From Pseudonocardia kunmingensis (GTDB lineage: Bacteria; Actinomycetota; Actinomycetes; Mycobacteriales; Pseudonocardiaceae), in NCBI RefSeq assembly GCF_006716445.1, contig NZ_VFPA01000002.1:992001-1056000 (forward strand): a stretch of 64,000 nt of DNA, read 5' to 3'. Position numbers and translations under genes: made by a program. The notes below the pieces were generated by a model, which worked only from the letters and a program-made list of their open reading frames with translations, did no database searches and was not told the origin of the DNA. Shown one piece after another: positions 1-64,000 of the stretch; within the stretch, counting starts at the first letter, position 1, and each line of letters opens with the position of its first letter.

Positions 1-1
1 C

Positions 2-1297
2 CTCGGCGTGCTCGCGCTGGCCGCCGCCTACCTCGTCGGCGGTCTGGTCGGAGGGCTCAGCCCCGACGACATCTTCGGCGGGTTCCCGAGCAAGCTGTTC
101 GTCCTGCTGGTGGGCGTCACCTACCTGTTCGCCATCGCCCAGACCAACGGGACCGTCGAGTGGATGATCGATCGCGGAGTCGGATTGGTGCGCGGTCGTC
201 TCGCGTTCATCCCGTGGCTGATGTACGGCCTCACCGCGCTGCTCGCCGCGATGGGCGCTCTCGCCGCCGCCGCGCTTGCCTGCGTCGCTCCCATCGCGCT
301 GCGGTTCGCCGCCCGGCACTCGATCAACCCCTTGATGATGGGGATCATGATCTGCCTCGGCTCGGTCGGCGGCAGCTTCTCACCGATCAGCCCGTTCGGC
401 GTGATCACCGATGGCGTTCTCGCGGAAGCCGGTCTCCCTCGTTCGCCCGGTCTGCTGTTCATCAACAACCTCGCGTTCAGCGCCGCTGTGGCCGTCGTCG
501 TGTTCCTGGTGCTCGGGGGAGGTGGACTGTGGAAGCGCGGCAAGGTGGGAGCCGGTGCGGCCGACCCGATCGAGGAAGGCCCCGACCACGGCGGGTCCAG
601 CGGACCGAGCGCCGGCTCGAGCCCCGGAACGGTCGGGCTCGGCCCGGCTGCAGCCGTGACCGCCAGCCCGCAACGGGTCGGCAGCCGCGCCCCGTCCGCT
701 CGCATCAACCGCTCGCAGGCGTTGACGCTGACCGGCATCCTCGCGCTGGTCGTCGGCGCTCTCGTGTTCGGCCTCGACGTCGGGTTGCTCGCCATCGTCA
801 TCAGCGTTCCGCTCACCCTGTTCGCGACCGACCGCGCGGCCGAGGCGGTTCAGAAGGTGCCGTGGTCGGTCGTGCTGCTGATCGGGGGGATGCTGACCTA
901 CGTCGGAGTGCTCGAGCACGTCGGCACGCTCGACTACGTGGGAAACCTGATCAACCAGAGCGGGAGGCCGCTGTTCGCCGCGCTGGCACTGTGCTTCGTG
1001 GGTGCGCTGATCTCGGCGTTCGCGGCGACAGCCGGTGTGCTGGCGGCGACCATCCCGCTCGCGGTCCCGGTGCTGATGACGCACGACCTTTCGGTGATCG
1101 GCACCGTGACCGCGCTGGCGATCGCGTCGACCCTGGTGGACAGCAGCCCGATGTCGACCAACGGCGCGTTGCTGCTGGCCAACCAGCAGACCCTGCCCGA
1201 GCGGGTGTTCTTCCGCCGACTGCTGCTCTGGGCCGTGCTCACCGTCGTCGCCGGCCCGCCGCTGGTCTGGCTCGTCTTCGTCGTGCCGGGCGGGTAG
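2..1297 (+). CDS. MatC/SLC13-type dicarboxylate carrier, 5' end cut by window edge
   Basis: Polytopic membrane carrier of the MatC (SLC13/DASS) type, expected to import a dicarboxylate such as malonate or succinate with cations. The frame is open to the left edge, and the first visible residues (LGVLALAAAYLVGG) match the interior of the MatC N-terminal domain, so perhaps 25 residues lie outside the window; the GTG at position 8 is probably not the start. About ten hydrophobic segments are visible. A Gly/Ser/Pro-rich cytoplasmic loop near residues 180-235 separates the two halves, and the second half carries an SSPMSTNGALLLAN stretch typical of the substrate loop. It converges on the RidA gene with 10 bp between stops. 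The substrate is inferred from family only. Confidence 0.8.
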   Translation, partial: LGVLALAAAYLVGGLVGGLSPDDIFGGFPSKLFVLLVGVTYLFAIAQTNGTVEWMIDRGVGLVRGRLAFIPWLMYGLTALLAAMGALAAAALACVAPIALRFAARHSINPLMMGIMICLGSVGGSFSPISPFGVITDGVLAEAGLPRSPGLLFINNLAFSAAVAVVVFLVLGGGGLWKRGKVGAGAADPIEEGPDHGGSSGPSAGSSPGTVGLGPAAAVTASPQRVGSRAPSARINRSQALTLTGILALVVGALVFGLDVGLLAIVISVPLTLFATDRAAEAVQKVPWSVVLLIGGMLTYVGVLEHVGTLDYVGNLINQSGRPLFAALALCFVGALISAFAATAGVLAATIPLAVPVLMTHDLSVIGTVTALAIASTLVDSSPMSTNGALLLANQQTLPERVFFRRLLLWAVLTVVAGPPLVWLVFVVPGG

Positions 1298-1307
1298 AAG
1301 GCACGGG

Positions 1308-1703
1308 TCAGGCCGGAAGGGCGGCGATCGCCTCGATCTCGAAGAGGTAGTCCGGGTTGGCGAAGCCGGCCACCTGCACCAGGGTGCTCACCGGGAAGTC
1401 CCGCGGGAAGAACCGGGAGCGCACCTCGCGCATCTCGTCGCGGTGCAGCCGGTAGTCCTCCCCGACGAAGACGTTCACCTTGACGATGTCCGCCATGGCC
1501 CCGCCCGCCGCCGCCAGCACCTGCTGCAGGTTCTCGAAGGCGACCTCGGCCTGGTCGACGAGGCCGCGTGGCATCGTGCCGTCCGGGCGGTAGCCGATGA
1601 TGCCGCTGACGAACAGCAGGCTCCCGCCCGTCACCTTGATCGCCTGGCTGAAGTCCCACGTCGGGGCGTAGATCGAGGTGGGCGAGATGAACGTCTTGTG
1701 CAC
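1308..1703 (-). CDS. RidA/YjgF family protein lacking the usual arginine
   Basis: A 131-residue RidA/YjgF/Rid-family protein. Canonical RidA hydrolyses reactive enamine/imine intermediates, using an Arg in a PAR(S/T)T motif. Here the equivalent stretch reads FPVSTLVQV, with no Arg, so the deaminase chemistry is doubtful and it may act as a different Rid subfamily or a ligand-binding trimer. The GTG start is chosen because AGGAG lies 7 bases upstream; the much longer open frame upstream is a shadow of the permease gene. It is the last gene of the leftward unit binding protein - permease - permease - RidA (25 bp after the permease), so it probably guards the pathway fed by that importer. Confidence 0.85.
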   Translation of the reverse strand: MHKTFISPTSIYAPTWDFSQAIKVTGGSLLFVSGIIGYRPDGTMPRGLVDQAEVAFENLQQVLAAAGGAMADIVKVNVFVGEDYRLHRDEMREVRSRFFPRDFPVSTLVQVAGFANPDYLFEIEAIAALPA

Positions 1704-1728
1704 GCTGGTGCTCCTGAGCTCGCAGGGG

Positions 1729-2538
1729 TCAGCTGACGGCACTGACGCTGCCGCTGTACCACGGTGCCCAGCGGCGACGCGCTCCGGAGATCGCCAGCAG
1801 CAGTCCGTTCGCGATGACCACCATGACGAGGACGATCGCCAGCGCCTCGTCCATGCGGAAGTCGAACGCCGCCCGCTCGAGCATGTGCCCGAGGCCGCCT
1901 GCCCCGCCGAGGAACTCGCCCAGCACCGCACCCGTGAAGCCGAGCGCGGCGCCGCGCTGGATACCGGCGAGGCTGAACGGGAGGGTGGACGGGAGGATGA
2001 TCTTCGCGCCCAGTGCGACGCCGTGGAAGCCGAACACCCGGCCTGCGCGCACGAGCGACGGGCTGACGGTCTCGACGCCCTCCATCGTGTTGAGCAGGAT
2101 CGGGAAGACCGCGAGGAGGAAGACCAAGGCGATCTTGGAGGAGTTGCCCAGCCCGAGGACGAGGATGAACAGCGGCGCGAGCGCGACCTTCGGCGTGGAG
2201 TACAGCAGCCACAGGAACGGCGCGACGGTGAAGTGCAGCACCGGGAACCAACCGACGGCGAGCCCGGCCACCACTCCGACCACGACCGCGGCGACCAGCC
2301 CGATGGCGAGGTTCTGCAGGCTGAACAGCAGGGCGCTCCAGAACTCGGCGCGCGTGACGAGCTCCGTGAACGCCGCGGCGACCGCGGTGGGCGGCGGCAG
2401 GAACGCGGCCGGGACCAGCTCGAGGCGGGTGACGGCGAGCTGCCAGAACGCCACGATGCCCACCACGGCGATGCCCAGGATCGCCGTCCACTTCGCATCC
2501 GCGGGCAGTGCGCGGTTCGTCCGTCGCGCCTTCGTCAT
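1729..2538 (-). CDS. ABC transporter permease, NitT/TauT (SsuC) type, second copy
   Basis: Inner-membrane permease of 269 residues in the nitrate/sulfonate/taurine/aromatic-acid uptake family (SsuC/TauC-like, BPD_transp_1 fold). About six hydrophobic segments are visible after a short basic N-terminus (MTKARRTNRALPADAKW). The coupling loop that docks to the ATPase has the usual form (EGVETVSPSLVRAGRVFG, then LPSTLPFSLAGIQRG). The ATG overlaps the stop of the preceding permease by 4 bp, so the two are translationally coupled. Most such importers use one permease gene as a homodimer; two clearly different permeases suggest a heterodimer. Partner ATPase: the divergent gene at 4748. Confidence 0.9.
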   Translation of the reverse strand: MTKARRTNRALPADAKWTAILGIAVVGIVAFWQLAVTRLELVPAAFLPPPTAVAAAFTELVTRAEFWSALLFSLQNLAIGLVAAVVVGVVAGLAVGWFPVLHFTVAPFLWLLYSTPKVALAPLFILVLGLGNSSKIALVFLLAVFPILLNTMEGVETVSPSLVRAGRVFGFHGVALGAKIILPSTLPFSLAGIQRGAALGFTGAVLGEFLGGAGGLGHMLERAAFDFRMDEALAIVLVMVVIANGLLLAISGARRRWAPWYSGSVSAVS

Positions 2539-3359
2539 GATCGTCCGCCCGTCCGGGTCCACGGCGCCCACCACCTGCCGAGGCCGCTGATCAGCTGGGT
2601 CATCGCCACGCTCCACAGCACCACGAGGCCGATCGCCGCGAAGGACTGTGCCGTGTTGTAGGTGTTCGAGGTCCGCATGATCAAGGCCCCCATCCCGGTG
2701 GACGAACCGGTCAGCTCGGCGGCGATCATGCCGATCGTGGCCATGACCGCGGCCTGTCGGAGACCGGCGAAGAGGAACGCGACGGTCGAGGGGAGGAGCA
2801 CCTTGCGGTACAGCTGGAACCGGCTCCCCCCGTACACCCGACCTGCGCTGATCAGCGACGGGTTCGTGGTCCGGATCCCGGCCGAGACGTTCAGCAGGAT
2901 CGGGAAGACGGCCGCGATCACCACGAGGAAGACGACGGGGCCGGTCCCGAAGCCGAACCAGGCCTTGCTGAGCGGTTGGTAGGCCAGCATCGGCGTCGCG
3001 TAGATCGTCCACGCCAGCGGCCCGACGATCCGGTCGACCGGGAGCGAGCTGCCCATGAGCAGGCCGAGCGGGATGCCGATCGCCGCCGCGAGGGCGAACC
3101 CCGTCACCCACGACTGCACCGACGTGAGGGCGTGCTCGGTCAGCGTGCCGGACGACACGAGGTCGACGAGCCCGTCGAGCACGCTCAGCGGTGGCGGGAA
3201 GAAGGTCGCGTTGACCAGGCGCCACTGCCCGACGACGACCTGCCAGACGGCCAGGAACAACACCACCTCGCCGCCGAAGACGAGGGCCTTGTGCTTGCGG
3301 TCCAGGCGGGCGAGACGTGCGGCCAGGCCGGTGGCGTTGCTGGTGGGCGGGGTGGTCAT
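2535..3359 (-). CDS. ABC transporter permease, NitT/TauT (SsuC) type, first copy
   Basis: A 274-residue permease of the same family as its downstream neighbour, with about six membrane segments and the EAA-like coupling loop (GIRTTNPSLISAGRVYGG, then LPSTVAFLFAGLRQAAVM). The start ATG is the first in frame after the binding-protein gene (34 bp gap). Residues differ widely from the second permease, so this is an old duplication, not a recent one. Expected to form the membrane channel with the product of the next gene. The cargo is not readable from sequence; family members carry nitrate, cyanate, alkyl sulfonates, taurine, pyrimidine precursors or phthalate-like aromatic acids. Confidence 0.9.
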   Translation of the reverse strand: MTTPPTSNATGLAARLARLDRKHKALVFGGEVVLFLAVWQVVVGQWRLVNATFFPPPLSVLDGLVDLVSSGTLTEHALTSVQSWVTGFALAAAIGIPLGLLMGSSLPVDRIVGPLAWTIYATPMLAYQPLSKAWFGFGTGPVVFLVVIAAVFPILLNVSAGIRTTNPSLISAGRVYGGSRFQLYRKVLLPSTVAFLFAGLRQAAVMATIGMIAAELTGSSTGMGALIMRTSNTYNTAQSFAAIGLVVLWSVAMTQLISGLGRWWAPWTRTGGRS

Positions 3360-3393
3360 GCCGCCTCCGCGGGAGTGAGTGCGTCGGCGGTGC

Positions 3394-4497
3394 TCATGGG
3401 TAGGTGAGCTCGCTGGGCACGTCGTTGCCGATCCCGAGGAGCCCCTGGGCGCGTTCCAGGTAGGCGAGGTCGACGTGGGCCGCGAAGTCGAGGGGCTGCA
3501 GCTTCTGCGTCTCGATCGTGGTGTTCCACGCCTCCTCGCCGAAGTAGAGGTTCGGGCAGGTCAGATGCCCGTCGAGCACCCACGGGCCGTTCTGCACGCG
3601 CAGGTCTGCCACGTCGAAGCCGTGCTTCTCGTAGATGTCGAGGACGCTGTCCTTGTTCGCGGGGATATGCCCCGCGCCGGGAGCCACGATGTACTCGGCG
3701 GCCTTCATGGTCGCCCGCAGGAACCGCACCGCCGAGTTCGGGTTCTCGGCGAGCCAGCCGCTTCCGGCGATCTGGAGGTCGTTGGGCCAGTTCTGCAGCG
3801 ACTCCACGATGATCTCGGCCCCGTACTCCTCCAGGGCCGGGCGGTCGTCGCCGTAGAACGGGATGAGCGACACGCGGTCGGTCACGAAGAACTCGCGCCA
3901 CGTCGCGGAGTCGGGCCCCGGGTAGACGATCTCGGCGTCGACGCTGTCGAGGTCCCACCCGGCCTCCCGCAGCGCGAGCGCCCGCTGGAACTCGGCGGGG
4001 TCGCCGCTCGTGCCGGCGAGCACGACGTTGGTGCCGTTCAGCTGGTCGATCGCGGTGACGCCGGGTTGGGTGGCGAAGTCGAAGTTCTGCCGGCAGAAGT
4101 GCCCGGACAGGGCGTCGACCTCGACGCCGCCGCGGATCGCCTCGATGACCGAACCGGCGCTCTCCACCCCGACGTCAGCGCTGCCGCTCGAGACGGCCGC
4201 GGCCACGTTGTCGGCGGTGATGACCTCGACGGAGAGGCCTTCCTCGGCGTAGTGGCCCAGCTCGGTCCCGACGGCGTACATCGAGTGCATCGTGACGTCG
4301 GGGAACGGGATGGCGAGGGTGATCTGCGTGTCCTCGGCCGGCCCGGGCTCGCCCTGCCCGAGGTCGACGGGCGTTCTGGGCTCTGGGGCGCCGCTCGCGC
4401 AGCCGGCCAGGAGGGCGAGGACCGCCGCTCCGGCCACCGTGCCGAGCCGGGCTCGTGATGTCGACCTGCGCATGACCTTCCCACTTCCGGACGTCAT
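3394..4497 (-). CDS. ABC substrate-binding lipoprotein, NitT/TauT (SsuA/NMT1-like)
   Basis: Exported solute-binding lipoprotein of up to 367 residues. The N-terminus carries a basic stretch, a hydrophobic core and the lipobox LLAGC, so the mature protein is lipid-anchored on the outer face. The rest has the two-lobed SsuA/ThiY/NMT1-like fold, with openings such as TLAIPFPDVTMHSMYAVGTELG and an SGSADVGVESAGS ligand-pocket segment. An internal ATG at 4473 (MRRSTSR) preceded by GGGAAGG is an alternative start that would shorten the signal peptide by 8 residues. First gene of the leftward transport unit, with palindromic operator-like sites just upstream. Confidence 0.88.
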   Translation of the reverse strand: MTSGSGKVMRRSTSRARLGTVAGAAVLALLAGCASGAPEPRTPVDLGQGEPGPAEDTQITLAIPFPDVTMHSMYAVGTELGHYAEEGLSVEVITADNVAAAVSSGSADVGVESAGSVIEAIRGGVEVDALSGHFCRQNFDFATQPGVTAIDQLNGTNVVLAGTSGDPAEFQRALALREAGWDLDSVDAEIVYPGPDSATWREFFVTDRVSLIPFYGDDRPALEEYGAEIIVESLQNWPNDLQIAGSGWLAENPNSAVRFLRATMKAAEYIVAPGAGHIPANKDSVLDIYEKHGFDVADLRVQNGPWVLDGHLTCPNLYFGEEAWNTTIETQKLQPLDFAAHVDLAYLERAQGLLGIGNDVPSELTYP

Positions 4498-4553
4498 CGT
4501 TGCTGGAGCGGCGAGGCCATCGGGAGGCGCGCATCGGGGGCATCGCTCGTGGC

Positions 4554-4566
4554 GGATACGGTATCC
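4554..4566. promoter_or_regulatory. Palindrome GGATAC-G-GTATCC, probable GntR operator
   Basis: A perfect 6-bp inverted repeat (GGATAC/GTATCC) around one G, in the divergent gap between the binding-protein gene (start 4497) and the ATPase gene (start 4748). The half-site GGATAC recurs between the two FCD-GntR genes at 11808-11858, which suggests that one of those regulators binds here. Function is inferred. Confidence 0.55.
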
Positions 4567-4627
4567 AAAACGGGGAGGCTGTAAAGGCGGCCGATGTCAC
4601 GGTTCGGTAACGGTGGCGTCGCTGGAC

Positions 4628-4644
4628 ATTGGATCCAAAATCCA
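4628..4644. promoter_or_regulatory. ATTGGAT-N5-ATCCA operator-like site
   Basis: ATTGGAT, five bases, then ATCCA, containing the palindrome TTGGATCCAA (4629-4638). It matches the perfect site at 10005-10023 in sequence and spacing. It lies about 100 bp upstream of the ATPase operon, a suitable place for an FCD-GntR regulator to control that promoter. Confidence 0.6.
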
Positions 4645-4747
4645 GAGTCCAATCTCTCTTCCCGCACCTCGGGTGCGCCCGTAGGCTCCGTCGGGCACGA
4701 GCTCCTCCTCGCCATGGCGCCGCCGCGCCCGATGGGAGATCCCTTCG

Positions 4748-5602
4748 ATGAGTGCCTCCACCCTGCGTCAGTCCGACGTGCCGGAGCCGGGCTCGCCCGA
4801 TCCGCGTGAGCCGCTGATCTCGATCAGCAACCTGGGCGTCCGTTACGACGGTGGGCGCAGGGGACGGACCGTCGTCGCGATCGAGAACGTCGACCTCGAC
4901 GTGTACGCGGGGGAGTTCCTCACCGTCCTCGGCCCGAGCGGATGCGGGAAGACGACGATGATGAACACGGTGGCGGGGATCGTCCGCGCGACCGAGGGAT
5001 CGGTCCGCGTCGACGGCGTCCCCGTCACCGGACCCGGCCCGGACCGGGCCGTCGTGTTCCAGGACTACGCACTGATGCCGTGGCGTACGGTCGCGGCCAA
5101 CGTCCGGTTCGGGATGGAGATGCAACCCCGGTTGCGCGACCGCGACGCCGACGCGCAGGTGCGCGAGGCCATCGAGCTCGTGGGCCTGCGCGGCTTCGAG
5201 AACTCCTACCCCCGGCAGCTCTCCGGCGGGATGCAGCAGCGCGTCGGTCTCGCGCGGGCGCTGGTGGCGGAGCCGCGGATCATGCTGATGGACGAGCCCC
5301 TCGGCGCGGTCGACGCGTTGACGCGCGAGGTGATGCGCGGGGAGCTCGAGCGGATCATCGCCGCGACCGGCAAGACGGTCATGTTCATCACCCACAGCAT
5401 CGAGGAGGCGATCCTCCTCGGCGACCGGGTGGCGGTCTTCAGCAGCCATCCCGGCTCGATCGCCGAGGTGTTGGAGGTCGAACTGCCCCGGCCGCGCTCG
5501 GAGCGGTCGGCGGCGGCGGACCCCCGCTACGTCGAACTGCGCAACCACCTCTGGACCCTGCTGGAGACCGACGCGCGGAACGCGGCGACCGAGATCCGAT
5601 GA
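4748..5602 (+). CDS. ABC transporter ATP-binding protein, NitT/TauT (SsuB/TauB) type
   Basis: A 284-residue ATPase that energises the importer encoded on the opposite strand. Visible motifs in order: Walker A GPSGCGKTT (about residue 62), Q-loop VVFQDYALMPW, signature LSGGMQQR (about residue 158), Walker B IMLMDEPLG followed by the D-loop, and switch His in ITHSIEEA. The C-terminal tail is typical of nitrate/sulfonate importers (VELPRPRSERS). It leads a rightward operon: the next ATG overlaps its stop by 4 bp and enzyme genes follow without gaps. This ties uptake of the substrate directly to its breakdown. Confidence 0.93.
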   Translation: MSASTLRQSDVPEPGSPDPREPLISISNLGVRYDGGRRGRTVVAIENVDLDVYAGEFLTVLGPSGCGKTTMMNTVAGIVRATEGSVRVDGVPVTGPGPDRAVVFQDYALMPWRTVAANVRFGMEMQPRLRDRDADAQVREAIELVGLRGFENSYPRQLSGGMQQRVGLARALVAEPRIMLMDEPLGAVDALTREVMRGELERIIAATGKTVMFITHSIEEAILLGDRVAVFSSHPGSIAEVLEVELPRPRSERSAAADPRYVELRNHLWTLLETDARNAATEIR

Positions 5603-6648
5603 CCGGCGCCGCCCCGACGGGTCGCCTGATGCGGGCGGCCTGCCTGACCTCCTTCGCCGGTCCGGACGGCGTGCGGGTGTGCGAGGTGGCCGCCCCATCG
5701 CCCGGGCCCGACGAGGTGCTCGTGGCGGTGAGCACCGTCGGCGCCAACCAGCTCGACCTCAACACGATGCGGGGCCTCGGTCCCGGTGCGCAGACCCCGC
5801 TCCCGCTCGTGCTGGGCATCGACCCGGCGGGCACGGTGGTCGCGCAGGGCGCAGGCGTCGACGGCGACCGCCGGGGCGAGCGGGTCGTCGTGAAGCCGAA
5901 CATCTCCTGCGGGCAGTGCGCGTACTGCCGCCGGGAGCAGGAGGCGGACTGCCCGTCCCAGACCGTCGTCGGCGTCCACCGGGCCGGCGGCGCGGCGGAG
6001 TACGCGGCCGTTCCCGCGCGGAACGCCTTCGACATCGGGCAGCTCGACTTCGAGGTCGCCACCGCCGCCGTGCACAGCGTTCCCATCGCGCTGCACGCCC
6101 TCCGCGCCGGTGGCCGCCTCGACCCCGGCGCCGCCTTCCTCGTCACCGGCGCCACCGGGGCCGTCGGGTCCGCCGCGGTCCAGCTCGGCCGGCACGTCGG
6201 GGCCCGGGTCGTCGCCGCCTCCACCTCCCGCGCCGTGGCGGGTTCCGGCGTGCGCGCCGTCCACTACGACGGCCCGGCATCGCTGGTCGAGCAGGTGCGG
6301 CGCCTCGAACCCGCCGGCGTCGACCTCGCCCTCGACACGAGCGGCCACGGCGACGTCATCGGCGCGGCGTTGCAGTGCCTGGGCTGGAAGGGCCGGCTCG
6401 TGGTGTGCTCGGCCTCGCTGGCCAAGGACGTCTGCGTGGACGCCCGTGCGCTGTACCTGAACCGGCAGTCGGTGATCGGTGCGGCGTCGGCCGACTACCA
6501 CGAGGTCTCCGAAGCGCTGCGACTCGTCACGACCGGCGCCGTGCGCCCGGCCGTCGGGCGCCGCTTCGGCCTCGCCGAGATGGGGGAGGCGTACGCCGCG
6601 ATCGGCGATCGGGCGCGCGAGGGGAAGGTGGTCGTCCATGTCGCGTGA
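5599..6648 (+). CDS. Zinc-type MDR alcohol dehydrogenase/quinone oxidoreductase
   Basis: Medium-chain dehydrogenase/reductase of 349 residues. A GroES-like N-terminal half is followed by the nucleotide-binding motif VTGATGAVGSAAVQLG. The structural-zinc cysteines are present (CGQCAYCRREQEADC), but the usual catalytic-zinc Cys near residue 40-50 is replaced (VGANQLDLNTM). A zinc-free quinone-reductase-like or zinc-independent dehydrogenase mechanism is therefore possible. ATGA overlap with the ATPase gene. In the pathway it probably oxidises an alcohol or reduces an enone intermediate; substrate unknown. Confidence 0.85.
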   Translation: MTGAAPTGRLMRAACLTSFAGPDGVRVCEVAAPSPGPDEVLVAVSTVGANQLDLNTMRGLGPGAQTPLPLVLGIDPAGTVVAQGAGVDGDRRGERVVVKPNISCGQCAYCRREQEADCPSQTVVGVHRAGGAAEYAAVPARNAFDIGQLDFEVATAAVHSVPIALHALRAGGRLDPGAAFLVTGATGAVGSAAVQLGRHVGARVVAASTSRAVAGSGVRAVHYDGPASLVEQVRRLEPAGVDLALDTSGHGDVIGAALQCLGWKGRLVVCSASLAKDVCVDARALYLNRQSVIGAASADYHEVSEALRLVTTGAVRPAVGRRFGLAEMGEAYAAIGDRAREGKVVVHVA

Positions 6649-7918
6649 CCCGGTCGAGGTGTCCCTGCTGCCGGACGACGTGGAGAGCGCCGCGGCGGCG
6701 CGAGCACGAGGAGAGGACTTCGGGATGAGTGCGTCCGAATCGGGCCCGGCGGCGAACGGGCCGCTGAGCGGCCTGCGCGTCGTCGAGATCGGCCAGTACA
6801 TCGCGGGCCCCTACGCCGCGAAGCTGCTCGCCGACATGGGCGCGGACGTGGTCAAGGTCGAGTCACCGGCCGGCGACCCGATGCGTCGCTGGGAGGGCAC
6901 CGGGAGCGGCTACAGCCCCCAGTTCGCGGCGTACAACCGCAACAAGGACGGCGTCGTCCTCGACCTGAAGTCGGCCGCCGGCCTGGACGCCCTCCTCGGG
7001 CTGGCCGCCGGGGCCGACGTGCTCATCGAGAACTTCCGCCCCGGCGTCGCCCGCAGGCTCGGGTTCGGGGCCGACGTCGTCGCGCAGCGCAACCCGCGCC
7101 TGGTCTACTGCTCGATCACCGGGTTCGGCGCGGACGGCCCGTACGCGACCCGGCCGGCCTACGACTCGGTCATCTCGGCCGTCGGCGGGATGTACAGCCA
7201 GGTCATCCCGGCGGACGCGCTGCGGCCCGCCGGCCCGGCCTTCTCCGACCTGCTCGCCGGGATGTCGGCGGTCCAGGCCGTGCTGGCGGCCGTGCACGCG
7301 CGGCACGTCACCGGCTCCGGCCAGCACGTCGAGGTCTCGATGGTCGGCGCCGTGCTGGACTTCCTCACCGAGTCCGCGTCGACCTACCTCCAGACGGGTG
7401 CGACCGCCGGCCCGGACACGCGACCCCGGCGGGCGCAGGCGTACGCGTGCGTCGGCTCGGACGGTCTGGCGTTCGTCGTGCACATGTCGGTCCCGGAGAA
7501 GTTCTGGACCGGGCTGCTCGACGTGATCGACCGCGCCGACCTGGCGCAGGACCCACGGTTCGCCACGCGGGAAGGCCGGGTCGCGCACTACGACGAGCTC
7601 GACGAGATCCTCAAGCGGGAGACGGCACGGCGGCCGCGGGAGCACTGGTTGCGCGAGCTCGCCGCGCACGACATCCCGCACGGGCCGCTCAACCGGGTCG
7701 CCGACCTCTTCGCCGACCCGCAGGTGGCGGCCATGGACCTGGTGACGACCGCGCCGGACGCCGCGGGCGACGAGGTCCGGATGCCCCGGCACAGCACGGT
7801 CTTCAACGGCAGCGGCCGGCCGGCCTACCGGATGGCGCCGCTGCTCGGGGCGGACACCGAGCGCCTGCTCGAACAGCAGCAGCTGTCCTTCGACGACGAG
7901 GAGGTGACGGCATCGTGA
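6638..7918 (+). CDS. CaiB/BaiF (class III) CoA-transferase
   Basis: CoA-transferase family III enzyme, up to 426 residues, moving CoA between carboxylic acids through a mixed anhydride on an Asp. Visible hallmarks: GLRVVEIGQYIAGPYAAKLLADMGADVVKVE, NRNKDGVVLDLKS, IENFRPGV, and the catalytic Asp in FSDLLAG. The start at 6638 overlaps the upstream gene by 11 bp. A second ATG at 6725 has a better-placed GAGGAG and starts just before the conserved domain (MSASESGP), so the first 29 residues are uncertain. It implies that one pathway acid is activated as a CoA thioester. Confidence 0.9.
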   Translation: MSRDPVEVSLLPDDVESAAAARARGEDFGMSASESGPAANGPLSGLRVVEIGQYIAGPYAAKLLADMGADVVKVESPAGDPMRRWEGTGSGYSPQFAAYNRNKDGVVLDLKSAAGLDALLGLAAGADVLIENFRPGVARRLGFGADVVAQRNPRLVYCSITGFGADGPYATRPAYDSVISAVGGMYSQVIPADALRPAGPAFSDLLAGMSAVQAVLAAVHARHVTGSGQHVEVSMVGAVLDFLTESASTYLQTGATAGPDTRPRRAQAYACVGSDGLAFVVHMSVPEKFWTGLLDVIDRADLAQDPRFATREGRVAHYDELDEILKRETARRPREHWLRELAAHDIPHGPLNRVADLFADPQVAAMDLVTTAPDAAGDEVRMPRHSTVFNGSGRPAYRMAPLLGADTERLLEQQQLSFDDEEVTAS

Positions 7919-8784
7919 AGGTCCCCCGCGACCTGGTGGCCGTCGACGTGCACACCCACCCGCAGACGGAGGAGTTCCTCGCCGCGATGGGTGCCCGGCG
8001 CGGCCAGATGGCCCAGCACTTCAAGCGGGATCGGCCCGTGGTGTCGTTCGCCGAGCAGGCCGACGCCTACCGCGAGCGGCACATGATGGCCGTCATCGTC
8101 AACTCGGACTCGGAGACGACGTCCGGGATCAAGGGAGCCCCCAACGACCTGCTCGGCAAGGCGCAGGCCGACCACCCCGACGTGTTCCTCGCGTTCGCCG
8201 GCATCGACCCGTGGAAGGGCGAGGCGGCGATCGCCGAGATCCGCCGGTGCCACGCCGAGTTCGGGATCGCAGGCGTCGGCGAGCTCAACCCGGCTCGCCA
8301 GAAGTTCCTGCCGAACGACCGGCGCTTCTTCCCCATCTGGGAGGCGTGTGCCGAGCTGGGGCTCGTCGTGATGTTCCACGGCGGCTTCCCCGGTGCCGGT
8401 GCCGGCACACCGGGCGGCGGCGGCTACTCCCTGGAGTACGCCCGTCCGATCCCGTACGTCGACGACGTCGCCGCAGCGTTCCCGGAGCTGAAGATCATCA
8501 GCGCGCACCCCGCGTGGCCGTGGCACCTCGACAACCTCGCGATGGTGTGGCACAAGTCGAACGTCTACCTGGACCTCTCCGGGTGGGGGCCGAAGTACCT
8601 GCCCCCCGAGGTCGTGCGCTACGCGGACTCCGTGATCACCGACCGCGTGCTGTTCGGCAGCGACTGGCCGGTGATGACCGTGGAACGGTGGATGTCGGAC
8701 TTCGACGCGCTCGCGATCAAGGAGGCCTCGCGGCGCAAGATCCTCCTGGAGAACGCCATGACCCTGTTCGGGCTCGAGCACTAG
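7915..8784 (+). CDS. Metal-dependent amidohydrolase (amidohydrolase-2 type TIM barrel)
   Basis: A 289-residue TIM-barrel hydrolase/decarboxylase of the amidohydrolase-2 family. This family includes ACMS decarboxylase, 5-carboxyvanillate and gamma-resorcylate decarboxylases and pyrone hydrolase LigI. Metal ligands visible: HTH in VDVHTHPQ near the N-terminus, His in VMFHGGFPG, His in IISAHPAWPW and the final Asp in LFGSDWPVM. The GTG start overlaps the previous stop (GTGA) with GAGGAGGTGA upstream. Placed directly before a LigB/LigA dioxygenase, it probably decarboxylates an aromatic acid or hydrolyses a ring-cleavage product. It could also be a simple amidase. Confidence 0.85.
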   Translation: MKVPRDLVAVDVHTHPQTEEFLAAMGARRGQMAQHFKRDRPVVSFAEQADAYRERHMMAVIVNSDSETTSGIKGAPNDLLGKAQADHPDVFLAFAGIDPWKGEAAIAEIRRCHAEFGIAGVGELNPARQKFLPNDRRFFPIWEACAELGLVVMFHGGFPGAGAGTPGGGGYSLEYARPIPYVDDVAAAFPELKIISAHPAWPWHLDNLAMVWHKSNVYLDLSGWGPKYLPPEVVRYADSVITDRVLFGSDWPVMTVERWMSDFDALAIKEASRRKILLENAMTLFGLEH

Positions 8785-9627
8785 ATGGGCCGGATCGTCG
8801 GGATCTTCGCCGCCCCGCACAACCCCCTGCTGTGGCGCACCCTGCGCGGCGAGGTCGAGCCGGACCTCCTCGCGACCCGGGACGCGTTCCGCGCGATGCG
8901 CGAGCGGATCACCGAGCTGCGGCCGGACGTGCTGGTCGTCGTCGGCACCGACCACATGACGCAGTGGTTCCACGACAACATGCCGACGTTCCTCGTCGGC
9001 CGCAGCGACCTGGTGCCGACCACGTTCTTCAACGAGGAGCGGGAGTTCGGGATCCCGCAGGACGTGCTGGTCGGCGACCCCGCACTGGGGCTCGACCTGC
9101 TGCGCGGCGGGATGGCGCACGGCGTCGACTTCGCCAGCTCGCAGGAGCTGCGCGCCGACCACAGCATCTACCTGCCCCACGCGTTCCTGTCGCCGTCGCC
9201 GGACGTCGCCGTCGTCCCGATCTTCACGAACTGCATCGCCCCTCCGTTCCCGGGGCCCGAGCGGTTCTTCCGGCTGGGCGAGGTGATCCGCCGGGCGGTG
9301 GCCGAGTCGCCGCTGGACCGCCGCGTCGTGCTCGTCACGAGCGGGCACCTGGCCACCGAGGTCGGCGGGCCCAAGCAGTTCCGCGGATCCTCGGACCCGG
9401 AGTTCGACGAGGACGCGATCCGGTGGCTCGCCGACGGGAACGTGGAGGAGATCTTCCGGGAGCTGACGCTCGAGCGGATGCTGGCGGCCGGCAACGTGAC
9501 GCCGCAGTTCCTCAACTTCGTCGTGGCGATGGGCGCCGCGGGGGGCGCCCCCGCGGCGTACGCCGTGGGCCTGCGCTCCCGGTTCGCCTCGTCGCCCTTC
9601 GTGGAGTGGAAGGCGGGGGAGCGATGA
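8785..9627 (+). CDS. Class III extradiol ring-cleavage dioxygenase, LigB-type catalytic subunit
   Basis: Catalytic (beta) subunit of a protocatechuate 4,5-dioxygenase-like enzyme, 280 residues. Non-haem Fe(II) ligands of the LigB fold are in place: His12 in APHNPLL and His57 in GTDHMTQWFHDNM; further conserved His occur in ADHSIYLPHAFL and VTSGHLATE. The start ATG directly abuts the previous stop. The partner LigA gene follows with a 4-bp overlap, as in two-subunit LigAB enzymes. Reaction: meta-cleavage of a catecholic or related dihydroxy ring using O2. The exact ring substrate is not readable. Confidence 0.88.
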   Translation: MGRIVGIFAAPHNPLLWRTLRGEVEPDLLATRDAFRAMRERITELRPDVLVVVGTDHMTQWFHDNMPTFLVGRSDLVPTTFFNEEREFGIPQDVLVGDPALGLDLLRGGMAHGVDFASSQELRADHSIYLPHAFLSPSPDVAVVPIFTNCIAPPFPGPERFFRLGEVIRRAVAESPLDRRVVLVTSGHLATEVGGPKQFRGSSDPEFDEDAIRWLADGNVEEIFRELTLERMLAAGNVTPQFLNFVVAMGAAGGAPAAYAVGLRSRFASSPFVEWKAGER

Positions 9628-9965
9628 GCAGGCACGCGGTGAACGCCTTCATGCGGCTGGTCAACATGGACCGCGACAGCCTGGCCGGCTACGTGGCCGA
9701 CCCGCCGCGTTTCGTGGCCCGCTACGTGGAGCGCGGCGGGTTCGAGGCGCCCCCGTGGGTCGCGCGGGGCGGACCGCTCACCGAGACCGAGCGGCAGGCC
9801 CTCGCCGCGCGGGACTACGGGGCGCTGTACGCGATGGGCGCCCACCCCTACCTGCTCTGGAGCTTCGCCGAGGCGGTGTGGGTGCCCGAGGTCAGCCGGG
9901 CCGAGCTGGTCGAGGACTTCCGCGCCAAGGCCCTGCAGGCCGGTCACCCCAGCTACGAGAGCTGA
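9624..9965 (+). CDS. LigA-type small subunit of extradiol dioxygenase
   Basis: Small (alpha) subunit, 113 residues, of the LigAB-type dioxygenase encoded just upstream. It resembles the helical LigA domain (AVNAFMRLVNMDRDSLAGYVADP near the N-terminus, then the LTETERQALAARDYGALYAMGAHPYLLW region, which closes the active site in LigAB). ATGA overlap with the LigB gene supports equimolar synthesis. End of the ATPase-led operon: the next gene has its own promoter and operator region. Confidence 0.85.
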   Translation: MSRHAVNAFMRLVNMDRDSLAGYVADPPRFVARYVERGGFEAPPWVARGGPLTETERQALAARDYGALYAMGAHPYLLWSFAEAVWVPEVSRAELVEDFRAKALQAGHPSYES

Positions 9966-10004
9966 CCCCGCCACCGTGTGCGGACCGGTCCGCTGTGCGT
10001 AGGC

Positions 10005-10023
10005 ATTGGATCCTGAATCCAAT
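10005..10023. promoter_or_regulatory. Perfect ATTGGAT-N5-ATCCAAT inverted repeat, probable GntR operator
   Basis: Seven-base arms ATTGGAT (10005-10011) and ATCCAAT (10017-10023) around five bases, 28 bp upstream of the FGD-like start. It is the best-conserved member of a family of sites at 4628, 11808-11858 and 15589. Length and symmetry fit FadR/FCD-type GntR dimers, and two such regulators are encoded 1-2 kb downstream. Confidence 0.65.
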
Positions 10024-10050
10024 TCGTTCTCAGGAGAAGGCAGGCACCAC

Positions 10051-11070
10051 ATGCTGAAGTTCGGCTACAAGGCATCGGCGGAGCAGTTCCCGCCGCGGGA
10101 GCTCATCGATTTCGCGGTCCGGGCCGAGAGGTCGGGCTTCGACTCCGTGTTCGTGAGCGACCACCTGCAGCCGTGGCGCCATCACGGGGGCCACGCGCCC
10201 GCCGCGCTGCCGTGGCTGGGTGCGCTGGTCGCCGGCACTCGGACCGTGACGGTCGGCACGAGCGTCCTCACCCCGACGTTCCGCTACCACCCGGGCGTCA
10301 TCGCCCAGGCGTTCGCGACCCTGGGCTGCCTCGCCCCGGGGCGGGTCGTGCTCGGCGTCGGGTCCGGGGAGTCGATGAACGAGGCGCCGCTGGGCCTGCG
10401 CTGGCCGGAGGGCAAGGAGCGGTTCGCCCGGCTCAAGGAGGCGCTGCACCTGATCCGGGAGCTCTGGACGCAGGAGCGCGTGACGTTCGAGGGCGACTAC
10501 TACAGCACCGACCGGGCCACGATCTACGACCGGCCCGAGCAGCCGGTGCCGCTGTACGTGGCCGCGTCCGGACCGGCGGCGACCCGCCTCGCAGGCCGCG
10601 TGGCCGACGGGTTCATCTGCACCAGCGGCAAGGGGCGCGGCCTCTACACCGACACGCTGCTGCCGGCGTTGGCCGAGGGCGCGGCCCGGGGCGGCCGGGC
10701 TCTCGACGACCTCGACCTGATGATCGAGGTGAAGGTGTCGTTCGACCCCGACCGGGACCGGGCGCGCCACGACACCCGCTTCTGGGGCGCGCTGGCGCTG
10801 TCCGGCGAGGAGAAGCTCGGGGTCGAGGACCCCGTCGAGATGGAGCGGCTCGCCGACGCCCTGCCCATCGAGCGCGTGGCCTCCCGCTGGATCGTCTCGT
10901 CGGACCCGGACGAGCACGTCGAGTCGATCTGGCAGTACGTCGACATGGGGTTCCGGCACCTGGTGTTCCACGCACCCGGCCCCGACCAGGCCCGTTTCCT
11001 GGATCTCTACGAGTCGTCGATCCTGCCGCGCCTGCGCGAGCGGGAGGCGGACCTGTGCGCTGCAGGGTAG
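10051..11070 (+). CDS. F420-dependent glucose-6-phosphate dehydrogenase-like LLM enzyme
   Basis: Luciferase-like (LLM) F420 oxidoreductase, 339 residues, close to mycobacterial FGD over its whole length ([44 protein letters not shown]). Residues known for FGD are present: catalytic His38, Trp42 and Glu107, and the phosphate-binding Lys194, Lys255 and Arg279 (FGD1 His40, Trp44, Glu109, Lys198, Lys259, Arg283). It therefore may truly oxidise glucose-6-phosphate to supply F420H2, rather than act on a ring compound. Start: ATG with CAGGAGAAGG upstream. Its 3' end overlaps the convergent GntR gene by 64 bp. Confidence 0.85.
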
Positions 11071-11762
11071 GTCTCGGGGGCCGAGTCGAGCTCGGCGAGC
11101 AGCCCGGCGCAGACGGCGTCGAGGTGCGACTTGACCCAGCGCCGCGCCCCGGGCAGGTCGCCGGCGACGACGAGGTCCACGAGCCCGCGGTGGCTGTGCG
11201 CGTGGTCGTGCACGCGCAGGCCGAGCAGGTCCCGCCCGACGCTGCTGCGCAGCTGGTCGATCACGCCTACCAGGACCGGGTTCTCGTCGGCGCCGTAGAG
11301 CTCGTGGTAGAAGGCCACGCGGTCCTCGAGGAAGTCGCTGGTGCGCTCCGGGTCGTCGAGCCGATCGGCCATCTCCACCAGGCGTTCCGCGCGCTCGGGC
11401 GTCATGCTGCGGATCGCGAGCTTGATGGCCTGCGCCTCGAGCAGTGCTCGCACCGAGTAGGTCTCGCGCACCTTCTCCGCGGTCAGGGTGGCCACCACCG
11501 CGCCGCGGTGCGGCTTGAAGACGACCAGCCCCTCGGTCTCGAGCTGGATGATCGCGCTGCGCACCGGGATCCGGGAGACGCCGATGGCCTCGGCGATGGC
11601 CTCCTGACCCAGCTTCTGCCCCGGTTGCAGCGCGCCCGTGAGGATCGCCTCGCGCAGGATCGCGTAGACGAGCTCGCCGACGGTCGTGTACCCGCCGGAC
11701 AGGCGGTTCACGACGTCGGAGAGTGCGGGGACGTCGTCCTCCAGGGGCCGTCTGCGCGCCAC
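11007..11762 (-). CDS. FCD-domain GntR transcriptional regulator 1
   Basis: A 251-residue FadR-subfamily regulator. A winged HTH lies at about residues 30-95 ([37 protein letters not shown], the wing [12 protein letters not shown]), followed by an all-helical FCD effector domain with metal-ligand-type residues ([25 protein letters not shown]). The Arg/Ser-rich tail is unusual and is the part that overlaps the convergent FGD-like gene by 64 bp. GTG start, no clear ribosome site. It is divergent from a second FCD regulator; the gap between them holds operator-like half-sites, so auto- and cross-regulation is likely. Ligand probably an organic acid of the pathway. Confidence 0.88.
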
Positions 11763-11807
11763 GCGACGCAGCGTAGACCCGGGGCGCGATCAGGACCTCG
11801 GCGGCTC

Positions 11808-11858
11808 GTATCCAATAGCCGGAGCCGGGCATCGGGGAAAGCTGGATCCTGGATACGA
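11808..11858. promoter_or_regulatory. Operator-like half-sites between divergent GntR genes
   Basis: GTATCCAAT (11808-11816) faces TGGATAC (11850-11856), a 7-bp inverted pair, and TGGATCC (11843-11849) overlaps the second arm. These match half-sites of the palindromes at 4554, 4628 and 10005. The spot lies between the starts of both FCD-GntR genes, as expected for autoregulation. Confidence 0.5.
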
Positions 11859-11905
11859 AGTCCGCAAGGATGGGCAGCGGTCGGCGCAGCGGTGGGGGAG
11901 AGCTG

Positions 11906-12676
11906 ATGGGCACGCAGTCCGGTACGCGGGCGCTCCGGGACCTGGCCCACCGCATGGCGCCGGGGTACCGGTCGGTGGGGGACATGGTTTACGCCGTCCT
12001 CAGGGACGCCCTGCTCGCGGGCGCCTTCCAGCCGGGCGAGCGCCTGCGGCAGGAGACGCTCGCCGACGCCATCGGGGTGTCGCGGGTGCCGGTGCGCGCC
12101 GCACTCCTGCAGCTGGAGTCCGACGGCCTCGTCACCTTCCAACCCCGGCGGGGCGCCGTGGTGAGCGCCCCCACGGCCGACGACGTCGCCGAGGTCTACG
12201 AGCTGCGCCGCGTCCTCGAGGCGTACGCGCTGCGGCGGTCGATGGCCGTGATGACCGAGGAACGGCTGGCCGAGCTGCGCAGGCTGGCGGACGAGTCGGA
12301 CGCCCAGACCGAGGGCGCCCCCTTCGTCGAGTCGCGCAAGCGCTTCTACCACGCCCTCTACGACGGTGACCGGAACCCGCAGCTGCTGGAGATGGTCGAG
12401 CAGCTGCGCCTCAAGGTGGGCCGCTACATGCTCGGCTGGCGCCTGCACGGGGCGGGCGAGCACACCCACCGCGACCTCGTCGAGGCGGTCTCCCGCGCGG
12501 ACGCCGACGGCGCCGAGCGCATCCTCACCGAGCACCTCGAACGCGTCCGGGACGGCGTCCTCGGCATGCTCCGCCACATCACGCGGGCCGCGGATCCCGA
12601 GCCACCGACGACACCCACCCGGCCGGTCGGCGGCCGCCGTCCCGACAGGGAGATGACGTGCGCACCCAGGACGTGA
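11906..12676 (+). CDS. FCD-domain GntR transcriptional regulator 2
   Basis: FadR-subfamily regulator of 256 residues, similar in plan to its divergent neighbour. Winged HTH (AVLRDALLAGAFQPGERL, ADAIGVSRVPVRAALLQLE, FQPRRGAVVSAPT), then FCD domain (RKRFYHALYDGDRN, HTHRDLVEAVSRAD). The ATG at 11906 is preferred to one 36 bp upstream because GGGGGAG lies 6-8 bases before it. It overlaps the start of the alpha/beta hydrolase gene by 19 bp, so the two are co-transcribed. The pair of regulators may respond to two different intermediates. Confidence 0.88.
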   Translation: MGTQSGTRALRDLAHRMAPGYRSVGDMVYAVLRDALLAGAFQPGERLRQETLADAIGVSRVPVRAALLQLESDGLVTFQPRRGAVVSAPTADDVAEVYELRRVLEAYALRRSMAVMTEERLAELRRLADESDAQTEGAPFVESRKRFYHALYDGDRNPQLLEMVEQLRLKVGRYMLGWRLHGAGEHTHRDLVEAVSRADADGAERILTEHLERVRDGVLGMLRHITRAADPEPPTTPTRPVGGRRPDREMTCAPRT

Positions 12677-13614
12677 CCTTCTACAGCGAGGGCGACCGCA
12701 TCGCGGCCCTCTGGCGCACCCCGGACACCGGTGACGGGCCGTGGCGGGCGGTCGTGCAGGGGCCGGGCTGGCTCGGGCTCAAGGACGCGAAGCTCTACGT
12801 CCGGTACCACGAAGCGCTCACCGAGGCCGGCTACGCGGTGCTGATCCTCGACTACCGGGGGTTCGGGGACTCCGCGGGCGACCGCGGTGTGCTCTCACCG
12901 GCGCGCCAGCTCCAGGACCTGGTCAACGCCGTCACCTACCTGACGACGCGGGCCGACGTCGACGCCGACGCGATCGGCACGTTCGGCACCGGCGGCACCG
13001 GCGGGGGGAACGCGGTGCTGCTCGCCGAGGCCGATCCGCGGATCAAGGCCGCGGTCAGCCAGGTGCCGGTCGCCGACGGCGAGGACTGGCTGCACCGCAT
13101 GCGCCAGGAGCACGAGTGGCTGGCCTTCCGGGAGGCGCTGGAGGAGGACCGCAGGGTCCGCGTCAGCACCGGTGCGGGCAGGCGCGTGCACCCGCGCGAG
13201 GAGATCATGGTGCCGACCCCGGAACGGCGGGCGAGCACGGTGAAGTCCGACGTCGACGACCGGATCCCGGCGTCGGTCCCGCTTGCCGCGGCGGAGGAGA
13301 TCATCGCCTACCGGCCGATCGACGCGGCCGCCCGCCTGAGGACCCCGCTCATGGTCATCGGGGTCGAGGGCGACGCCACCACGCCCACCGACCACGCCGA
13401 GCGCCTCTACGAGGCGGCGCGCGGTCCGAAGTGCCTGGTGATGCAGCGGCACACCACGCACTACGCCGCCTACGACCGGTACTGGGAGCAGACGACCCCC
13501 CGCATCGTCGCCTGGTTCGACCGGTACCTGCGCCCGGCCGACGTCGTCGTCACCACGAGCCACGCCGCCCTCGACGAGGTCGAGACCCTGCACGCCGCTG
13601 ACGAGAGGACCTGA
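12658..13614 (+). CDS. Alpha/beta-hydrolase fold protein without serine nucleophile
   Basis: A 318-residue alpha/beta-hydrolase of the dienelactone hydrolase/S15-like type (LDYRGFGDSAGDRG oxyanion region; PLMVIGVEGDATTPTDHAERLY with the acid; HTTHYAAY with the His). The nucleophile elbow, normally G-x-S-x-G, reads GTFGTGGTGGGNA: no Ser, Cys or Asp at the expected place. Either the enzyme uses another residue or water, or it is a non-hydrolytic fold (cofactor-free lyase, oxygenase or decarboxylase are known in this superfamily). GTG start with GGGAGA upstream; it is followed 2 bp later by the LLM gene. Confidence 0.75.
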   Translation: MRTQDVTFYSEGDRIAALWRTPDTGDGPWRAVVQGPGWLGLKDAKLYVRYHEALTEAGYAVLILDYRGFGDSAGDRGVLSPARQLQDLVNAVTYLTTRADVDADAIGTFGTGGTGGGNAVLLAEADPRIKAAVSQVPVADGEDWLHRMRQEHEWLAFREALEEDRRVRVSTGAGRRVHPREEIMVPTPERRASTVKSDVDDRIPASVPLAAAEEIIAYRPIDAAARLRTPLMVIGVEGDATTPTDHAERLYEAARGPKCLVMQRHTTHYAAYDRYWEQTTPRIVAWFDRYLRPADVVVTTSHAALDEVETLHAADERT

Positions 13615-13616
13615 GG

Positions 13617-14591
13617 ATGAAGTTCGGACTGCTGCTGCCCCACTTCGGTGAGCACGCGAGCAAGGAGAAGCTGCTGGAGGGCTCGAAGCTCGCCGAGGAC
13701 AAGGGGTTCGACTCGGTCTGGGTGCGCGACCACCTCGTGTTCGAGCCGCACGGCGAGATGGAGAAGCCCAACCGGACCTTCTACGACGCGCTGACGACGC
13801 TGACCGCGATCGGCGCGGTCACCGACCGCATCGAGCTGGGCACCGGGTCGCTCATCCCGTTCCGCCACCCGCTGGTCACGGCCCTGATGGCGGGCACGAT
13901 CACGCAGCTCGTGGGGCAGCGGCTCATCCTCGGGTTCGGCGCCGGCACCTTCGACCACGAGTTCGAGGCCATCGGCTGGGGCCACCACGACCGCGTGGAG
14001 CTGGTGCGCTCGAACGCCGAGATCCTCCGCCGCGTGTTCACCGAGAACGACGTCACCTACGACGACGGTGTGTTCTCGTTCTCCGACGTGACGATCGAGC
14101 CGAAGCCGATCGGCGGCCCGGTCCCGTTCTGGTACTGCGGGGCGACACCGCGCTCGGCGCGCCTGGCCGTGGAGTTCTGCGACGGGTGGATGCCGGGCCG
14201 GATCTCGATGGCCACGCTGGCCAAGCGGATCACGACGATGCAGGAGCTGTCGCAGGAGAAGGGCCGCGCGACACCGACGGTCGCGGTCATCCCGCCCACC
14301 AGCATCGAGGAGACCCGCGAAGAGGCGCTGCGGCACGTCAACATCCCCGGGCTGCTCGCCTGGGCGAACAAGGCGAAGTTCGCGGTGAAGCCGCCCTCGG
14401 GCAGCTTCGAGACGGTGGAGGACCTCGAGGGCCAGCTCATCGTCGGCGACCCGGACGACGCCGTCCGCGAGGTGCGCAAGTTCGCCGACCTCGGGGTCGA
14501 GCACCTCGTCTTCGACTTCCGCTTCAAGTTCGACCGGTTCTTCGAGCAGATCGAGCTGCTCGGCACGGAGGTACTGCCGAAGCTGCGCTGA
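13617..14591 (+). CDS. LLM class flavin-dependent oxidoreductase
   Basis: Luciferase-like monooxygenase-fold protein, 324 residues, with typical openings (MKFGLLLPHFGEHASKEKLL; KGFDSVWVRDHLVFEPHG; RIELGTGSLIPFRHPL). Members use FMNH2 with O2 or F420, for oxygenation or hydride transfer; sequence alone does not decide which. It starts 2 bp after the hydrolase stop with GAGGACCTGAGG upstream, so the two are one operon with the GntR gene. In this island it may catalyse an oxygenation or reduction of the substrate ring before LigAB cleavage. Confidence 0.85.
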   Translation: MKFGLLLPHFGEHASKEKLLEGSKLAEDKGFDSVWVRDHLVFEPHGEMEKPNRTFYDALTTLTAIGAVTDRIELGTGSLIPFRHPLVTALMAGTITQLVGQRLILGFGAGTFDHEFEAIGWGHHDRVELVRSNAEILRRVFTENDVTYDDGVFSFSDVTIEPKPIGGPVPFWYCGATPRSARLAVEFCDGWMPGRISMATLAKRITTMQELSQEKGRATPTVAVIPPTSIEETREEALRHVNIPGLLAWANKAKFAVKPPSGSFETVEDLEGQLIVGDPDDAVREVRKFADLGVEHLVFDFRFKFDRFFEQIELLGTEVLPKLR

Positions 14592-14601
14592 GCAGGCCCA
14601 C

Positions 14602-15501
14602 TCACGTGCGGGCCGGCCGGGTGCGCATCGGGCGCGTGAAGTCGGAGAGCTCGCGCGCGAAGGCGGCCACGACCTCCGAGGACCGGTTGCGCGCCCACGC
14701 CACGTGCAGGTCGAACTGCAGCGGGTGGCCCTCGGCGTCGCAGATCGGGCGGGTGGTCAGGTCGAATCCGCGCCGGTCGACGGTGTCGCTGATGATCGCG
14801 ACGCCGAGGCCGGCCTCGGCGAGCGCGGCCAGCGTCTGCCCGACGCTGCACTCGTAGACGACGTCAGGCTCCACCGCCTGGACCCGGCAGGCGGACAGGA
14901 ACAGCTCGGTCGACAGGAACGAGCGGCCGTTGACGAGCACGAGCTCCCGGTCGAGCTCGGCGACATCGAGGGGACCGCTGCCGGCGGCGAGCCGGTGCCG
15001 GGCCGGCAGCACCGCCTGGACCGTGACCGTGGTGATGGGCAGGCTCTCGAACGTCGGCGGTACCGGCGCCGCGATGATCGCGGCGTCGCACTCGGCGGCC
15101 TCCAGCCTGCGCCGCATCCGGTGCGCCCCGTCCTCGATCATGGTCACCCTGGTCGAGGGGTGGCGGGGGATCCAGTCGGAGAGGAACGCGGCGAGGTAGC
15201 TGCCGGCCGCGGTGGCGCTGCACCCCAGCCTGATCGACGCCGGGCTCGCCCCCACCGTGGCGGCCCGCACCTCGTCGGCCATGTCCAGGACGCGCCGGGC
15301 ACCGTCGACGAGCGCCTCGCCGTGGCCGGTCAGCCGCACGCCCCATGCACCGCGCTCCAGCAGGGCCACTCCCAGCTCCTGTTCGAGGCGGCCGATCCTG
15401 CGCGTCACGACCGGCTGGGAGACGAACAGCGCCTCGGCGGCGCGCCGGAAGCCGTTGTGCTCCACGACCGCCAGGAAGGCCTGCAGGTCCACGAGGTCCA
15501 T
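14602..15501 (-). CDS. LysR-family transcriptional regulator
   Basis: A 299-residue LysR regulator. The N-terminal HTH (DLQAFLAVVEHNGFRRAAE, SQPVVTRRIGRLEQELG) is followed by a periplasmic-binding-like effector domain starting near residue 90 (SIRLGCSATAAGSYLAAFL). The ATG at 15501 has GGAGG nine bases upstream; the longer frame is not needed. It is divergent from the dihydroorotase-like gene, and a TATCA-N12-TGATA repeat lies between them, so it likely controls that gene and itself. It converges on the LLM gene with a 10-bp gap. Confidence 0.9.
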   Translation of the reverse strand: MDLVDLQAFLAVVEHNGFRRAAEALFVSQPVVTRRIGRLEQELGVALLERGAWGVRLTGHGEALVDGARRVLDMADEVRAATVGASPASIRLGCSATAAGSYLAAFLSDWIPRHPSTRVTMIEDGAHRMRRRLEAAECDAAIIAAPVPPTFESLPITTVTVQAVLPARHRLAAGSGPLDVAELDRELVLVNGRSFLSTELFLSACRVQAVEPDVVYECSVGQTLAALAEAGLGVAIISDTVDRRGFDLTTRPICDAEGHPLQFDLHVAWARNRSSEVVAAFARELSDFTRPMRTRPART

Positions 15502-15527
15502 GTACCGCCTCCGCGATCTGATTTCGC

Positions 15528-15549
15528 TATCACTTCTCCGCAAATGATA
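15528..15549. promoter_or_regulatory. TATCA-N12-TGATA inverted repeat, probable LysR operator
   Basis: TATCA (15528-15532) and TGATA (15545-15549) form an interrupted dyad in the LysR/amidohydrolase divergent gap. It is the only AT-rich patch nearby. Size and position, 27 bp upstream of the LysR start, fit a LysR recognition site with T-N11-A character. Inferred from position. Confidence 0.5.
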
Positions 15550-15588
15550 TCGGCTGTGTCACTCCCGCAGGTGCAGTCGCCTGCATAG

Positions 15589-15596
15589 TGGATCCA
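15589..15596. promoter_or_regulatory. TGGATCCA site upstream of dihydroorotase-like gene
   Basis: TGGATCCA (in the context AGTGGATCCAATCG) repeats the core of the GntR-type sites at 4628 and 10005. It lies 40 bp before the GTG start at 15636. An 8-bp palindrome can occur by chance, but its recurrence at promoters of this island supports a role. Confidence 0.4.
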
Positions 15597-15635
15597 ATCG
15601 ACGGGCCGCCCGGCCCGCGTGGAGGAGGGGCGAGC

Positions 15636-17030
15636 GTGGCGATCGACACTGTGGTGCGGGCCGGGACCGTGGTCCACGACTGGGGTCGTGAGCAGGCATC
15701 CGTCGGCATCGACGGGGGACGGGTGGTGGGCCTCTACGCCCCGGGCGCCGAGCCGGAGGCCCGCGAGGTGATCGACGCCGGCGGGTGCCTCGTGCTGCCC
15801 GGAGCGGTGGACATGCACAGCCACCACCGCGAGGGCACGGACGAGGGCTTCGAGTACAAGGAGGACATCGTCACGGTGACCCGGGCCTGCGCCGCGGGTG
15901 GTGTCACCACGACCGTGGCGATGCCGAACATCCAGCCACCGCCCAACACGACCGAGCGCCTCGAGGCGCTCTTCGAGCGGTACCGGCAGCGGGCGCTGGT
16001 GGACTGGAACGTCAACCCCGCGGGCACCGTGGTCACCGAGATCCCCGGCCTTGCGGCGATGGGCGTGGCGGCGTTCAAGGTCTTCATGGTGGTCGACACC
16101 GGCCGCGACTACCCGCACATGCCCGGTATCGGCGTCCACGACCACGGGCAGCTCATGGCGATCATGGAGGCCTGCGCGGCGGCCGACGTGCCGCTGATGG
16201 TGCATCCCCACGACCAGGAGCTGATGGACCACATCGAGCAGCGGTTCTGGGACCGGGGCGAGCGCGACGCGCTGGCGTACGCGAAGGCCTACGCCGCCCA
16301 CGACGGACTGATCTGGGAGACGGCCATCGCGACCCTGCTGCGGATGCAGCAGGCCACGGGGGTCCACCTGCACCTGCTGCACGTGCAGACCGCGGGCAGC
16401 GTCGAGCTGATCCGCCAGGCGAAGGCGCGCGGGCAGAAGGTGAGCGCGGAGATCAACCCGTGGGCGCTGTTCCTGGGCAACCGCTGGGAGAACATCGAGA
16501 AGTGGGGCTCCTACGCCCTGAGCTACTACGTGCCGGAGAAGAACACCGGCGCCCTCTGGGCGGGCCTGGGCGACGGCACGATCGACATCGTCGCCACCGA
16601 CCACGCCCCGCACACGCGGGACGAGAAGGAGATCGGCTGGACCGACGGCTGGAAGGCCCACACCGGCACCCCGTCCACGCAGTTCTTCCTGCCGATGCTC
16701 CTGACCGCGGCCCAGGAGGGCCTGATCAGCGTCGAACGCGTCGTCGGGGCGACCAGCTCCGTGCCCGCCGACCTGTTCCGGCTCGCCGGGAAGGGGCGGA
16801 TCGCCGTCGGGCACGACGCGGACCTGGTCGTCGTGGACCCGTCCGCCGACCACGAGATCACCGACGACGAGGTGCTGAGCAAGATCGGCTGGACGCCCTA
16901 CGCGGGCGTCCGGCTCACCACCGTGCCCCGTCGCACGCTGGTGCGCGGGACGACGGTGTTCGCCGACGGGGTGGTGGTGGCCGAGCCCGGACACGGGCGC
17001 CAAGCCGCTGCGGTCCGCACCCTCGCCTGA
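15636..17030 (+). CDS. Dihydroorotase/hydantoinase-like cyclic amidohydrolase
   Basis: A 464-residue binuclear-metal amidohydrolase of the dihydroorotase/allantoinase/D-hydantoinase group, which opens cyclic amides. Ligands visible: HSHHREG (H-x-H) near residue 60, Lys of AFKVFM (bridging carboxylated Lys), His of MVHPHDQE, His of LHLLHVQTAG, and Asp in VATDHAPHTRDEKE. The GTG start is set by GGAGGAGGGG upstream. It is divergent from LysR and carries a GntR-like site. The cluster to its right (RidA, HyuA, HyuB, DUF917) also handles cyclic amides, so a hydantoin-, dihydropyrimidine- or allantoin-like ring is a reasonable substrate; dihydroorotate itself is unlikely. Confidence 0.85.
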   Translation: MAIDTVVRAGTVVHDWGREQASVGIDGGRVVGLYAPGAEPEAREVIDAGGCLVLPGAVDMHSHHREGTDEGFEYKEDIVTVTRACAAGGVTTTVAMPNIQPPPNTTERLEALFERYRQRALVDWNVNPAGTVVTEIPGLAAMGVAAFKVFMVVDTGRDYPHMPGIGVHDHGQLMAIMEACAAADVPLMVHPHDQELMDHIEQRFWDRGERDALAYAKAYAAHDGLIWETAIATLLRMQQATGVHLHLLHVQTAGSVELIRQAKARGQKVSAEINPWALFLGNRWENIEKWGSYALSYYVPEKNTGALWAGLGDGTIDIVATDHAPHTRDEKEIGWTDGWKAHTGTPSTQFFLPMLLTAAQEGLISVERVVGATSSVPADLFRLAGKGRIAVGHDADLVVVDPSADHEITDDEVLSKIGWTPYAGVRLTTVPRRTLVRGTTVFADGVVVAEPGHGRQAAAVRTLA

Positions 17031-17038
17031 GGCGGAAC

Positions 17039-17068
17039 GGGGCCGTCCGGGTGGATCCGGACGGCCCC
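17039..17068. terminator. Strong hairpin between convergent genes, likely bidirectional terminator
   Basis: A 12-bp perfect stem (17039-17050 with 17057-17068, arm GGGGCCGTCCGG) and a 6-base loop directly after the amidohydrolase stop and facing the RidA stop. There is no T-run, as is common for actinobacterial terminators. Confidence 0.75.
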
Positions 17069-17100
17069 GGTAGCGGCACCCAGCGGAATGGTCGGGCCGG

Positions 17101-17499
17101 CTACCGCAGGCGACCTCCGCCGCGACCCCCCGGCAGGTAGGCGGTCGCGGTGATCTCGACGCGCAGGCCGAACGGCAGAGCCGCCACCCCGACGGCGGTC
17201 CGGGCCGGGAGCGCGCGGTCGCCGAAGTACCTCCGGTACGCCGCGTCCATCGCCGCCCAGTCGTCCAGGTCGGCGAGGTAGCAGGTCATCGACACCACGT
17301 CGGCCAGCGTGGCGTCGACCTCGGCGAGGACTCGTTCGAGGTTGCCCAGTGCGGTCGCGGTCTCCGCCTCGATGCCGCCGGGAACCACCGAGGAGCTCTC
17401 GTCGAGACCGCCCTGCCCGGCGACGAACCCGATGTCGCCTGCGATGACGAGCGAGGTGTAGGCACCCTTCGCGGTGCCGATGTCGATGTTGGTTCGCAT
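17101..17499 (-). CDS. RidA/YjgF family enamine/imine deaminase
   Basis: A 132-residue RidA-family protein that keeps the catalytic-type Arg in LPARTAVGVAALP and the C-terminal VEITATAYLP. It should form a trimer and hydrolyse enamine/imine (2-aminoacrylate-like) or carbamate-type intermediates. Last gene of a leftward operon HyuA - HyuB - M19 dipeptidase - RidA, with 16 bp to the dipeptidase stop. The basic Gly/Arg tail (GGRGGGRLR) is unusual. Rid proteins recur in pyrimidine and hydantoin catabolism, which fits the neighbours. Confidence 0.88.
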   Translation of the reverse strand: MRTNIDIGTAKGAYTSLVIAGDIGFVAGQGGLDESSSVVPGGIEAETATALGNLERVLAEVDATLADVVSMTCYLADLDDWAAMDAAYRRYFGDRALPARTAVGVAALPFGLRVEITATAYLPGGRGGGRLR

Positions 17500-17515
17500 G
17501 CGTTCGCTCCCGGGG

Positions 17516-18565
17516 TCAGCGGTGGCCGGCCGGGCTCGGCCGGCAGCTCGGTTCGTGGTGGTCGAGCACGCCGTCGAGGAAGGCGCGCAGGTTGTCGTGC
17601 AGCACGGCGTCGCACTCGGCCCGCGACCAGCCGCGCGCCTGCATGCGATCGGCGAGGTACGGGAAGTGGTGGGGCCCCTCGAGGCCCTCGACCGCGGCGT
17701 CCGGTGCCATCCCCTCGGGCATGATGATGTCCGGCGGGATGTGCAGCCCTCCGGAGCGCACGAGCTGGCGGGTGAAGTCGGCCCCGATCGCCAGCCGGTC
17801 GACGCCGACCACCCGACGGGCGTGGTCGAGGTGGTCCACCGCCTTGTCGAGCGTCGCCCCTCCGTCCCCGATGCCGAGGGTGACCGGGTGCGGCATCACG
17901 CCGATGAGCCCGCCCGCGGCCGCGATCGCGGTCAGCTGGGCATCGCTCAGGTTGCGCGACGTGTCGTAGACGGACCGGCACCCGGCGTGGCTGACCAGCA
18001 GGTGCCCACAGGCGGCCCGCGCAAGCACCTGGTCGACCGTGCGGGGGCTCGCGTGCGCGAGGTCGATGGCGATGTGCCGTTCGACCAGCGCGTCGACGAG
18101 GGTGCGCCCGAGCCTGCTCAGGCCGCCGTCGCTGTCGTGCTCCTGCAGGCCGTCGGCGAACGGGTTGCGCCGGTTCCAGGTCAGGCCGACCATGCGCACG
18201 CCGAGGGCGATGAAGGGCTCCAGCAGTGCCGCGCTGTACCCGAACGGCTCGACGCCCTCCATGCTCAGCACGAGCGCGATCCGGCCCTCGCGTTCCGCCT
18301 CGGCCAGGTCACCGGCACCGCGGGCCCAGACGAGGTCGGCGGGGTTCTCCCGCAGCGCGCGGTGGAAGGCGCCGCACTGGTGCAACGCCACCCGGAGCCC
18401 GCCCTCCGGCAGCTGCTCGAGCCCGCAGGCGACAGCGCACACGGTCAGCGCCACGTGGCCGTCGCGCATCTTGCCGAGCCAGTGCCGGCCGAACGGGTTC
18501 GGCTCGTGTGCGCGGTGGGCGACCTCGTGCAGCAGGTCGTTGTGGGCGTCGGCGAACCGGGTCAT
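17516..18565 (-). CDS. Membrane dipeptidase (peptidase family M19) homologue
   Basis: A 349-residue TIM-barrel zinc peptidase of the renal dipeptidase family. Metal ligands visible: HxD in DAHNDLLHE, Glu in LSMEGVEPFG, His in IDLAHASPRTV, His in VSHAGCRSVYD and Asp in IGADF. No signal peptide, so it is cytoplasmic. Its start overlaps the HyuB stop by 4 bp. In this operon it may cleave a dipeptide-like or N-carbamoyl product released after ring opening; bacterial M19 enzymes also act on D-amino-acid dipeptides. Confidence 0.88.
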   Translation of the reverse strand: MTRFADAHNDLLHEVAHRAHEPNPFGRHWLGKMRDGHVALTVCAVACGLEQLPEGGLRVALHQCGAFHRALRENPADLVWARGAGDLAEAEREGRIALVLSMEGVEPFGYSAALLEPFIALGVRMVGLTWNRRNPFADGLQEHDSDGGLSRLGRTLVDALVERHIAIDLAHASPRTVDQVLARAACGHLLVSHAGCRSVYDTSRNLSDAQLTAIAAAGGLIGVMPHPVTLGIGDGGATLDKAVDHLDHARRVVGVDRLAIGADFTRQLVRSGGLHIPPDIIMPEGMAPDAAVEGLEGPHHFPYLADRMQARGWSRAECDAVLHDNLRAFLDGVLDHHEPSCRPSPAGHR

Positions 18566-20304
18566 CGGGCCGCTCGCAGTCCGGCGGTGGCCAGCTCGTC
18601 GATGCGCCAGGCACCGCGGTCCTGTACGACCCGCACGCCGTGGACCGATGCCGCGTCGTCGGCGCTGAGAAACTCCCCGCGCACGTCGCGCAGCACGTCG
18701 GCGGGGTCGCGGGTGAACGGGTCGCCCAGCCCGCCGCCCCCGGACGTCACGGCGGTGAACGTGTCACCGACCCCCAGCGGGTGTGAACTGTCGTGCCTGG
18801 TGACGACCACCTCGCCCGCGGTGCTGGGACGCACGACCACCCGTGCCGGCCTGCCGGGCCTGCCGCCGTCCATCCCCCGGCACATCACGTCCTGCGTGTT
18901 CTCCAGCACCACGTTCAGATGGAGACCGGCTTCGAGGATGCGGTAGTCGCGGCGGATGCCCGGGCCGCCGCGCCGGCGACCGGCGCCGGCGACCGACGGC
19001 GCGTACTCGAAGCGCTCGATCCGCACCGGGTACCGGTTTTCGATGATCTCGACGGGGGTGTTCGGCACGTCGCCGTTGCCCATCACGTTGAGCACGGCGC
19101 CGTCGCCGTCCGGCCGCCCGCCGGTTCCGCCGTCGACGGGGTCGCTGAAGATGAACGGCCTGCCGTCCCGCGGGTCCGATCGCGAGATGGCGATGCCGGT
19201 GAGCTGGGAGCCGCCCGCCGGGCACGAGTCCGGCAGGGCCTCGGCCATGGCCTGCACGCACAGTTCGATCACGGCCACCACGGCGTAGCCGTAGGAGTCG
19301 CACGGCGCGGGGCGCTGCGCGGTCAGCGCGGTGCCCGGCTCGATCTCGAAGTCGAGGGCGCGGAAGTGGCCCTCGTTCGTCGGGTCGGTCGGCATCGTCA
19401 GCGCCTTGAGCGCGATCCGCACCGCGCTCTTCGCGACGATCGGGTTGAGGTTGACCGGTCCGCCCCGGGTGGGGTCGGTGCCGCGGAAGGACGCCGTCAT
19501 CCGATCACCGGACACGCGGAGGTTCACCGCCAGCCGGACCGGGTCGTTCTCCACGACGCCGTCGGAGTCCAGGCACATGGTCGCGTCGTAGCTGCCGTCG
19601 GGGATCTTGGCGATCTTCTGCCGGACCGCGGCATCGGTGCGCTCGATGACCGCCGACATCGCGTCCGTGACCACGTCCGCCCCGTACTTCGTGCACAAGG
19701 CCTGTACCCGCAGCGCACCCTGGTGGGCGGCGGCGAGCTTGGCCTCCAGGTCACCCGTCACCAGGTCGGAGAAGCGGACGTTGGCCGCGATCAGCCTGAA
19801 CAGTTCGGTGTTGCGGCGGCCCCGGTCGACCAGCTTCAGGTGGTTGAAGCAGATCCCCTCCTGGAAGATGCTCGTCGAGTCGCGACACCACCCGCCGGGT
19901 TCCTTGCCGCCGACGTCCGCCCAGTGCGCCGTCGCCGAGGAGAACGCGACGATCCGGCCCGAGTGGAAGATCGGCAGGTAGACCGTGGTGTCGGAGATGT
20001 GGGTGCCGCTGAGGTACGGATCGTTGACGATGACGACGTCGCCCTCGTCGAACCCGTCGAGCCCGAGCGCGGCGACGCCGGTCCGGACGGTGTCGCCGAG
20101 GCAGCCGATGAAAGCGGCGACGCCCGGCGCTTCGCCCCACATCTGGCCGTCGGGCGACACGATGCCGAGCCCGTAGTCCTGCGACTCGAACAGCAGCGGG
20201 TTGTAGGCGGTGAGCCGCAACGTCCTGGCCATCTCCAGCGCTGCCGACGTCATGCCGTTGCGGATGATCTCCACGGTGACGATGTCGACGTCCGGACCGC
20301 TCAT
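18562..20304 (-). CDS. hyuB: Hydantoinase B/oxoprolinase family protein
   Basis: Beta subunit (580 residues) of an ATP-dependent hydantoinase/5-oxoprolinase/acetone-carboxylase-type enzyme. Typical HyuB segments are visible: VEIIRNGMTSAALEMARTL at the N-terminus, LLFESQDYGLGI, IVNDPYLSGTHISDTTVYLP, HWADVGGKEPGG and GGGGLGDPFTRDP near the end. The ATG overlaps the HyuA stop (ATGA), so A and B subunits are coupled. The longer upstream frame is a shadow of hyuA. Reaction: ATP-driven opening or carboxylation of a small carbonyl or cyclic amide, with HyuA phosphorylating the substrate. Confidence 0.9.
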   Translation of the reverse strand: MSGPDVDIVTVEIIRNGMTSAALEMARTLRLTAYNPLLFESQDYGLGIVSPDGQMWGEAPGVAAFIGCLGDTVRTGVAALGLDGFDEGDVVIVNDPYLSGTHISDTTVYLPIFHSGRIVAFSSATAHWADVGGKEPGGWCRDSTSIFQEGICFNHLKLVDRGRRNTELFRLIAANVRFSDLVTGDLEAKLAAAHQGALRVQALCTKYGADVVTDAMSAVIERTDAAVRQKIAKIPDGSYDATMCLDSDGVVENDPVRLAVNLRVSGDRMTASFRGTDPTRGGPVNLNPIVAKSAVRIALKALTMPTDPTNEGHFRALDFEIEPGTALTAQRPAPCDSYGYAVVAVIELCVQAMAEALPDSCPAGGSQLTGIAISRSDPRDGRPFIFSDPVDGGTGGRPDGDGAVLNVMGNGDVPNTPVEIIENRYPVRIERFEYAPSVAGAGRRRGGPGIRRDYRILEAGLHLNVVLENTQDVMCRGMDGGRPGRPARVVVRPSTAGEVVVTRHDSSHPLGVGDTFTAVTSGGGGLGDPFTRDPADVLRDVRGEFLSADDAASVHGVRVVQDRGAWRIDELATAGLRAAR

Positions 20305-22367
20305 GCCTCGCACCCCGATCGCTCGATGATCAAGTTGCCGAGGTCGTCGACCCCGGCGGTCCAACCCGGTGGCACGACGGTCGTCGTCGTCCATTCCTCG
20401 ATGACGGCTGGGCCCGGCACCCGTTGGCCGGCCGCGAGCGCCTCCCGTTCGTAGATCCGGGTCTCGACGAACGCCGAGCCGAAGTGGACCGGCCGCACGT
20501 CGTGCGGTCCGGTCTCGGTCCGCTGCGTCCAGCACGGCCAACTCGGCCGGGTGACCGGGCCGACGACCCTGGCGCGGCTGTGCACGAGCTCCAGGGGGGC
20601 CTCCGCGGAGCCGTGCCCGTAGAGCCGGCGATGGGCGCCGACGAACGCCGCGCGCACCTGGGTGCGCAGCAGCTCGCCCGACTCCAGCCAGCCCACGTCG
20701 AGGGCCACCGGGATGGTGGCGTCCTGGCCGGTGTAGCGGACGTCGAGCTGGTGAGTGGTGACCAGCGACTCGGCGGTGAATCCGTACTGGGCCAGCTGGT
20801 CGGTCGCCTCGGCGGCCAGCGCGGAGACGATCTTGATGACCTCGTCGGAATGGGGCTCGTCCAGCGGCAGGACCCGCGTGAGCACCGCGTCCTCGCGGTA
20901 GTCCGAGCTGAGGATGCCCCAGGCCGAGAAGTTCGCCGGGGCCTGCGGGACCACCACGGTCCCGACCTCGCAGTGCTCGGCCACCGCCGCCGCGAACAGC
21001 CCGCCGCCCCCGCCGTAGGAGTACATGACGAAGTCGCGCGGGTCGAGCCCGCGTTCCACGGTCACCGCCCGGATCGCGTAGGTCATGCTCGTCTCGGCGA
21101 TGGCCAGGGTGCCCGCGGCGGCCTGCTCGAGCGACAGCCCGAGGGGCTCGGCGATCCGGGAGCGCATCGCCTCGGTCGCGGCGTCCGGGTCGAGGCGCAT
21201 CCGGGACCCGAGGAATCGTTGCGGATCGAGCCGGCCGAGCAGCAGGTGGGCGTCGGTCACGGTGGGTTCCGTACCGCCGAGCCCGAACGCGGCCGGGCCG
21301 GGGTGCGCACCGGCGCTGCGCGGCCCCACCTGCAGGGCACCGCGGTGGTCGATCCAGGCGATCGAGCCGCCGCCGGCGCCGATCGACACGATGTCGATGG
21401 TGGGGCCGAGGACCGGGCGGCCGTCGACGGTGGTCTCGGACCGCTCCAGGATCCGTCCGTCCTCGATGAGCGCGACGTCATAGCTGGTCCCGCCCACATC
21501 GGCGCAGATGACGTTCCGGTGGCCGAGCTGTGCGGCCAGCGCCGCGGCGCCGATGACGCCGCCCGCCGGGCCGGACTCCAGGGTCCGGATGGGTTTGCGG
21601 GCGGCCAGGTGCTCGGCGATGACCCCGCCGCTGGACTGCATGAGCGCGACCGGCCGGTAGTAGCCGCGCGAACCGAGGTTCGCGACCAGGTCGGAGATGT
21701 AGCGCTGGAAGCTCGGCTGGACGTAGGAGTTCAGCACGGTGGTCGAGGTGCGCTCGTACTCCCGCCATTCGGTGACCAGTTCGCTCGACGCGGTGACGGC
21801 GATCTCCGGGTAGCGCTCCCGGACCAGCTCGGCAGCGCGTCGTTCGTGCTCGTGGTTGGCGTAGGAGTGGAGGAAGCAGATCGCGATCGCCGCCGCTCCG
21901 CGCCGCACCAGGAGATCGGCGCTCTCCAGCAGCCCAACCTCGTCGAGCGGCTGGACGACGGTCCCGTCGCCGGCGACCCGCTCCCGCACCTGGACCCGCA
22001 TGTCCCGCGGCACCAGTGCGGGTGTCGGCCGGTGGAACAGGTTGTAGATCTCCGGGCGGCCGCCCCGCGCCAGCGAGAGGACGTCGCGGAAGCCGTCCGT
22101 GGTGATCAGACCGACGGTCACCCCGCGTTCCTGCAGGATCGTGTTGATCGCGACGGTCGTCCCGTGGAAGATCCGCTCGATCCCCGCCACCTGGACGGGA
22201 AGTCGATCGAGGCCTGCGAGGAACTCCTCCACCAGACGCGACGAGGTGGAGGGCTGCTTCTCGATCACCAGCTCTCCGCTGACCTCGTCGAGCATGACGA
22301 AGTCGATGAACGTCCCCCCGACGTCGACCGCGACGCGGGATCTGGATGCCTTGCCGGATGCGGGCAC
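20301..22367 (-). CDS. hyuA: Hydantoinase A/oxoprolinase family protein
   Basis: ATP-binding alpha subunit, 688 residues, with the ASKHA fold. The phosphate-1 motif VDVGGTFIDFV lies at about residues 14-24, FHGTTVAINTILQERG follows, QSSGGVIAEHLAARKPIRTLESGPAGGVIGA is the adenosine/phosphate-2 region, and ADVGGTSYDVALI the second. The C-terminal domain ends IEEWTTTTVVPPGWTAGVDDLGN. GTG start with GAAGGGAG upstream. It is divergent from the PucR regulator (140 bp gap), the likely controller. It partners HyuB next door; substrate probably a hydantoin-, oxoproline- or pyrimidine-derived cyclic amide. Confidence 0.92.
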   Translation of the reverse strand: MPASGKASRSRVAVDVGGTFIDFVMLDEVSGELVIEKQPSTSSRLVEEFLAGLDRLPVQVAGIERIFHGTTVAINTILQERGVTVGLITTDGFRDVLSLARGGRPEIYNLFHRPTPALVPRDMRVQVRERVAGDGTVVQPLDEVGLLESADLLVRRGAAAIAICFLHSYANHEHERRAAELVRERYPEIAVTASSELVTEWREYERTSTTVLNSYVQPSFQRYISDLVANLGSRGYYRPVALMQSSGGVIAEHLAARKPIRTLESGPAGGVIGAAALAAQLGHRNVICADVGGTSYDVALIEDGRILERSETTVDGRPVLGPTIDIVSIGAGGGSIAWIDHRGALQVGPRSAGAHPGPAAFGLGGTEPTVTDAHLLLGRLDPQRFLGSRMRLDPDAATEAMRSRIAEPLGLSLEQAAAGTLAIAETSMTYAIRAVTVERGLDPRDFVMYSYGGGGGLFAAAVAEHCEVGTVVVPQAPANFSAWGILSSDYREDAVLTRVLPLDEPHSDEVIKIVSALAAEATDQLAQYGFTAESLVTTHQLDVRYTGQDATIPVALDVGWLESGELLRTQVRAAFVGAHRRLYGHGSAEAPLELVHSRARVVGPVTRPSWPCWTQRTETGPHDVRPVHFGSAFVETRIYEREALAAGQRVPGPAVIEEWTTTTVVPPGWTAGVDDLGNLIIERSGCEA

Positions 22368-22507
22368 TGGCGCTCCCTTCCTCGGGTTCGTCCGCCGAGT
22401 ATCTGGGCCGTACCGGGCACGGTCTTCGGATCATCAGCACGAGGTTCGGCACGACTTCATGCGTTCGGCACAGCCTCCATGTCGCACGGGTCGGACATCA
22501 TCGGGCG

Positions 22508-24010
22508 ATGACCGCCGTTGCCGCGCTGCTGTCCGATCCGCACGTCGCCCGGCTGGTGACGCGGCTGCCTCCCGACGGCGTGGATGCGCGTGCGGTGACC
22601 GAGGTCCAGGTGGCGGAGGACGTCGCCGCGATCGCGCGGGTCGGTGCAGGGGCCATGGTCGTGCTCACCGCTCGGGCGTCGGCCGCCCTGTCCGGCTACC
22701 GGCTCGACCTGGCCGTGCGGCTGGCCGCGGACCGCAGGGCGGCCGCCCTGGTGCTCCTGTCCGGGGAGGAGACCGTGGTCGGTACGTCCGCCCAGGCGAT
22801 CGCCGGCGCCGGCCGGGTCACGGTGCTGCGCGCCGATCCGGCCGTACCGACGGCCGAACTGGTGGTGGCGGTGGACCGCAGGCTGAACGACGGTGCCGCC
22901 GCTGCGCTCCACCGCGTCCACCGCGGTCTGACCCGGCTCGACACCCTGCGGGCCGAGGACGCCCCGATCGAGGCGTTGCTCGAGGCGGCGGGGGAGTGCC
23001 TGGGCGAGCCCGTCGAGCTCCGCCCGCCGCGGGCGGCCGAGCTGGGCGTCCCGGTGCGGGTGGAGGGGCGGACCGAGGGCACGCTGAGCACCGCCCGCCC
23101 GGCCGACCGCTTCGGCGAGCTCGCGGCCGAGCTGGTCCTCGCGCTGGCCTCCGCCGCCGTCGCCGAGGGGTTGCAGCGCACCCGGCGGGCCGAGGAAGCC
23201 CCCGACCAGCGGCGGGCCGAGCTGCTGACCGAACTGCTCCTGGCCGAACCGCCGCAGGCGGGCGGGCTGCTCGACCGAGCCCGGGCGCTCGGGATCGACA
23301 TCGACGGCTGGCACACCGCCGTGTTGCTGGAGACCGACGAAGCGCCCGACCACGCCGGGTCGGACAGCTCCCGGTTCGACCGGGCGCTCGCGGTCCGGCG
23401 GGCGGCCCTCGAGGTCGCGCGCGACGCCGGCGGGGTGTGGCATCGTGCCCGCAGCGGTGGAACGCTGCTGGTCGTCCGGATCGATCCGGACGACCCGGGG
23501 CTCGGGGCGATCTCGAGGGCCGGCACGGTCGCGACCGGCATCGTGTCACGGGTGGCCGAGGTCGGGGCGACGACCCGGGCGGGCGTGGGCAGCTCGCACC
23601 CGGGCCTGGCCGGGCTTCGGCGGTCGGTCGCCGAGGCCCGGGCCGCGCTGTCCGGCCGGGACGCTCCGGTGGTCTCGTTCGACTCGCTCGGGACGAACCG
23701 CTTCCTGGCCGAGTGGTCGGCGTCCACCGTCGGCCGGGAGATCGGCCAGACCCTGCTCGCCCCGCTGGAACGGCTCGGTCCCGAGCGACGGGCGACGGCG
23801 GTCCGCACGCTCGCCGCGTACCTGGACCACCACGGGTCGCTGCTGCACGCGGCCGAGGCCCTGCACCTGCACCGCAACTCGCTGGCCTACCGGCTCAAAC
23901 GGATCCTGGCGGTGCTCGACGTCGACCTCGACGATCCGAACCAGTGGATGATGCTCCAACTGGCCTGCCGGGCCAGGCTCCTTCAGGAGACGACCCGCAA
24001 CCGTCCCTGA
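22508..24010 (+). CDS. PucR/CdaR-family transcriptional regulator
   Basis: A 500-residue regulator of the PucR type. The N-terminal half is a PucR-like sensory domain, and the end holds the PucR C-terminal HTH (TLAAYLDHHGSLLHAAEAL, then HLHRNSLAYRLKRILAVL). PucR regulators commonly control purine, allantoin, hydantoin or amino-acid catabolism, which fits the adjacent HyuAB operon and DUF917 pair. ATG at 22508 chosen; there is no strong ribosome site, and longer versions run into the hyuA promoter. The last 28 bp overlap the convergent HyuA-like gene. Confidence 0.88.
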   Translation: MTAVAALLSDPHVARLVTRLPPDGVDARAVTEVQVAEDVAAIARVGAGAMVVLTARASAALSGYRLDLAVRLAADRRAAALVLLSGEETVVGTSAQAIAGAGRVTVLRADPAVPTAELVVAVDRRLNDGAAAALHRVHRGLTRLDTLRAEDAPIEALLEAAGECLGEPVELRPPRAAELGVPVRVEGRTEGTLSTARPADRFGELAAELVLALASAAVAEGLQRTRRAEEAPDQRRAELLTELLLAEPPQAGGLLDRARALGIDIDGWHTAVLLETDEAPDHAGSDSSRFDRALAVRRAALEVARDAGGVWHRARSGGTLLVVRIDPDDPGLGAISRAGTVATGIVSRVAEVGATTRAGVGSSHPGLAGLRRSVAEARAALSGRDAPVVSFDSLGTNRFLAEWSASTVGREIGQTLLAPLERLGPERRATAVRTLAAYLDHHGSLLHAAEALHLHRNSLAYRLKRILAVLDVDLDDPNQWMMLQLACRARLLQETTRNRP

Positions 24011-25359
24011 GGTGGGCCCTCGGCCCGGGCCCGGCACCGGACCGGGCTCTCCGGCAGGTACGGCAGCGGCACCTCGGCGAACTCGACGACGGCGATCCCG
24101 CCCGGGTCGGCGCCGTTGTACAAGGCCAGATCCGTGGCCCGCGCCGCGAGCTCGGCGTACCGCCGCTCCGCCGGCAGGTACCTCGGCAGCACCACCTCGA
24201 CGGTCGCGCTGACCGGGGCCAGCGCGGCTCCCACCGCGGCGGCGAACTCGGCCAGCCTCGGGCACTGCGCCTCGCTTTCCGCGGGCAGTTCGCCCACCAG
24301 CATCCGCGCGGCGCCGCCGACCACGACCAGCGGTCGTGGCGCCTCCCGCCCTCCGAGCCGGGCGAGCGTCCGCGCCGGCTCGGCCCGGTGCCGCGATGCA
24401 CCCGGGCCGTGGCGCACGGCGGCGACGTCGGGCAGCTCGACACTTGTCGGTACGCCGGCGATCAGTCGGCGCCCGCTCGACTCCCGTGAACGGGCGTTGT
24501 GGACCGCGCCGACCGCGATGCCGTCCGGCTCGGCCCGGCAGACCAGCGCGTCGCCGACGCCTGCCAGCGCCGCCGCACCCCGGAGCCACGCCGCGTCGCC
24601 ACCGGCGTAGGTCAGCAGGGGAAACCGGGCCGCCTCCGCGGCTGCGATGAGCGTCCCGTCGTTGCGGACGAGGTAAGCCGGCGCGTCGATGCGCAGCCGC
24701 TCCAGTGCCGTGGCGATGGCATCCACCAGCCGGCGGCCGACGCCGGTCAGCGCCGCGTCGAGTACCGCGGAGTTCTCCCGTTCCAGCAGCCCGAGCGCGC
24801 CGAACTCGTGGCTCAGCACGACCGGGGTGCCGGGTAGCGTGGCCTCGACCGTCCGTTCGGCGGCGTGCTCGTCCGCGGCCGAGACGCCGGCGAACGTGGC
24901 GGTGATCGCGACCGCCGCCGGATCGGCGCGCGTCAACGCGGCCCGCAGTCCCGCCTCGTCCAGTGGTGCCGCGGCGCTGCCGTCGACGCCGCATCCGCCG
25001 GTCACGATCGCCTCGCCCGCCGATACCGCGGTGCGCAGGGCCGGCGGCCAGCCGTGCAGCGGGGGGAACGCCGATCGGGCCGGCGTTGCCAGCCGGATCG
25101 ACGCCACGGGCACCAGGTCGTAGGGCGGACGCAGGGCGGCCGCGGCCCATCTGCCCGCGGCCACCACCGCAAGGGTCGCGCCCGGATCGACCTCGCGGAC
25201 GGCGAGCAGCCGGGCCAGGGCCGCCTCGACGTCGGCGGCAGGCGAGCCCGTCGGGTCGAGCTCGGCGGTGGCGACCACGGTGCCGTCGGGGGTGACTGCG
25301 GCGGCCTCGATCCGCCGGGCCCCGGTCGCGACGGCCAACCGCACCGGAACGGGCGTCAC
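23983..25359 (-). CDS. Degenerate hydantoinase A-like (ASKHA) protein
   Basis: A 458-residue protein that follows the HyuA plan but has lost its ATP motifs. The N-terminus RLAVATGARRIEAAAVTPDG replaces the DVGGT loop, and VCRAEPDGIAVGAV replaces the second DVGGT loop. The segment APAYLVRNDGTLIAAAEAARFPLLTYAGGDAAWLRGAAALAG matches the QSNGG...SGPAAG region of true HyuA. It is much shorter than the 688-residue HyuA nearby. Its GTG overlaps the stop of the DUF917 gene, so the two are coupled; such DUF917/HyuA-like pairs occur in many bacteria. Possibly a structural or regulatory subunit of the DUF917 enzyme. Confidence 0.75.
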   Translation of the reverse strand: MTPVPVRLAVATGARRIEAAAVTPDGTVVATAELDPTGSPAADVEAALARLLAVREVDPGATLAVVAAGRWAAAALRPPYDLVPVASIRLATPARSAFPPLHGWPPALRTAVSAGEAIVTGGCGVDGSAAAPLDEAGLRAALTRADPAAVAITATFAGVSAADEHAAERTVEATLPGTPVVLSHEFGALGLLERENSAVLDAALTGVGRRLVDAIATALERLRIDAPAYLVRNDGTLIAAAEAARFPLLTYAGGDAAWLRGAAALAGVGDALVCRAEPDGIAVGAVHNARSRESSGRRLIAGVPTSVELPDVAAVRHGPGASRHRAEPARTLARLGGREAPRPLVVVGGAARMLVGELPAESEAQCPRLAEFAAAVGAALAPVSATVEVVLPRYLPAERRYAELAARATDLALYNGADPGGIAVVEFAEVPLPYLPESPVRCRARAEGPPQGRLRVVS

Positions 25360-26483
25360 CGGCCGACTCCGCGTGGCGTGGCGAGCCCCTCCGGGAGGTC
25401 GAGGCCGAAGGCGGCCGGGCCGGCCACCGCAGCGCTCTGCGGGTTCTGCCAGATCTCGGGACCCGCTCCGGCGAGGGCGATGACGACCTGGCCCTCCCGC
25501 ATCTCGTCCACCAGGAGCGGGCTCCCGGAAGCGGAGTCGAGCACGGCGATCGTGTCGGGGACGGTGGCGACGACCCGACCGGCGTCCACCGCGAGCAGGA
25601 ACTCGTTCTGGAACTCGAGGCGCAGCCAGCGGGGCTGCGCCGTGCCCACCCCTTCGATCAGCACGGATCCGCCTCGATGCCGGTCCGCGCGATAGCGCTC
25701 GACCTGGTGGACGCGGCCGCGGGCGAGTACCCGACCGCCGGTGAGCACGGTCTCGACCGCCGTGCGGCGGCTGAGCGCGGCGCGGCCGATCGCGAGGGCG
25801 CGGGTCACCGAACCATGGATGGTCGCTCGACGTGCGGTCGCGGCCTCCATCAGGTCGAAGGCGAACGCGGCGAGCCCACCGACGCCGGCCAGCGTGGCGA
25901 TCGCCGTCGTCGTGAGCCGCTCCCGGGTCCGCGCTCGGATCGTGATCCGTTGCCCGTGTCCGTCGACCACGCAGGCGGGCGTCGGGGACACCCCGGCCAG
26001 ACCCATCGCGGTGGCCATGATCGGCATCGGCCGCCCGGTGCCGTCGGCGTCCACCAGCGGCAACCCCAGGCTCGCCGCCCAGGCGAGCGGGAACACACCG
26101 TTCGCACCGGCCAGCTGGAAGGGCATCAGCGCGTCCACCGGCCGGCCGTGCGCCTGCTGCACGGCCGCCACCAGTTCGAACGGCTCGTCGCCGGTGGGCA
26201 GCTGCTCCTCGAGCACCAGCGGGGAGCCGAGCATGCCGCACGGCATCACGAACGCGGCGGCGGGGAGCTCGTCGAGGTCGACGAGCCGCACCGGGCCGGA
26301 GCGTGCCACGGCATCCCGCAGCATCCGTTCGGCGAGCGCGACCCCACCACCGCCGCCGCAGCCCAGCACCGCGCACCCGCGGGCGAACGCGGCGATGTCG
26401 CGTTGACCGATGCGGCTGACGGCCGTTTCCCGAGGCACCCGAGGAGTGTCCTCAGGACGACGAGGTGGAGGGTTCGTCGTCAT
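25356..26483 (-). CDS. DUF917 (S-methyl-thiohydantoin desulfurase family) protein
   Basis: Protein of 375 residues with the DUF917 fold: AVLGCGGGGGVALAERML near the N-terminus, PCGMLGSPLVLEEQ, ANGVFPLAWAASLGLPLVDADGTGRPMP in the middle and LLVDEMREGQVV near the end. The family is named S-methyl-thiohydantoin desulfurase, acting on a sulfur-bearing hydantoin ring; other members may act on related rings. The ATG at 26483 lies inside the upstream TetR gene (32-bp overlap). A GTG at 26438, with GAGGA upstream, would start at VPRETAVSRIG and is an equally good choice. Coupled by overlap to the HyuA-like gene. Confidence 0.8.
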   Translation of the reverse strand: MTTNPPPRRPEDTPRVPRETAVSRIGQRDIAAFARGCAVLGCGGGGGVALAERMLRDAVARSGPVRLVDLDELPAAAFVMPCGMLGSPLVLEEQLPTGDEPFELVAAVQQAHGRPVDALMPFQLAGANGVFPLAWAASLGLPLVDADGTGRPMPIMATAMGLAGVSPTPACVVDGHGQRITIRARTRERLTTTAIATLAGVGGLAAFAFDLMEAATARRATIHGSVTRALAIGRAALSRRTAVETVLTGGRVLARGRVHQVERYRADRHRGGSVLIEGVGTAQPRWLRLEFQNEFLLAVDAGRVVATVPDTIAVLDSASGSPLLVDEMREGQVVIALAGAGPEIWQNPQSAAVAGPAAFGLDLPEGLATPRGVGR

Positions 26484-27039
26484 CCACGGCTCGCAGTGCG
26501 GCCGCGAGCACCTTCGGGTCCGGTAGCGTTTCCGGGTCGATCAACGCTTGGGCGACGAGACCCGTGGCGAGCGCGTAGATCAGGGCGCCGAGGCCGTGTG
26601 CCTCGGCCGAGTCCGTGTCGACCGAGGGAACCCCGAGCACGATCGCGGCGAGCTCGGCGCGGCCGGTGGCCTGGCTCTCGGCGAGTGTCCGACGCAGCTC
26701 CTCGTCGAACTGCGATTGGGCCAACACCTGCAGACTGGCCGACTGGACGTCCTTGGACGCGGGGATGGAGGTGAGCAGCTCGGTGAGGAAGGCCTGGAGC
26801 CGCTCCGTCGGAGTCGCGCCACCGGCGGCACGGGCCACACGTTCGAGGGTGTCGCCCCAGTTGCTGCTCAGTTCGAGCGCGGCGAGGTTCATCAACCGGT
26901 CCTTGGAACCGAAGTGATAACCGATCGAACCCAGGTGTGCGCCTGATGCTGCGGTGATGTCGCGGGCAGTCGTGTGACTGTACCCCCGGTCGACCAGGCA
27001 CTTCTTCGCGCCTTCGAGCAGGGCCTCCCGTTGGTTCAT
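26452..27039 (-). CDS. TetR-family transcriptional regulator
   Basis: A 195-residue TetR regulator: HTH at residues 8-50 (EALLEGAKKCLVDRGYSHTT, ASGAHLGSIGYHFGSKDRLM), then a helical ligand domain. ATG at 27039 is preferred over an open frame running 300 bp further into the promoter region. It is divergent from the GNAT gene; two ACGTACGT-centred palindromes lie between. Its end overlaps the DUF917 gene by 32 bp on the same strand, so it may also sit at the head of the DUF917 operon and control it. Confidence 0.88.
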   Translation of the reverse strand: MNQREALLEGAKKCLVDRGYSHTTARDITAASGAHLGSIGYHFGSKDRLMNLAALELSSNWGDTLERVARAAGGATPTERLQAFLTELLTSIPASKDVQSASLQVLAQSQFDEELRRTLAESQATGRAELAAIVLGVPSVDTDSAEAHGLGALIYALATGLVAQALIDPETLPDPKVLAAALRAVDDDEPSTSSS

Positions 27040-27062
27040 GAGCCCTAGCCTACATCGTCCTT

Positions 27063-27074
27063 GGACGTACGTCC
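27063..27074. promoter_or_regulatory. Palindrome GGACGTACGTCC, TetR operator 1
   Basis: Perfect 12-bp palindrome 24 bp upstream of the TetR start. It shares the core ACGTACGT with the site at 27102-27115. The pair, 39-40 bp apart centre to centre, fits two TetR dimers controlling the divergent promoters. Confidence 0.65.
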
Positions 27075-27088
27075 GTCTCGGCACTTCT

Positions 27089-27117
27089 TGCGTTGGTTGC
27101 ATGTACGTACGTACACT
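27089..27117 (+). promoter_or_regulatory. Probable sigma-70-like promoter of the GNAT gene
   Basis: TTGCGT (27089-27094), a 17-bp spacer and TACACT (27112-27117), in a locally AT-richer patch. The second TetR palindrome covers the spacer and -10, so repressor binding would block RNA polymerase. Elements read by eye. Confidence 0.45.
27102..27115. promoter_or_regulatory. Palindrome TGTACGTACGTACA, TetR operator 2
   Basis: Perfect 14-bp palindrome overlapping the -10 of the rightward promoter. Same ACGTACGT core as operator 1. Confidence 0.7.
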
Positions 27118-27184
27118 GAATTCCGAACCGGCTGGGCCGGCGCGGGAAGACGCCTGCGCCCCCACGAGGGGAGGAGTCGCAACG

Positions 27185-27814
27185 ATGATCGAAGTCAGGC
27201 GGATGGACGAGTACGACCGCGATGTCCGGGACGAGGTGGCCGACGTCATCCTCGACGGCTTCTTCGCGCAGCTGTCCTTCGTGACCAAGGATCGCAGCAA
27301 ACTCGTCACCGCCTTCCGTGACGACATCCGTGCGGACATGTTCTACGTCGCCGAGCTCGACGGTGCGATCGTCGGGGTGCTGGCCTGCTCGAACAACACC
27401 GGCCGCGCCCTGGTGGCGAACACGGTCTCCTTCCGGCGGGCGATGGGCCTCGTGCGGGGAACCGTTGCGGCCCGCGTACTGGCCAGGGAGTTCAACGCAG
27501 CGTTGCCCTACGACGACGACACCGGCTACGTCGAATGGGTCGCCACCAGTGAGCACGCCCGCGGCAGAGGCGTCTCCACGGCCCTTTTCCAGCACGTCAT
27601 GCAGCACCCCCGGTACCGGGCACTCGTCCTGGAGGTCGTGGACGTGAACGACAACGCCCGGCGCCTGTACGCGAAGCTCGGCTTCGTCGAGTACGACCGC
27701 AAGCCGGCGAGGGGCGTGGACGTTCAAGGAGCGCATCTACATGCGCTGGACCAAGAATGCTGCTCCCACCCGGCCGGGCGCCTCGGTGGCCTAGCCGCCT
27801 GCACGACGACGTGA
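27185..27814 (+). CDS. GNAT-family N-acetyltransferase with apparent C-terminal frameshift
   Basis: GNAT acetyltransferase, acetyl-CoA-dependent; substrate unknown. The acetyl-CoA pyrophosphate loop is seen as HARGRGVSTALFQHV (R-G-x-G-x-x/A), followed by LVLEVVDVNDNARRLYAKLGFVEYDRKP. ATG at 27185 has GGGGAGGAG upstream. As read, the 209-residue product ends in an atypical tail. Skipping one base near 27716 gives WTFKERIYMRWTK and a stop at 27794, the kind of ending GNAT proteins have. So either an indel in the G-rich run or a recent frameshift altered the last 30 residues; the catalytic part is intact. Confidence 0.8.
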   Translation: MIEVRRMDEYDRDVRDEVADVILDGFFAQLSFVTKDRSKLVTAFRDDIRADMFYVAELDGAIVGVLACSNNTGRALVANTVSFRRAMGLVRGTVAARVLAREFNAALPYDDDTGYVEWVATSEHARGRGVSTALFQHVMQHPRYRALVLEVVDVNDNARRLYAKLGFVEYDRKPARGVDVQGAHLHALDQECCSHPAGRLGGLAACTTT

Positions 27815-27869
27815 CCGCAGCCCGGTGGGAAGGGTGGCGGCTGATCCCCGCTCGTGGCCGTCACCGGCG

Positions 27870-28625
27870 TCACGACCTCTCGCCGATCGCGGTGGCGACG
27901 CCGTCGAGGATCAGCTCGAGGCCGAACGTGAAGTCGGGATCCGGGTCCGCGGCCGCCGAGGCGAAGGGGTCGGTGGCGAACAGCGCCGCCGCGTCGGGAA
28001 AGCGTTCGGGGTCGACCAGACGCGCCATCGTCCGGGCGTAGTCCTGCTCGACCTGCGGCTGGTCCATCCCGGTCTGGGACCTGCCCTCGGCGAGCTGCAC
28101 CGCGAGCGCGCTGGAGTTGCGCACGTATCCGCTGAGCACGACCGAGATCCCCAGCTTCGTCCCCCCGTCGAGCCGGCTGCCGCGCAGGGTGCCCAGTAGC
28201 GCGTCCAGCCAGCTGGTGGCGTGGGGGCCACGCGGCGGGCCCGAGACCGGCAGCTGGGTGATCCAGGGGTGCGCCGCGTAGACCGACCGGAGGGCGTGCG
28301 CCCACTGTCGCAGCCCGGCGCGCCACCCGGCAGCGGTGATCTGCGGCGCGGGGCCGGTGGCGCGGTCGGCCATCAGCTCGAGCAGCTCGTCCTTGGAGCC
28401 GACGTGGCGGTACAAGGCCATCTTCGTGTAGCCGAGCGCGGTGGCGACCTTCGCCAGCGTCACGCCGGCGGTCCCGTCGCGGTCGGCGAGCTCGATCGCC
28501 GTCCGGACGACCTGCTCGAGGTCGAGCTCGGGCGGCCGTCCGACCCGGCCGACCGACGTCGAGAGCCCCCACAGCCGGGCCACCTCGGCCGGCACCGTCT
28601 CCGCAGTCATGCCCACAGTCTCCAT
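27870..28625 (-). CDS. TetR-family regulator with TetR_C-type ligand domain
   Basis: A 251-residue TetR regulator. HTH at about residues 35-80 (LEQVVRTAIELADRDGTAGVTLAKVATALGYTKMALYRHVGSKDELL), then a long C-terminal domain like that of tetracycline-type repressors (WAHALRSVYAAHPWITQLPVSGPPRGP). Start METVG at 28625 or MTAETV at 28610. It is divergent from the DUF418 membrane protein, with a nested inverted repeat in the 65-bp gap, so it probably represses that gene in response to a small hydrophobic ligand. Confidence 0.88.
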   Translation of the reverse strand: METVGMTAETVPAEVARLWGLSTSVGRVGRPPELDLEQVVRTAIELADRDGTAGVTLAKVATALGYTKMALYRHVGSKDELLELMADRATGPAPQITAAGWRAGLRQWAHALRSVYAAHPWITQLPVSGPPRGPHATSWLDALLGTLRGSRLDGGTKLGISVVLSGYVRNSSALAVQLAEGRSQTGMDQPQVEQDYARTMARLVDPERFPDAAALFATDPFASAAADPDPDFTFGLELILDGVATAIGERS

Positions 28626-28642
28626 CGGAGGGTTTCCGCGTG

Positions 28643-28677
28643 TTAGTGTCCGCGAGATACTATCTGAGAGACACTAA
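28643..28677. promoter_or_regulatory. Nested inverted repeat, TetR operator
   Basis: Outer arms TTAGTGTC (28643-28650) and GACACTAA (28670-28677) enclose an inner perfect dyad AGATA-C-TATCT (28655-28665). It sits in the short gap between the TetR and DUF418 starts, with the highest local AT content, so it overlaps both promoters. Confidence 0.7.
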
Positions 28678-28690
28678 TGGGGGCGCCGTC

Positions 28691-29869
28691 ATGACCGACC
28701 GGACCGGACCTCGGGTCCAGAGCGTGGATGCCGTGAGGGGGTTCGCGTTGCTGGGGATCTTCATCGTCAACGTCACCTTCATGGCGTCCGGCCATCCCGG
28801 GAACCTCGTCGACGACCCGGCCTTCTCCTCGGTGTTCGACGACATCGTCCGCGCGACGTCGTCGGTGCTCGTCGACATGAAGTTCTACGTGCTGTTCTCG
28901 TTCCTGTTCGGCTACAGCTTCACCCTGCAGATGGAGTCGGCCGCCCGCGCGGGTGCCGCCTTCGCCCCGCGCATGCTGCGCCGCACCGCAGGCCTGTTCG
29001 TGCTCGGTGTGCTGCACACGGTGTTCCTCTACGGCGGCGACATCCTCACCACCTACGCCGTGGTCTGCCTGGTCCTGTTCTGGATGCGGCGGGTCACCGA
29101 CCGGACGGCCCTGCGGACGGCCGCGGCGCTCTACGGGTTCGTGCTGCTCAGCCTGCTGGCGAGCGGGCTGTTCGTCGACAGGGCGGCGGTCCTGCCCGGG
29201 CAGGCCGAAGCGCTTGCCAACGCCGAGCGCTCGACCGCGGCGATGCTCGGCGGCTGGGGTGCCATCATCGGCGAGCACGTCGCGGGCCTTCCGCTGCTGC
29301 TCGTCCAGGCCGTCAGCCTGCAGGGACCCACAGCTCTCGCGATGTTCCTCCTCGGGATGGTCGCCGGGCGCAGGCGCCTGCTCGCGCGCGTGCGGGGCGA
29401 CGAACCGGTCCTGCGGCGGATCCAGTGGGTCGGGTTCCCGGTCGGGCTCGCCGGGGGACTGGGCTACGCGCTGCTGGGCGGCAACGGCGACACGCTCACC
29501 GTCGCGGCCAGCGTCGCCACGGCGCCGGTGCTGGCCGCCGCGTACGTGGCGACGCTGCTGCGCCTGTTCCACCACCGGCGCACCGCCGCCGTCCGGGCGG
29601 CGCTCGCGCCGGCCGGCCGCATCGCGCTCACCAACTACCTCGCGCAGTCGGTGGTCGGTCTCGTGGTGTTCTCCGGGATCGGGTTCGGCATGGCGGGCAC
29701 CTTCTCACCGCCGGCGACGGCGCTCTTCGCGTTGCTCGTCTTCGCCGTCCAGCTCGTCGTCAGCGCGTGGTGGGTGCAGCGGTTCCGCTACGGACCGGCC
29801 GAATGGCTCCTGCGCTGGATCACGAACGCCGAGCGTCCTGGGTGGCGCCTCGTGCCTGCCCGGTCCTGA
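28691..29869 (+). CDS. DUF418-domain membrane protein
   Basis: A 392-residue polytopic membrane protein of the DUF418 family (YeiB-like). It opens with VQSVDAVRGFALLGIFIVNV, the signature of the family, and carries about eight to ten hydrophobic segments. The DUF418 domain proper is in the C-terminal half (LAPAGRIALTNYLAQSVVGLVVFSGIG and QLVVSAWWVQRFRYGPAEWLLR). ATG at 28691 chosen; an upstream start would lie inside the operator. Function of the family is not settled; some members may be transport-related. Control by the divergent TetR is likely. Confidence 0.85.
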   Translation: MTDRTGPRVQSVDAVRGFALLGIFIVNVTFMASGHPGNLVDDPAFSSVFDDIVRATSSVLVDMKFYVLFSFLFGYSFTLQMESAARAGAAFAPRMLRRTAGLFVLGVLHTVFLYGGDILTTYAVVCLVLFWMRRVTDRTALRTAAALYGFVLLSLLASGLFVDRAAVLPGQAEALANAERSTAAMLGGWGAIIGEHVAGLPLLLVQAVSLQGPTALAMFLLGMVAGRRRLLARVRGDEPVLRRIQWVGFPVGLAGGLGYALLGGNGDTLTVAASVATAPVLAAAYVATLLRLFHHRRTAAVRAALAPAGRIALTNYLAQSVVGLVVFSGIGFGMAGTFSPPATALFALLVFAVQLVVSAWWVQRFRYGPAEWLLRWITNAERPGWRLVPARS

Positions 29870-29994
29870 CCGCCCGCACCCGACGACCTCGTGGAGACGC
29901 CACCCGTGCTGCGCTGCTCGGGCGATGACTTCCTCCCCGGACGCGGGTCTGCCCCACGGATCACGCGTCATCACGAGACGAGAGGTTGCGGACG

Positions 29995-30804
29995 ATGATC
30001 GAGTTGTCGATGGAGCGGTACGGGCAGGCGCTGCTGGACCAGACCGCGCAGTTCGCCGAGACCGTGCGTCGCGCTGCGCCCGATGCGCCGGTGCCGACGT
30101 GCCCGGAGTGGACCACGGCCCAGCTCGTCGAGCACGTGGGTCAGACGCAGCAGTGGGTCGCCGCCATCGTGGAGGAGCGGGTGGCCGACCCGTCGCGGCT
30201 GCCCACGTCGGTCCCGGAGCTGCCTTCCGACCCGGAGGCGTGGGCATCGTGGCTGGCCGAGGGGGCGTCGCGGCTGGTCGCGGCCTGCGCCGATGCCGGT
30301 GCCGACGCGCCGGTGTGGAACCCGGCGGGCGACGGTCGGTCGGGCACGCGGTTCTGGCTGCGCCGGACGCTCTGCGAGACGATCATCCACCGCGCCGACG
30401 CGGCCGCCACCGCCGGCGTGGCCTACCAGCTCGACGCCGAGCTCGCCGCCGACGCGATCACCGACCACCTGGCGATGATGACCTCGCCGGGGTGGGCGGC
30501 CCAGCGGCCCGACTCCGCCGAGGCGCTGCGCGGCAGCGGGCAGACGTTGCACCTGCACGCCGACGACGAGCCGGGTCTCGGCGAGGCCGGCGAGTGGTTC
30601 GTCGAGCGCGGCGCAGAGGGGGCGACGTGGCAGCATCGCCACGGCACCGCAGACGTCACGGTCCACGGGTCGGCGACGGCGTTGCTGCTCATGCTGACCA
30701 GGCGTCGGCCGATCTCCGCGGGGCTGGAGGACGGGCTGCGCGTTTCAGGTGACCCGGACCTGCTCACCCACTGGGTCGCGAACACCGCACACCAGGCCGA
30801 CTGA
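29995..30804 (+). CDS. TIGR03083 / mycothiol-dependent maleylpyruvate isomerase-type protein
   Basis: A 269-residue DinB-like protein with an N-terminal four-helix bundle of the mycothiol-dependent maleylpyruvate isomerase type. Metal-ligand-type residues: His in LVEHVGQTQQWV and E-x3-H in LCETIIHRADA. A C-terminal MDMPI_C-like domain follows (TADVTVHGSATALLLMLTRRR). ATG at 29995 with AGAGG upstream. Such actinobacterial proteins are thought to be mycothiol S-transferases/isomerases of varied substrate. It stands alone, 125 bp after DUF418. Confidence 0.85.
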   Translation: MIELSMERYGQALLDQTAQFAETVRRAAPDAPVPTCPEWTTAQLVEHVGQTQQWVAAIVEERVADPSRLPTSVPELPSDPEAWASWLAEGASRLVAACADAGADAPVWNPAGDGRSGTRFWLRRTLCETIIHRADAAATAGVAYQLDAELAADAITDHLAMMTSPGWAAQRPDSAEALRGSGQTLHLHADDEPGLGEAGEWFVERGAEGATWQHRHGTADVTVHGSATALLLMLTRRRPISAGLEDGLRVSGDPDLLTHWVANTAHQAD

Positions 30805-31026
30805 GCGGACGAACCTCGACGGCCGAGAAGACCGTGGTGTGCTGGTCGCACCGATCTCGACGAGGTGATCGGTCCGAGGAGCACGACACGGCTGCCCGTT
30901 CAGCGTGGTGCGCGGCTCGCATCGATCTTGCCTGAAATGAACGACGAAGAGCGCTGCTCGCGCGGTCCCGCCGCGGGTTCCCGCCCCCTGCGGCGATAAT
31001 GGCTCCAGCAGCGGGTGGGGAGCGAA
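30805..31026. other. Intergenic stretch with a weak hairpin
   Basis: 222 bp upstream of the LacI gene with no convincing gene. A 7-bp stem (ACCGATC at 30850-30856 with GATCGGT at 30867-30873) could be a weak terminator for the preceding gene. GATAAT at 30995-31000 could be the LacI -10. Confidence 0.3.
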
Positions 31027-32082
31027 GTGACGAACACGACGGGCGCAGGGAGCCCGGTGACGCGACGGCCGACGATCTCGCAGGTCGCCGAGCTCGCCGG
31101 CGTCTCCAAGGCCACCGTGTCCAAGGCCTTCAACAACCGGGGCGGGGTGTCGGAGCAGACCCGCATCCGGGTGCTGGGCGTCGCCGCCGGCCTCGGGTGG
31201 CGGCCTTCGGCCCGTGCCGTCGCCCTCACCAGTGGCGGGTCCGGCGCCGTCGGGTTCGTCATCAACCGGCCGCCGACCCTCCTGTCGTCCGATCCCTACT
31301 TCGCCGAGCTGCTCTCGGGGATCGAGCGCACGCTCGCCGAGCACGGCTACTGGTTGCTGATGCAGATCGCGGAGCACTCGACGCCCGCCCAGGAGCGGGA
31401 CGCGTACGTGTCGCTCGCGCAGACGCAGCGGATCGACGGCGTCTTCCTCGCGGAGTCGAGGATCATGGACCAACGGTTCGACATCGTCGCCGAGCTGGAC
31501 CTGCCGGCCGTGATCGTGTCCCGGCCGTGGGCCCGGACGGACATCCCGTGGGAGGGCGCTGCCCATCCCGGTGGCGGGGTGGCCGACGCGGTGGCGCACC
31601 TGGCCGGGTTGGGGCACCGGCGGCTCGCCTACGTCGCGGGGCCACCGGACCGCTCGCACGTCCAGTTCCGCACCCAGGCGTTCCTCGAGGCGGTCGCGGA
31701 GAACGGCCTCTCGGTCGTCGGGATCTCGCGCACCGACTTCTCGGCGGAGGAGGGGCACCGGGCCACCGGCGACCTGCTCGGCCAGCGCGAGGCACCCACG
31801 GCGATCCTCTACGACAGCGACCCGATGGCGATCGCGGGCTGCCGGGCCGCCATGGCCCGCGGCATGCGCGTGCCCGAGGACCTGTCGGTCATCGGGCACG
31901 ACGACATCCACCTCAGCCGCTGGACCACGCCCGCGTTGACGACGATCCGGCAGGACGTCCAGGGGCTCGGCGAGCGGTGCGCCGCGCGTCTCCTCGAACT
32001 GCTCGGCGTGCTCGTCGCGCCCGGGGTGGCCCTCCCCGAGCCGGAGCTGGTGATCCGGGAGTCGACGGGACCGGCGCGCTGA
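31027..32082 (+). CDS. LacI-family transcriptional regulator
   Basis: A 351-residue LacI/GalR repressor: HTH plus hinge at residues 10-60 (TISQVAELAGVSKATVSKAF, then SARAVALTSGGSGAVGFVI), followed by a sugar-binding-protein-like effector domain (SVIGHDDIHLSRWTTPALTTIRQD near the end). GTG at 31027 is preferred because GGGGAG lies 5 bases upstream; an in-frame GTG at 31015 has none. Its probable sites, AAACCGGTTT at 33082 and 33179, stand between the Gfo/Idh/MocA gene and the ABC sugar operon 1 kb away. Confidence 0.9.
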   Translation: MTNTTGAGSPVTRRPTISQVAELAGVSKATVSKAFNNRGGVSEQTRIRVLGVAAGLGWRPSARAVALTSGGSGAVGFVINRPPTLLSSDPYFAELLSGIERTLAEHGYWLLMQIAEHSTPAQERDAYVSLAQTQRIDGVFLAESRIMDQRFDIVAELDLPAVIVSRPWARTDIPWEGAAHPGGGVADAVAHLAGLGHRRLAYVAGPPDRSHVQFRTQAFLEAVAENGLSVVGISRTDFSAEEGHRATGDLLGQREAPTAILYDSDPMAIAGCRAAMARGMRVPEDLSVIGHDDIHLSRWTTPALTTIRQDVQGLGERCAARLLELLGVLVAPGVALPEPELVIRESTGPAR

Positions 32083-32102
32083 CGACGCCGACCCGCCGGC
32101 GG

Positions 32103-33020
32103 TCACCGGGGTTGAGGTCGGGTCGCGGTGCTCGCGACCGGGTCGGGCCCCAGCGCGGCCTCCGCGGCGGCGAGCACCTCCACGATCTCCGTGCCGAAGG
32201 TCAGGTCCGCGTCGTGGGTCCGCACGCCGCTCGCCGCCATGGCGGCGAGGTCGGTGACCGCGGTCGCCGCGGCGACCCGCACCGTCGAGAGCGGTGTCGG
32301 CATCGGCAGCACCCCGGCCGCGCCGACGGCGGTGAACAGGCTCTGCTGCACGGGCGCGGTCAGGCTCAGCGTGACGGTGCTGGACGGACCGTCCGCATGG
32401 CGGAGGGCGAGGTGCACGGTGTCGCCGAGGCCGCGCGTGGCGGCGACCGCGCGCACGGGGCCCAGCACGCCGAGGGTCACCGACAGCGCGTGCGGCCCGA
32501 CGTCCCAGAGCGCGCCCTTGGCCTGCCGCCAGTCGGCGGGGTCGCGCGGGGCGTCCGGTGCGTAGAGACCGGCGAGCCAGCTCGCGTGCGCGCTGTGCCA
32601 GCCGCCCCGCTCGCGCGCCGCGGCGATCCACGCCCGCTGTTCCGGGCGGTGCCGGGAGGTGAGGAACACCAGCCCTGCGACGTCGTGCGCTGCCGCCTCG
32701 TCCCGGATCCGCCGCGCCTCGGCGACGTCGAGGGCGAGCGGCTTCTCCAGCAGCAGGTGACAGCCCGCGCGGGCGGCCCGGACCGCGAGGTCGGGCTGGG
32801 CGGTCGGGGGGATGGCGAGCACGACGGCGTCCACGGCGTCGAGCAGGTCGTCGAGGGCGCCGAAGGCACGCGCGCCGAAGGGTGCGACCACGGCGTCGGC
32901 CGCCGCGCGGTTGCGTCCCCATGCGCCGACGAACTCGACGTCCGGGTGCGCGGTCAGCACCGGGGCGTGCGTCTCGCGTGCCCACGCGCCCGTGCCGATG
33001 ATCCCCGTACGCAGCGCCAT
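32103..33020 (-). CDS. Gfo/Idh/MocA-family oxidoreductase
   Basis: NAD(P)-dependent sugar or cyclitol dehydrogenase, 305 residues. The N-terminal Rossmann motif TGIIGTGAWARETHAPVL is followed by the EKP signature in LLLEKPLALDVAEA, which holds the catalytic-type Lys. The ATG at 33020 is chosen because GAGGAG lies 6 bases upstream, whereas the in-frame ATG at 33026 touches it. Divergent from the ABC sugar operon, with LacI-type palindromes in the gap, so it should be co-induced with sugar uptake. Converges on the LacI gene (20 bp). Confidence 0.88.
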   Translation of the reverse strand: MALRTGIIGTGAWARETHAPVLTAHPDVEFVGAWGRNRAAADAVVAPFGARAFGALDDLLDAVDAVVLAIPPTAQPDLAVRAARAGCHLLLEKPLALDVAEARRIRDEAAAHDVAGLVFLTSRHRPEQRAWIAAARERGGWHSAHASWLAGLYAPDAPRDPADWRQAKGALWDVGPHALSVTLGVLGPVRAVAATRGLGDTVHLALRHADGPSSTVTLSLTAPVQQSLFTAVGAAGVLPMPTPLSTVRVAAATAVTDLAAMAASGVRTHDADLTFGTEIVEVLAAAEAALGPDPVASTATRPQPR

Positions 33021-33081
33021 CACCATCTCCTCGTCGTCGCACGCGGCTTCTCTTCGCCCCGCCTCCCGTGTTAGCGTAGCG

Positions 33082-33091
33082 AAACCGGTTT
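33082..33091. promoter_or_regulatory. LacI-type operator AAACCGGTTT, copy 1
   Basis: Perfect 10-bp palindrome with central CG, the usual LacI/GalR form, 61 bp upstream of the Gfo/Idh/MocA start. It is embedded in GCGAAACCGGTTTAC. Confidence 0.75.
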
Positions 33092-33178
33092 ACATGCGCA
33101 GTGCGAGAAGGCGGATGTCCGGCTGGCAAACGATCTAGACCAGCTGCTTTCGATCTCGCGTCGCACGGCGGGTCGTGC

Positions 33179-33190
33179 GAAACCGGTTTC
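33179..33190. promoter_or_regulatory. LacI-type operator GAAACCGGTTTC, copy 2
   Basis: Perfect 12-bp palindrome, 31 bp upstream of the ABC binding-protein start. It shares the AAACCGGTTT core with copy 1, about 97 bp away; the pair could be bridged by a LacI dimer of dimers or act separately at the two divergent promoters. Confidence 0.78.
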
Positions 33191-33221
33191 TGACCTGGCG
33201 GACGATGTCGAAAGGAGCGAC

Positions 33222-34481
33222 GTGGCTCTTCGCGGAAGAACGGCGGCATTCATCGGTGTGTCCGCCGCCCTGGTACTCGGGGTGGTGGGCACGATCGCCT
33301 CCGCGGTGGTCTCGGGCCACGACTCGGCGCGGACGGTCACGTGGTGGCTGCCCAACTGGGACACGCCGATCGCCACCGAGCTGGTGGCGCAGTTCGAGGC
33401 CGAGAACCCCGACCTGACCGTACGGATGGTCGAGACCACGGTAGACACGATCGCCAACAAGGTGTCCGTCGCCCTCGACTCCGGGGACACGCCGGACGTC
33501 ATCACGGAACTGGCGTCGCGCACCCGCACCTACGTGCGCGAAAACCAGCTCGCCGACCTGTCGGACCTCTTCGGCCCGCAGATGCCACGCGAGGACTTCA
33601 TCTCCGGCGCGCTCGACGCGGTCTCCAGCGGCGGCGCCGTCCACGCCGTGCCCTACCGCTGGGACTGCATCGCCCTGATCTACAACAAGGATCTCCTCGC
33701 CGGGGCGGGCATCACCGGACCGCCCACCACCTGGGCCGACTTCGCCGCCGACGCGAAGGCGGTGACCGCGGGTGACGTGGCGGGCGTCGCCTGGCCCATG
33801 GGCGGCACCCCCAACGACCTGGTCAACCGCTTCCTCGGCTTCGCGCTGTCGGCGGGCGCCACCGTCGAGGACGGCGTGCCGCGGCTCACCACCGAGTCGT
33901 CGCGGGCGGCCCTGGAGGTCGTCGCGTCATCGGTGGCCGACGGCTGGGCGTCGCGCAGCTCGCTGGAGGTCGACAACACCGAGGTGCGTGAGCTGTTCAT
34001 CAACGGTCGGGTGGGGATGTACGTCGGTGGCGTGTTCGACGTGCAGCTGCAGCTCGACGCGGGCATGAACGTGGGCACGGCGGTGACCCCCGGCCCCGCC
34101 GGGCCGGGCATGCAGGGTGCGGACGGCTGGGGCTACGTCGTCCCCGCCGAGGCCCCCAACACCGAGGGCGCGAAGCGCCTCGTCGCGTTCCTCTCCCGGC
34201 CGGCGAACATGGCCAGGCTGACCTCGACCTACCCCGCGCGGATCAGCGCGGCCGACGACCCGCGGTTCCACGACGAGTACCGCCAGGCCCACTACGAGCA
34301 GCTGACGGAGCACTCCGTGCCCACTCCGAACGACCCGGCATGGGTGTCCATGATCCCGTCCGTCGCCGGCACGATCCAGTCGGTCGCGCTCGGGGAGAGC
34401 ACCCCCGACGAGGGCGCGCGCGCCATCCAGGCCGAGGCCGACCGGGTGCTCGGACCGGCCGGGGCAGGGGGCGGGCGATGA
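33222..34481 (+). CDS. ABC sugar-binding protein (extracellular solute-binding, family 1)
   Basis: A 419-residue carbohydrate-binding protein of the MalE/UgpB type (VTWWLPNWDTPIATELVAQFEAENPD; YRWDCIALIYNKDLLAGAGI; GYVVPAEAPNTEGAKRLVAFLS). The N-terminus has a membrane segment but no lipobox Cys, so it is either cleaved and released or stays anchored by an uncleaved helix; most actinobacterial relatives are lipoproteins. GTG start with AAAGGAG 5 bases upstream. First gene of the LacI-controlled operon; the next start overlaps its stop. Confidence 0.9.
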   Translation: MALRGRTAAFIGVSAALVLGVVGTIASAVVSGHDSARTVTWWLPNWDTPIATELVAQFEAENPDLTVRMVETTVDTIANKVSVALDSGDTPDVITELASRTRTYVRENQLADLSDLFGPQMPREDFISGALDAVSSGGAVHAVPYRWDCIALIYNKDLLAGAGITGPPTTWADFAADAKAVTAGDVAGVAWPMGGTPNDLVNRFLGFALSAGATVEDGVPRLTTESSRAALEVVASSVADGWASRSSLEVDNTEVRELFINGRVGMYVGGVFDVQLQLDAGMNVGTAVTPGPAGPGMQGADGWGYVVPAEAPNTEGAKRLVAFLSRPANMARLTSTYPARISAADDPRFHDEYRQAHYEQLTEHSVPTPNDPAWVSMIPSVAGTIQSVALGESTPDEGARAIQAEADRVLGPAGAGGGR

Positions 34482-35383
34482 CCTCGGCGAGCACCGCGCT
34501 GCCCCTGCGGCCCACGCCGGCGAGCGAGCACGCCCGGCGGAGGCGGCGCCGCACCGGCCTCGGCCTCGCGCTGCCCGCCGTCCTCGTGATGGCAGGGCTG
34601 ACGGTCATCCCGATCGTCTCGGTGCTCCAGCGGGCGGTCACCGGCGACGGCCGCGCGGCGTTCGTCCGGCTGGTCGAGTCGCCGGACTTCCTCCGGGTGC
34701 TGGGCACCACGCTGGTGTGGACCGCGGTGTCGGTGGTGGGGGCCCTCGTGCTCGGGCACGCCGCCGCCCTGCTGATGAACTCGAAGCACCTGCGCTGGGC
34801 AGGCGTGTGGCGCGGGGTGTTCATGATCCCGTGGATCATCCCGAACGTCGTCGGGGCCACGGTCTGGAAGTGGAACTTCTCGATCGACTACGGGCTGGTC
34901 AACCACGTTCTGATCCGGCTCGGGCTGCTGTCCGAGCCCATCGGCTGGCTGTCCGATCCCACGGTGGTGATCTACGCGCTGGCGGTCGTGCAGGTCTGGT
35001 TCACCGCGCCGTTCATCATGCTGATGGTCTCGGCGGCACTGACCTCGATCCCGGACGAGCGGCTCGAGGCCGCGCGGATGGACGGCGCGGGCGCCCTGTC
35101 CGTCCTGCGCCACATCGTGCTGCCGGCGATCCGGCCGACCACCGGGCTGTCCGCGCTGCTGATGGTGGTGTGGGCGCTGAACTCGTTCACGATCATCTGG
35201 GTCGCCACCGGCGGCGGGCCCGCCGGCGCGTCGACGATCCTCCCGATCCTCATCTACCAGGCGTTCCAGACCGGCGACGCCGCCATGGTCTCCGCGGTGG
35301 CGGTCATCCAGCTCGTCGTCTCGATGGTGTTCGCGGTGATCTACGTCCGCGCGGTGCGCGGGGACATGGAGGGATCGGCATGA
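34478..35383 (+). CDS. ABC sugar permease, MalF/UgpA type
   Basis: A 301-residue permease with six or so membrane segments and the EAA loop (DERLEAARMDGAGALSVLRHIVLPAI). ATGA overlap with the binding-protein gene and with the following permease. Pairs with the next gene product to form the channel. No ATP-binding gene is present in the cluster, so a general MsmK-type ATPase encoded elsewhere probably energises it. Confidence 0.92.
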   Translation: MTSASTALPLRPTPASEHARRRRRRTGLGLALPAVLVMAGLTVIPIVSVLQRAVTGDGRAAFVRLVESPDFLRVLGTTLVWTAVSVVGALVLGHAAALLMNSKHLRWAGVWRGVFMIPWIIPNVVGATVWKWNFSIDYGLVNHVLIRLGLLSEPIGWLSDPTVVIYALAVVQVWFTAPFIMLMVSAALTSIPDERLEAARMDGAGALSVLRHIVLPAIRPTTGLSALLMVVWALNSFTIIWVATGGGPAGASTILPILIYQAFQTGDAAMVSAVAVIQLVVSMVFAVIYVRAVRGDMEGSA

Positions 35384-36228
35384 GCTCGGGGACGGCGCTG
35401 CGCAGCAAGGGCGCGCTCGCCACGGCCACGTGGATCGGCGTGGCGGTGATGGCGGTCTGGACGCTCGCACCCATCGCGGTCATGGTGTTCACGTCGCTGA
35501 AGCCGCGCGACGAGGTCTTCGCGATCCCGCCGACGCTCCTCCCCGACACCTGGACCCTGCAGAACTACGTCGAGGTGTTCACGGGTTCCTCGATGCCGCG
35601 CGCGTTCCTGAACTCGATCCTCGCGGCCGGGTTCACCACCCTGATGACGCTGATCCTGTGCACCAGCGCGGGCTACGCGCTCGCGCGGTTCCGGTTCCGC
35701 TCGGCCCGCCCGATCGCGCTGTTCATCCTGCTCGGGCAGATGGTGCCGATCACGGTCCTGCTGCTGCCGCTCTACGAGATCATCGGCGACATGCGGCTGC
35801 AGGACTCCGTCGTGGGTCTCGCGATCGCCCACCTGGTGATCACGGTGCCGCTGGTGACGTGGATGATCCGCAACCAGATCGCGTCGATCCCGGTGGAGCT
35901 GGAGGAGGCCGTCCTGATGGACGGCGGCTCGCGGCTGGACGCGGTCACCTACGTGACGCTGCCCGTCGCGGCGCCCGGGATCGCCGCGGCGGGGATGTAC
36001 GCGTTCCTGCAGTCGTGGCACGAGTTCGTGCTCGCGTCGGTCCTGACGTCGTCGGCGAGCGCGCGGACCGCGCCCGTCGCGCTCACCGAGTTCGCATCCG
36101 AGTTCCGGATCGACTGGGGATCCACGATGGCCGCCTCGGTGGTCCTGACGGTCCCCGTGGTGATCGTCTTCATCGTCCTGCAGAAGTACTTCGTCCGCGG
36201 CCTGGCCAGCGGCGGGGTCAAGGGCTGA
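35380..36228 (+). CDS. ABC sugar permease, MalG/UgpE type
   Basis: A 282-residue MalG-type permease with the EAA loop (VELEEAVLMDGGSRLDAVTYVTLPVAAPG) and the typical C-terminus KYFVRGLASGGVKG. Its ATG overlaps the previous stop. The glycosidase gene starts 22 bp after its stop, linking import to hydrolysis. Confidence 0.92.
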   Translation: MSSGTALRSKGALATATWIGVAVMAVWTLAPIAVMVFTSLKPRDEVFAIPPTLLPDTWTLQNYVEVFTGSSMPRAFLNSILAAGFTTLMTLILCTSAGYALARFRFRSARPIALFILLGQMVPITVLLLPLYEIIGDMRLQDSVVGLAIAHLVITVPLVTWMIRNQIASIPVELEEAVLMDGGSRLDAVTYVTLPVAAPGIAAAGMYAFLQSWHEFVLASVLTSSASARTAPVALTEFASEFRIDWGSTMAASVVLTVPVVIVFIVLQKYFVRGLASGGVKG

Positions 36229-36250
36229 ATCCCGCTACCGAAGGAGTTGC

Positions 36251-38173
36251 ATGATGCTGCCGGCGCCCCCGTGGCTCGGGGTCAACTACTGGTCGCGCGC
36301 GGGCGGCCCGCGGATGTGGGCGGACTACGACGCCGAGACGGTGGCCGAGGAGCTGGACACGCTGGCCGCCCACGGCCTCAACACCACGCGCAGCTTCTTC
36401 TACTGGCCCGACTTCATGCCCGAGCCCGGCCGGATCGACGAGGCGAAGGTGAAGTCGTTCCTGCAGTTCCTCGACCAGCACACCGAGCGCGGGCTCGGCA
36501 CCATCCCCACGTTCCTCGTCGGCCACATGTCCGGCGAGAACTGGGACCCAGCCTGGCGCGGCGGGCGCGACCTCTACACGGACGTGTGGCTCGTCGGTCG
36601 CCAGTCCTGGTTCATCCGCGAGATGGTGGAGCGGGTCGGCGGGCACGACGCCGTCGTCGGCTGGCTGGTGTCCAACGAGATGCCGATCTACGGGCGGCCG
36701 GACACCCGCGGCGGCCCGGAGGACCGGGAGGTCGTGTCCGCGTGGGCGGAGCTCATGGTCTCCGCCGTGCGCGCGGGCGGGGGCACGCAGCCGGTGTCGC
36801 TCGGCGACGGGGCGTGGGGGATCGAGGTCACCGGCGCCGACAACGGCTTCCACATCCGCGACATCGCGCCGCTGGTGGACTTCCTCGGCCCGCACGTCTA
36901 CCGCATGGAGGACGACCAGAGCCGGCAGTTCCTCACCGCTGCGTTCATCTGCCACCTGCTGGACTTCGCCGACCGTCCCGTCGTGCTCGAGGAGTTCGGC
37001 GTGACCTCGGCGTACGTGTCGGACGTGAACGCCGCGCACTACTACCGGCAGGTGCTGCACTCGTCGCTGCTGGCGGGCGCGCGCGGGTGGCTCGCGTGGA
37101 ACAACACCGACTACGGCCACATCGCCGACCAGGACCCGTACCGCCACCACGCCTTCGAGCTGTACTTCGGCCTCACCGACTCCGACGGGCGGCCCAAGCC
37201 CGCGCTGGGAGAGCTGCGGGACTTCTCCCGGGTCATCGACGCGGTGGACGTCGCCGCGTTGCGCCGGCCGCCGAGCGACGCGGCGCTGCTCGTGTCGAGC
37301 TACCTGGAGCAGCGCCACCCGCTCACGCCCGCGGCGGACGGGCCGTTCGTCTTCCGCTCGCTGCGCCAGGCCTGGATCGCCGCGTGGGAGGCCGACGTGG
37401 CGCTGGACCTGGTCCGCGAACGTGACGGCATCGACGGCGAGCACCGGCTCTACCTGGTGCCGTCCACCAAAGCGCTGCTGGCGCCGACCTGGACGCGGCT
37501 GGAGGAGCTCGCCGCGGAGGGCGCCACCGTCTACGTCTCCTACTGCGCGGGCGAGCACGCCTGGCAGCGCGGGCCGTGGTGGGCGGAGATGAACCGGATC
37601 TTCGGGGTGGAGCACCAGTTGCGCTACGGGCTGGTCGAGCCGGTGTCCGGGCAGGTCGAGCTGACCGTCGCCCAGCCGTTCGGCGACCTCGCCGCGGGCG
37701 AGCGGCTGACGTTCACCGCTGCCGGTACCGAGAACTCGCGCTCCTACCTGCCGGTCCGCCCGGTGGACGCCGAGGTGCTGCTGACCGACGCCGAGGGGAG
37801 GCCCGCGCTGCTGCGCCGCCGCGTCGGGCAGGGTGCGATGGTGCTCGGGACGTACCCGGTGGAGCACTTCGCCGCGATGACCCCGGGGGTGAACCCGGAG
37901 GACACGGCCCGGATCTACCGTGCACTGGCCGCCGAGGCCGGCGTGCGCACGACGGCGACCGTGCACGACCCGCTCGTGCACGCTGAGGTGCTGGAGCACC
38001 CGGGCGGCCGCCGCTTCCTGTGGGTGCTGAGCCAGCACGCCGAAGCCGTCACGGTCGAGATGGAGCTCGCCGGTGACCTGCAGGACGTCGTGTCGGGTGA
38101 GCAGGTGGACCCGGGGCGCGTCGCGCTGGACGCGTTCGGGGTGCGGGTGTTGCGTATGACCGGGCAGCGCTGA
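36251..38173 (+). CDS. Intracellular glycoside hydrolase, GH5/GH42-like (clan A)
   Basis: A 640-residue glycosidase. The N-terminal (beta/alpha)8 barrel has clan-A catalytic glutamates: acid/base Glu143 in VSNEMPIYG and nucleophile-type Glu248 in VLEEFGVTS. After about residue 390 come a flavodoxin-like domain (LYLVPSTKALLAPTWTRLEELAAEGATVYVSY), as in beta-galactosidase trimerisation regions, and a C-terminal beta domain. No signal peptide, so it cuts oligosaccharides after import by the adjacent ABC system. Start ATG at 36251 or 36254, with AAGGAG upstream. Sugar specificity (beta-mannoside or beta-galactoside are candidates) cannot be read. Confidence 0.82.
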   Translation: MMLPAPPWLGVNYWSRAGGPRMWADYDAETVAEELDTLAAHGLNTTRSFFYWPDFMPEPGRIDEAKVKSFLQFLDQHTERGLGTIPTFLVGHMSGENWDPAWRGGRDLYTDVWLVGRQSWFIREMVERVGGHDAVVGWLVSNEMPIYGRPDTRGGPEDREVVSAWAELMVSAVRAGGGTQPVSLGDGAWGIEVTGADNGFHIRDIAPLVDFLGPHVYRMEDDQSRQFLTAAFICHLLDFADRPVVLEEFGVTSAYVSDVNAAHYYRQVLHSSLLAGARGWLAWNNTDYGHIADQDPYRHHAFELYFGLTDSDGRPKPALGELRDFSRVIDAVDVAALRRPPSDAALLVSSYLEQRHPLTPAADGPFVFRSLRQAWIAAWEADVALDLVRERDGIDGEHRLYLVPSTKALLAPTWTRLEELAAEGATVYVSYCAGEHAWQRGPWWAEMNRIFGVEHQLRYGLVEPVSGQVELTVAQPFGDLAAGERLTFTAAGTENSRSYLPVRPVDAEVLLTDAEGRPALLRRRVGQGAMVLGTYPVEHFAAMTPGVNPEDTARIYRALAAEAGVRTTATVHDPLVHAEVLEHPGGRRFLWVLSQHAEAVTVEMELAGDLQDVVSGEQVDPGRVALDAFGVRVLRMTGQR

Positions 38174-38198
38174 GCGGATCTCGCGGAGGGAGCAGTCG

Positions 38199-39389
38199 AT
38201 GAAGATCGTCGACCTGAAGTGCGCGGTGATCGGCGACAGCCCGATCATCCGGATCGTCACCGACGAGGGCGTCGACGGGTTCGGGGAGATCGAGTCGTCC
38301 AAGCCGTACATGCGCCCCGTGGTGGAGATGTACCGGGACTTCCTGGTCGGTGAGGACCCCACCGACGTCGAGCGGTGCCTGCTGAAGATCCGGCGGTTCG
38401 CCGCGTTCAAGCCGTGGGGCGCCGCGGTGTCGGCGATCGAGATCGCGCTCTGGGACGTAGCGGGCAAGGCGGCGGGGCTGCCGGTCTACAAGCTCCTCGG
38501 CGGCAAGGTGCGCGACAAGGTGCGGGTCTACAACGGCGGTGTGCGCCCGCAGCTGAAGGGGCACCGCCCGGAGGACTACGCCGAGGCGATGGCGCAGATG
38601 AAGGCCGCGCCCGAGGGCTTCACCCTGATCAAGGAGGGGGTGGGCTACCACGGCTTCATGGTGCAGAACACGCCCGACTTCACCTTCGGCGAGCTGCGCA
38701 CCGGCCCGCGACACCCCAACCGCGGGCCGCTCACCGAGCGCGGCCTCAAGCACACGGTCGCGTGCGTCGAGGCGATGAAGGAGGTGCTCGGCGACGAGGT
38801 CGGGCTGGCCCTCGACGCCGGCCCCGGCTTCACCGTGCCCGACTCCATCCGGCTGCTGCGCGCGCTGGAGCCGCTGAACCTGATGTGGGTGGAGGACCTC
38901 CTCACCGGCGACTACGTGCCGTGGGTGCACGCCGACCAGTACCGCGAGGTGACGGTCGCGACCAGCACGCCGACGCACACCGGCGAGCAGATCTACCTGC
39001 GGCAGAACTTCAAGGACCTGATCTCCACGCAGGCCGTGCGGGTGGTCGGGCCGGACCCGTGCGACGTCGGCGGGATCGCCGAGCTCAAGTGGGTGGCCGA
39101 GTACGCCGACCTGCACGGCGTCCAGATCGCCCCGCACGGCGTGCTGGACGGGGTGTTCGGGCTGGCCGCGCTGGTGCAGGTGTGCGCCACGCTGCCGGAC
39201 AACTTCATCGCGTTCGAGTACCCGGTGGCGCGGCCGGAGTGGTGGTACTCGATCGTGACGGGGCTGCCGGAGCGGATCGTGGTGGACGGGTTCGTCGAGG
39301 TGTGGGACCGGCCGGGGCTGGGGGTCGAGTTCGACCGGGAGGCCGCGAAGGCCCACCTGCGCCCCGGCGACGAGGGATTCTTCGCCTGA
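38199..39389 (+). CDS. Enolase-superfamily (mandelate racemase/muconate lactonizing) dehydratase 1
   Basis: A 396-residue enolase-superfamily enzyme, probably a sugar-acid dehydratase or epimerase. The capping domain is at the N-terminus; the barrel carries the putative metal ligands Asp in LALDAGPGFT, Glu in WVEDLL and Glu in HTGEQIYL. A Lys in LIKEGVGYHG and a His in IAPHGVLDG are candidate bases. The D-x-H motif of galactonate/mannonate dehydratases is absent (D-A-G), so the substrate differs from that of the enzyme at 45533. Start ATG with GGAGGGAG upstream; 25 bp after the glycosidase in the LacI operon. Confidence 0.85.
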   Translation: MKIVDLKCAVIGDSPIIRIVTDEGVDGFGEIESSKPYMRPVVEMYRDFLVGEDPTDVERCLLKIRRFAAFKPWGAAVSAIEIALWDVAGKAAGLPVYKLLGGKVRDKVRVYNGGVRPQLKGHRPEDYAEAMAQMKAAPEGFTLIKEGVGYHGFMVQNTPDFTFGELRTGPRHPNRGPLTERGLKHTVACVEAMKEVLGDEVGLALDAGPGFTVPDSIRLLRALEPLNLMWVEDLLTGDYVPWVHADQYREVTVATSTPTHTGEQIYLRQNFKDLISTQAVRVVGPDPCDVGGIAELKWVAEYADLHGVQIAPHGVLDGVFGLAALVQVCATLPDNFIAFEYPVARPEWWYSIVTGLPERIVVDGFVEVWDRPGLGVEFDREAAKAHLRPGDEGFFA

Positions 39390-39400
39390 TCCGGCAGTCG

Positions 39401-40345
39401 TCAGTACAGCCAGCGGTCGCCGCTCGGCACCAGCGCGTCCAGCTCCGGCCACAGCGCCTCGGGGATCGGCAGCCGTGCCTGCGCCACGCACTCGTCCACG
39501 CGCTCGGGGCGGGAGAACCCGACCACCGTCGACGCGACGCGCTCGTCGCGGATCGAGAACTGCAGCGCGGCGGCCGCGAGCGGCACACCGTGCCGTGCGC
39601 ACGCCTGCTCCATGCCCCGCAGGGCGTCGAGCACCTCCGGGTGGGCCTCGCGGTAGGCGTAGCGGGTGGAGCCGGCGCTGCCCGTGGCGAGGATCCCGCC
39701 GCCGAAGACGGCCGCGTTCACCACCGCCACACCCTGGTCGACGGCGGCGTCCAGCAGGGCGTCGGCCGAGCGGTCCAGCAGCGTCCAGCGGTTGTGGGTG
39801 ATCAGCGCCTCGAACGCGCCGGTGCGGACGTAGCGCTCCATCAGCGCGACCGGCCCGCCGGCCACGCCGATGTGCGCGGCGATGCCCTCGTCGCGGATGC
39901 GCAGCAGCTCCTCGACCGGCCCGCCCTTCGCCATCCCGTCCTCGAACGGGATGTGCTCGGGGTCGTGCAGGTACAGCAGCGGGACGCCCGAGAGCCCCAG
40001 CCGCTCCAGGCTCTCCTCGATCGAGCGGCGCACCCGGGGGCCGGAGAAGTCGCCGGACGGGTCCCGGTCCACCTTGGTGGCCAGCACGAACCCCTCGGGT
40101 AGCCCGCCCGCCTGCGCCAGCGCGGCGCCGATGCGGCGCTCGCTCTCCCCACCGCTGTAGCTGTTGGACGTGTCGAGGAAGCTGATCGGCCCGTCGAGCA
40201 CGCGCTTCACGGTGTCGATCCCGCGCTGCGCCGGCACGTCGTAGCCGAAGTTGCCCGGCATGCTGCCCAGTGGCCCGCCGCCCGCGCACACCGCGGACAC
40301 GGTGAGCCCGGTCGTCCCGAGCGGGCGCAGCCAGTCGGCGCTCAC
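39401..40345 (-). CDS. Aldo/keto reductase
   Basis: A 314-residue NADPH-dependent aldo/keto reductase of the galactose/fucose-dehydrogenase-like group. Motifs: FLDTSNSYSGGESERRIG (catalytic Asp and Tyr), VLATKVDRDPSGDF (catalytic Lys), LLYLHDPEH (His). The GTG start is chosen where the family begins (WLRPLGTTGLTVSAV); a much longer open frame upstream is a shadow. It converges on the dehydratase gene (11 bp between stops). Likely oxidises a free hexose or deoxysugar to a lactone, feeding the dehydratase. Confidence 0.88.
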   Translation of the reverse strand: MSADWLRPLGTTGLTVSAVCAGGGPLGSMPGNFGYDVPAQRGIDTVKRVLDGPISFLDTSNSYSGGESERRIGAALAQAGGLPEGFVLATKVDRDPSGDFSGPRVRRSIEESLERLGLSGVPLLYLHDPEHIPFEDGMAKGGPVEELLRIRDEGIAAHIGVAGGPVALMERYVRTGAFEALITHNRWTLLDRSADALLDAAVDQGVAVVNAAVFGGGILATGSAGSTRYAYREAHPEVLDALRGMEQACARHGVPLAAAALQFSIRDERVASTVVGFSRPERVDECVAQARLPIPEALWPELDALVPSGDRWLY

Positions 40346-40565
40346 CGGGACCCCTCGACGAGCCGGTCCGCGTCCGGACGCCAGTGCGAGTCCTGCTTCT
40401 CGGATGTGTAGGTCAACACTCCAGCACGGTATGCCCTGCGTGGAACCCGGCCACCCGCCGCGTCGCGGCTCCCCCCGAAGGGGGAGGCGCGCTCCGACTT
40501 CCGCCGGAAGATCGCAGCCGGTCGAGTGATCCCCGACCCCGGGTGGTCTCCCTACCGTCCCTGAC

Positions 40566-42170
40566 ATGCACAGACAGATCGGGTCCCGGTGCGGCGCGGC
40601 CGTCGCCGCCGCCGCGCTGGTCCTGACCGGGTGCGCCGGTGGGTCGGGTGCGGTGTCGACGGCGATGTCGGAGGGCGGTTCGTCCACGGCGCCGGTGCCC
40701 GACCCGATCGCCTGGAACGAGTGCGGACCGAACCTCGACTGCGCCACCGTCGAGGTGCCGCTGGAGTACACCGAGCCCGACGGCGTGCAGATCCCGCTCG
40801 CGGTCATGCGGCACCGGGCAGGCGACCCGGCGCAGCGCATCGGCAGCCTGTTCTTCAACCCGGGCGGGCCGGGGGTCGTGGCCACGGACACGCTGCGGAA
40901 CCTGCACGCCACCGCAGGCGCCCCCGGCACGTTCTCGCCCGACGTGCTCGCCCGGTTCGACGTCATCGCCATGGACCCCCGCGGCGTCGGCGGATCGGGT
41001 GCCGCCCGCTGCCTCACCGATGAGCAGCGCGCCGAGGCCGCGGCCACCGGATCCGACCCGGCCGTACCCGGGGGCAAGCCGCTGCCGGAGTTGCTGGCCG
41101 ACGCCACCACCTTCACCGACGGTTGCGGGGCGCACCAGCGGCTCGATTTCCTGGCCGGCTTGTCCACCGACAACGTCGCCCGCGACATGGACCAGGTCCG
41201 GGCCGCGCTCGGCGAGGACCAGATCACCTACTACGGCATCTCCTACGGCACCGTGGTCGGGCCGATGTACGCCACGCTCTTCCCGGACCGCGTCCGGCAG
41301 ATGGTGCTCGACGCGCCCGTCGACACCGGGCTGTGGTTCGGCGACTCGCTCGAGTTCCTCGGCGAGGTCGCGGTGGCCAGCGAGCGCACGCTCGACGCCT
41401 GGTTCGAGACCTGCCGCACCGAGGGTGCGGCAGTGTGCCCGTTCGGCGACGGTGACCCCGAAGCGGCGTTCGACGCGTTGATCGTCGAGCTCGAGGAGCA
41501 GCCGCTGGAGGTGGCGCCGGTCGAAGGAGTGACACCGGGCGGCACGCTCGACGGCGCCATGGCGCTCGAGGCCGCCCGGGGGCTCGCAGGCGACCAGGTC
41601 GCCTGGCCGACGCTCACCTCGGCGCTGCTCGGCGCGCAGGACGGCGACGGCGCACTGCTGCACTTCCTGTGGCAGAGCATCACGGTCTCGCCGTTCGGGG
41701 TCCCGACCGCCACGCACGAGGTCCACACCGCGGTGCGGTGCGCCGACTGGCGGACCCCGACCGACGTCGCCGCGCACACCGCCGCTGCCACCGAGGTCGT
41801 CGCGGAGGCCGAGCGGATCGGCACCCGGGCCGCATACAGCGCGCTGAACTGCGCCCTGTGGCCCGCGCCGGACCCGGACCCCGTCACCGAACCGCTCACG
41901 GCCGCCGGTGCTCCGCCGGTACTGGTGGTGGGCGGCCGGCTGGACCCGGTCACCCCCCACCACTGGGCGGAGTCCATGGTCGAGACGCTGGACTCCGCCG
42001 TCCTGCTCACGCGAGAAGGCGTCGGTCACGGCTCCTACGGCACGGTCGCGTGCGTCGACGCCGCGGTGGACGCCACGTTGATCGACGGCGTCCTGCCGGC
42101 CGACGGCACCGTCTGCGACGTGGAACGGCCGGGCACGACAGGCCCCGTCGCATCCGGGGCCGGGGGCTGA
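40566..42170 (+). CDS. Secreted TAP-type alpha/beta-hydrolase (tripeptidyl aminopeptidase-like lipoprotein)
   Basis: A 534-residue exported hydrolase like Streptomyces tripeptidyl aminopeptidases SlpD/SlpE. Signal peptide with lipobox LTGC near residue 22; the core then opens with WNECGPNLDCATVEVPLEY. Catalytic triad visible: Ser in YYGISYGTVVG, Asp in GGRLDPVTPHHWAE, His in GVGHGSYG; paired cysteines are conserved. Divergent from the aldo/keto reductase (220 bp gap with nothing notable). The 3' end abuts the convergent Asp-rich gene with 2 bp between stops. Function: extracellular peptide or ester hydrolysis at the membrane. Confidence 0.88.
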   Translation: MHRQIGSRCGAAVAAAALVLTGCAGGSGAVSTAMSEGGSSTAPVPDPIAWNECGPNLDCATVEVPLEYTEPDGVQIPLAVMRHRAGDPAQRIGSLFFNPGGPGVVATDTLRNLHATAGAPGTFSPDVLARFDVIAMDPRGVGGSGAARCLTDEQRAEAAATGSDPAVPGGKPLPELLADATTFTDGCGAHQRLDFLAGLSTDNVARDMDQVRAALGEDQITYYGISYGTVVGPMYATLFPDRVRQMVLDAPVDTGLWFGDSLEFLGEVAVASERTLDAWFETCRTEGAAVCPFGDGDPEAAFDALIVELEEQPLEVAPVEGVTPGGTLDGAMALEAARGLAGDQVAWPTLTSALLGAQDGDGALLHFLWQSITVSPFGVPTATHEVHTAVRCADWRTPTDVAAHTAAATEVVAEAERIGTRAAYSALNCALWPAPDPDPVTEPLTAAGAPPVLVVGGRLDPVTPHHWAESMVETLDSAVLLTREGVGHGSYGTVACVDAAVDATLIDGVLPADGTVCDVERPGTTGPVASGAGG

Positions 42171-42172
42171 GC

Positions 42173-43483
42173 TCAGCCGTCGAGCGCCTTCCCGATGCCC
42201 CCGAGCAGGTCGCCCACGCCTCCGATCAGACCGCCGACGACGCCGAACAGCCCGTCGCCGCCCTCACGGTCCGCGTCGTCTTCGTCGCCGTCACGGTCGG
42301 TCCCGTCGTCGCTGTCACGGTCGGTCCCGTTGCCGCTGTCACGGTCGGTCTCGTTGTCGCGGTCGTCGTCGTTGTCGCGGTCGTCGTTGTCGTCGTCGCT
42401 GTCGTCATCGCGGTCGTCGTCGCGAGAGGTGTCGCTCTCATCGTTCTCGTCGTCGCCCGCGTCCTCAGCCGCGTCGGTCTCGCGGTCGTCCGTGTCTGCG
42501 TCGTCGCCGCTGTCCTCCCCGCTGTCGGCGGCGGAAGCGCTGGCGTCCACGGGACCGGCCGCGAGGAGGCGGGCGGACGCGCCGGTGGACGCATCGTCGG
42601 ATCCACCGTCGTCCGCCTTGTCGTCGGACGCGTCCTGCCCCGTCGCCGAGAAGCCGTCGTCGGTCGAGTCGGCACCGGCGTTCTCGTCGCCCGCAGTGCC
42701 CGCGGCGGTGCGGAAGGCCACCGCCTCCGTGGCGGTGGACCCGACGCCGTGTTCGGCGTCGCCGTCGGCGTTCTCGCCGTCGTCGTCGGAGTCGTCCTCC
42801 GCGGCGGCGGACAGCGTCGTGACCGGCGCCGCGGGGCCCGCGTCGCCGGCCCCGGATCCGCCGGCTGCCAGGGTGGCGGGCACTCCGCCGCCGTGCAGGG
42901 CGGCGATGTCGGCGCCGGTCACCGCGACACCGGCGGACCCCTCGTCGGAGTGCCGCGTGTCGTCGGGTCCGGCGGTGGGGGAGCCGTCCTGCCCGTCGCT
43001 GTCGCTGTCCGCGGTGCCGGGCTCGTCGGGGTGCGCGTCGGGGAACGCGAGGGCGGTCCAGGAGTCCGGCGGGGCGATGCCCGGGTCGAGGTCACCGGAC
43101 GGGTTCTCGGCGGACTCGACCAGCGCGCGGTCGGGCGCCGCTTGGTACTGGTCGAGCAGCCCCTGGCCGGCGTAGCCGTCGGTGTCGTCGGCAGCGTCGG
43201 GGGTGTCGGAGGTGTCGGGGGTGTTGGCCGTGTGTGCCGCGGTCTCGGTGAACATGCCGACGCCGAACACCGAGCCCGCGCCCGTGACCGCGGCGACGAG
43301 CGTGCCGGCGACGAGGGCGGTACCGGCCACCGGCCTGCGCTTCGGGCCGGGTACCCGTTGCACCGGGGCGACGGCCGCGGCATCCGCATCAACCGGCGAC
43401 GGCGCGTCTCGTTGCACCAGGTCGGTCACCGTGACGGCCCCCGGTCTCAGGCCGTGTTCTTCGCCGGCCCACAGCTGACTCAC
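42173..43483 (-). CDS. Asp-rich low-complexity membrane-anchored protein, function unknown
   Basis: A 436-residue protein not recognised as a known enzyme. Residues 1-50 are a cytoplasmic-type segment (VTVTDLVQRDAPSP). One hydrophobic helix follows at about 52-78 (GTALVAGTLVAAVTGAGSVFGVGM), then about 320 residues of Asp/Ser/Gly/Thr-rich sequence with repeats such as DRDSDDGTDRDGDED. The tail is Gly/hydrophobic (GLFGVVGGLIGGVGDLLGGIGKALDG). Asp repeats of this kind resemble calcium-binding type-3 repeats. GTG start with GGGGG upstream. Possibly a wall-spanning surface protein; the real frame is supported by the sensible membrane helix. Confidence 0.65.
   Translation of the reverse strand: MSQLWAGEEHGLRPGAVTVTDLVQRDAPSPVDADAAAVAPVQRVPGPKRRPVAGTALVAGTLVAAVTGAGSVFGVGMFTETAAHTANTPDTSDTPDAADDTDGYAGQGLLDQYQAAPDRALVESAENPSGDLDPGIAPPDSWTALAFPDAHPDEPGTADSDSDGQDGSPTAGPDDTRHSDEGSAGVAVTGADIAALHGGGVPATLAAGGSGAGDAGPAAPVTTLSAAAEDDSDDDGENADGDAEHGVGSTATEAVAFRTAAGTAGDENAGADSTDDGFSATGQDASDDKADDGGSDDASTGASARLLAAGPVDASASAADSGEDSGDDADTDDRETDAAEDAGDDENDESDTSRDDDRDDDSDDDNDDRDNDDDRDNETDRDSGNGTDRDSDDGTDRDGDEDDADREGGDGLFGVVGGLIGGVGDLLGGIGKALDG
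42284..42430. repeat. Tandem short repeats encoding the Asp-rich tract
   Basis: Imperfect direct repeats of about 24 bp containing GTCACGGTCGGTC, then shorter GTCGTC/GCGGTC units. On the minus strand they encode DRDSDDGT-like units. Prone to copy-number change by slippage. Confidence 0.7.
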
Positions 43484-43661
43484 TGGAAAATACCCCCGAT
43501 GGAGTGAACGAAGTGAAGATCGTTCTATCGGAGCGTGATCATGTGCGGCAAGCTGGGCGCGGCTTCCTTGCCATCTTCACCCGAAAAGCCTATGGCGTTC
43601 GGCGGTATGGCATGTGCGCCATTCGCCGTACCGCTCCTGTTTTCGCGGTTCTCGCGGCCGC

Positions 43662-44648
43662 TCAGTACCCCCGACGCTTGTCGACGACGTTCACGAGCGG
43701 CCGGCCGGAGAGGAACCGGTCGACGTTGCCGTGGACGATCGCGTACGCGCGGGGGCCGTACTGCGGGGTCAGCCCGCCGTAGTGCGTGAGGAGGACGACG
43801 TTCGGCTCGTCCCACAGCGGGTGGTCGGGCGGCAGCGGTTCGGGATCGGTGACGTCGAGCCCGGCACCGGCGATCGTCCCGGAGCGGAGCGCGGACAGCA
43901 GCGCATCCTGGTCGAGGATCGGTCCGCGGCCGACGTTGTAGAGGTACGCGGTGGGCTTCATCGCGCGGAGCTCGGCGTCGCCGATCAGCCGGTGCGTGTC
44001 CGGGGTGAGGGGCAGCGTGATCACCACGTGGTCGGCGTCGGCCAGCGCGCCGTGCAGGTCGTCGGGCGCGTACCACCGGTCGAACAGGTCGTCCGCCGCC
44101 GGCGGCTCCCGCCTGCGCCAGCCGACGACCCTCATGTCGAGGCCCCTGGCCTTGCGGGCGAGCGCCTCGCCGATCCGGCCGGTGCCGAGCACGGCCATCG
44201 TCTGGCCCTCGACCTCGAACGGGGGCGTCGGCCAGTAGAACGCCTTCGCGCCGCGCTGGTTGACGATCTGTTCGGGTAGGCAGCGCGCGAACGCGAGCAC
44301 CATCGCCAGCACCTGCTCGGGGACGCTCGCCACGTGGACGCCCGAGGCGGTGGTCGCGACGACGTCGTCGCGCTGCTGGTAGGCGGGCGTGCAGACGGCG
44401 TTCGCGCCTGCGCCGGTGGTCTGGACCCAACGCAGCCGCGCCGCGCGCGGCAGGAGGTGCTCCGGGACGTGCCCGATGACGGCCGAGGCGTCGGCGATGC
44501 GCCGCTCGAGCACGTCGGGATCCGTCTCGTAGGAGAGGAACTCCGCCTGCGGGAAGGCCGCGGCGAGCCTCGCCCGGTAGTCGACGCCGTCCCCGCGCCC
44601 CATGTCCCCGCCGACGAGGACCAGCGGGCGGGTCTCGTTCATGGTCAT
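43662..44648 (-). CDS. D-2-hydroxyacid dehydrogenase (NAD-dependent)
   Basis: A 328-residue D-isomer-specific 2-hydroxyacid dehydrogenase. NAD motif GTGRIGEALARKARGLDM, catalytic Arg in NVGRGPILDQDAL, Glu in the LDVTDPEPLPPDHPLW region and the position of the catalytic His in VVLLTHYGGLTP. ATG at 44648 with AGAGGA upstream; the next ATG at 44642 is possible. It follows the GntR gene on the same strand (50 bp). Probable role: interconversion of a 2-keto acid and a D-2-hydroxy acid made by the sugar-acid dehydratases nearby. Confidence 0.9.
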   Translation of the reverse strand: MTMNETRPLVLVGGDMGRGDGVDYRARLAAAFPQAEFLSYETDPDVLERRIADASAVIGHVPEHLLPRAARLRWVQTTGAGANAVCTPAYQQRDDVVATTASGVHVASVPEQVLAMVLAFARCLPEQIVNQRGAKAFYWPTPPFEVEGQTMAVLGTGRIGEALARKARGLDMRVVGWRRREPPAADDLFDRWYAPDDLHGALADADHVVITLPLTPDTHRLIGDAELRAMKPTAYLYNVGRGPILDQDALLSALRSGTIAGAGLDVTDPEPLPPDHPLWDEPNVVLLTHYGGLTPQYGPRAYAIVHGNVDRFLSGRPLVNVVDKRRGY

Positions 44649-44698
44649 TCCACGTCCTCTCGACGGGGCGCGACACGAGCTCGTGGATGCCGGGAGGT

Positions 44699-45430
44699 CT
44701 ACGGGGCGGCGGAGGCGCGCTTGGTCCGCTGCTCCTTCTCGGCGAGGATCGGGATGTTGCCGTGCAGGTGGTCGCGCATCGCGGCGCGGGCGGCCTCGGG
44801 ATCGCGCGCCTCGAGGGCGGCGAGGACGCGCGCGTGCGCGTCGGTGGCCCGGTGCAGGCTGCCGCGCGGTGCGTTGGTGACGCGGCGGCTGGCGGTGCCC
44901 AGCCAGCGGGCCGAGTACATGATCCGGTCGAGGATGCGGTTGTTCGCCGCCCGGCAGATCTCCATGTGGAACGCGTGGTCGGCCTCGAGGTAGTGGTCCG
45001 GCTCGCCGGTGAGGGCCGTCATCCGGTCCATCTCCTGCCGCAGCCGCGCGAGCGTCTCGTCGGTCATGTTCGCGGCGGCCATCGCGGCGAGCTCCGGCTC
45101 GAGGAGCAGTCGCACCTGGTGCAGCTCGCGCAGGAGCGTGACGACCTGCTCCTCGGGGAGCCATTCGGCCAGCAGCGGGTTGAGGTAGTCCCACTCCTCG
45201 GGCGGCCGCACCGCGACGCGGCGCCCCTGCGCGATGTCGACGATGTCGAGCGACGCGAGGATCTTGAGCGTCTCGCGGGCCACGATGCGGGAGACGCCGA
45301 ACTCCTGCGAGATCTCCAGCTCCGACGGCGCCGGTCCGCCGGTTGCGATCCGCTCCACCAGACGGGCTGCGACCTGCATCGGAAGGGTTCGGACCTTGAC
45401 GCCGACGGGCACCTCCCCGCTCCTGCTCAT
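44699..45430 (-). CDS. FCD-domain GntR regulator of the sugar-acid cluster
   Basis: A 243-residue FadR-type regulator: winged HTH (PSELEISQEFGVSRIVARETLKIL, QGRRVAVRPPEEWDYLNP) and FCD domain (HYLEADHAFHMEICRAANN). The WDYLNPLLAEWL segment is typical of DgoR/galactonate-type regulators. The ATG at 45430 has no ribosome site and lies inside one copy of a 25-bp repeat. A GTG 18 bp downstream (VPVGVKVR), with AGGAG upstream, is an alternative start, otherwise the message may be leaderless. Divergent from the enolase-superfamily gene at 45533. Confidence 0.88.
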   Translation of the reverse strand: MSRSGEVPVGVKVRTLPMQVAARLVERIATGGPAPSELEISQEFGVSRIVARETLKILASLDIVDIAQGRRVAVRPPEEWDYLNPLLAEWLPEEQVVTLLRELHQVRLLLEPELAAMAAANMTDETLARLRQEMDRMTALTGEPDHYLEADHAFHMEICRAANNRILDRIMYSARWLGTASRRVTNAPRGSLHRATDAHARVLAALEARDPEAARAAMRDHLHGNIPILAEKEQRTKRASAAP

Positions 45431-45452
45431 CTCAACAGCTTATCGGACAAGT
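45428..45452. promoter_or_regulatory. 25-bp repeat copy 1 (CTTATCGGACAAG core), probable GntR operator
   Basis: Direct repeat beginning CATCTCAACAGCTTAT and ending GGACAAGT; its first three bases are the complement of the GntR ATG. It differs from copy 2 at one base. The core CTTAT(A/C)GGACAAG resembles the sites of sugar-acid FCD-GntR repressors. Binding here would cover the regulator's own start. Confidence 0.7.
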
Positions 45453-45486
45453 ATTGACAGTGTCCGGTCTCACCTTGTCTCCTAGT

Positions 45487-45511
45487 CATCTCAACAGCTT
45501 ATAGGACAAGT
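45487..45511. promoter_or_regulatory. 25-bp repeat copy 2 (CTTATAGGACAAG core), probable GntR operator
   Basis: Second copy, 59 bp from the first and 22 bp before the enolase-superfamily start. Its TTATAG may be the -10 of the rightward operon, with TTGTCT (45475-45480) as -35 at 18 bp. This would make it a classic repression site. Confidence 0.7.
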
Positions 45512-45532
45512 TGGTTCGGGCGGGAGAACGGC

Positions 45533-46687
45533 ATGCGGATCGTCAACGTCACGACGGCGGTGGTCGCCTACCACGGCCAGGCGACGCTGGTACGGATCGA
45601 CACCGACGAGGGCATCAGCGGTTACGGCGAGGCGAACCCGGATGCGGGCGCGGGCGGCGTCGTCGGGCTGATCAACTCGTTGAAGGACCTGCTCATCGGC
45701 GAGGACCCGCGCAACGTCGAGCGGTGTTGGGAGAAGCTGCGGCGGCGGGTGTTCGCCGGGCCGCAGGCGGGCGTGTTCGTGATCGCGCTCAGCGGGATCG
45801 AGCTCGCACTGTGGGACCTGGCGGGCAAGGCCGCGGGCCAGCCGGTGTACCGGATGCTGGGCGGCAAGTTCCGCGACCGGATCCGCCTCTACGCCGACTG
45901 CGGCGACGGCGACGACCCCGCCGGCTCGGTGGCCGGCTGCGTGCAGCGGGCGCAGCGGATGGTCGAGCAGGGGTTCACGGCGATCAAGTTCGACATCGAC
46001 GACGTGGCGCACCCGGCGAAGTTCGACGAGTACAACCACACCATCAACGCCTCCGAGCTGCGTTCGATGGTGGAGCGGGTGGCGGCGGTGCGCGAGGCGA
46101 TCGGCCCGGACATCGACCTGGCGATCGACCTGCACGCCCGCTACGACGTGCCGAGCGCCTGCCGGATCGCCTGGGAGCTGGAGCCGTTCCACCTGATGTG
46201 GCTCGAGGAGCCCATCCCGGCCGAGAACGTCGACGCGCTGCGGCGGGTGCGCGAGCAGACCCGCACCCCGATCTGCGCCGGCGAGAACCTCTACCTGCGG
46301 TGGGGGTTCCGGGAGCTGTTGGAGAAGGGCGCGGTCGACGTCATCGAGCCGGACGTGCCCAAGTGCGGCGGGCTGGCCGAGGCGAAGAAGATCGCCAACC
46401 TTGCCGAGATGCACTACGTGCCCTTCGCCCCGCACCTGGTCTCCACCCCGCTGGGCACGATGGCGACCGCGCACCAGTGCGGCGCGATCCCCAACTTCTT
46501 CGTGCAGGAGTGGCACGCGCTCGAGGAGCGGGAGGTCTGGGACAGCTACGTGGTGGCCCCCGACGGCAGCGGCTCGATCGTCAAGGACGGCTACATCACC
46601 CTGCCCGACACCCCCGGCATCGGCGTCGAGCTGGACATGGACGGCGTCCGCAAGCACGCCGTTCCCGGCTTCGGGATCTTCGAATGA
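45533..46687 (+). CDS. Enolase-superfamily dehydratase 2, galactonate/mannonate dehydratase-like
   Basis: A 384-residue mandelate-racemase-group enzyme, probably an aldonate dehydratase. Barrel residues: Lys in TAIKFDIDD, Asp and His of the D-x-H motif in AIDLHARYDVP, Glu in WLEEPIP, Glu in CAGENLYLR and His in FAPHLVSTPLG. This is the pattern of D-galactonate/mannonate-type dehydratases. ATG with GGGAGAA upstream. First gene of the GntR-controlled rightward cluster, 83 bp before the first binding protein. Confidence 0.88.
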   Translation: MRIVNVTTAVVAYHGQATLVRIDTDEGISGYGEANPDAGAGGVVGLINSLKDLLIGEDPRNVERCWEKLRRRVFAGPQAGVFVIALSGIELALWDLAGKAAGQPVYRMLGGKFRDRIRLYADCGDGDDPAGSVAGCVQRAQRMVEQGFTAIKFDIDDVAHPAKFDEYNHTINASELRSMVERVAAVREAIGPDIDLAIDLHARYDVPSACRIAWELEPFHLMWLEEPIPAENVDALRRVREQTRTPICAGENLYLRWGFRELLEKGAVDVIEPDVPKCGGLAEAKKIANLAEMHYVPFAPHLVSTPLGTMATAHQCGAIPNFFVQEWHALEEREVWDSYVVAPDGSGSIVKDGYITLPDTPGIGVELDMDGVRKHAVPGFGIFE

Positions 46688-46770
46688 CCGCGCTCTAGGT
46701 CCGGGCATCCGGGCCCCGTCGAAAGCTCCACCGCAGGCGATGGCGCCGCGGGAATCAGGAGGAATGGTCA

Positions 46771-48201
46771 ATGGCCGACCAGACCCGGACCCTGTGGTCC
46801 AGACGGAAGTTCCTGGGGACGAGCGCTCTCGGTGCGCTCGCGCTGAGTGCGTGCGGGAACCAGCCCGCGGCGCCACCGCCCGTGCAGATCGAGGTTCCGC
46901 AGGCGATCCTCGACGAGGCGGCCGCTCTCCGGGGCAGCAGCCTCGGGTTCCTGTCCAACAAGCTGTACTCGGTCAGTGCCAACGACGCGGTGAACCGCGC
47001 GTTGGAGGCCTTCGCGGAGGCCACCGGGACGACGGTGCAGAACGACCTCGTCAACACCGACACCGGTGACCTCGTGGCGAAGACCCACGCCGCGGTCCAG
47101 GCCGGCGACGTGCGCGACATGGCGTTCCTGCCCGACACCCGGTTCGTCGCGCAGTTCCAGAACCTGGGCGACCTGGTCGACGTCTCGGATGTCGTCGCCG
47201 AGCTGACCGAGTCGCTGGGCGAGCCCGCGAGCGAGGCCACGAGCTCCTGCGTGTTCGACGGCAAGTGGTTCGCCATCCCGTACCAGTTCATCGGGATCGG
47301 CACGTTCGCGCGGCGGGACTGGCTGCAGGAGAAGGGCATCCCACTCAAGGACGCCTACGCCTACGAGGAGATGCGCGACCTCGCCCTGGAGGTCTCCGAC
47401 CCGGCGCAGCGCCGGTTCGGCTGGGGCAAAACGGTCAACCGCTCGGCGGACGCCAACGGGTTCATCGAGGACACCGTCAACGGCTACGGCGGGGCGATCA
47501 CCGCCGACGACGGCCGGACCGTCGTGTTCGACTCGCCGGAGACGGTCGAGGCGGTGTCGTTCGTCTCCGACATCTACACGAACCCGAAGTACGCCCCGAT
47601 GCTGCCGCCGGGGGTCCAGAGCTGGACCGACACCAGCAACAACGAGAACTGGCTGGCCGGGGTCACCGGCTTCACCACCAACCAGTACAGCCTCTACGCC
47701 GACGCCAAGCTCACGGGCAACCCCGTCCACGAGCTCACCCACCCGTTCGTCGGCGGCTTCGGGCCCGCGGCGGGACGCCCGCTGAACCTCGGCCAGTGCC
47801 AGGCGCTGATGATCTTCAAGGGCGCGAAGAACCCCGACCTCGCCAAGGTCGTGGCGAAGTACCTGGTGAGCGGGACGCCGCTGCTCAACGTGTCGAAGCA
47901 GGCCCCAGGGCTGTCGATGCCGGCGTGGCAGAAGGTCTGGGACTCCGACCCCTACTACACGCAGGGCGACCCGGCCTTCCCCGCCCTCCGCAAGATCGCG
48001 CACCAGCCGCTGCCGGTCCAGACCTCGGGTGGATACAACTTCCCGCAGGCCCCGAGCAGCGGGCGGCAGGCGGTGCTGCAGGCCTACGTGCTCACGGACA
48101 TGGTCGCCGAGATCATCGCCGGCACCCCCGTCGCAGCTGCGGTGACGAACACCCACCAGCGGATCGTGCAGATCTTCGAGCAGCAGGGACTCCGGCAGTG
48201 A
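46771..48201 (+). CDS. ABC sugar-binding lipoprotein A (Tat-type signal)
   Basis: A 476-residue extracellular solute-binding protein, family 1. The N-terminus has a twin-arginine-like SRRKFLG followed by the lipobox LSAC, so it may fold before export and be lipid-anchored. Ligand-domain landmarks: VFDGKWFAIPYQFIGIGTFARRDWLQEKGIP, TDTSNNENWLAGVTGF and YLVSGTPLLNVSKQAPGL. It is followed 40 bp later by a full-length paralogue, showing a tandem duplication with divergence. ATG with GGAGGAATGGTCA upstream. Probably binds the sugar acid or oligosaccharide consumed by this cluster. Confidence 0.9.
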   Translation: MADQTRTLWSRRKFLGTSALGALALSACGNQPAAPPPVQIEVPQAILDEAAALRGSSLGFLSNKLYSVSANDAVNRALEAFAEATGTTVQNDLVNTDTGDLVAKTHAAVQAGDVRDMAFLPDTRFVAQFQNLGDLVDVSDVVAELTESLGEPASEATSSCVFDGKWFAIPYQFIGIGTFARRDWLQEKGIPLKDAYAYEEMRDLALEVSDPAQRRFGWGKTVNRSADANGFIEDTVNGYGGAITADDGRTVVFDSPETVEAVSFVSDIYTNPKYAPMLPPGVQSWTDTSNNENWLAGVTGFTTNQYSLYADAKLTGNPVHELTHPFVGGFGPAAGRPLNLGQCQALMIFKGAKNPDLAKVVAKYLVSGTPLLNVSKQAPGLSMPAWQKVWDSDPYYTQGDPAFPALRKIAHQPLPVQTSGGYNFPQAPSSGRQAVLQAYVLTDMVAEIIAGTPVAAAVTNTHQRIVQIFEQQGLRQ

Positions 48202-48241
48202 GCACCGGAGCCGAACCGAATTCACACCGACAGGAGTGGGC

Positions 48242-49663
48242 ATGATCCATCGACCGGAGCTCTCGAGGCGGAGGTTCCTGGGGGCGAGCGCACTCGGTGT
48301 GCTGAGCCTGAGCGCGTGCGGGGGCCGGCCCAGCGCGCCCCAGGTCCAGGTCACGGTCCCGCAGGCGATCCTCGACGAGGCCGCCCCGTTCCGGGGCAGC
48401 ACCGTCCGGATGCTGTCGCAGCAGATGTACTCGGACCTGGCCAACGAGGCGCTCGACCACTCGTTGCAGACGTTCGCCGAGGCCACCGGGACCACGGTGG
48501 AGAACAACCTCATGCAGGCCGACACGGGCGACGTCGTGGCCAAGCTCGACGCCGAGATCGCGTCGGGCAACGCCCGGGACCTGGCGTTCTTCACCGACGA
48601 CCGGTTCCTGGCCCAGTTCCACAACCTCGGTCTGGTGAACGAGATGACCGACGTCGTCGAGAGCCTGACGACGACACTGGGCCAACCGGTCAGCGAGTCG
48701 CAGAACTTCTGCGTGTACGACGGCAAGTGGTACGGCGTGCCCTACCACTTCGTCGGGCTCGGCGACTTCGTCCGCAAGGACTGGCTGCAGGAGAAGGGCA
48801 TCCCGGTCAAGGACACCTACACCTACGAGGAGATGCGTGACATCTGCTTGGAGATCTCCGACCCGGCGAAGCGCCGGTTCGGGTGGGGGGTGACGATCAA
48901 CCGCTCCGGGGACGGCAACTCGTTCCTCGAGGGCGTGGTCAACTCCTGGGGTGGGGCCATCACGGCCGAGGACGGTCGGACCGTCACGTTCAACTCCCCG
49001 GAGACGGTGGACGCCGTCGCGTTCGTCGAGGACATCTTCAAGAACCCGAAGTACCAGCCGATGCGCCCGCCGGGCATCGAGAGCTGGACCGACTCGAGCA
49101 ACAACGAGAACTGGCTGGCCGGGATCATCGGCTACGTCCGCAACCAGTTCAGCGTCTACGCCGACTCGAAGACCACCGAGAACCCGGTCTACGCGGGGAC
49201 GCACGCCTTCGCGGGCTGCACCGGTCCGGCCACCGACCGGCCCGTCCGCTACGGCCAGTCCCAGGCGCTGATCAACTTCCGGGGCTCGCAGAACCCGGGT
49301 CTGGCGAAGGTGCTGTCGAAGTACCTGGTGAGCGGCACGCCGCTGCTGAACATCGCGAAGGCCGCACCCGGGCTGGCGATGCCGGCCTGGGAGCAGGTCT
49401 GGGACTCCGACCCCTTCTACACCCAGGGCGACCCGGCGTTCTCCATGCTGCGCGACATGGCGCAGCAGCCGCTGCCGATCCCGACGACGACCGGCCTCGG
49501 GTTCCCGGGGCGGCCGAGCAGCGGGCGGCAGGCGGTGCTCCAGTCCTACGTGCTCACCGACATGATGCAGACGGTGCTGCAGGGCACCACCCCGCAGGCC
49601 GCGGTCGCGTCGGCCCACGAGCGGATCACGCAGATCTTCGAGCAGCAGGGACTGCGGCAGTGA
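48242..49663 (+). CDS. ABC sugar-binding lipoprotein B (Tat-type signal), paralogue of A
   Basis: A 473-residue paralogue of the preceding gene with the same layout: SRRRFLG, lipobox LSAC, then VYDGKWYGVPYHFVGLGDFVRKDWLQEKGIP, TDSSNNENWLAGIIGY and YLVSGTPLLNIAKAAPGL. Many ligand-pocket neighbours differ (VTGFTTNQY versus IIGYVRNQF), so the two may bind different but related sugars for one shared permease. ATG at 48242 with AGGAG upstream; its stop overlaps the GTG of the fused permease. Confidence 0.9.
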   Translation: MIHRPELSRRRFLGASALGVLSLSACGGRPSAPQVQVTVPQAILDEAAPFRGSTVRMLSQQMYSDLANEALDHSLQTFAEATGTTVENNLMQADTGDVVAKLDAEIASGNARDLAFFTDDRFLAQFHNLGLVNEMTDVVESLTTTLGQPVSESQNFCVYDGKWYGVPYHFVGLGDFVRKDWLQEKGIPVKDTYTYEEMRDICLEISDPAKRRFGWGVTINRSGDGNSFLEGVVNSWGGAITAEDGRTVTFNSPETVDAVAFVEDIFKNPKYQPMRPPGIESWTDSSNNENWLAGIIGYVRNQFSVYADSKTTENPVYAGTHAFAGCTGPATDRPVRYGQSQALINFRGSQNPGLAKVLSKYLVSGTPLLNIAKAAPGLAMPAWEQVWDSDPFYTQGDPAFSMLRDMAQQPLPIPTTTGLGFPGRPSSGRQAVLQSYVLTDMMQTVLQGTTPQAAVASAHERITQIFEQQGLRQ

Positions 49664-51654
49664 CCGCGCTGCAGACCCGCCCCGTGCGCAGGGCAGGGGC
49701 GAGCCCGCGCCCGGTGAGCCGGTCCGAGCGGGTCCTGGGCAAGGACTGGCGGATGGCCGCGGCGTTCCTGGGGCCGACGGCCGTGCTGATCGCGCTGCTG
49801 ATCCTCGTGCCGATCGTGCTCTCCGCGGTACTGAGCACCACCGAGCGGCACGGCGCGGAGACGGTCTTCGTCGGGCTGGACAACTTCACCGCGCTGATCG
49901 ACGACCAGCTGTTCCACACGGGCGTGATCAACTCGTTCGTGTTCACGGTCTACGCGGAGATCTTCAAGGTCGTCCTGGGTCTGATCGCCGCCCTGATCCT
50001 GCACCACCTCCGCCGTGGCCGGGCCGTCGTCGCGGGCGTGCTGCTGCTGCCGTGGGTGGTGCCGACCGTGGTCACGGCGTTCACCTGGCGGGCGCTGTTC
50101 GACCCGATCTTCGGCAGCGTCAACACCGTCCTCACCGCGACCGGTATCGGCCCGCTGCTCGCCGCGATCGGGGTGGTTCCCACCTGGCCGGCGGGCTGGC
50201 TGTCGGACCCGACGCTGGCGCTGTCGTCGGTGATCCTGGTGAACGTCTGGAAGGGCATCCCGTTCTTCGCGGTCTGCTTCCTGGCCGGGCTGAAGGCGAT
50301 CGACAACGGGTTGCACGAGGCCGCGATGGTCGACGGGGCGTCGCCGTGGCAGCGGTTCGTGCACGTGACGCTGCCGGGCCTGCGGCACGTCATCATCGTC
50401 ACCACGTTGCTGTCGTCGATCTGGACGTTCAACAACTTCGACCTGATCTGGCTGATGACCCAGGGCGGGCCGGGCGACGCCACCGCCCCCTACGTCATGG
50501 TCGCGTACTCGAAGGCCATCCAGCAGCTGCAGTTCGGCGCCGGTGCCGCGGTCACCCTGGTGATGGTCCCGGTCGTCGGTGTCCTCGTGGCCGTCCTCGT
50601 CCGGCTGATGCGCAGCGCCGACGGGCCGGGCGACTCCCGGCCCAGCCGGCTGAGCCCTGCACAGCGCACGGCGATGCCGTGGGTCGTGGTGGCCGCGTGC
50701 GCCGCGCTGCTGCTGTGGATCTCACCGCACATCTTCTTCCAGGCGGGCGTCGTGCTCGGGGTGTGCGTGGTGCTCGCGGTCGTCGTCGGCCGGGTGGCCT
50801 CGGCGTTCGGGGCGCGGGGCAACCGCAGGGCGTCGCGGCTGGTGAGCGGCACCGGCTCCGGCGTGGCGCTGGCCGGGCTGCTGCTGTTCACCCTCGGCCC
50901 GCTCTACTGGATGGTCGTCACCGCGTTCAAGACCGACATACAGGTCATCCAGCACACCAGCGACCTGTGGCCGACCCCGTGGAGCACCGAGCAGTTCGAG
51001 GCCCTGTTCACCGGGGCGTTCGGCCGCTGGTACCTCAACACGATCCTGGTCTCGGCCGCGTCCACGGTCATCGCGCTGATCTGCGCGGCGCTGGCCGGGT
51101 ACGCGCTGGCCCGGCTGAAGTTCCGGGGGGCGCAGGGCTTCACCGTGACCATCCTGCTGACCTACGTGATGCCCGGCGCGCTGCTGTTCATCCCGCTCTA
51201 CCAGCTCCTGAGCTCCTTCGGGTTGGTCGACAGCCTCTGGTCGCTGGTCGTGGCCTACCCGACGTTCACGCTGCCGTTCGCCACCTGGCTGCTGGTCGGG
51301 TACTTCCGGTCGATCCCGCCGGAGCTCGAGGAGTCCGCCCTCGTCGACGGCTGCTCGCGGTTCCAGGCCTTCTACCGGATCGTGCTGCCGCTGGCGAAGC
51401 CCGGCCTGCTGGCCGTCGCGCTGTTCACGCTCACCAACGCGTGGAACGAGTTCCTGTTCGCCTTCGTGTTCATCACCAAGGACGAGTTGAAGACGCTGCC
51501 CGTCGGCATGCAGTCGATGATCTTCGGGGACGTCGTGCCGCAGGGGCAGCTCGCCGCCGCCTCGCTGCTGATCTCGATCCCCGTCGTCCTCATGTACGCG
51601 TTCGGGCAGCGGTTCCTGACCGAGGGCCTCACCGCCGGTGCGGTGAAGGGCTGA
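49660..51654 (+). CDS. Fused ABC sugar permease (MalF-like plus MalG-like in one chain)
   Basis: A single 664-residue permease. Residues about 25-320 are a MalF/UgpA-like half with EAA loop (DNGLHEAAMVDGASPWQRFVHVTLPGLRH). A linker of about 60-70 residues carries two extra membrane helices (AMPWVVVAACAALLLWIS, FFQAGVVLGVCVVLAVVVG). Residues about 400-664 are a MalG-like half with its own EAA loop (ELEESALVDGCSRFQAFYRIVLPLAKPG) and the ending TEGLTAGAVKG. Two halves are normally separate genes, as at 34478/35380. No internal stop or frameshift is seen, so it is a true fusion. GTG overlaps the upstream stop. ATPase not in the window. Confidence 0.9.
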   Translation: MTALQTRPVRRAGASPRPVSRSERVLGKDWRMAAAFLGPTAVLIALLILVPIVLSAVLSTTERHGAETVFVGLDNFTALIDDQLFHTGVINSFVFTVYAEIFKVVLGLIAALILHHLRRGRAVVAGVLLLPWVVPTVVTAFTWRALFDPIFGSVNTVLTATGIGPLLAAIGVVPTWPAGWLSDPTLALSSVILVNVWKGIPFFAVCFLAGLKAIDNGLHEAAMVDGASPWQRFVHVTLPGLRHVIIVTTLLSSIWTFNNFDLIWLMTQGGPGDATAPYVMVAYSKAIQQLQFGAGAAVTLVMVPVVGVLVAVLVRLMRSADGPGDSRPSRLSPAQRTAMPWVVVAACAALLLWISPHIFFQAGVVLGVCVVLAVVVGRVASAFGARGNRRASRLVSGTGSGVALAGLLLFTLGPLYWMVVTAFKTDIQVIQHTSDLWPTPWSTEQFEALFTGAFGRWYLNTILVSAASTVIALICAALAGYALARLKFRGAQGFTVTILLTYVMPGALLFIPLYQLLSSFGLVDSLWSLVVAYPTFTLPFATWLLVGYFRSIPPELEESALVDGCSRFQAFYRIVLPLAKPGLLAVALFTLTNAWNEFLFAFVFITKDELKTLPVGMQSMIFGDVVPQGQLAAASLLISIPVVLMYAFGQRFLTEGLTAGAVKG

Positions 51655-51686
51655 TCTCCACCTCCAGAAGAAAGGGGAGTGCGCAC

Positions 51687-52511
51687 GTGCGCATCCATCC
51701 CGGCAAGGACGACCTCGAGGAGCTCACGGCGGCGTGGACCGGTGAGCGGTTCGGGTCGGGTCGGCCCCGTGTGCCCGACGACGTGCTGGCGAGCTTGCGG
51801 CTGGCCACCACGGAGGAGGCGTGGGGGCACCTGTTCCAGGCCGGCTACGTGCGCCAGTTCGCGGGTGGCTGGCGTGAGACCCACCCGGGCACGGTGATCG
51901 TGGGGCGGGCGGTGACGGCGCAGTTCCTGCCGCACCGTCCCGACTTCGACGACGTGGTGGTCGCGGCCGGGGCCCGGGAGGGGCACCTGGAGGGTGACCG
52001 GCAGAACTCGTGGGTGATCGAGACGCTGGAGGACGGCGACGTGATGGTCGTCGACATCTTCGGCAAGATCGTCGAGGGCACCGTGGTCGGGGACAACCTG
52101 GGCACCGCGGTGGCCTCCCGCACCGGGGTGGGTGCGGTGATCGACGGTGGTATCCGGGACCTGCAGGGCCTGTCCCAGCTGCCCGGCGGGGTGAACATCT
52201 TCCACCGCGACGTGGACCCGACCCCGATCCGTGGGGTGACGCTGGCCGGGATCAACATCCCGGTCCGGATCGGCGGTGCCACGGTGCTGCCGGGCGACGT
52301 GATCCTCGGTACGCCCACGGGGGTGGCGGTGATCCCGGCGCACCTGGCGGCCGCGGTGGCCGCCTCGAGCGAGGACACCCGGGTGCGGGATGTGTTCGGC
52401 AAGCAGCGGTTGTCCGAGCGGCGTTACACCAGCGCGCAGATCGACGTCCCGACGTGGGCGGATGACATCGAGGCCGACTTCCAGCAGTGGCGCAAGGAGC
52501 AGAACGCGTGA
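51687..52511 (+). CDS. RraA / 4-hydroxy-4-methyl-2-oxoglutarate aldolase-like protein
   Basis: A 274-residue RraA-like (HMG aldolase/demethylmenaquinone-methyltransferase-like) protein. Aldolase/decarboxylase residues are present: GDNLGTAVASRTGVGAVIDGGIRD, with the Arg-Asp pair of the DG-x-x-RD motif, and GDVILGTPTGVAVIP. It is longer than the usual 200-230 residues because of an N-terminal extension of about 40. GTG at 51687 with AAAGGGGAG upstream. Probable role: retro-aldol cleavage or decarboxylation of a 2-keto-sugar acid formed by the dehydratases. It is coupled by overlap to the next dehydratase. Confidence 0.85.
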   Translation: MRIHPGKDDLEELTAAWTGERFGSGRPRVPDDVLASLRLATTEEAWGHLFQAGYVRQFAGGWRETHPGTVIVGRAVTAQFLPHRPDFDDVVVAAGAREGHLEGDRQNSWVIETLEDGDVMVVDIFGKIVEGTVVGDNLGTAVASRTGVGAVIDGGIRDLQGLSQLPGGVNIFHRDVDPTPIRGVTLAGINIPVRIGGATVLPGDVILGTPTGVAVIPAHLAAAVAASSEDTRVRDVFGKQRLSERRYTSAQIDVPTWADDIEADFQQWRKEQNA

Positions 52512-53752
52512 GCACCAGCACGAGCACGATTTCCGAGGAGTACGTCAGCACGGCGTCGCGGCCGAGCGCGCTGCGGATCACCGACGTGCGGGTGGCGAAC
52601 CTGCACGGGGTGCCGTTCCGTTCCTCGATCGTCCGGATCGACACCAACCAGGGCCTCGTCGGCTACGGCGAGGTGCGCGACCAGGCCAGCGCCACCTACG
52701 CGTTGATGCTGAAGAGCCGGTTGGTCGGGGAGAACCCGTGCAACCTGGACAAGGTCTTCCGCAAGATCAAGCAGTTCGGGCACCACGGCCGCCAGGGCGG
52801 CGGCGTGTGCGGCATCGAGATGGCGCTGATGGACCTGGCGGGCAAGGCCTACGGGGTGCCGGCGTACGCGCTCGTCGGAGGGCGGTTCCGGGACACGGTG
52901 CGCTGCTATGCGGACACGCCGTCGTTGGCGGACCCGGAGGCGATGGGGCAGCGGCTGCTGGAGCGCAAGCAGCGCGGCTTCACGATGCTCAAGATGGACG
53001 TGGGCATCGACCTGCTGTGGGACGTGCCGGGCACGTTGATCGCGCCCGCGGGGGCTCGTGAGGACAAGTCCACGATGCACCCGTTCACCGGCATCCAGGT
53101 CACCCCGAAGGGCGTGGACTACCTGGCGAGCTACGTGGAGAAGGTGCGCGCGGTCGTCGGGTACGACGTGGCGATTGCGGCCGATCACTTCGGGCACATC
53201 GCGCTGGACTCGTGCATCCGGATCGGGCGGGCGCTGGAGCCGTTCACGCTGGCGTGGATCGAGGACCTGATCCCGTGGCAGTTCACCGACCAGTGGCGGC
53301 AGCTCACCGAGGCGGTGGCGGTGCCGACGTGCACGGGGGAGGACATCTACCTGGCGGAGAACTTCAAGCCGCTGCTGGATGCGGGTGCGATCCGGGTGGT
53401 GCACCCGGACCCGGCGACATCGGGTGGGATCGCGGAGACCAAGCGGCTGGGTGACTACGCCCAGGAGCGTGGGGTGGCGATGGCGCTGCACCTGGCGGCG
53501 TCGCCGGTCGCGACGATGGCGTGCGTGCACCTCGCTGCCGCGACGGAGAACTTCCTGGCGCTGGAGCACCACGCCGCCGACGTCCCGTTCTGGAGCGAGC
53601 TGGTGACCGACCTGCCCAGGCCGTTGATCCAGAACGGCGAGATCGTGGTGCCGGAGACCCCGGGCCTGGGCTTCGGCGACATCAACGAGGACCTGTTCCG
53701 CGCCCAGCTCGACCCCCGTGACCCGGTGTTCTTCGCCGAGACGACCCACTGA
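52508..53752 (+). CDS. Enolase-superfamily dehydratase 3
   Basis: A 414-residue mandelate-racemase-group enzyme with an N-terminal tail of about 20 residues (STSTSTISEEYVSTASRP). Putative barrel residues: Lys in TMLKMDVG, Asp-His in AADHFGHIA, Glu in WIEDLIP, Glu in TGEDIYLAEN and His in MALHLAASPV. Distinct from the other two in the window, so a third sugar-acid or epimerised form is likely handled. GTGA overlap with the aldolase gene. Last gene of the operon: an insertion sequence begins 4 bp after its stop. Confidence 0.87.
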   Translation: MSTSTSTISEEYVSTASRPSALRITDVRVANLHGVPFRSSIVRIDTNQGLVGYGEVRDQASATYALMLKSRLVGENPCNLDKVFRKIKQFGHHGRQGGGVCGIEMALMDLAGKAYGVPAYALVGGRFRDTVRCYADTPSLADPEAMGQRLLERKQRGFTMLKMDVGIDLLWDVPGTLIAPAGAREDKSTMHPFTGIQVTPKGVDYLASYVEKVRAVVGYDVAIAADHFGHIALDSCIRIGRALEPFTLAWIEDLIPWQFTDQWRQLTEAVAVPTCTGEDIYLAENFKPLLDAGAIRVVHPDPATSGGIAETKRLGDYAQERGVAMALHLAASPVATMACVHLAAATENFLALEHHAADVPFWSELVTDLPRPLIQNGEIVVPETPGLGFGDINEDLFRAQLDPRDPVFFAETTH

Positions 53753-53755
53753 ACC

Positions 53756-54743
53756 TTTCCCAGTAGTGATCAACGTCGCGGGTTGATCAGGTTGTGCGGC
53801 CGTGCTCGTGGTGGAGAAGCACGAGCGCTGCGGCGGTGATGGCCCCGATCCGCCACGGGCACAGGCTGACCCGGCGCAGCGCCTTGAACGTTGTCTTAAG
53901 CAGGGAGTTTCCGCGTTCGGCCAGGGCGCGGGTCGCGGAATGCAAGGTGTTCACAGTCCGCTGCTCGACCGAGAGTTTCTGCCCGCGCACCGCCTTGAAC
54001 GGACAGGTCAGCCGCTGGTTCTCGCCTTCGTAGCCCAGATCGGCCAGGGCAGCGTGACCGGTGTCGGTCCAGGCATCGAGCGTGGGCAGCAGGTCGGGGT
54101 GGGCGCGGGCGCAGGTGGTGTCGTGTTCGCGACCCGGGCGCACCGGGGAGGTCCACACCGGCCACCCGTCCGGCGCGGTCACCACCTGCACGTTCCCGCC
54201 ATGGTGCTGGTGTTTGCCCGACCACCACAGATCCACCCCGGGGGTCGGGCCGAGCGCCTTGGACCGGTCGGTGCGGATCAGCGTGCCGTCCAGGTGCACA
54301 TGGTGGTATCCGGCGGCGTGCGCGGCCAGCAGTGCACCGTGCAGGCTCGGTGCTGCTGCGGCGAGCACGTCGATCGCTTCGTGCAGGTAGCGGTAGGCGG
54401 TCGAGCCGCTGACCTGGTTATCCGCGGCGAGCTGGGCGACCCGGGTGCCGTCGAGGAACCAGCGCAGCACCAGGATCGCCTGCCGGTAGCAGCCCAGCGC
54501 GCGCCGGCCCCGACGGGTGCCACGGCGAGTGCGCTCGCCGGACAGCAGGCCGGACACGAACGCGACGGTGGACTCCCCGATCGGGAGCACAGCGGTGTAG
54601 GTGACAGGATCGGGCACGCGGGACCTCGGTGTTCAAGTCGATCTTTAGGCGGACCGACTCTTCTACCGGGGTCCCGCACCCCTCTTGATCATCTCCGCGT
54701 CGTCGGCGTGTCGCCGCACGCACCCAGCCCCGCTACTGGGAAA
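53756..54743 (-). mobile_element. Complete IS5-family-type insertion sequence (988 bp)
   Basis: Bounded by 11-bp terminal inverted repeats TTTCCCAGTAG (53756-53766) and CTACTGGGAAA (54733-54743), with one intact transposase on the minus strand. No clear target duplication is visible next to the ends. The right part (54618-54732) is non-coding and also contains the start region of the transposase. It separates the sugar-acid operon from its terminator. Confidence 0.85.
53787..54617 (-). CDS. IS5-family-type transposase (DDE)
   Basis: A 276-residue transposase with an N-terminal HTH-type region (VAQLAADNQVSGSTAYRYLHEAID) and a DDE domain. First Asp in HHVHLDGTLIRTD, second in HAALADLGYEGEN, Glu in LAERGNSLLKTTF. 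The frame is intact from ATG to stop and lies within the inverted repeats, so it is probably active. Confidence 0.9.
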   Translation of the reverse strand: MPDPVTYTAVLPIGESTVAFVSGLLSGERTRRGTRRGRRALGCYRQAILVLRWFLDGTRVAQLAADNQVSGSTAYRYLHEAIDVLAAAAPSLHGALLAAHAAGYHHVHLDGTLIRTDRSKALGPTPGVDLWWSGKHQHHGGNVQVVTAPDGWPVWTSPVRPGREHDTTCARAHPDLLPTLDAWTDTGHAALADLGYEGENQRLTCPFKAVRGQKLSVEQRTVNTLHSATRALAERGNSLLKTTFKALRRVSLCPWRIGAITAAALVLLHHEHGRTT

Positions 54744-54810
54744 CGCTCACTGGGACGCCGAGACCAGCCACGACCGGCTCTGGAGCTGACCGCTCCGAGC
54801 AGATGAGCAG

Positions 54811-54837
54811 CGGGACGGCCCCGGCGGGGCCGTCCCG
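54811..54837. terminator. Strong intrinsic terminator hairpin
   Basis: A 12-bp perfect stem (arm CGGGACGGCCCC, 54811-54822, with 54826-54837), three-base loop GGC, then TTT. It stands after the insertion sequence. It was probably the terminator of the sugar-acid operon before the insertion, and it protects the MFS gene from read-through. Confidence 0.8.
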
Positions 54838-54888
54838 TTTCCATGGCGTGCCGCATCCGCGGCCGAGTGCTGGGGAGGGCGTCACACC

Positions 54889-56187
54889 GTGTCGCGATCG
54901 GGGAAGAGGGCGCCGGCCTGGACCGACGCCCGGGTCACCACGGCCGGGTCGTTGGCCATGTGCCTGTCCGCGCCGGGGCAGACCGCCGCGGTGTCGGTGT
55001 TCGTCGATCCGATGGCGGCCGAGCTGGGCGTGGGCCGGACGGCGGTGTCGACGGCCTACCTGATCGGGACGCTGGCGGGCGCTGTGGCGTTGCCGCTGAT
55101 CGGGCGGGCGATGGACCGCCGCGGCGCCCGCCCGGTGCTGCTGGTCATCGGCGCGGTCTTCGGCGCCGTCCTCGTCGGCCTGTCGGCGGTGAGCGGCCTG
55201 GTCGGGCTCACCGCGGGCTTCGTGGGCATCCGGTTCGCCGGGCAGGGGGCGCTCACGCTGGTGGCCACCACGCTCGTGGCCTACCACGTGCAGCGGCGGC
55301 TGGGCACCGCGATCGGCGTCGTCACGGCGATCGGTTCCGCGGGCATCTCGCTCGCGCCGATCGGGCTCGAGGCACTGATCGCGGAGCACGGCTTCCGCAC
55401 GGCCTGGCTCGTGCAGGGAGTCGCGGTGTGGGTGCTGATCGTCCCGATCGCGCTCCTCGGGGTGCCCCGGCGCTCGCGCGCTCCCGTCCCGGCGGCGCCG
55501 CGGGCGACGCGGAAGCCGAAGGCGGTGAGATCGGCGGGAGTCGCCCGGCAGGTGCTGCGGGTGCCGATGTTCTGGGTGCTCTCCGGCGGTGTCGGCGTGC
55601 TCGCACTCGTCGGCACTGCGTTGACCTTCCACCAGGTGGACGTGCTCGGCGAGCGCGGGCTCACCTCGGTCGAGGCGGCCGCGACGTTCCTGCCGCAGAC
55701 GGTGTCCGGCCTGGCCAGCACCCTGCTGATCGGCGTCGTCCTGGACCGCGTCTCACCCCGGCCGGTGATGGTGGGGGCGATGCTGATGCTCGTGGCGGCC
55801 CTCGTCCTGGGCGGCTTCCTGCCGCCGGGGTGGTGGGGCGGGGCGCTCTACGGCATCGCGCTCGGCGTCGCCAACAACAGCTTCCGCACCGTCGAGGCCG
55901 CCGCCCTCCCGCGCTACTTCGGCACCGAGACGATCGGTGAGATCCGCGGGATCGTGCACATGGTGACGGTCGCGGCGTCCGCGGTCGGGCCGGTGCTGCT
56001 GGCGCTCGGGCACGCGGCGGTGGGCACCTACCGCCCCTTGCTGCTGGTGCTGATCGTGCTCCCGGTCGGGCTCCTGGTGGGCATCCTGCTCGTTCGCGAA
56101 CCCGGGCCGCGACGCACCGAGCCCCTCCCCACACCCGGTTCGACGGCGCCAGAGACACCGCCTCGACGAGGAGAGGAGCGTAGATGA
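54889..56187 (+). CDS. Major facilitator superfamily transporter
   Basis: A 432-residue MFS permease with about 12 hydrophobic segments and the A-motif-like loop GRAMDRRGARPVLL between helices 2 and 3. Resembles monocarboxylate/oxalate-formate-antiporter-like MFS proteins (FVDPMAAELGVGRTAVSTAYL; ALGVANNSFRTVEAAALPRYFG). GTG at 54889 with GGGAGGG upstream. Stands alone after the terminator; cargo unknown, a small organic acid is plausible. Confidence 0.85.
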   Translation: MSRSGKRAPAWTDARVTTAGSLAMCLSAPGQTAAVSVFVDPMAAELGVGRTAVSTAYLIGTLAGAVALPLIGRAMDRRGARPVLLVIGAVFGAVLVGLSAVSGLVGLTAGFVGIRFAGQGALTLVATTLVAYHVQRRLGTAIGVVTAIGSAGISLAPIGLEALIAEHGFRTAWLVQGVAVWVLIVPIALLGVPRRSRAPVPAAPRATRKPKAVRSAGVARQVLRVPMFWVLSGGVGVLALVGTALTFHQVDVLGERGLTSVEAAATFLPQTVSGLASTLLIGVVLDRVSPRPVMVGAMLMLVAALVLGGFLPPGWWGGALYGIALGVANNSFRTVEAAALPRYFGTETIGEIRGIVHMVTVAASAVGPVLLALGHAAVGTYRPLLLVLIVLPVGLLVGILLVREPGPRRTEPLPTPGSTAPETPPRRGEERR

Positions 56188-56274
56188 CGAAGACACCGGT
56201 GGCAGACCGTTGACCGGTGCCCCGGTCCGGGTCCACGAGAGTTCGGATCGGCTCGACGTACCCCATGCGGCCAC

Positions 56275-56583
56275 TCACCTTCCCGCAGCCCGGGGTGGGC
56301 CCGCTCCGCGCCGCCAACAGGTCCGGCTTGTGTCGGTGACCGCGAGCAGGGCGAGGCCGGGTAGCCCGGCCAGCAGGCACATCACGAAGGCGGCGAGGGT
56401 GAGCTGGCCGAGCGCCAGCATCGGTGTCACCACGGCCGAGCCGAGCGGCAGTGTCGCCTGCATCAGGGTGCGGAGCAGGGCGAACGCGCGGCCGTGCAGC
56501 TCCGGCGGGATCCGCCGCATGCGCATCGACTGCGCCCACACCGTCATCGCGGCACCGAGCAGGCCGACCGCGAAGAACCCCAC
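56275..56583 (-). pseudogene. Remnant of an MFS transporter (C-terminal end only)
   Basis: 102 codons that read like the last two membrane helices of an MFS efflux protein (GFFAVGLLGAAMTVWAQSMRMRRIPPELHGRAFALL). Upstream in another frame about 10 codons (LTLLAVPSSA) may continue it, then the match is lost. No start or N-terminal two-thirds remains, so this is a decayed gene. Confidence 0.6.
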
Positions 56584-57000
56584 TCCGATCGCTCGCGCTG
56601 CTCGGCACCGCGAGCAGCGTGAGGGAGCTGTTGTGTGGGTCGTGGCCGCATGATCGGTGCGAGTTGCACCTCAGGGTTTCTGCCGCCGCGCTGATGTACT
56701 TCTCGCGCCCGGGCCGCACCGGCGTGATCGCCACGAGTGGTGTCTCGGCGTCAGATATGACGCTCTGGCGCCATTCCTGGTGATCATAGGATCGGCGGCG
56801 TTCCGCGGAACGCGCCGCACGCCCCCTGCCCGGAGATGCGTAAGGAGCTCGGGTGGGACGGGACACCGCATCGTTCGTCGTCTTCCGGTAGAGCCGGCGC
56901 CCGGCGGAAACGGGCCTCCCGGCGCAGAGCCGCGCGAGACCGTGCGCTGTGCGCCGGCGCGCAGTCGGCTGGCTGTGAGGCGGGCCGACCACACCCGCCG
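56584..57000. other. Gene-free stretch
   Basis: 417 bp between the MFS remnant and the XRE-cupin gene. Only composition-driven open frames are present, with no recognisable protein, clear hairpin or repeat. Confidence 0.5.
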
Positions 57001-57615
57001 TCAGATGTCCTGCACGGCGCGGGAACCGCGATCTCCGGTGGAGATCACCGGGTAAGTCATCAGCAGGACCGCCCGGGCGGCCTCGCCGTCGAGTGCCTCG
57101 TACACGTGCGGGACGTCGGCGGCGAAGCGCAGCACGTCGCCACTGTCCAGGTCTTCCGGTGCATCGAGGGGGCCCGCCCGCAGTCGTCCGCTGATGAGGA
57201 ACAGGTGTTCGACGACGCCTCGGGGGTGAGCGCCCGACTCGCGCCGACTGCCCGCCGGGAACCGCACTTCCAGTCCTTCGAGCAACGGGACGCCCGTGAT
57301 CTGGGTGAGCAGTCGAGCCTCGACGGGGCCGGCGAGAACGGGAACGTCATCGGCCGTGGTGTGCACGGTGCGTGCCGGGGGCTCTGCGACCAGCGTTCCC
57401 CATGAAACCTGCAGGGCATCCGCCAGGGCGTAGAGCGTCTCGAGGGTCGGGTTCGCCTGGCCGGCCTCGATCCGCGACAGGGTCGCCTTCCCCATGCCGC
57501 TCGCGTCCGCGAGAGCCGCCACCGTCAGGCCTCTCGCCGTGCGGATCGTGCGGAGGTTGGCGGCGACCGCCCGCCTCGCTCTGTCCACGGGGCCACGATA
57601 GCGGTTGCCCGACAC
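57001..57615 (-). CDS. XRE-family regulator with C-terminal cupin domain
   Basis: A 204-residue regulator: HTH_3 at about residues 15-70 (LRTIRTARGLTVAALADAS, GMGKATLSRIEAGQANPTLETL), then a cupin_2 sensor (HPRGVVEHLFLISGRL, DSGDVLRFAADVPHVYEAL). Such MerR-independent XRE-cupin proteins usually sense small metabolites and control neighbouring catabolic genes. Divergent from a RidA gene, with two CTC-RT-ACGAG-type dyads in the 53-bp gap, so it likely controls that gene and itself. Confidence 0.9.
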   Translation of the reverse strand: MSGNRYRGPVDRARRAVAANLRTIRTARGLTVAALADASGMGKATLSRIEAGQANPTLETLYALADALQVSWGTLVAEPPARTVHTTADDVPVLAGPVEARLLTQITGVPLLEGLEVRFPAGSRRESGAHPRGVVEHLFLISGRLRAGPLDAPEDLDSGDVLRFAADVPHVYEALDGEAARAVLLMTYPVISTGDRGSRAVQDI

Positions 57616-57616
57616 T

Positions 57617-57648
57617 CTCGTGCATGAGACGTTGTACTCGTAAACGAG
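57617..57648. promoter_or_regulatory. Two CTCGT/ACGAG dyads, probable XRE-cupin operators
   Basis: CTCGT-AA-ACGAG (57637-57648, perfect) and CTCGT-GC-ATGAG (57617-57628, one mismatch), 20 bp apart centre to centre, two helical turns. They lie within the divergent gap, so dimers would bind the same DNA face. Confidence 0.65.
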
Positions 57649-57668
57649 ACTGCGATGCAGGAGGAGCC

Positions 57669-58076
57669 ATGCCGCGCGGAACCAAGACGGTCATTTTCAC
57701 CGAGGAGGCCGGAACGCCGGTCGGCCCCTTCCCGCAGGCCGTCAGGGCCGGTGACTTCATCTTCGTCTCGGGCACGGTGCCGGTCGATCCCGAGACCGGA
57801 CAGGTCGTTCCGAAGGACCTGGAGACCCAGACCCGGCGGGTCTTCGACAACATCCGCATCGTTCTCGGCGCTGCGGACGCGGACCTCGACGACCTCGTCA
57901 TGGTGACCGTCCACCTGCAGGACGTCGAGGACTGGGCTGCCTTCAACGAGGTGTACCGCACGTACTTCGATGACTACCTGCCTGCCCGGATGACCTTCGA
58001 GGGCCGACCGCCCCTGGACTTCCTGGTCGACGTCGACGCGATCGCCTACAAGCCGGTCGAGCCGCTGCCGCGGTGA
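57669..58076 (+). CDS. RidA/YjgF family enamine/imine deaminase
   Basis: A 135-residue RidA-family protein (FPQAVRAGDFIFVSGTVPVDPETGQVV) that keeps the Arg of LPARMTFEG and the C-terminal VDVDAIAYKP. AGGAGGAG lies directly before the ATG at 57669. Divergent from, and probably controlled by, the XRE-cupin regulator. Third Rid-family gene in the window. The pathway it protects is not evident because no enzyme gene follows it in the same direction. Confidence 0.9.
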   Translation: MPRGTKTVIFTEEAGTPVGPFPQAVRAGDFIFVSGTVPVDPETGQVVPKDLETQTRRVFDNIRIVLGAADADLDDLVMVTVHLQDVEDWAAFNEVYRTYFDDYLPARMTFEGRPPLDFLVDVDAIAYKPVEPLPR

Positions 58077-58107
58077 GTGCCGGTGAGGCGAACGCGCTGA
58101 ACAGAGC

Positions 58108-59292
58108 TCATCCGGCCTCGGCCGTGAGGACGTCCCGCACCCGGCCGGCGATCGCGTCGACCGTGACGCGGTAGTCGCGGGACCCGGTGCGGTTGCCGAG
58201 GACGACCGACATCCAGCCGAGGCCGGGGAAGACGTCGAGGTTGTTCGCGTGGCCGGGGGAGCTGCCGGAGTGTCCGAACACCCGGTGGCCGCGCAGCAGG
58301 GTGTCGGTGAAGCCGTAGCCGTGGAATCGCAGCTCGTCCGGTCCCGGCCGCTGCACCGGCACCTTGCCGGTGGTGACCAGGTCGGCGAGCCCGGGTGCGA
58401 GCAGCGCGCCGTCCTGCAGGGCGACGACGAAGGCGTGCAGGTCCGACGCAGGCGCGTAGGTGCCGCCGGCCGGGCTCGCGAGGGGGACGAAGGGGCCGAT
58501 CGTGGTCAGGTCGACCGCCTCGCCGGACTCCTGCACCCGGTAGGGGTGGGCGACGTCGGTGGCCGTACGCACCTGCTCCGCGGTCAGGTAGTCGCTGCCG
58601 TCCATGCCCGCGGGGGCGAGGACGTGCTCGCGGACGTGGTCGAAGAAGGAGCGGCGGGACAGGCGGGCGACGATCGCGCCGAGCACAGTGAAACCGTCGT
58701 TGCTGTAGGCGGACCGGGTGCCGGGAGCGAACTGCGGCGGAAGCTGCCGGATGCGCGCGAGATCCGCGTCCAGACGTTCGTCCAGGTCGGCGGGCGGGGG
58801 CGCGCCGTTCCCGCGGGTGGTGCCGGTCGGCGGGGCGCCGATTCCCGAGGTGTGGGTGAGCAGGTGGTGCACCGTGACGGTGTCGGCGATCGCTGCCGGG
58901 AAGCCGTCCAGGTAGCGGCCCACGGTCGCGTCGAACGCCAGCTCTCCCTGCTCGACGAGCTGGGCGGCGGCGACGGCGGTGAACATCTTGCCGATCGAGG
59001 CCGTACCGAAGCGGGTCGCTGCCCCGTTGGGGGTGCCCTGCTGCGCGTCCGCCATCCCGTGGGACACGGCGAGCACCTCCTCGCGGCCGCGCGCGAGGAG
59101 CACGGTGCCGGAGAACTCGCCCCTGCCCGCCAGGTCGGCGACGAACCGTTCGAACTCGCCGCCCGGCCGCAGCGCCACCGGGACCTCGGCCCCCGGGCCC
59201 GAGGCCGGCGCGGAACTGCAGGCGAGCAGTCCACCGGCCAGTGGCAGGGAGCCGAGCAGGCCGAGGACGTGGCGGCGGGACGGGCCGGACAT
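58108..59292 (-). CDS. Exported serine hydrolase, beta-lactamase class C/penicillin-binding-like
   Basis: A 394-residue class-C beta-lactamase-fold hydrolase. The N-terminus has a Tat-like SRRHVLGLLG followed by the lipobox LLAC, so a lipoprotein outside the cell. Catalytic motifs: S-x-x-K in ASIGKMF, Y-x-N in SAYSNDGF, and H-x-G in FGHSGSSPGH. ATG at 59292 with AGGGAG upstream. Members act as D,D-peptidases, esterases or beta-lactamases; which one is not decidable here. Converges on RidA (31 bp). Confidence 0.9.
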   Translation of the reverse strand: MSGPSRRHVLGLLGSLPLAGGLLACSSAPASGPGAEVPVALRPGGEFERFVADLAGRGEFSGTVLLARGREEVLAVSHGMADAQQGTPNGAATRFGTASIGKMFTAVAAAQLVEQGELAFDATVGRYLDGFPAAIADTVTVHHLLTHTSGIGAPPTGTTRGNGAPPPADLDERLDADLARIRQLPPQFAPGTRSAYSNDGFTVLGAIVARLSRRSFFDHVREHVLAPAGMDGSDYLTAEQVRTATDVAHPYRVQESGEAVDLTTIGPFVPLASPAGGTYAPASDLHAFVVALQDGALLAPGLADLVTTGKVPVQRPGPDELRFHGYGFTDTLLRGHRVFGHSGSSPGHANNLDVFPGLGWMSVVLGNRTGSRDYRVTVDAIAGRVRDVLTAEAG

Positions 59293-59435
59293 GCAGCTCC
59301 CTGCTTCCGAGGCCGGGTGGGTCCCGGCGTCGTCCCGGATCCTCTTCGACGGCAGGCGGCCTCGGAGGGTTCCGCGCGCGGTGCACACGTGATCCACAGC
59401 GGGCCCACATCCGGCGCCCACGTCGACGCGACGAG

Positions 59436-60480
59436 TCAGCCCCCGTCCGCGACCGCGCCGGCGGGTCGCCACCGCTGCGTCCCGTCGTCGTCGCACCGCT
59501 CCCAGGTGAGCGGCTCACCGTCCGCGGTGAGGACGTCGGTGAGCCAGTACGTGGCGTCGGGGTCCCAGCCCGCCACGAGGGTGGCTCCGCCCTCGACCGC
59601 GAGCGCCCGCCCTGGTGTCGCGAGGTAGGCGGCGACGGTGAGGTGCACGGCGTCGTGGTCGGCGGCGACGGCGAGCCAGTCGGGGATGAACCACCGCCCC
59701 GAGTGGCGGGACGTGCGCCACCAGTCGTGGCGTCGAGAGAAGGTCACCTCGAGCGGGTACCGCTCCACCAGCTCGACCCACGCCGCCGTGCCGGTCACCT
59801 CGTACACGCGCGGCGGACGGACGGGCCGCAGCGGCTGCACGCGGGCCTGCGACCACCCCAGGTCGTCCTCGACGAGCAACAATTGCGTGGCGCCCAGTCC
59901 GGGGCGCGCGCGGGAGGTCGTGACCAGACCCTGCAGCGCGGGCGTCGACCACCAGGACCCGCTGTGGGGGGGCCGCCGGATCGGCCGGACGCCCGTGCGC
60001 CCGGCGCTCCTCCTCCACCGTCTCCCGCCGCCAGCTCCGCAGGTCGTCGGCGGCACCGGTGAGGCGCGGCGGCTCGGTCGGGTACCGGCCGGTCCACTGC
60101 ACGTGGGCCTGGTCGTCCACGGCGAGCGGCGAGGACCACCACCGCCAGGCCGGGGACGCCACCGCGGCCGCCGCCGTCGGGCGCAGCGCCCGGACGACGT
60201 CCGGGTCGGTGAGCAGGACGTCCTCCTCGTCGGGTTCCTGCCAGTATCGGGCGTGCGCAACCGCATCGGCGAGGCACGCGAGCAGGCGGTCCTCGGTGAC
60301 GTCCGAGCGGGCGGCGCTCGAACTCGCGAGCGCGTCCAGGAGGCGTCGCCGTGCCGCCTCATCGCTGGGGGAGTGGGCCGCGCGGAGGAGTGCCGCCGCG
60401 ACGTCCGGATCTTCGCATGCGATCTCGGCGCAGAACCGGCGGCCACGCGGGCCGGCCAACACCGCGTCCACCTCGTCCAC
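59436..60480 (-). pseudogene. Uncharacterised protein gene split by a frameshift in a C7 run
   Basis: Two adjoining frames together give a protein of about 348 residues that I do not recognise. The first part runs from GTG 60480 (FCAEIACEDPDVAAALLRAAH, then YWQEPDEEDVLLTDPDVVRAL). Near 59966, at a run of seven C (minus strand), it must shift to the frame ending at 59436 (LGATQLLLVEDDLGW, then RWFIPDWLAVAADHDAVHLTVAAYL). Both halves have strong coding character, so either one base was mis-called or the gene is freshly inactivated. The second half may sense or bind (PAS/Tad-like strands), but this is only an impression. Confidence 0.6.
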
Positions 60481-60968
60481 CGGGGCGACGGTAGTGGTGA
60501 TCCGCGCCTGCCGGTGGTCTCGACGTCCACGTGCGGGATGGACCGGCCGGAGTGGAAGTACCAGATGTAGGTGTCCGTGTGGGCTAGTACTCCAGCCGGC
60601 CTTCGTGATCTTGCCGGTCCCAGGGGTGCTGGGAACGTCGCGCGGCCACCGGGGCAAGGGTCGGACCGGCACCACAGCCAGAGGCGTGGCACCCGGCAGG
60701 GGCGTTCTCGTCGGAACCGGCCGGGGCCCGCGTCGGGGACGGCCGCCCGCGCAACCACGAACCAGCGCCGAGCCGCCCCCTTTCGCAGGTGAACGGAACA
60801 CCAGAGCTGTCCATGCAAGATCGAACAACCCTGGTGTTCCGCTCACCCGCAAAACTGGGACCTGCCCGGCAAGCATGATCCGAACTTTCGGTCGTCCATG
60901 GTCGTGATCGCAACCATGTGCACCCCGATACTGCCGATCATTGGGCGGGAAGATCGCGAGTATCGGTT
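60481..60968. other. Gene-free, palindrome-rich stretch before the intron
   Basis: 488 bp without a convincing gene. It contains the long inverted repeat at 60781-60854, a copy of GTCCATGGTCGTG (60894-60906) whose reverse complement returns at 63180-63192, and the 5' half of the hairpin broken by the intron. Confidence 0.5.
60781..60854. repeat. Long imperfect inverted repeat (24-bp arms)
   Basis: Arms 60781-60804 and 60831-60854 match at about 21 of 24 positions (core GGAACACCAG / CTGGTGTTCC, perfect) around a 26-base loop. There is no gene inside. It looks like a dispersed REP-like palindrome or a terminator relic; the open frames crossing it on both strands are by-products. Confidence 0.55.
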
Positions 60969-61591
60969 GTGCGCCACGAGGCGCTGTTGGTTCGGATGGA
61001 GGTGGGAGACCTTCGTGGCCCTGTCGTCGTAGCGGTGGGGTGAAGCTGGCGGCAGCCTGATCCGGGGATCGCCGGGGAGGGTGGGAGCAGCCGCGACAAA
61101 GTCGGGACGGCTCAGGACTGCCGGATGGGCCGGGCCCGGTGAGCGAGACGAGAAGGTATACGAGAGAAACCAGCGCTATTACGCCTCTTGACTCGCGGCC
61201 AGCTCGAAATCCGGTGGATATGGGCTGGGGTGCGGCGCGTACTCGGCTGCCGGTCGTGTCCCGGCGGGTGAGGAACTCCCGGCTGGTATGGCCGTGCCGG
61301 GTCCGGGAGGCCATGGTGAATGTCTACGGCGTAGCCGTGGCGATGCCGCAGGGGTACAGCTGGGTGCCTCACTCGTCGACCGAGCAACAGTGAACGTGGG
61401 AACCATCCGTGCGACGTTCCAGCAGGGTGCGCCGGCCAGGCGTGACGACCGCTGGATAGGTGCGATGCCGACCGAAGGGCCGGGTGGGGCGGAGCCGCCG
61501 TAGTACTCCGGGCCGGGGAAAGCCCGGCACACGGGGAAGGGCGGCAGCGTGTCGGGCGAGGATGCTGACTGCAAGGGACGGAGATACACCG

Positions 61592-63046
61592 GTGAATACT
61601 GGTGTCGTGGCTTGGCCGGATGTGGATTCGGCCGGGTTGGCGGTACGGAGGATGCAGCGCAAGTTGCACCGTTGGGCGAGCGAGGACCCGGCTCGCCGGT
61701 TTGATGATCTGTTCAACCTGGTCTATGATCCGGCGTTCCTGGTCGATGCGTTCACGCGTGTTGCCGGAAACAAGGGGGCGAAGACCGCGGGGGTCGACGG
61801 GCTGACGGTGGCCGCGGTCGATACCCGCATCGGAGTGGACGTGTTCCTGGGTCAGATCCGGGACTCACTCAAGACGCGTGAGTACCGGCCGTGTCCGGTC
61901 CGGCAGGTGATGATCCCCAAGGGCGGCGGCAAGCTGCGCCGGCTGGGGATCCCCACGGTGGCCGACCGGGTGGTCCAGGCCGTCGTCAAGGCGGTGCTCG
62001 AACCCATCTTCGAGGCGGACTTCCTGCCGTGCTCGTATGGGTTCCGCCCGAACCGGCGCGCTCAGGACGCGATCGCCGAGATCCACCACTTCACCTCCGC
62101 ACCCATCAACTACGAGTGGGTGCTGGAGGCCGACATCGCCGCGTGTTTCGATGAGATCGACCACGTCGCGGTGATGGACCGGCTGCGGCGGCGGATCAAG
62201 GACAAGCGGCTGGCGAATCTGGTGAAGGCGTTCCTGAAATCCGGGATCTTCACCGATCTCGGGGATCGGGAGGAATCACCGACCGGCACCCCGCAGGGTG
62301 GGATCCTCTCGCCGCTGCTGGCGAACATCGCACTCTCAGTGTTGGATGAACACTTCACCCAACACTGGGACCCGGCCACCGGGGCGATGGGCACCCCGGC
62401 ACGGCGGGCCGCGCGGAAACGTAACGGCAAGGGGAACTGGCGTTTGATCCGGTATGCCGACGACTTCGTGTTGCTGGTCTCCGGGGACCGTCACCACGCC
62501 GAAGCGCTCCGGGTCGAGGTGGCGGCCGTGCTCGCCCCACTGGGGCTACGGCTTGCCGAGGAGAAAACCCGGGCGGTGCACATCGACGAGGGCTTCGACT
62601 TCCTCGGTTTCCACATCCGGCGGATGCGGAAACGTGGAACGCAGAAGCGCTACGTCTACACCACACCCTCCCGCAAATCAACACAGAAGGTGCGGGACCG
62701 GGTGCGAGAGAAAACGAACAAGTCAAACCTGAACACCGACCTGGACGAGCTGCTCTCCGGGCTCAACCAGACGGTGCGAGGGTGGGCGAACTACTTCCGG
62801 CACGGGGTGTCCAAAGCGACCTTCAGCGCGGTCGACCACCACACCTGGTGGCGACTGGTCGGGTGGATCCGCCGCAAACACCCCAAGATCAGCTGGAAGG
62901 AGATCCGCCGCCGCTTCTGCGATCATGGCTGGCGGATCGCCCACAACGGGGTGGTGTTCACCGGCGCTTCCAGCGTCGCCGTGACCCGCTACCGCTACCG
63001 CGGAGCGAACATACCAACCCCGTGGACCCCAGCCCTCACAGGCTGA
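61592..63046 (+). CDS. ltrA: Group II intron reverse transcriptase/maturase
   Basis: A 484-residue intron-encoded protein that splices the intron RNA and copies it into DNA. RT motifs: GNKGAKTAGVDGL, RRLGIPTVADRVVQ, CSYGFRPNRRAQDA, GTPQGGILSPLLANI and the catalytic YADD in LIRYADDFVLLV. The maturase (GIIM/X) domain follows with LNQTVRGWANYFRHG. It ends soon after (YRYRGANIPTPW) with no HNH/CxxC endonuclease domain. GTG at 61592 (NTGVVAWPDVDSAG, the usual family beginning); an upstream ATG at 61562 is possible. Confidence 0.92.
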   Translation: MNTGVVAWPDVDSAGLAVRRMQRKLHRWASEDPARRFDDLFNLVYDPAFLVDAFTRVAGNKGAKTAGVDGLTVAAVDTRIGVDVFLGQIRDSLKTREYRPCPVRQVMIPKGGGKLRRLGIPTVADRVVQAVVKAVLEPIFEADFLPCSYGFRPNRRAQDAIAEIHHFTSAPINYEWVLEADIAACFDEIDHVAVMDRLRRRIKDKRLANLVKAFLKSGIFTDLGDREESPTGTPQGGILSPLLANIALSVLDEHFTQHWDPATGAMGTPARRAARKRNGKGNWRLIRYADDFVLLVSGDRHHAEALRVEVAAVLAPLGLRLAEEKTRAVHIDEGFDFLGFHIRRMRKRGTQKRYVYTTPSRKSTQKVRDRVREKTNKSNLNTDLDELLSGLNQTVRGWANYFRHGVSKATFSAVDHHTWWRLVGWIRRKHPKISWKEIRRRFCDHGWRIAHNGVVFTGASSVAVTRYRYRGANIPTPWTPALTG

Positions 63047-63067
63047 GCAACGGCCACGACATGCGGA

Positions 63068-63101
63068 GAGCCGGATGCGGTGAGAGCCGCACGTCCGGTT
63101 C
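63068..63101 (+). ncRNA. Group II intron domain V catalytic hairpin
   Basis: 34 bases with the classical form: GAGCCGGA pairs with TCCGGTTC (one G-U), then TGCGG pairs with CCGCA around a TGAGAG-type loop, with the two-base CG bulge at 63092-63093. It carries the catalytic AGC triad region at its base. It lies 21 bp after the maturase stop. Confidence 0.9.
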
Positions 63102-63281
63102 GGCGGGCGGGCACGGGAAACGGACCCGGGGCAACCCGGGCACCGCGCCCGTGTCCGACCCAACGTCCATCGCTGCCGCCACGACCATGGACAACCGATA
63201 TCGCGGATCATGCGCGGGACCACCACCGAACGGCCCCGGCCACCGCCGACACCCGTGGTCACGAAATCCGGCCCCAGCAAG

Positions 63282-63995
63282 CTAGGACGGGCGCGAGCCG
63301 TCCGGTGTGGACGGCGAGCCGTTGAGCAGGTACTCCCAGTACTTGGTGGCGCTCGACAGGTGCTTGTCGAGCCGGCGCACGGCGGCTTCCTCGTCGCGGT
63401 CCACGAGGGCGTCGAGGATCTGCTGGTGCTCCGCGAGGGACTGTCGGCAGCGGGCCGGATCACTGAAGTAGAAGACCCGCCGCCGCTTGGTCATGAGGAA
63501 GAAGAGGTCGACCAGGCTCAGTAGCACGCTGTTCTGCGCGGCGCGCACGATCCCGCAGTGGAAGGCGCGATCCAGCTCGGCGATCCGGGCCGGATCGGTG
63601 AGGGCGTCGGTCCACTCGGCGAGGCAGCCGCGCAGCGTCTCGAGGTTCTCCTCCGTGTGCCGGCGGCTCGCGAGCCGGATGGCCTCGACCTCCTGGATGC
63701 GCCGGACCTCGACGATCTCGCCCACCAGGTCGCCGGACAGCGGGACGCCGATCTCGGCGAACAGCCGCAGCGCTTCGATGCTCGCCGATTCGGTCGTCAT
63801 GTAGATCCCCGACTTCGGCCTGCGCTCGATCAGGCGCAAGGCCTCCAGCACCGACAGCGCCTCGCGTACCTGCGGTCGGCTGACGCCGAAGCGCTCGGCG
63901 AGCTCTCGTTCCGACGGCGCCCGCTCGTTGGGACCGTAGCCCCGCGAGAGCAGGAACGGGACGATCTCAGCCACCAGCAGCTGCTGTTCCTTCAT
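63282..63995 (-). CDS. FCD-domain GntR transcriptional regulator at the right edge
   Basis: A 237-residue FadR-type regulator: winged HTH (ERAPSERELAERFGVSRPQVREALSVLEALRLIERRPKSGIYM) and FCD domain (IAELDRAFHCGIVRAAQNSVLL, RCRQSLAEHQQILDALVDRDEEAAVRRL). The ATG at 63995 is only 5 bases from the window end, so an upstream start cannot be excluded. Its target is probably to the right, outside the window. It is the fourth FCD regulator seen here. Confidence 0.88.
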   Translation of the reverse strand: MKEQQLLVAEIVPFLLSRGYGPNERAPSERELAERFGVSRPQVREALSVLEALRLIERRPKSGIYMTTESASIEALRLFAEIGVPLSGDLVGEIVEVRRIQEVEAIRLASRRHTEENLETLRGCLAEWTDALTDPARIAELDRAFHCGIVRAAQNSVLLSLVDLFFLMTKRRRVFYFSDPARCRQSLAEHQQILDALVDRDEEAAVRRLDKHLSSATKYWEYLLNGSPSTPDGSRPS

Positions 63996-64000
63996 GGTCC

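Follow-up and report, generated by a model that had tools for sequence, protein, structure and literature searches.

The intron and its hairpin site

The window analysed here, a 64,000-nucleotide stretch of the Pseudonocardia kunmingensis genome (contig NZ_VFPA01000002.1, positions 992,001 to 1,056,000), contains a group II intron that interrupts one arm of a palindrome. The features of the locus are listed below in window coordinates, each with the evidence on which its placement rests.

60605-60968, resuming at 63165 and running to ~63272, + strand: noncoding part of a composite repeat, with the target hairpin as its last module
60877-60939, + strand: uninterrupted hairpin unit of the same palindrome family just upstream of the intron (match to the family model R1 at G000:C2:1052877-1052939)
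60952-60968, + strand: 5' exon, the left palindrome arm, GATCGCGAGTATCGGTT (sequence read directly)
60954-60961, + strand: IBS2, TCGCGAGT, bulged G included (positions -15 to -8 of the 5' exon)
60964-60968, + strand: IBS1, CGGTT (pairing with probable EBS1)
60969-63164, + strand: group II intron, GTGCG...CCAAC, 2196 nt (five identical copies; Rfam Intron_gpII)
61191-61198, + strand: EBS2, ACTCGCGG (covariation across 43-46 related introns)
61290-61294, + strand: probable EBS1, GGCCG (by eye, aligned loop near covariation peak)
61592-63046, + strand: intron-encoded protein, reverse transcriptase and maturase, YADD (RVT_1, GIIM, TIGR04416)
63066-63164, + strand: domains V and VI (Rfam RF00029, 51.4 bits; RNA fold)
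63165-63209, + strand: 3' exon, comprising the left-arm remainder, a 16-nt loop and the right arm (sequence, single-stranded DNA fold, stem scan)

A conserved 5' end, domains V and VI, a reverse transcriptase with maturase, and EBS/IBS pairing are all present in the intron. Its first bases, GTGCGCC, are common to most related introns with a located start, while 3' ends differ among them, several having GACCCAAC. The longest open frame runs from 61460, and the feature start given for the protein, 61592, is provisional. The protein matches TIGR04416 at 374.9 bits (cut-off 300); Pfam gave RVT_1 and GIIM only, with no endonuclease domain found, and the C-terminal end lies 43 residues past GIIM. 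Domain V is a 34-nt hairpin, its extent judged by eye, that opens with GAGCCG, the starting GAGC being taken by eye as an AGC triad. Its sequence features mark the element as a group II intron that has no endonuclease and falls outside the class C type.

The 3' exon consists of GTCCAT (63165-63170), the loop (63171-63186), ATGGACAACCGATATCGCG (63187-63205) and GATC (63206-63209). A first-pass annotation of this DNA had described a 14-bp perfect stem extended by five pairs past one bulged G, with a 16-base loop, and direct reading bears this out, with the bulged G at 60960; beyond a second bulged G (63206), GAT/ATC gives three extra pairs. The CGCGAG flank from which that description set out is present, but the start assigned to it, 60954, lies one base ahead of CGCGAG. 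With the intron removed in silico, TATCGGTTGTCCAT is the sole perfect stem of at least 14 bp in the window (loop 3-40 nt), and among 20 two-base-block shuffles 17 had no such stem and three had one. The 62-nt unit folds as single-stranded DNA at -21.6 kcal/mol (z -5.7), a value equalled by none of 200 shuffles. The composite repeat to the left of the intron contains a further hairpin at 60776-60859 of the window, with 35-nt arms that are 80% complementary.

Identical copies and empty sites

The 9.14-Mb genome (10 contigs) contains five full copies of the intron (L001-L005), each 2196 nt long, with 0 mismatches between them and with ends alike. Every copy splits its hairpin at the same point, with GATC[G/A]CGAGTATCGGTT ahead of it and a G following. 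Three (L001-L003) lie in composite repeats, and the other two (L004 and L005) in lone hairpins with different arms, loops and flanks. At E<=1e-100 the intron is found in 8 of 60 genomes (this one, 35 of the genus and 24 of the order), elsewhere at 67-70% identity only; the best protein match is 69% among 80 named loci, from which records of the same or very near genomes may be absent. Because the copies are identical and matches outside the genome reach only 67-70%, their spread within it was probably recent, and the five identical copies suggest recent mobility. The 62-bp units of L001 and L003 are identical and their composite flanks similar, so that one insertion may have been moved by recombination; four or five insertion events would then account for the five copies. 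A second group II intron of the genome (L006, G000:C2:1450232-1452395, minus strand) is 69% identical to the present one over most of its length. It lies in what, read by eye, is presumably a protein-coding gene of the 13E12/HNH type, and no hairpin was seen by eye at its site.

The first-pass annotation took the hairpin to define both splice sites with single-base precision, and the four other copies and the uninterrupted units agree. It also proposed comparing other copies, for which differing ends would have counted against its reading; their ends proved to be the same, and their targets are hairpins of this one palindrome family. Units with the same arm and no intron occur elsewhere in the genome, and at the L005 locus a related genome (G010) carries the unit uninterrupted, aligning at 90.6% identity over the 171 bp that span the junction. 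The 3' flank of L005 matches that genome at 93% over 1.2 kb, and the 5' side aligns to ~20 bp above the junction. By this alignment, from one relative at one locus, the empty unit sets both intron boundaries independently, and it forms the hairpin, as do the uninterrupted units; an empty site unable to fold in this way would have been the second point against the annotation. For the L004 locus, the gene aligns in relatives and the alignment ends ahead of the hairpin. Another dispersed repeat of ~45 bp lies at the L005 locus (L005, ~4431-4471), with both strands matched at the same places; it is present dozens of times in G029 and in G010.

The palindromic repeat family

The covariance model R1 was built from 13 units of this same genome, which therefore match by construction. 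It matches at least 43 separate places in the genome, among them 3 halves of interrupted units; this count is a lower bound because 150 of 15639 candidates were scored. We read 40 distinct uninterrupted units. Across the 60 genomes R1 has matches in 8, three of these with one or two weak matches, and five genomes of the genus, including this one, have 49-89 matches each (both strands; 89 candidates scored per genome). A crude gene call puts 21 of 22 units between genes, and within 150 bp of the units there are 17 3' ends and 9 5' ends of genes. From their distribution, the units appear to be short dispersed extragenic palindromes with a REP-like look. One half unit (L215, G000:C2:200312-200327) keeps the full linear target, has no right arm and is empty.

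A search of 11 named actinobacterial genomes at E<=1e-6 did not find the repeat, and its composite form was not found in plasmids. The composite form reaches ~1 kb in another species of the genus (G021), where a noncoding example (L147:1048-2030) has inverted repeats of 228 bp and, after them, two hairpin units; five loci of it were aligned in that genome, and a 90-bp module of it occurs at 12 places. Two accounts of the palindrome itself were considered and found unsupported. Mobilisation by a RAYT-type Y1 transposase (PF01797) is one, since that domain is absent in four of the five repeat-rich genomes (G000, G010, G029 and G033) and present once in G021. The other is conservation as a base-paired RNA, for which 79.6% of cells were paired and no measure exceeded shuffles.

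Recognition of the site

From 80 related loci we kept the 45 that had a GTGCG start and a trusted 3' end. We dropped loci that began with different letters, lay on cut contigs or had ends that were absent or uncertain, as well as one duplicate, and some 3' ends were shifted by one base to improve the fit. These 45 introns, both ends of which were thus located, were aligned together with L006, and every aligned position was scored for its pairing with the 5' exon of the same intron, with shuffled exons as control. One of the related introns, from Micromonospora veneta (L095), lies by eye apparently within tRNA-like sequence.

A pairing peak at 61190-61199 marks EBS2, with z up to 11.5 (43-46 introns) against less than 5 at unrelated positions, values that are inflated because the related introns share ancestry and some also a site family. 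EBS2 was thus located from covariation among related introns, independently of the site in the window, and it pairs with IBS2 over 8 bp, 7 of them Watson-Crick and one G-T. The EBS1 peak lies at 61291-61297 (z 7.7), where our intron is out of register and scores 1.5 of 6; GGCCG was picked by eye beside this peak with the target in view, and it pairs with IBS1 through 3 Watson-Crick and 2 G-T pairs. Our first guesses, TACTCG (~61240) for EBS2 and GACCGA for EBS1, had been made on complementarity alone, and we abandoned them when covariation pointed elsewhere. Class C-type targeting is rejected, given the 8-bp EBS2-IBS2 pairing and the insertion within the arm. The earlier description of an endonuclease-less intron, not of class C, inside a stem is borne out by this pairing and by the Pfam domains.

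The same pairing distinguishes occupied from unoccupied arms. Among the 80 arms of 40 units, with 9 that have no anchor motif left out and the other arms of occupied units excluded, the five occupied arms score 10.5-11.5 and the 71 unoccupied arms average 8.9 (p=0.0008); six unoccupied arms, at 11.5-12.0, equal or exceed the best occupied ones. By coordinates, all 18 occurrences of CGAGTATCGGTT in the genome lie within the palindrome family, the reversed control having 0. Units with CGAGTATCGGTT are occupied in 5 of 15 cases and units without it in 0 of 30 (p=0.0025; 40 uninterrupted and 5 occupied units, the 15 and the 30 counted by hand). Because every copy of CGAGTATCGGTT is in the palindrome, pairing of EBS with IBS along the linear sequence suffices to bring the intron to this site.

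For pairing between exons, the final 25 nt of each 5' exon were set against the 70 nt that open the 3' exon and compared with 200 shuffles. The 45 related introns have energies no better than expected by chance (mean z -0.13, sd 1.08), with one site of 45 having at most 2 of 200 shuffles as good. The five copies have z of -1.8, -4.2, -2.6, -4.8 and -5.7, the part of the stem internal to the 3' exon being uncounted. Their longest exact complementary runs are 8, 9, 8, 9 and 12, against at most 8 in the relatives, of which 10 of 45 have runs of at least 7. This slightly exceeds the ~13% of permuted controls, and the crude run-length test points, less cleanly, in the same direction as the energies. 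Nine further related introns were taken from the genus and the order; in three of these both ends could be read, and the runs there are 4, 5 and 6 long.

Probable recent retrohoming and its rivals

We think it very probable, from comparisons that are all of sequence, that a mobile endonuclease-less intron recognising its site through EBS1 and EBS2 has recently retrohomed into the arm of a dispersed palindrome within one genome. The target would be one arm of the 62-bp palindromic repeat, whose examined units lie mostly between genes. A particle of intron and protein would bind this arm through pairing of EBS2 with TCGCGAGT and of EBS1 with CGGTT, and would reverse-splice ahead of a G. Because the intron has no endonuclease, we propose that first-strand synthesis is probably primed at the replication fork, as reported for RmInt1, and the inserted intron would then be able to splice. 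The main value of the stem would lie in what a palindromic repeat offers: many target copies, harmless places, and either strand.

It could be argued that the intron recognises the folded hairpin, as a cruciform or as a stem-loop at the fork, as well as its sequence, and all five copies do lie in stems. Of 162 sites with up to one mismatch, the 16 exact ones, with full EBS pairing and a G at +1, were analysed; they are occupied in 4 of 10 cases in hairpin units and in 0 of 6 outside, and the half unit without a right arm (L215), one of those six, is empty despite its complete linear target. However, this difference has p=0.12, and insertions at the non-hairpin sites may have been purged, because four of the five others lie in gene-like frames and the fifth, L214, less clearly so. 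The exons of our own copies do beat shuffles in most cases, but those of the 45 related introns pair at chance, the unit around L002 is a weak hairpin (z -2.2, with 6 of 200 shuffles equal), and at the site of L006, also in this genome, no hairpin is seen by eye. A stem role for IIB introns is speculated on in the available text of PMC7923331. On balance we consider recognition of the fold unlikely. To our knowledge, structure-assisted targeting is known only from class C introns.

Under a second alternative the intron inserted only once, the copies then having been spread by movement of the palindrome or by recombination, with no retrohoming. The copies are indeed all identical and all within the repeat, and L001 and L003 sit in the same unit sequence, with composite flanks that resemble each other. 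Against this, an identical intron is found in units that, at L002, L004 and L005, have arms and loops different from those at L001. L004 and L005 are solitary hairpins with other flanks, and G010 has the L005 unit without the intron. The differing units around an identical intron appear largely to refute a single insertion, which we regard as very improbable. By the pairing results, linear recognition suffices for placing the intron. The hairpin is best read, on these comparisons, as a multicopy DNA target. The first-pass annotation had supposed that the intron chose or tolerates a position in the stem. That the intron sits in the stem stands; choice of the stem itself does not follow, since the palindrome is a dispersed repeat and linear pairing is enough.

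The genome offers a clean natural experiment, with five identical copies and 40 uninterrupted units of graded EBS match. Full linear targets occur within hairpins and also outside them in this single genome, which makes any benefit of a stem-loop outside class C directly testable.

Comparison with known systems

Searching by title and abstract opening, subscription papers aside, we found no literature on the present palindromic repeat or intron. Insertion within a stem, which had been called notable, is so, and it has precedents: the REP introns of Pseudomonas putida, RmInt2 in ISRm17, and IIB introns by attC sites. Several of the comparisons below draw on partial texts of the sources cited.

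Group IIC introns, whose targets include terminator and attC hairpins, resemble the present intron in having a hairpin at the insertion site. In that group, according to the available text of PMC7923331, the hairpin stands in for IBS2; here, by contrast, IBS2 pairs with EBS2 and the insertion is within the arm. The same text reports a CGC triad for IIC domain V, as opposed to the AGC read by eye in the present intron. It also describes endonuclease-less IIB introns that adjoin attC stem-loops in halophile integron and CALIN arrays, one lying directly after an attC or attC-like site and two others being truncated, and it states that no role of upstream structure has been reported for IIB introns.

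Endonuclease-less RmInt1 reverse-splices into single-stranded DNA at replication forks, by the accessible parts of PMC5894124 and PMC8914252. It is like the present intron in having no endonuclease domain, in EBS/IBS recognition and in a repeated mobile target. RmInt1 belongs to IIB3, class D, and its natural target is ISRm2011-2. In P. putida KT2440, 2 of 9 group II introns are REP-associated (PMC1525189, in the part available), an association with dispersed extragenic palindromes that the present intron shares; here, in contrast, 5 of 5 full copies are at one arm position.

In target geometry the present intron resembles RmInt2, also a mobile group II intron that uses inverted-repeat arms as targets. 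In the accessible text of PMC5894124, RmInt2 targets both inverted repeats of ISRm17, and use of both arms is said to guarantee at least one target on the lagging-strand template. The targets of RmInt2 are the ends of an insertion sequence, whereas that of the present intron is a free dispersed 62-bp palindrome. The dispersed palindromic repeat acts as a multicopy harbour for this intron, much as IS ends are for RmInt2.
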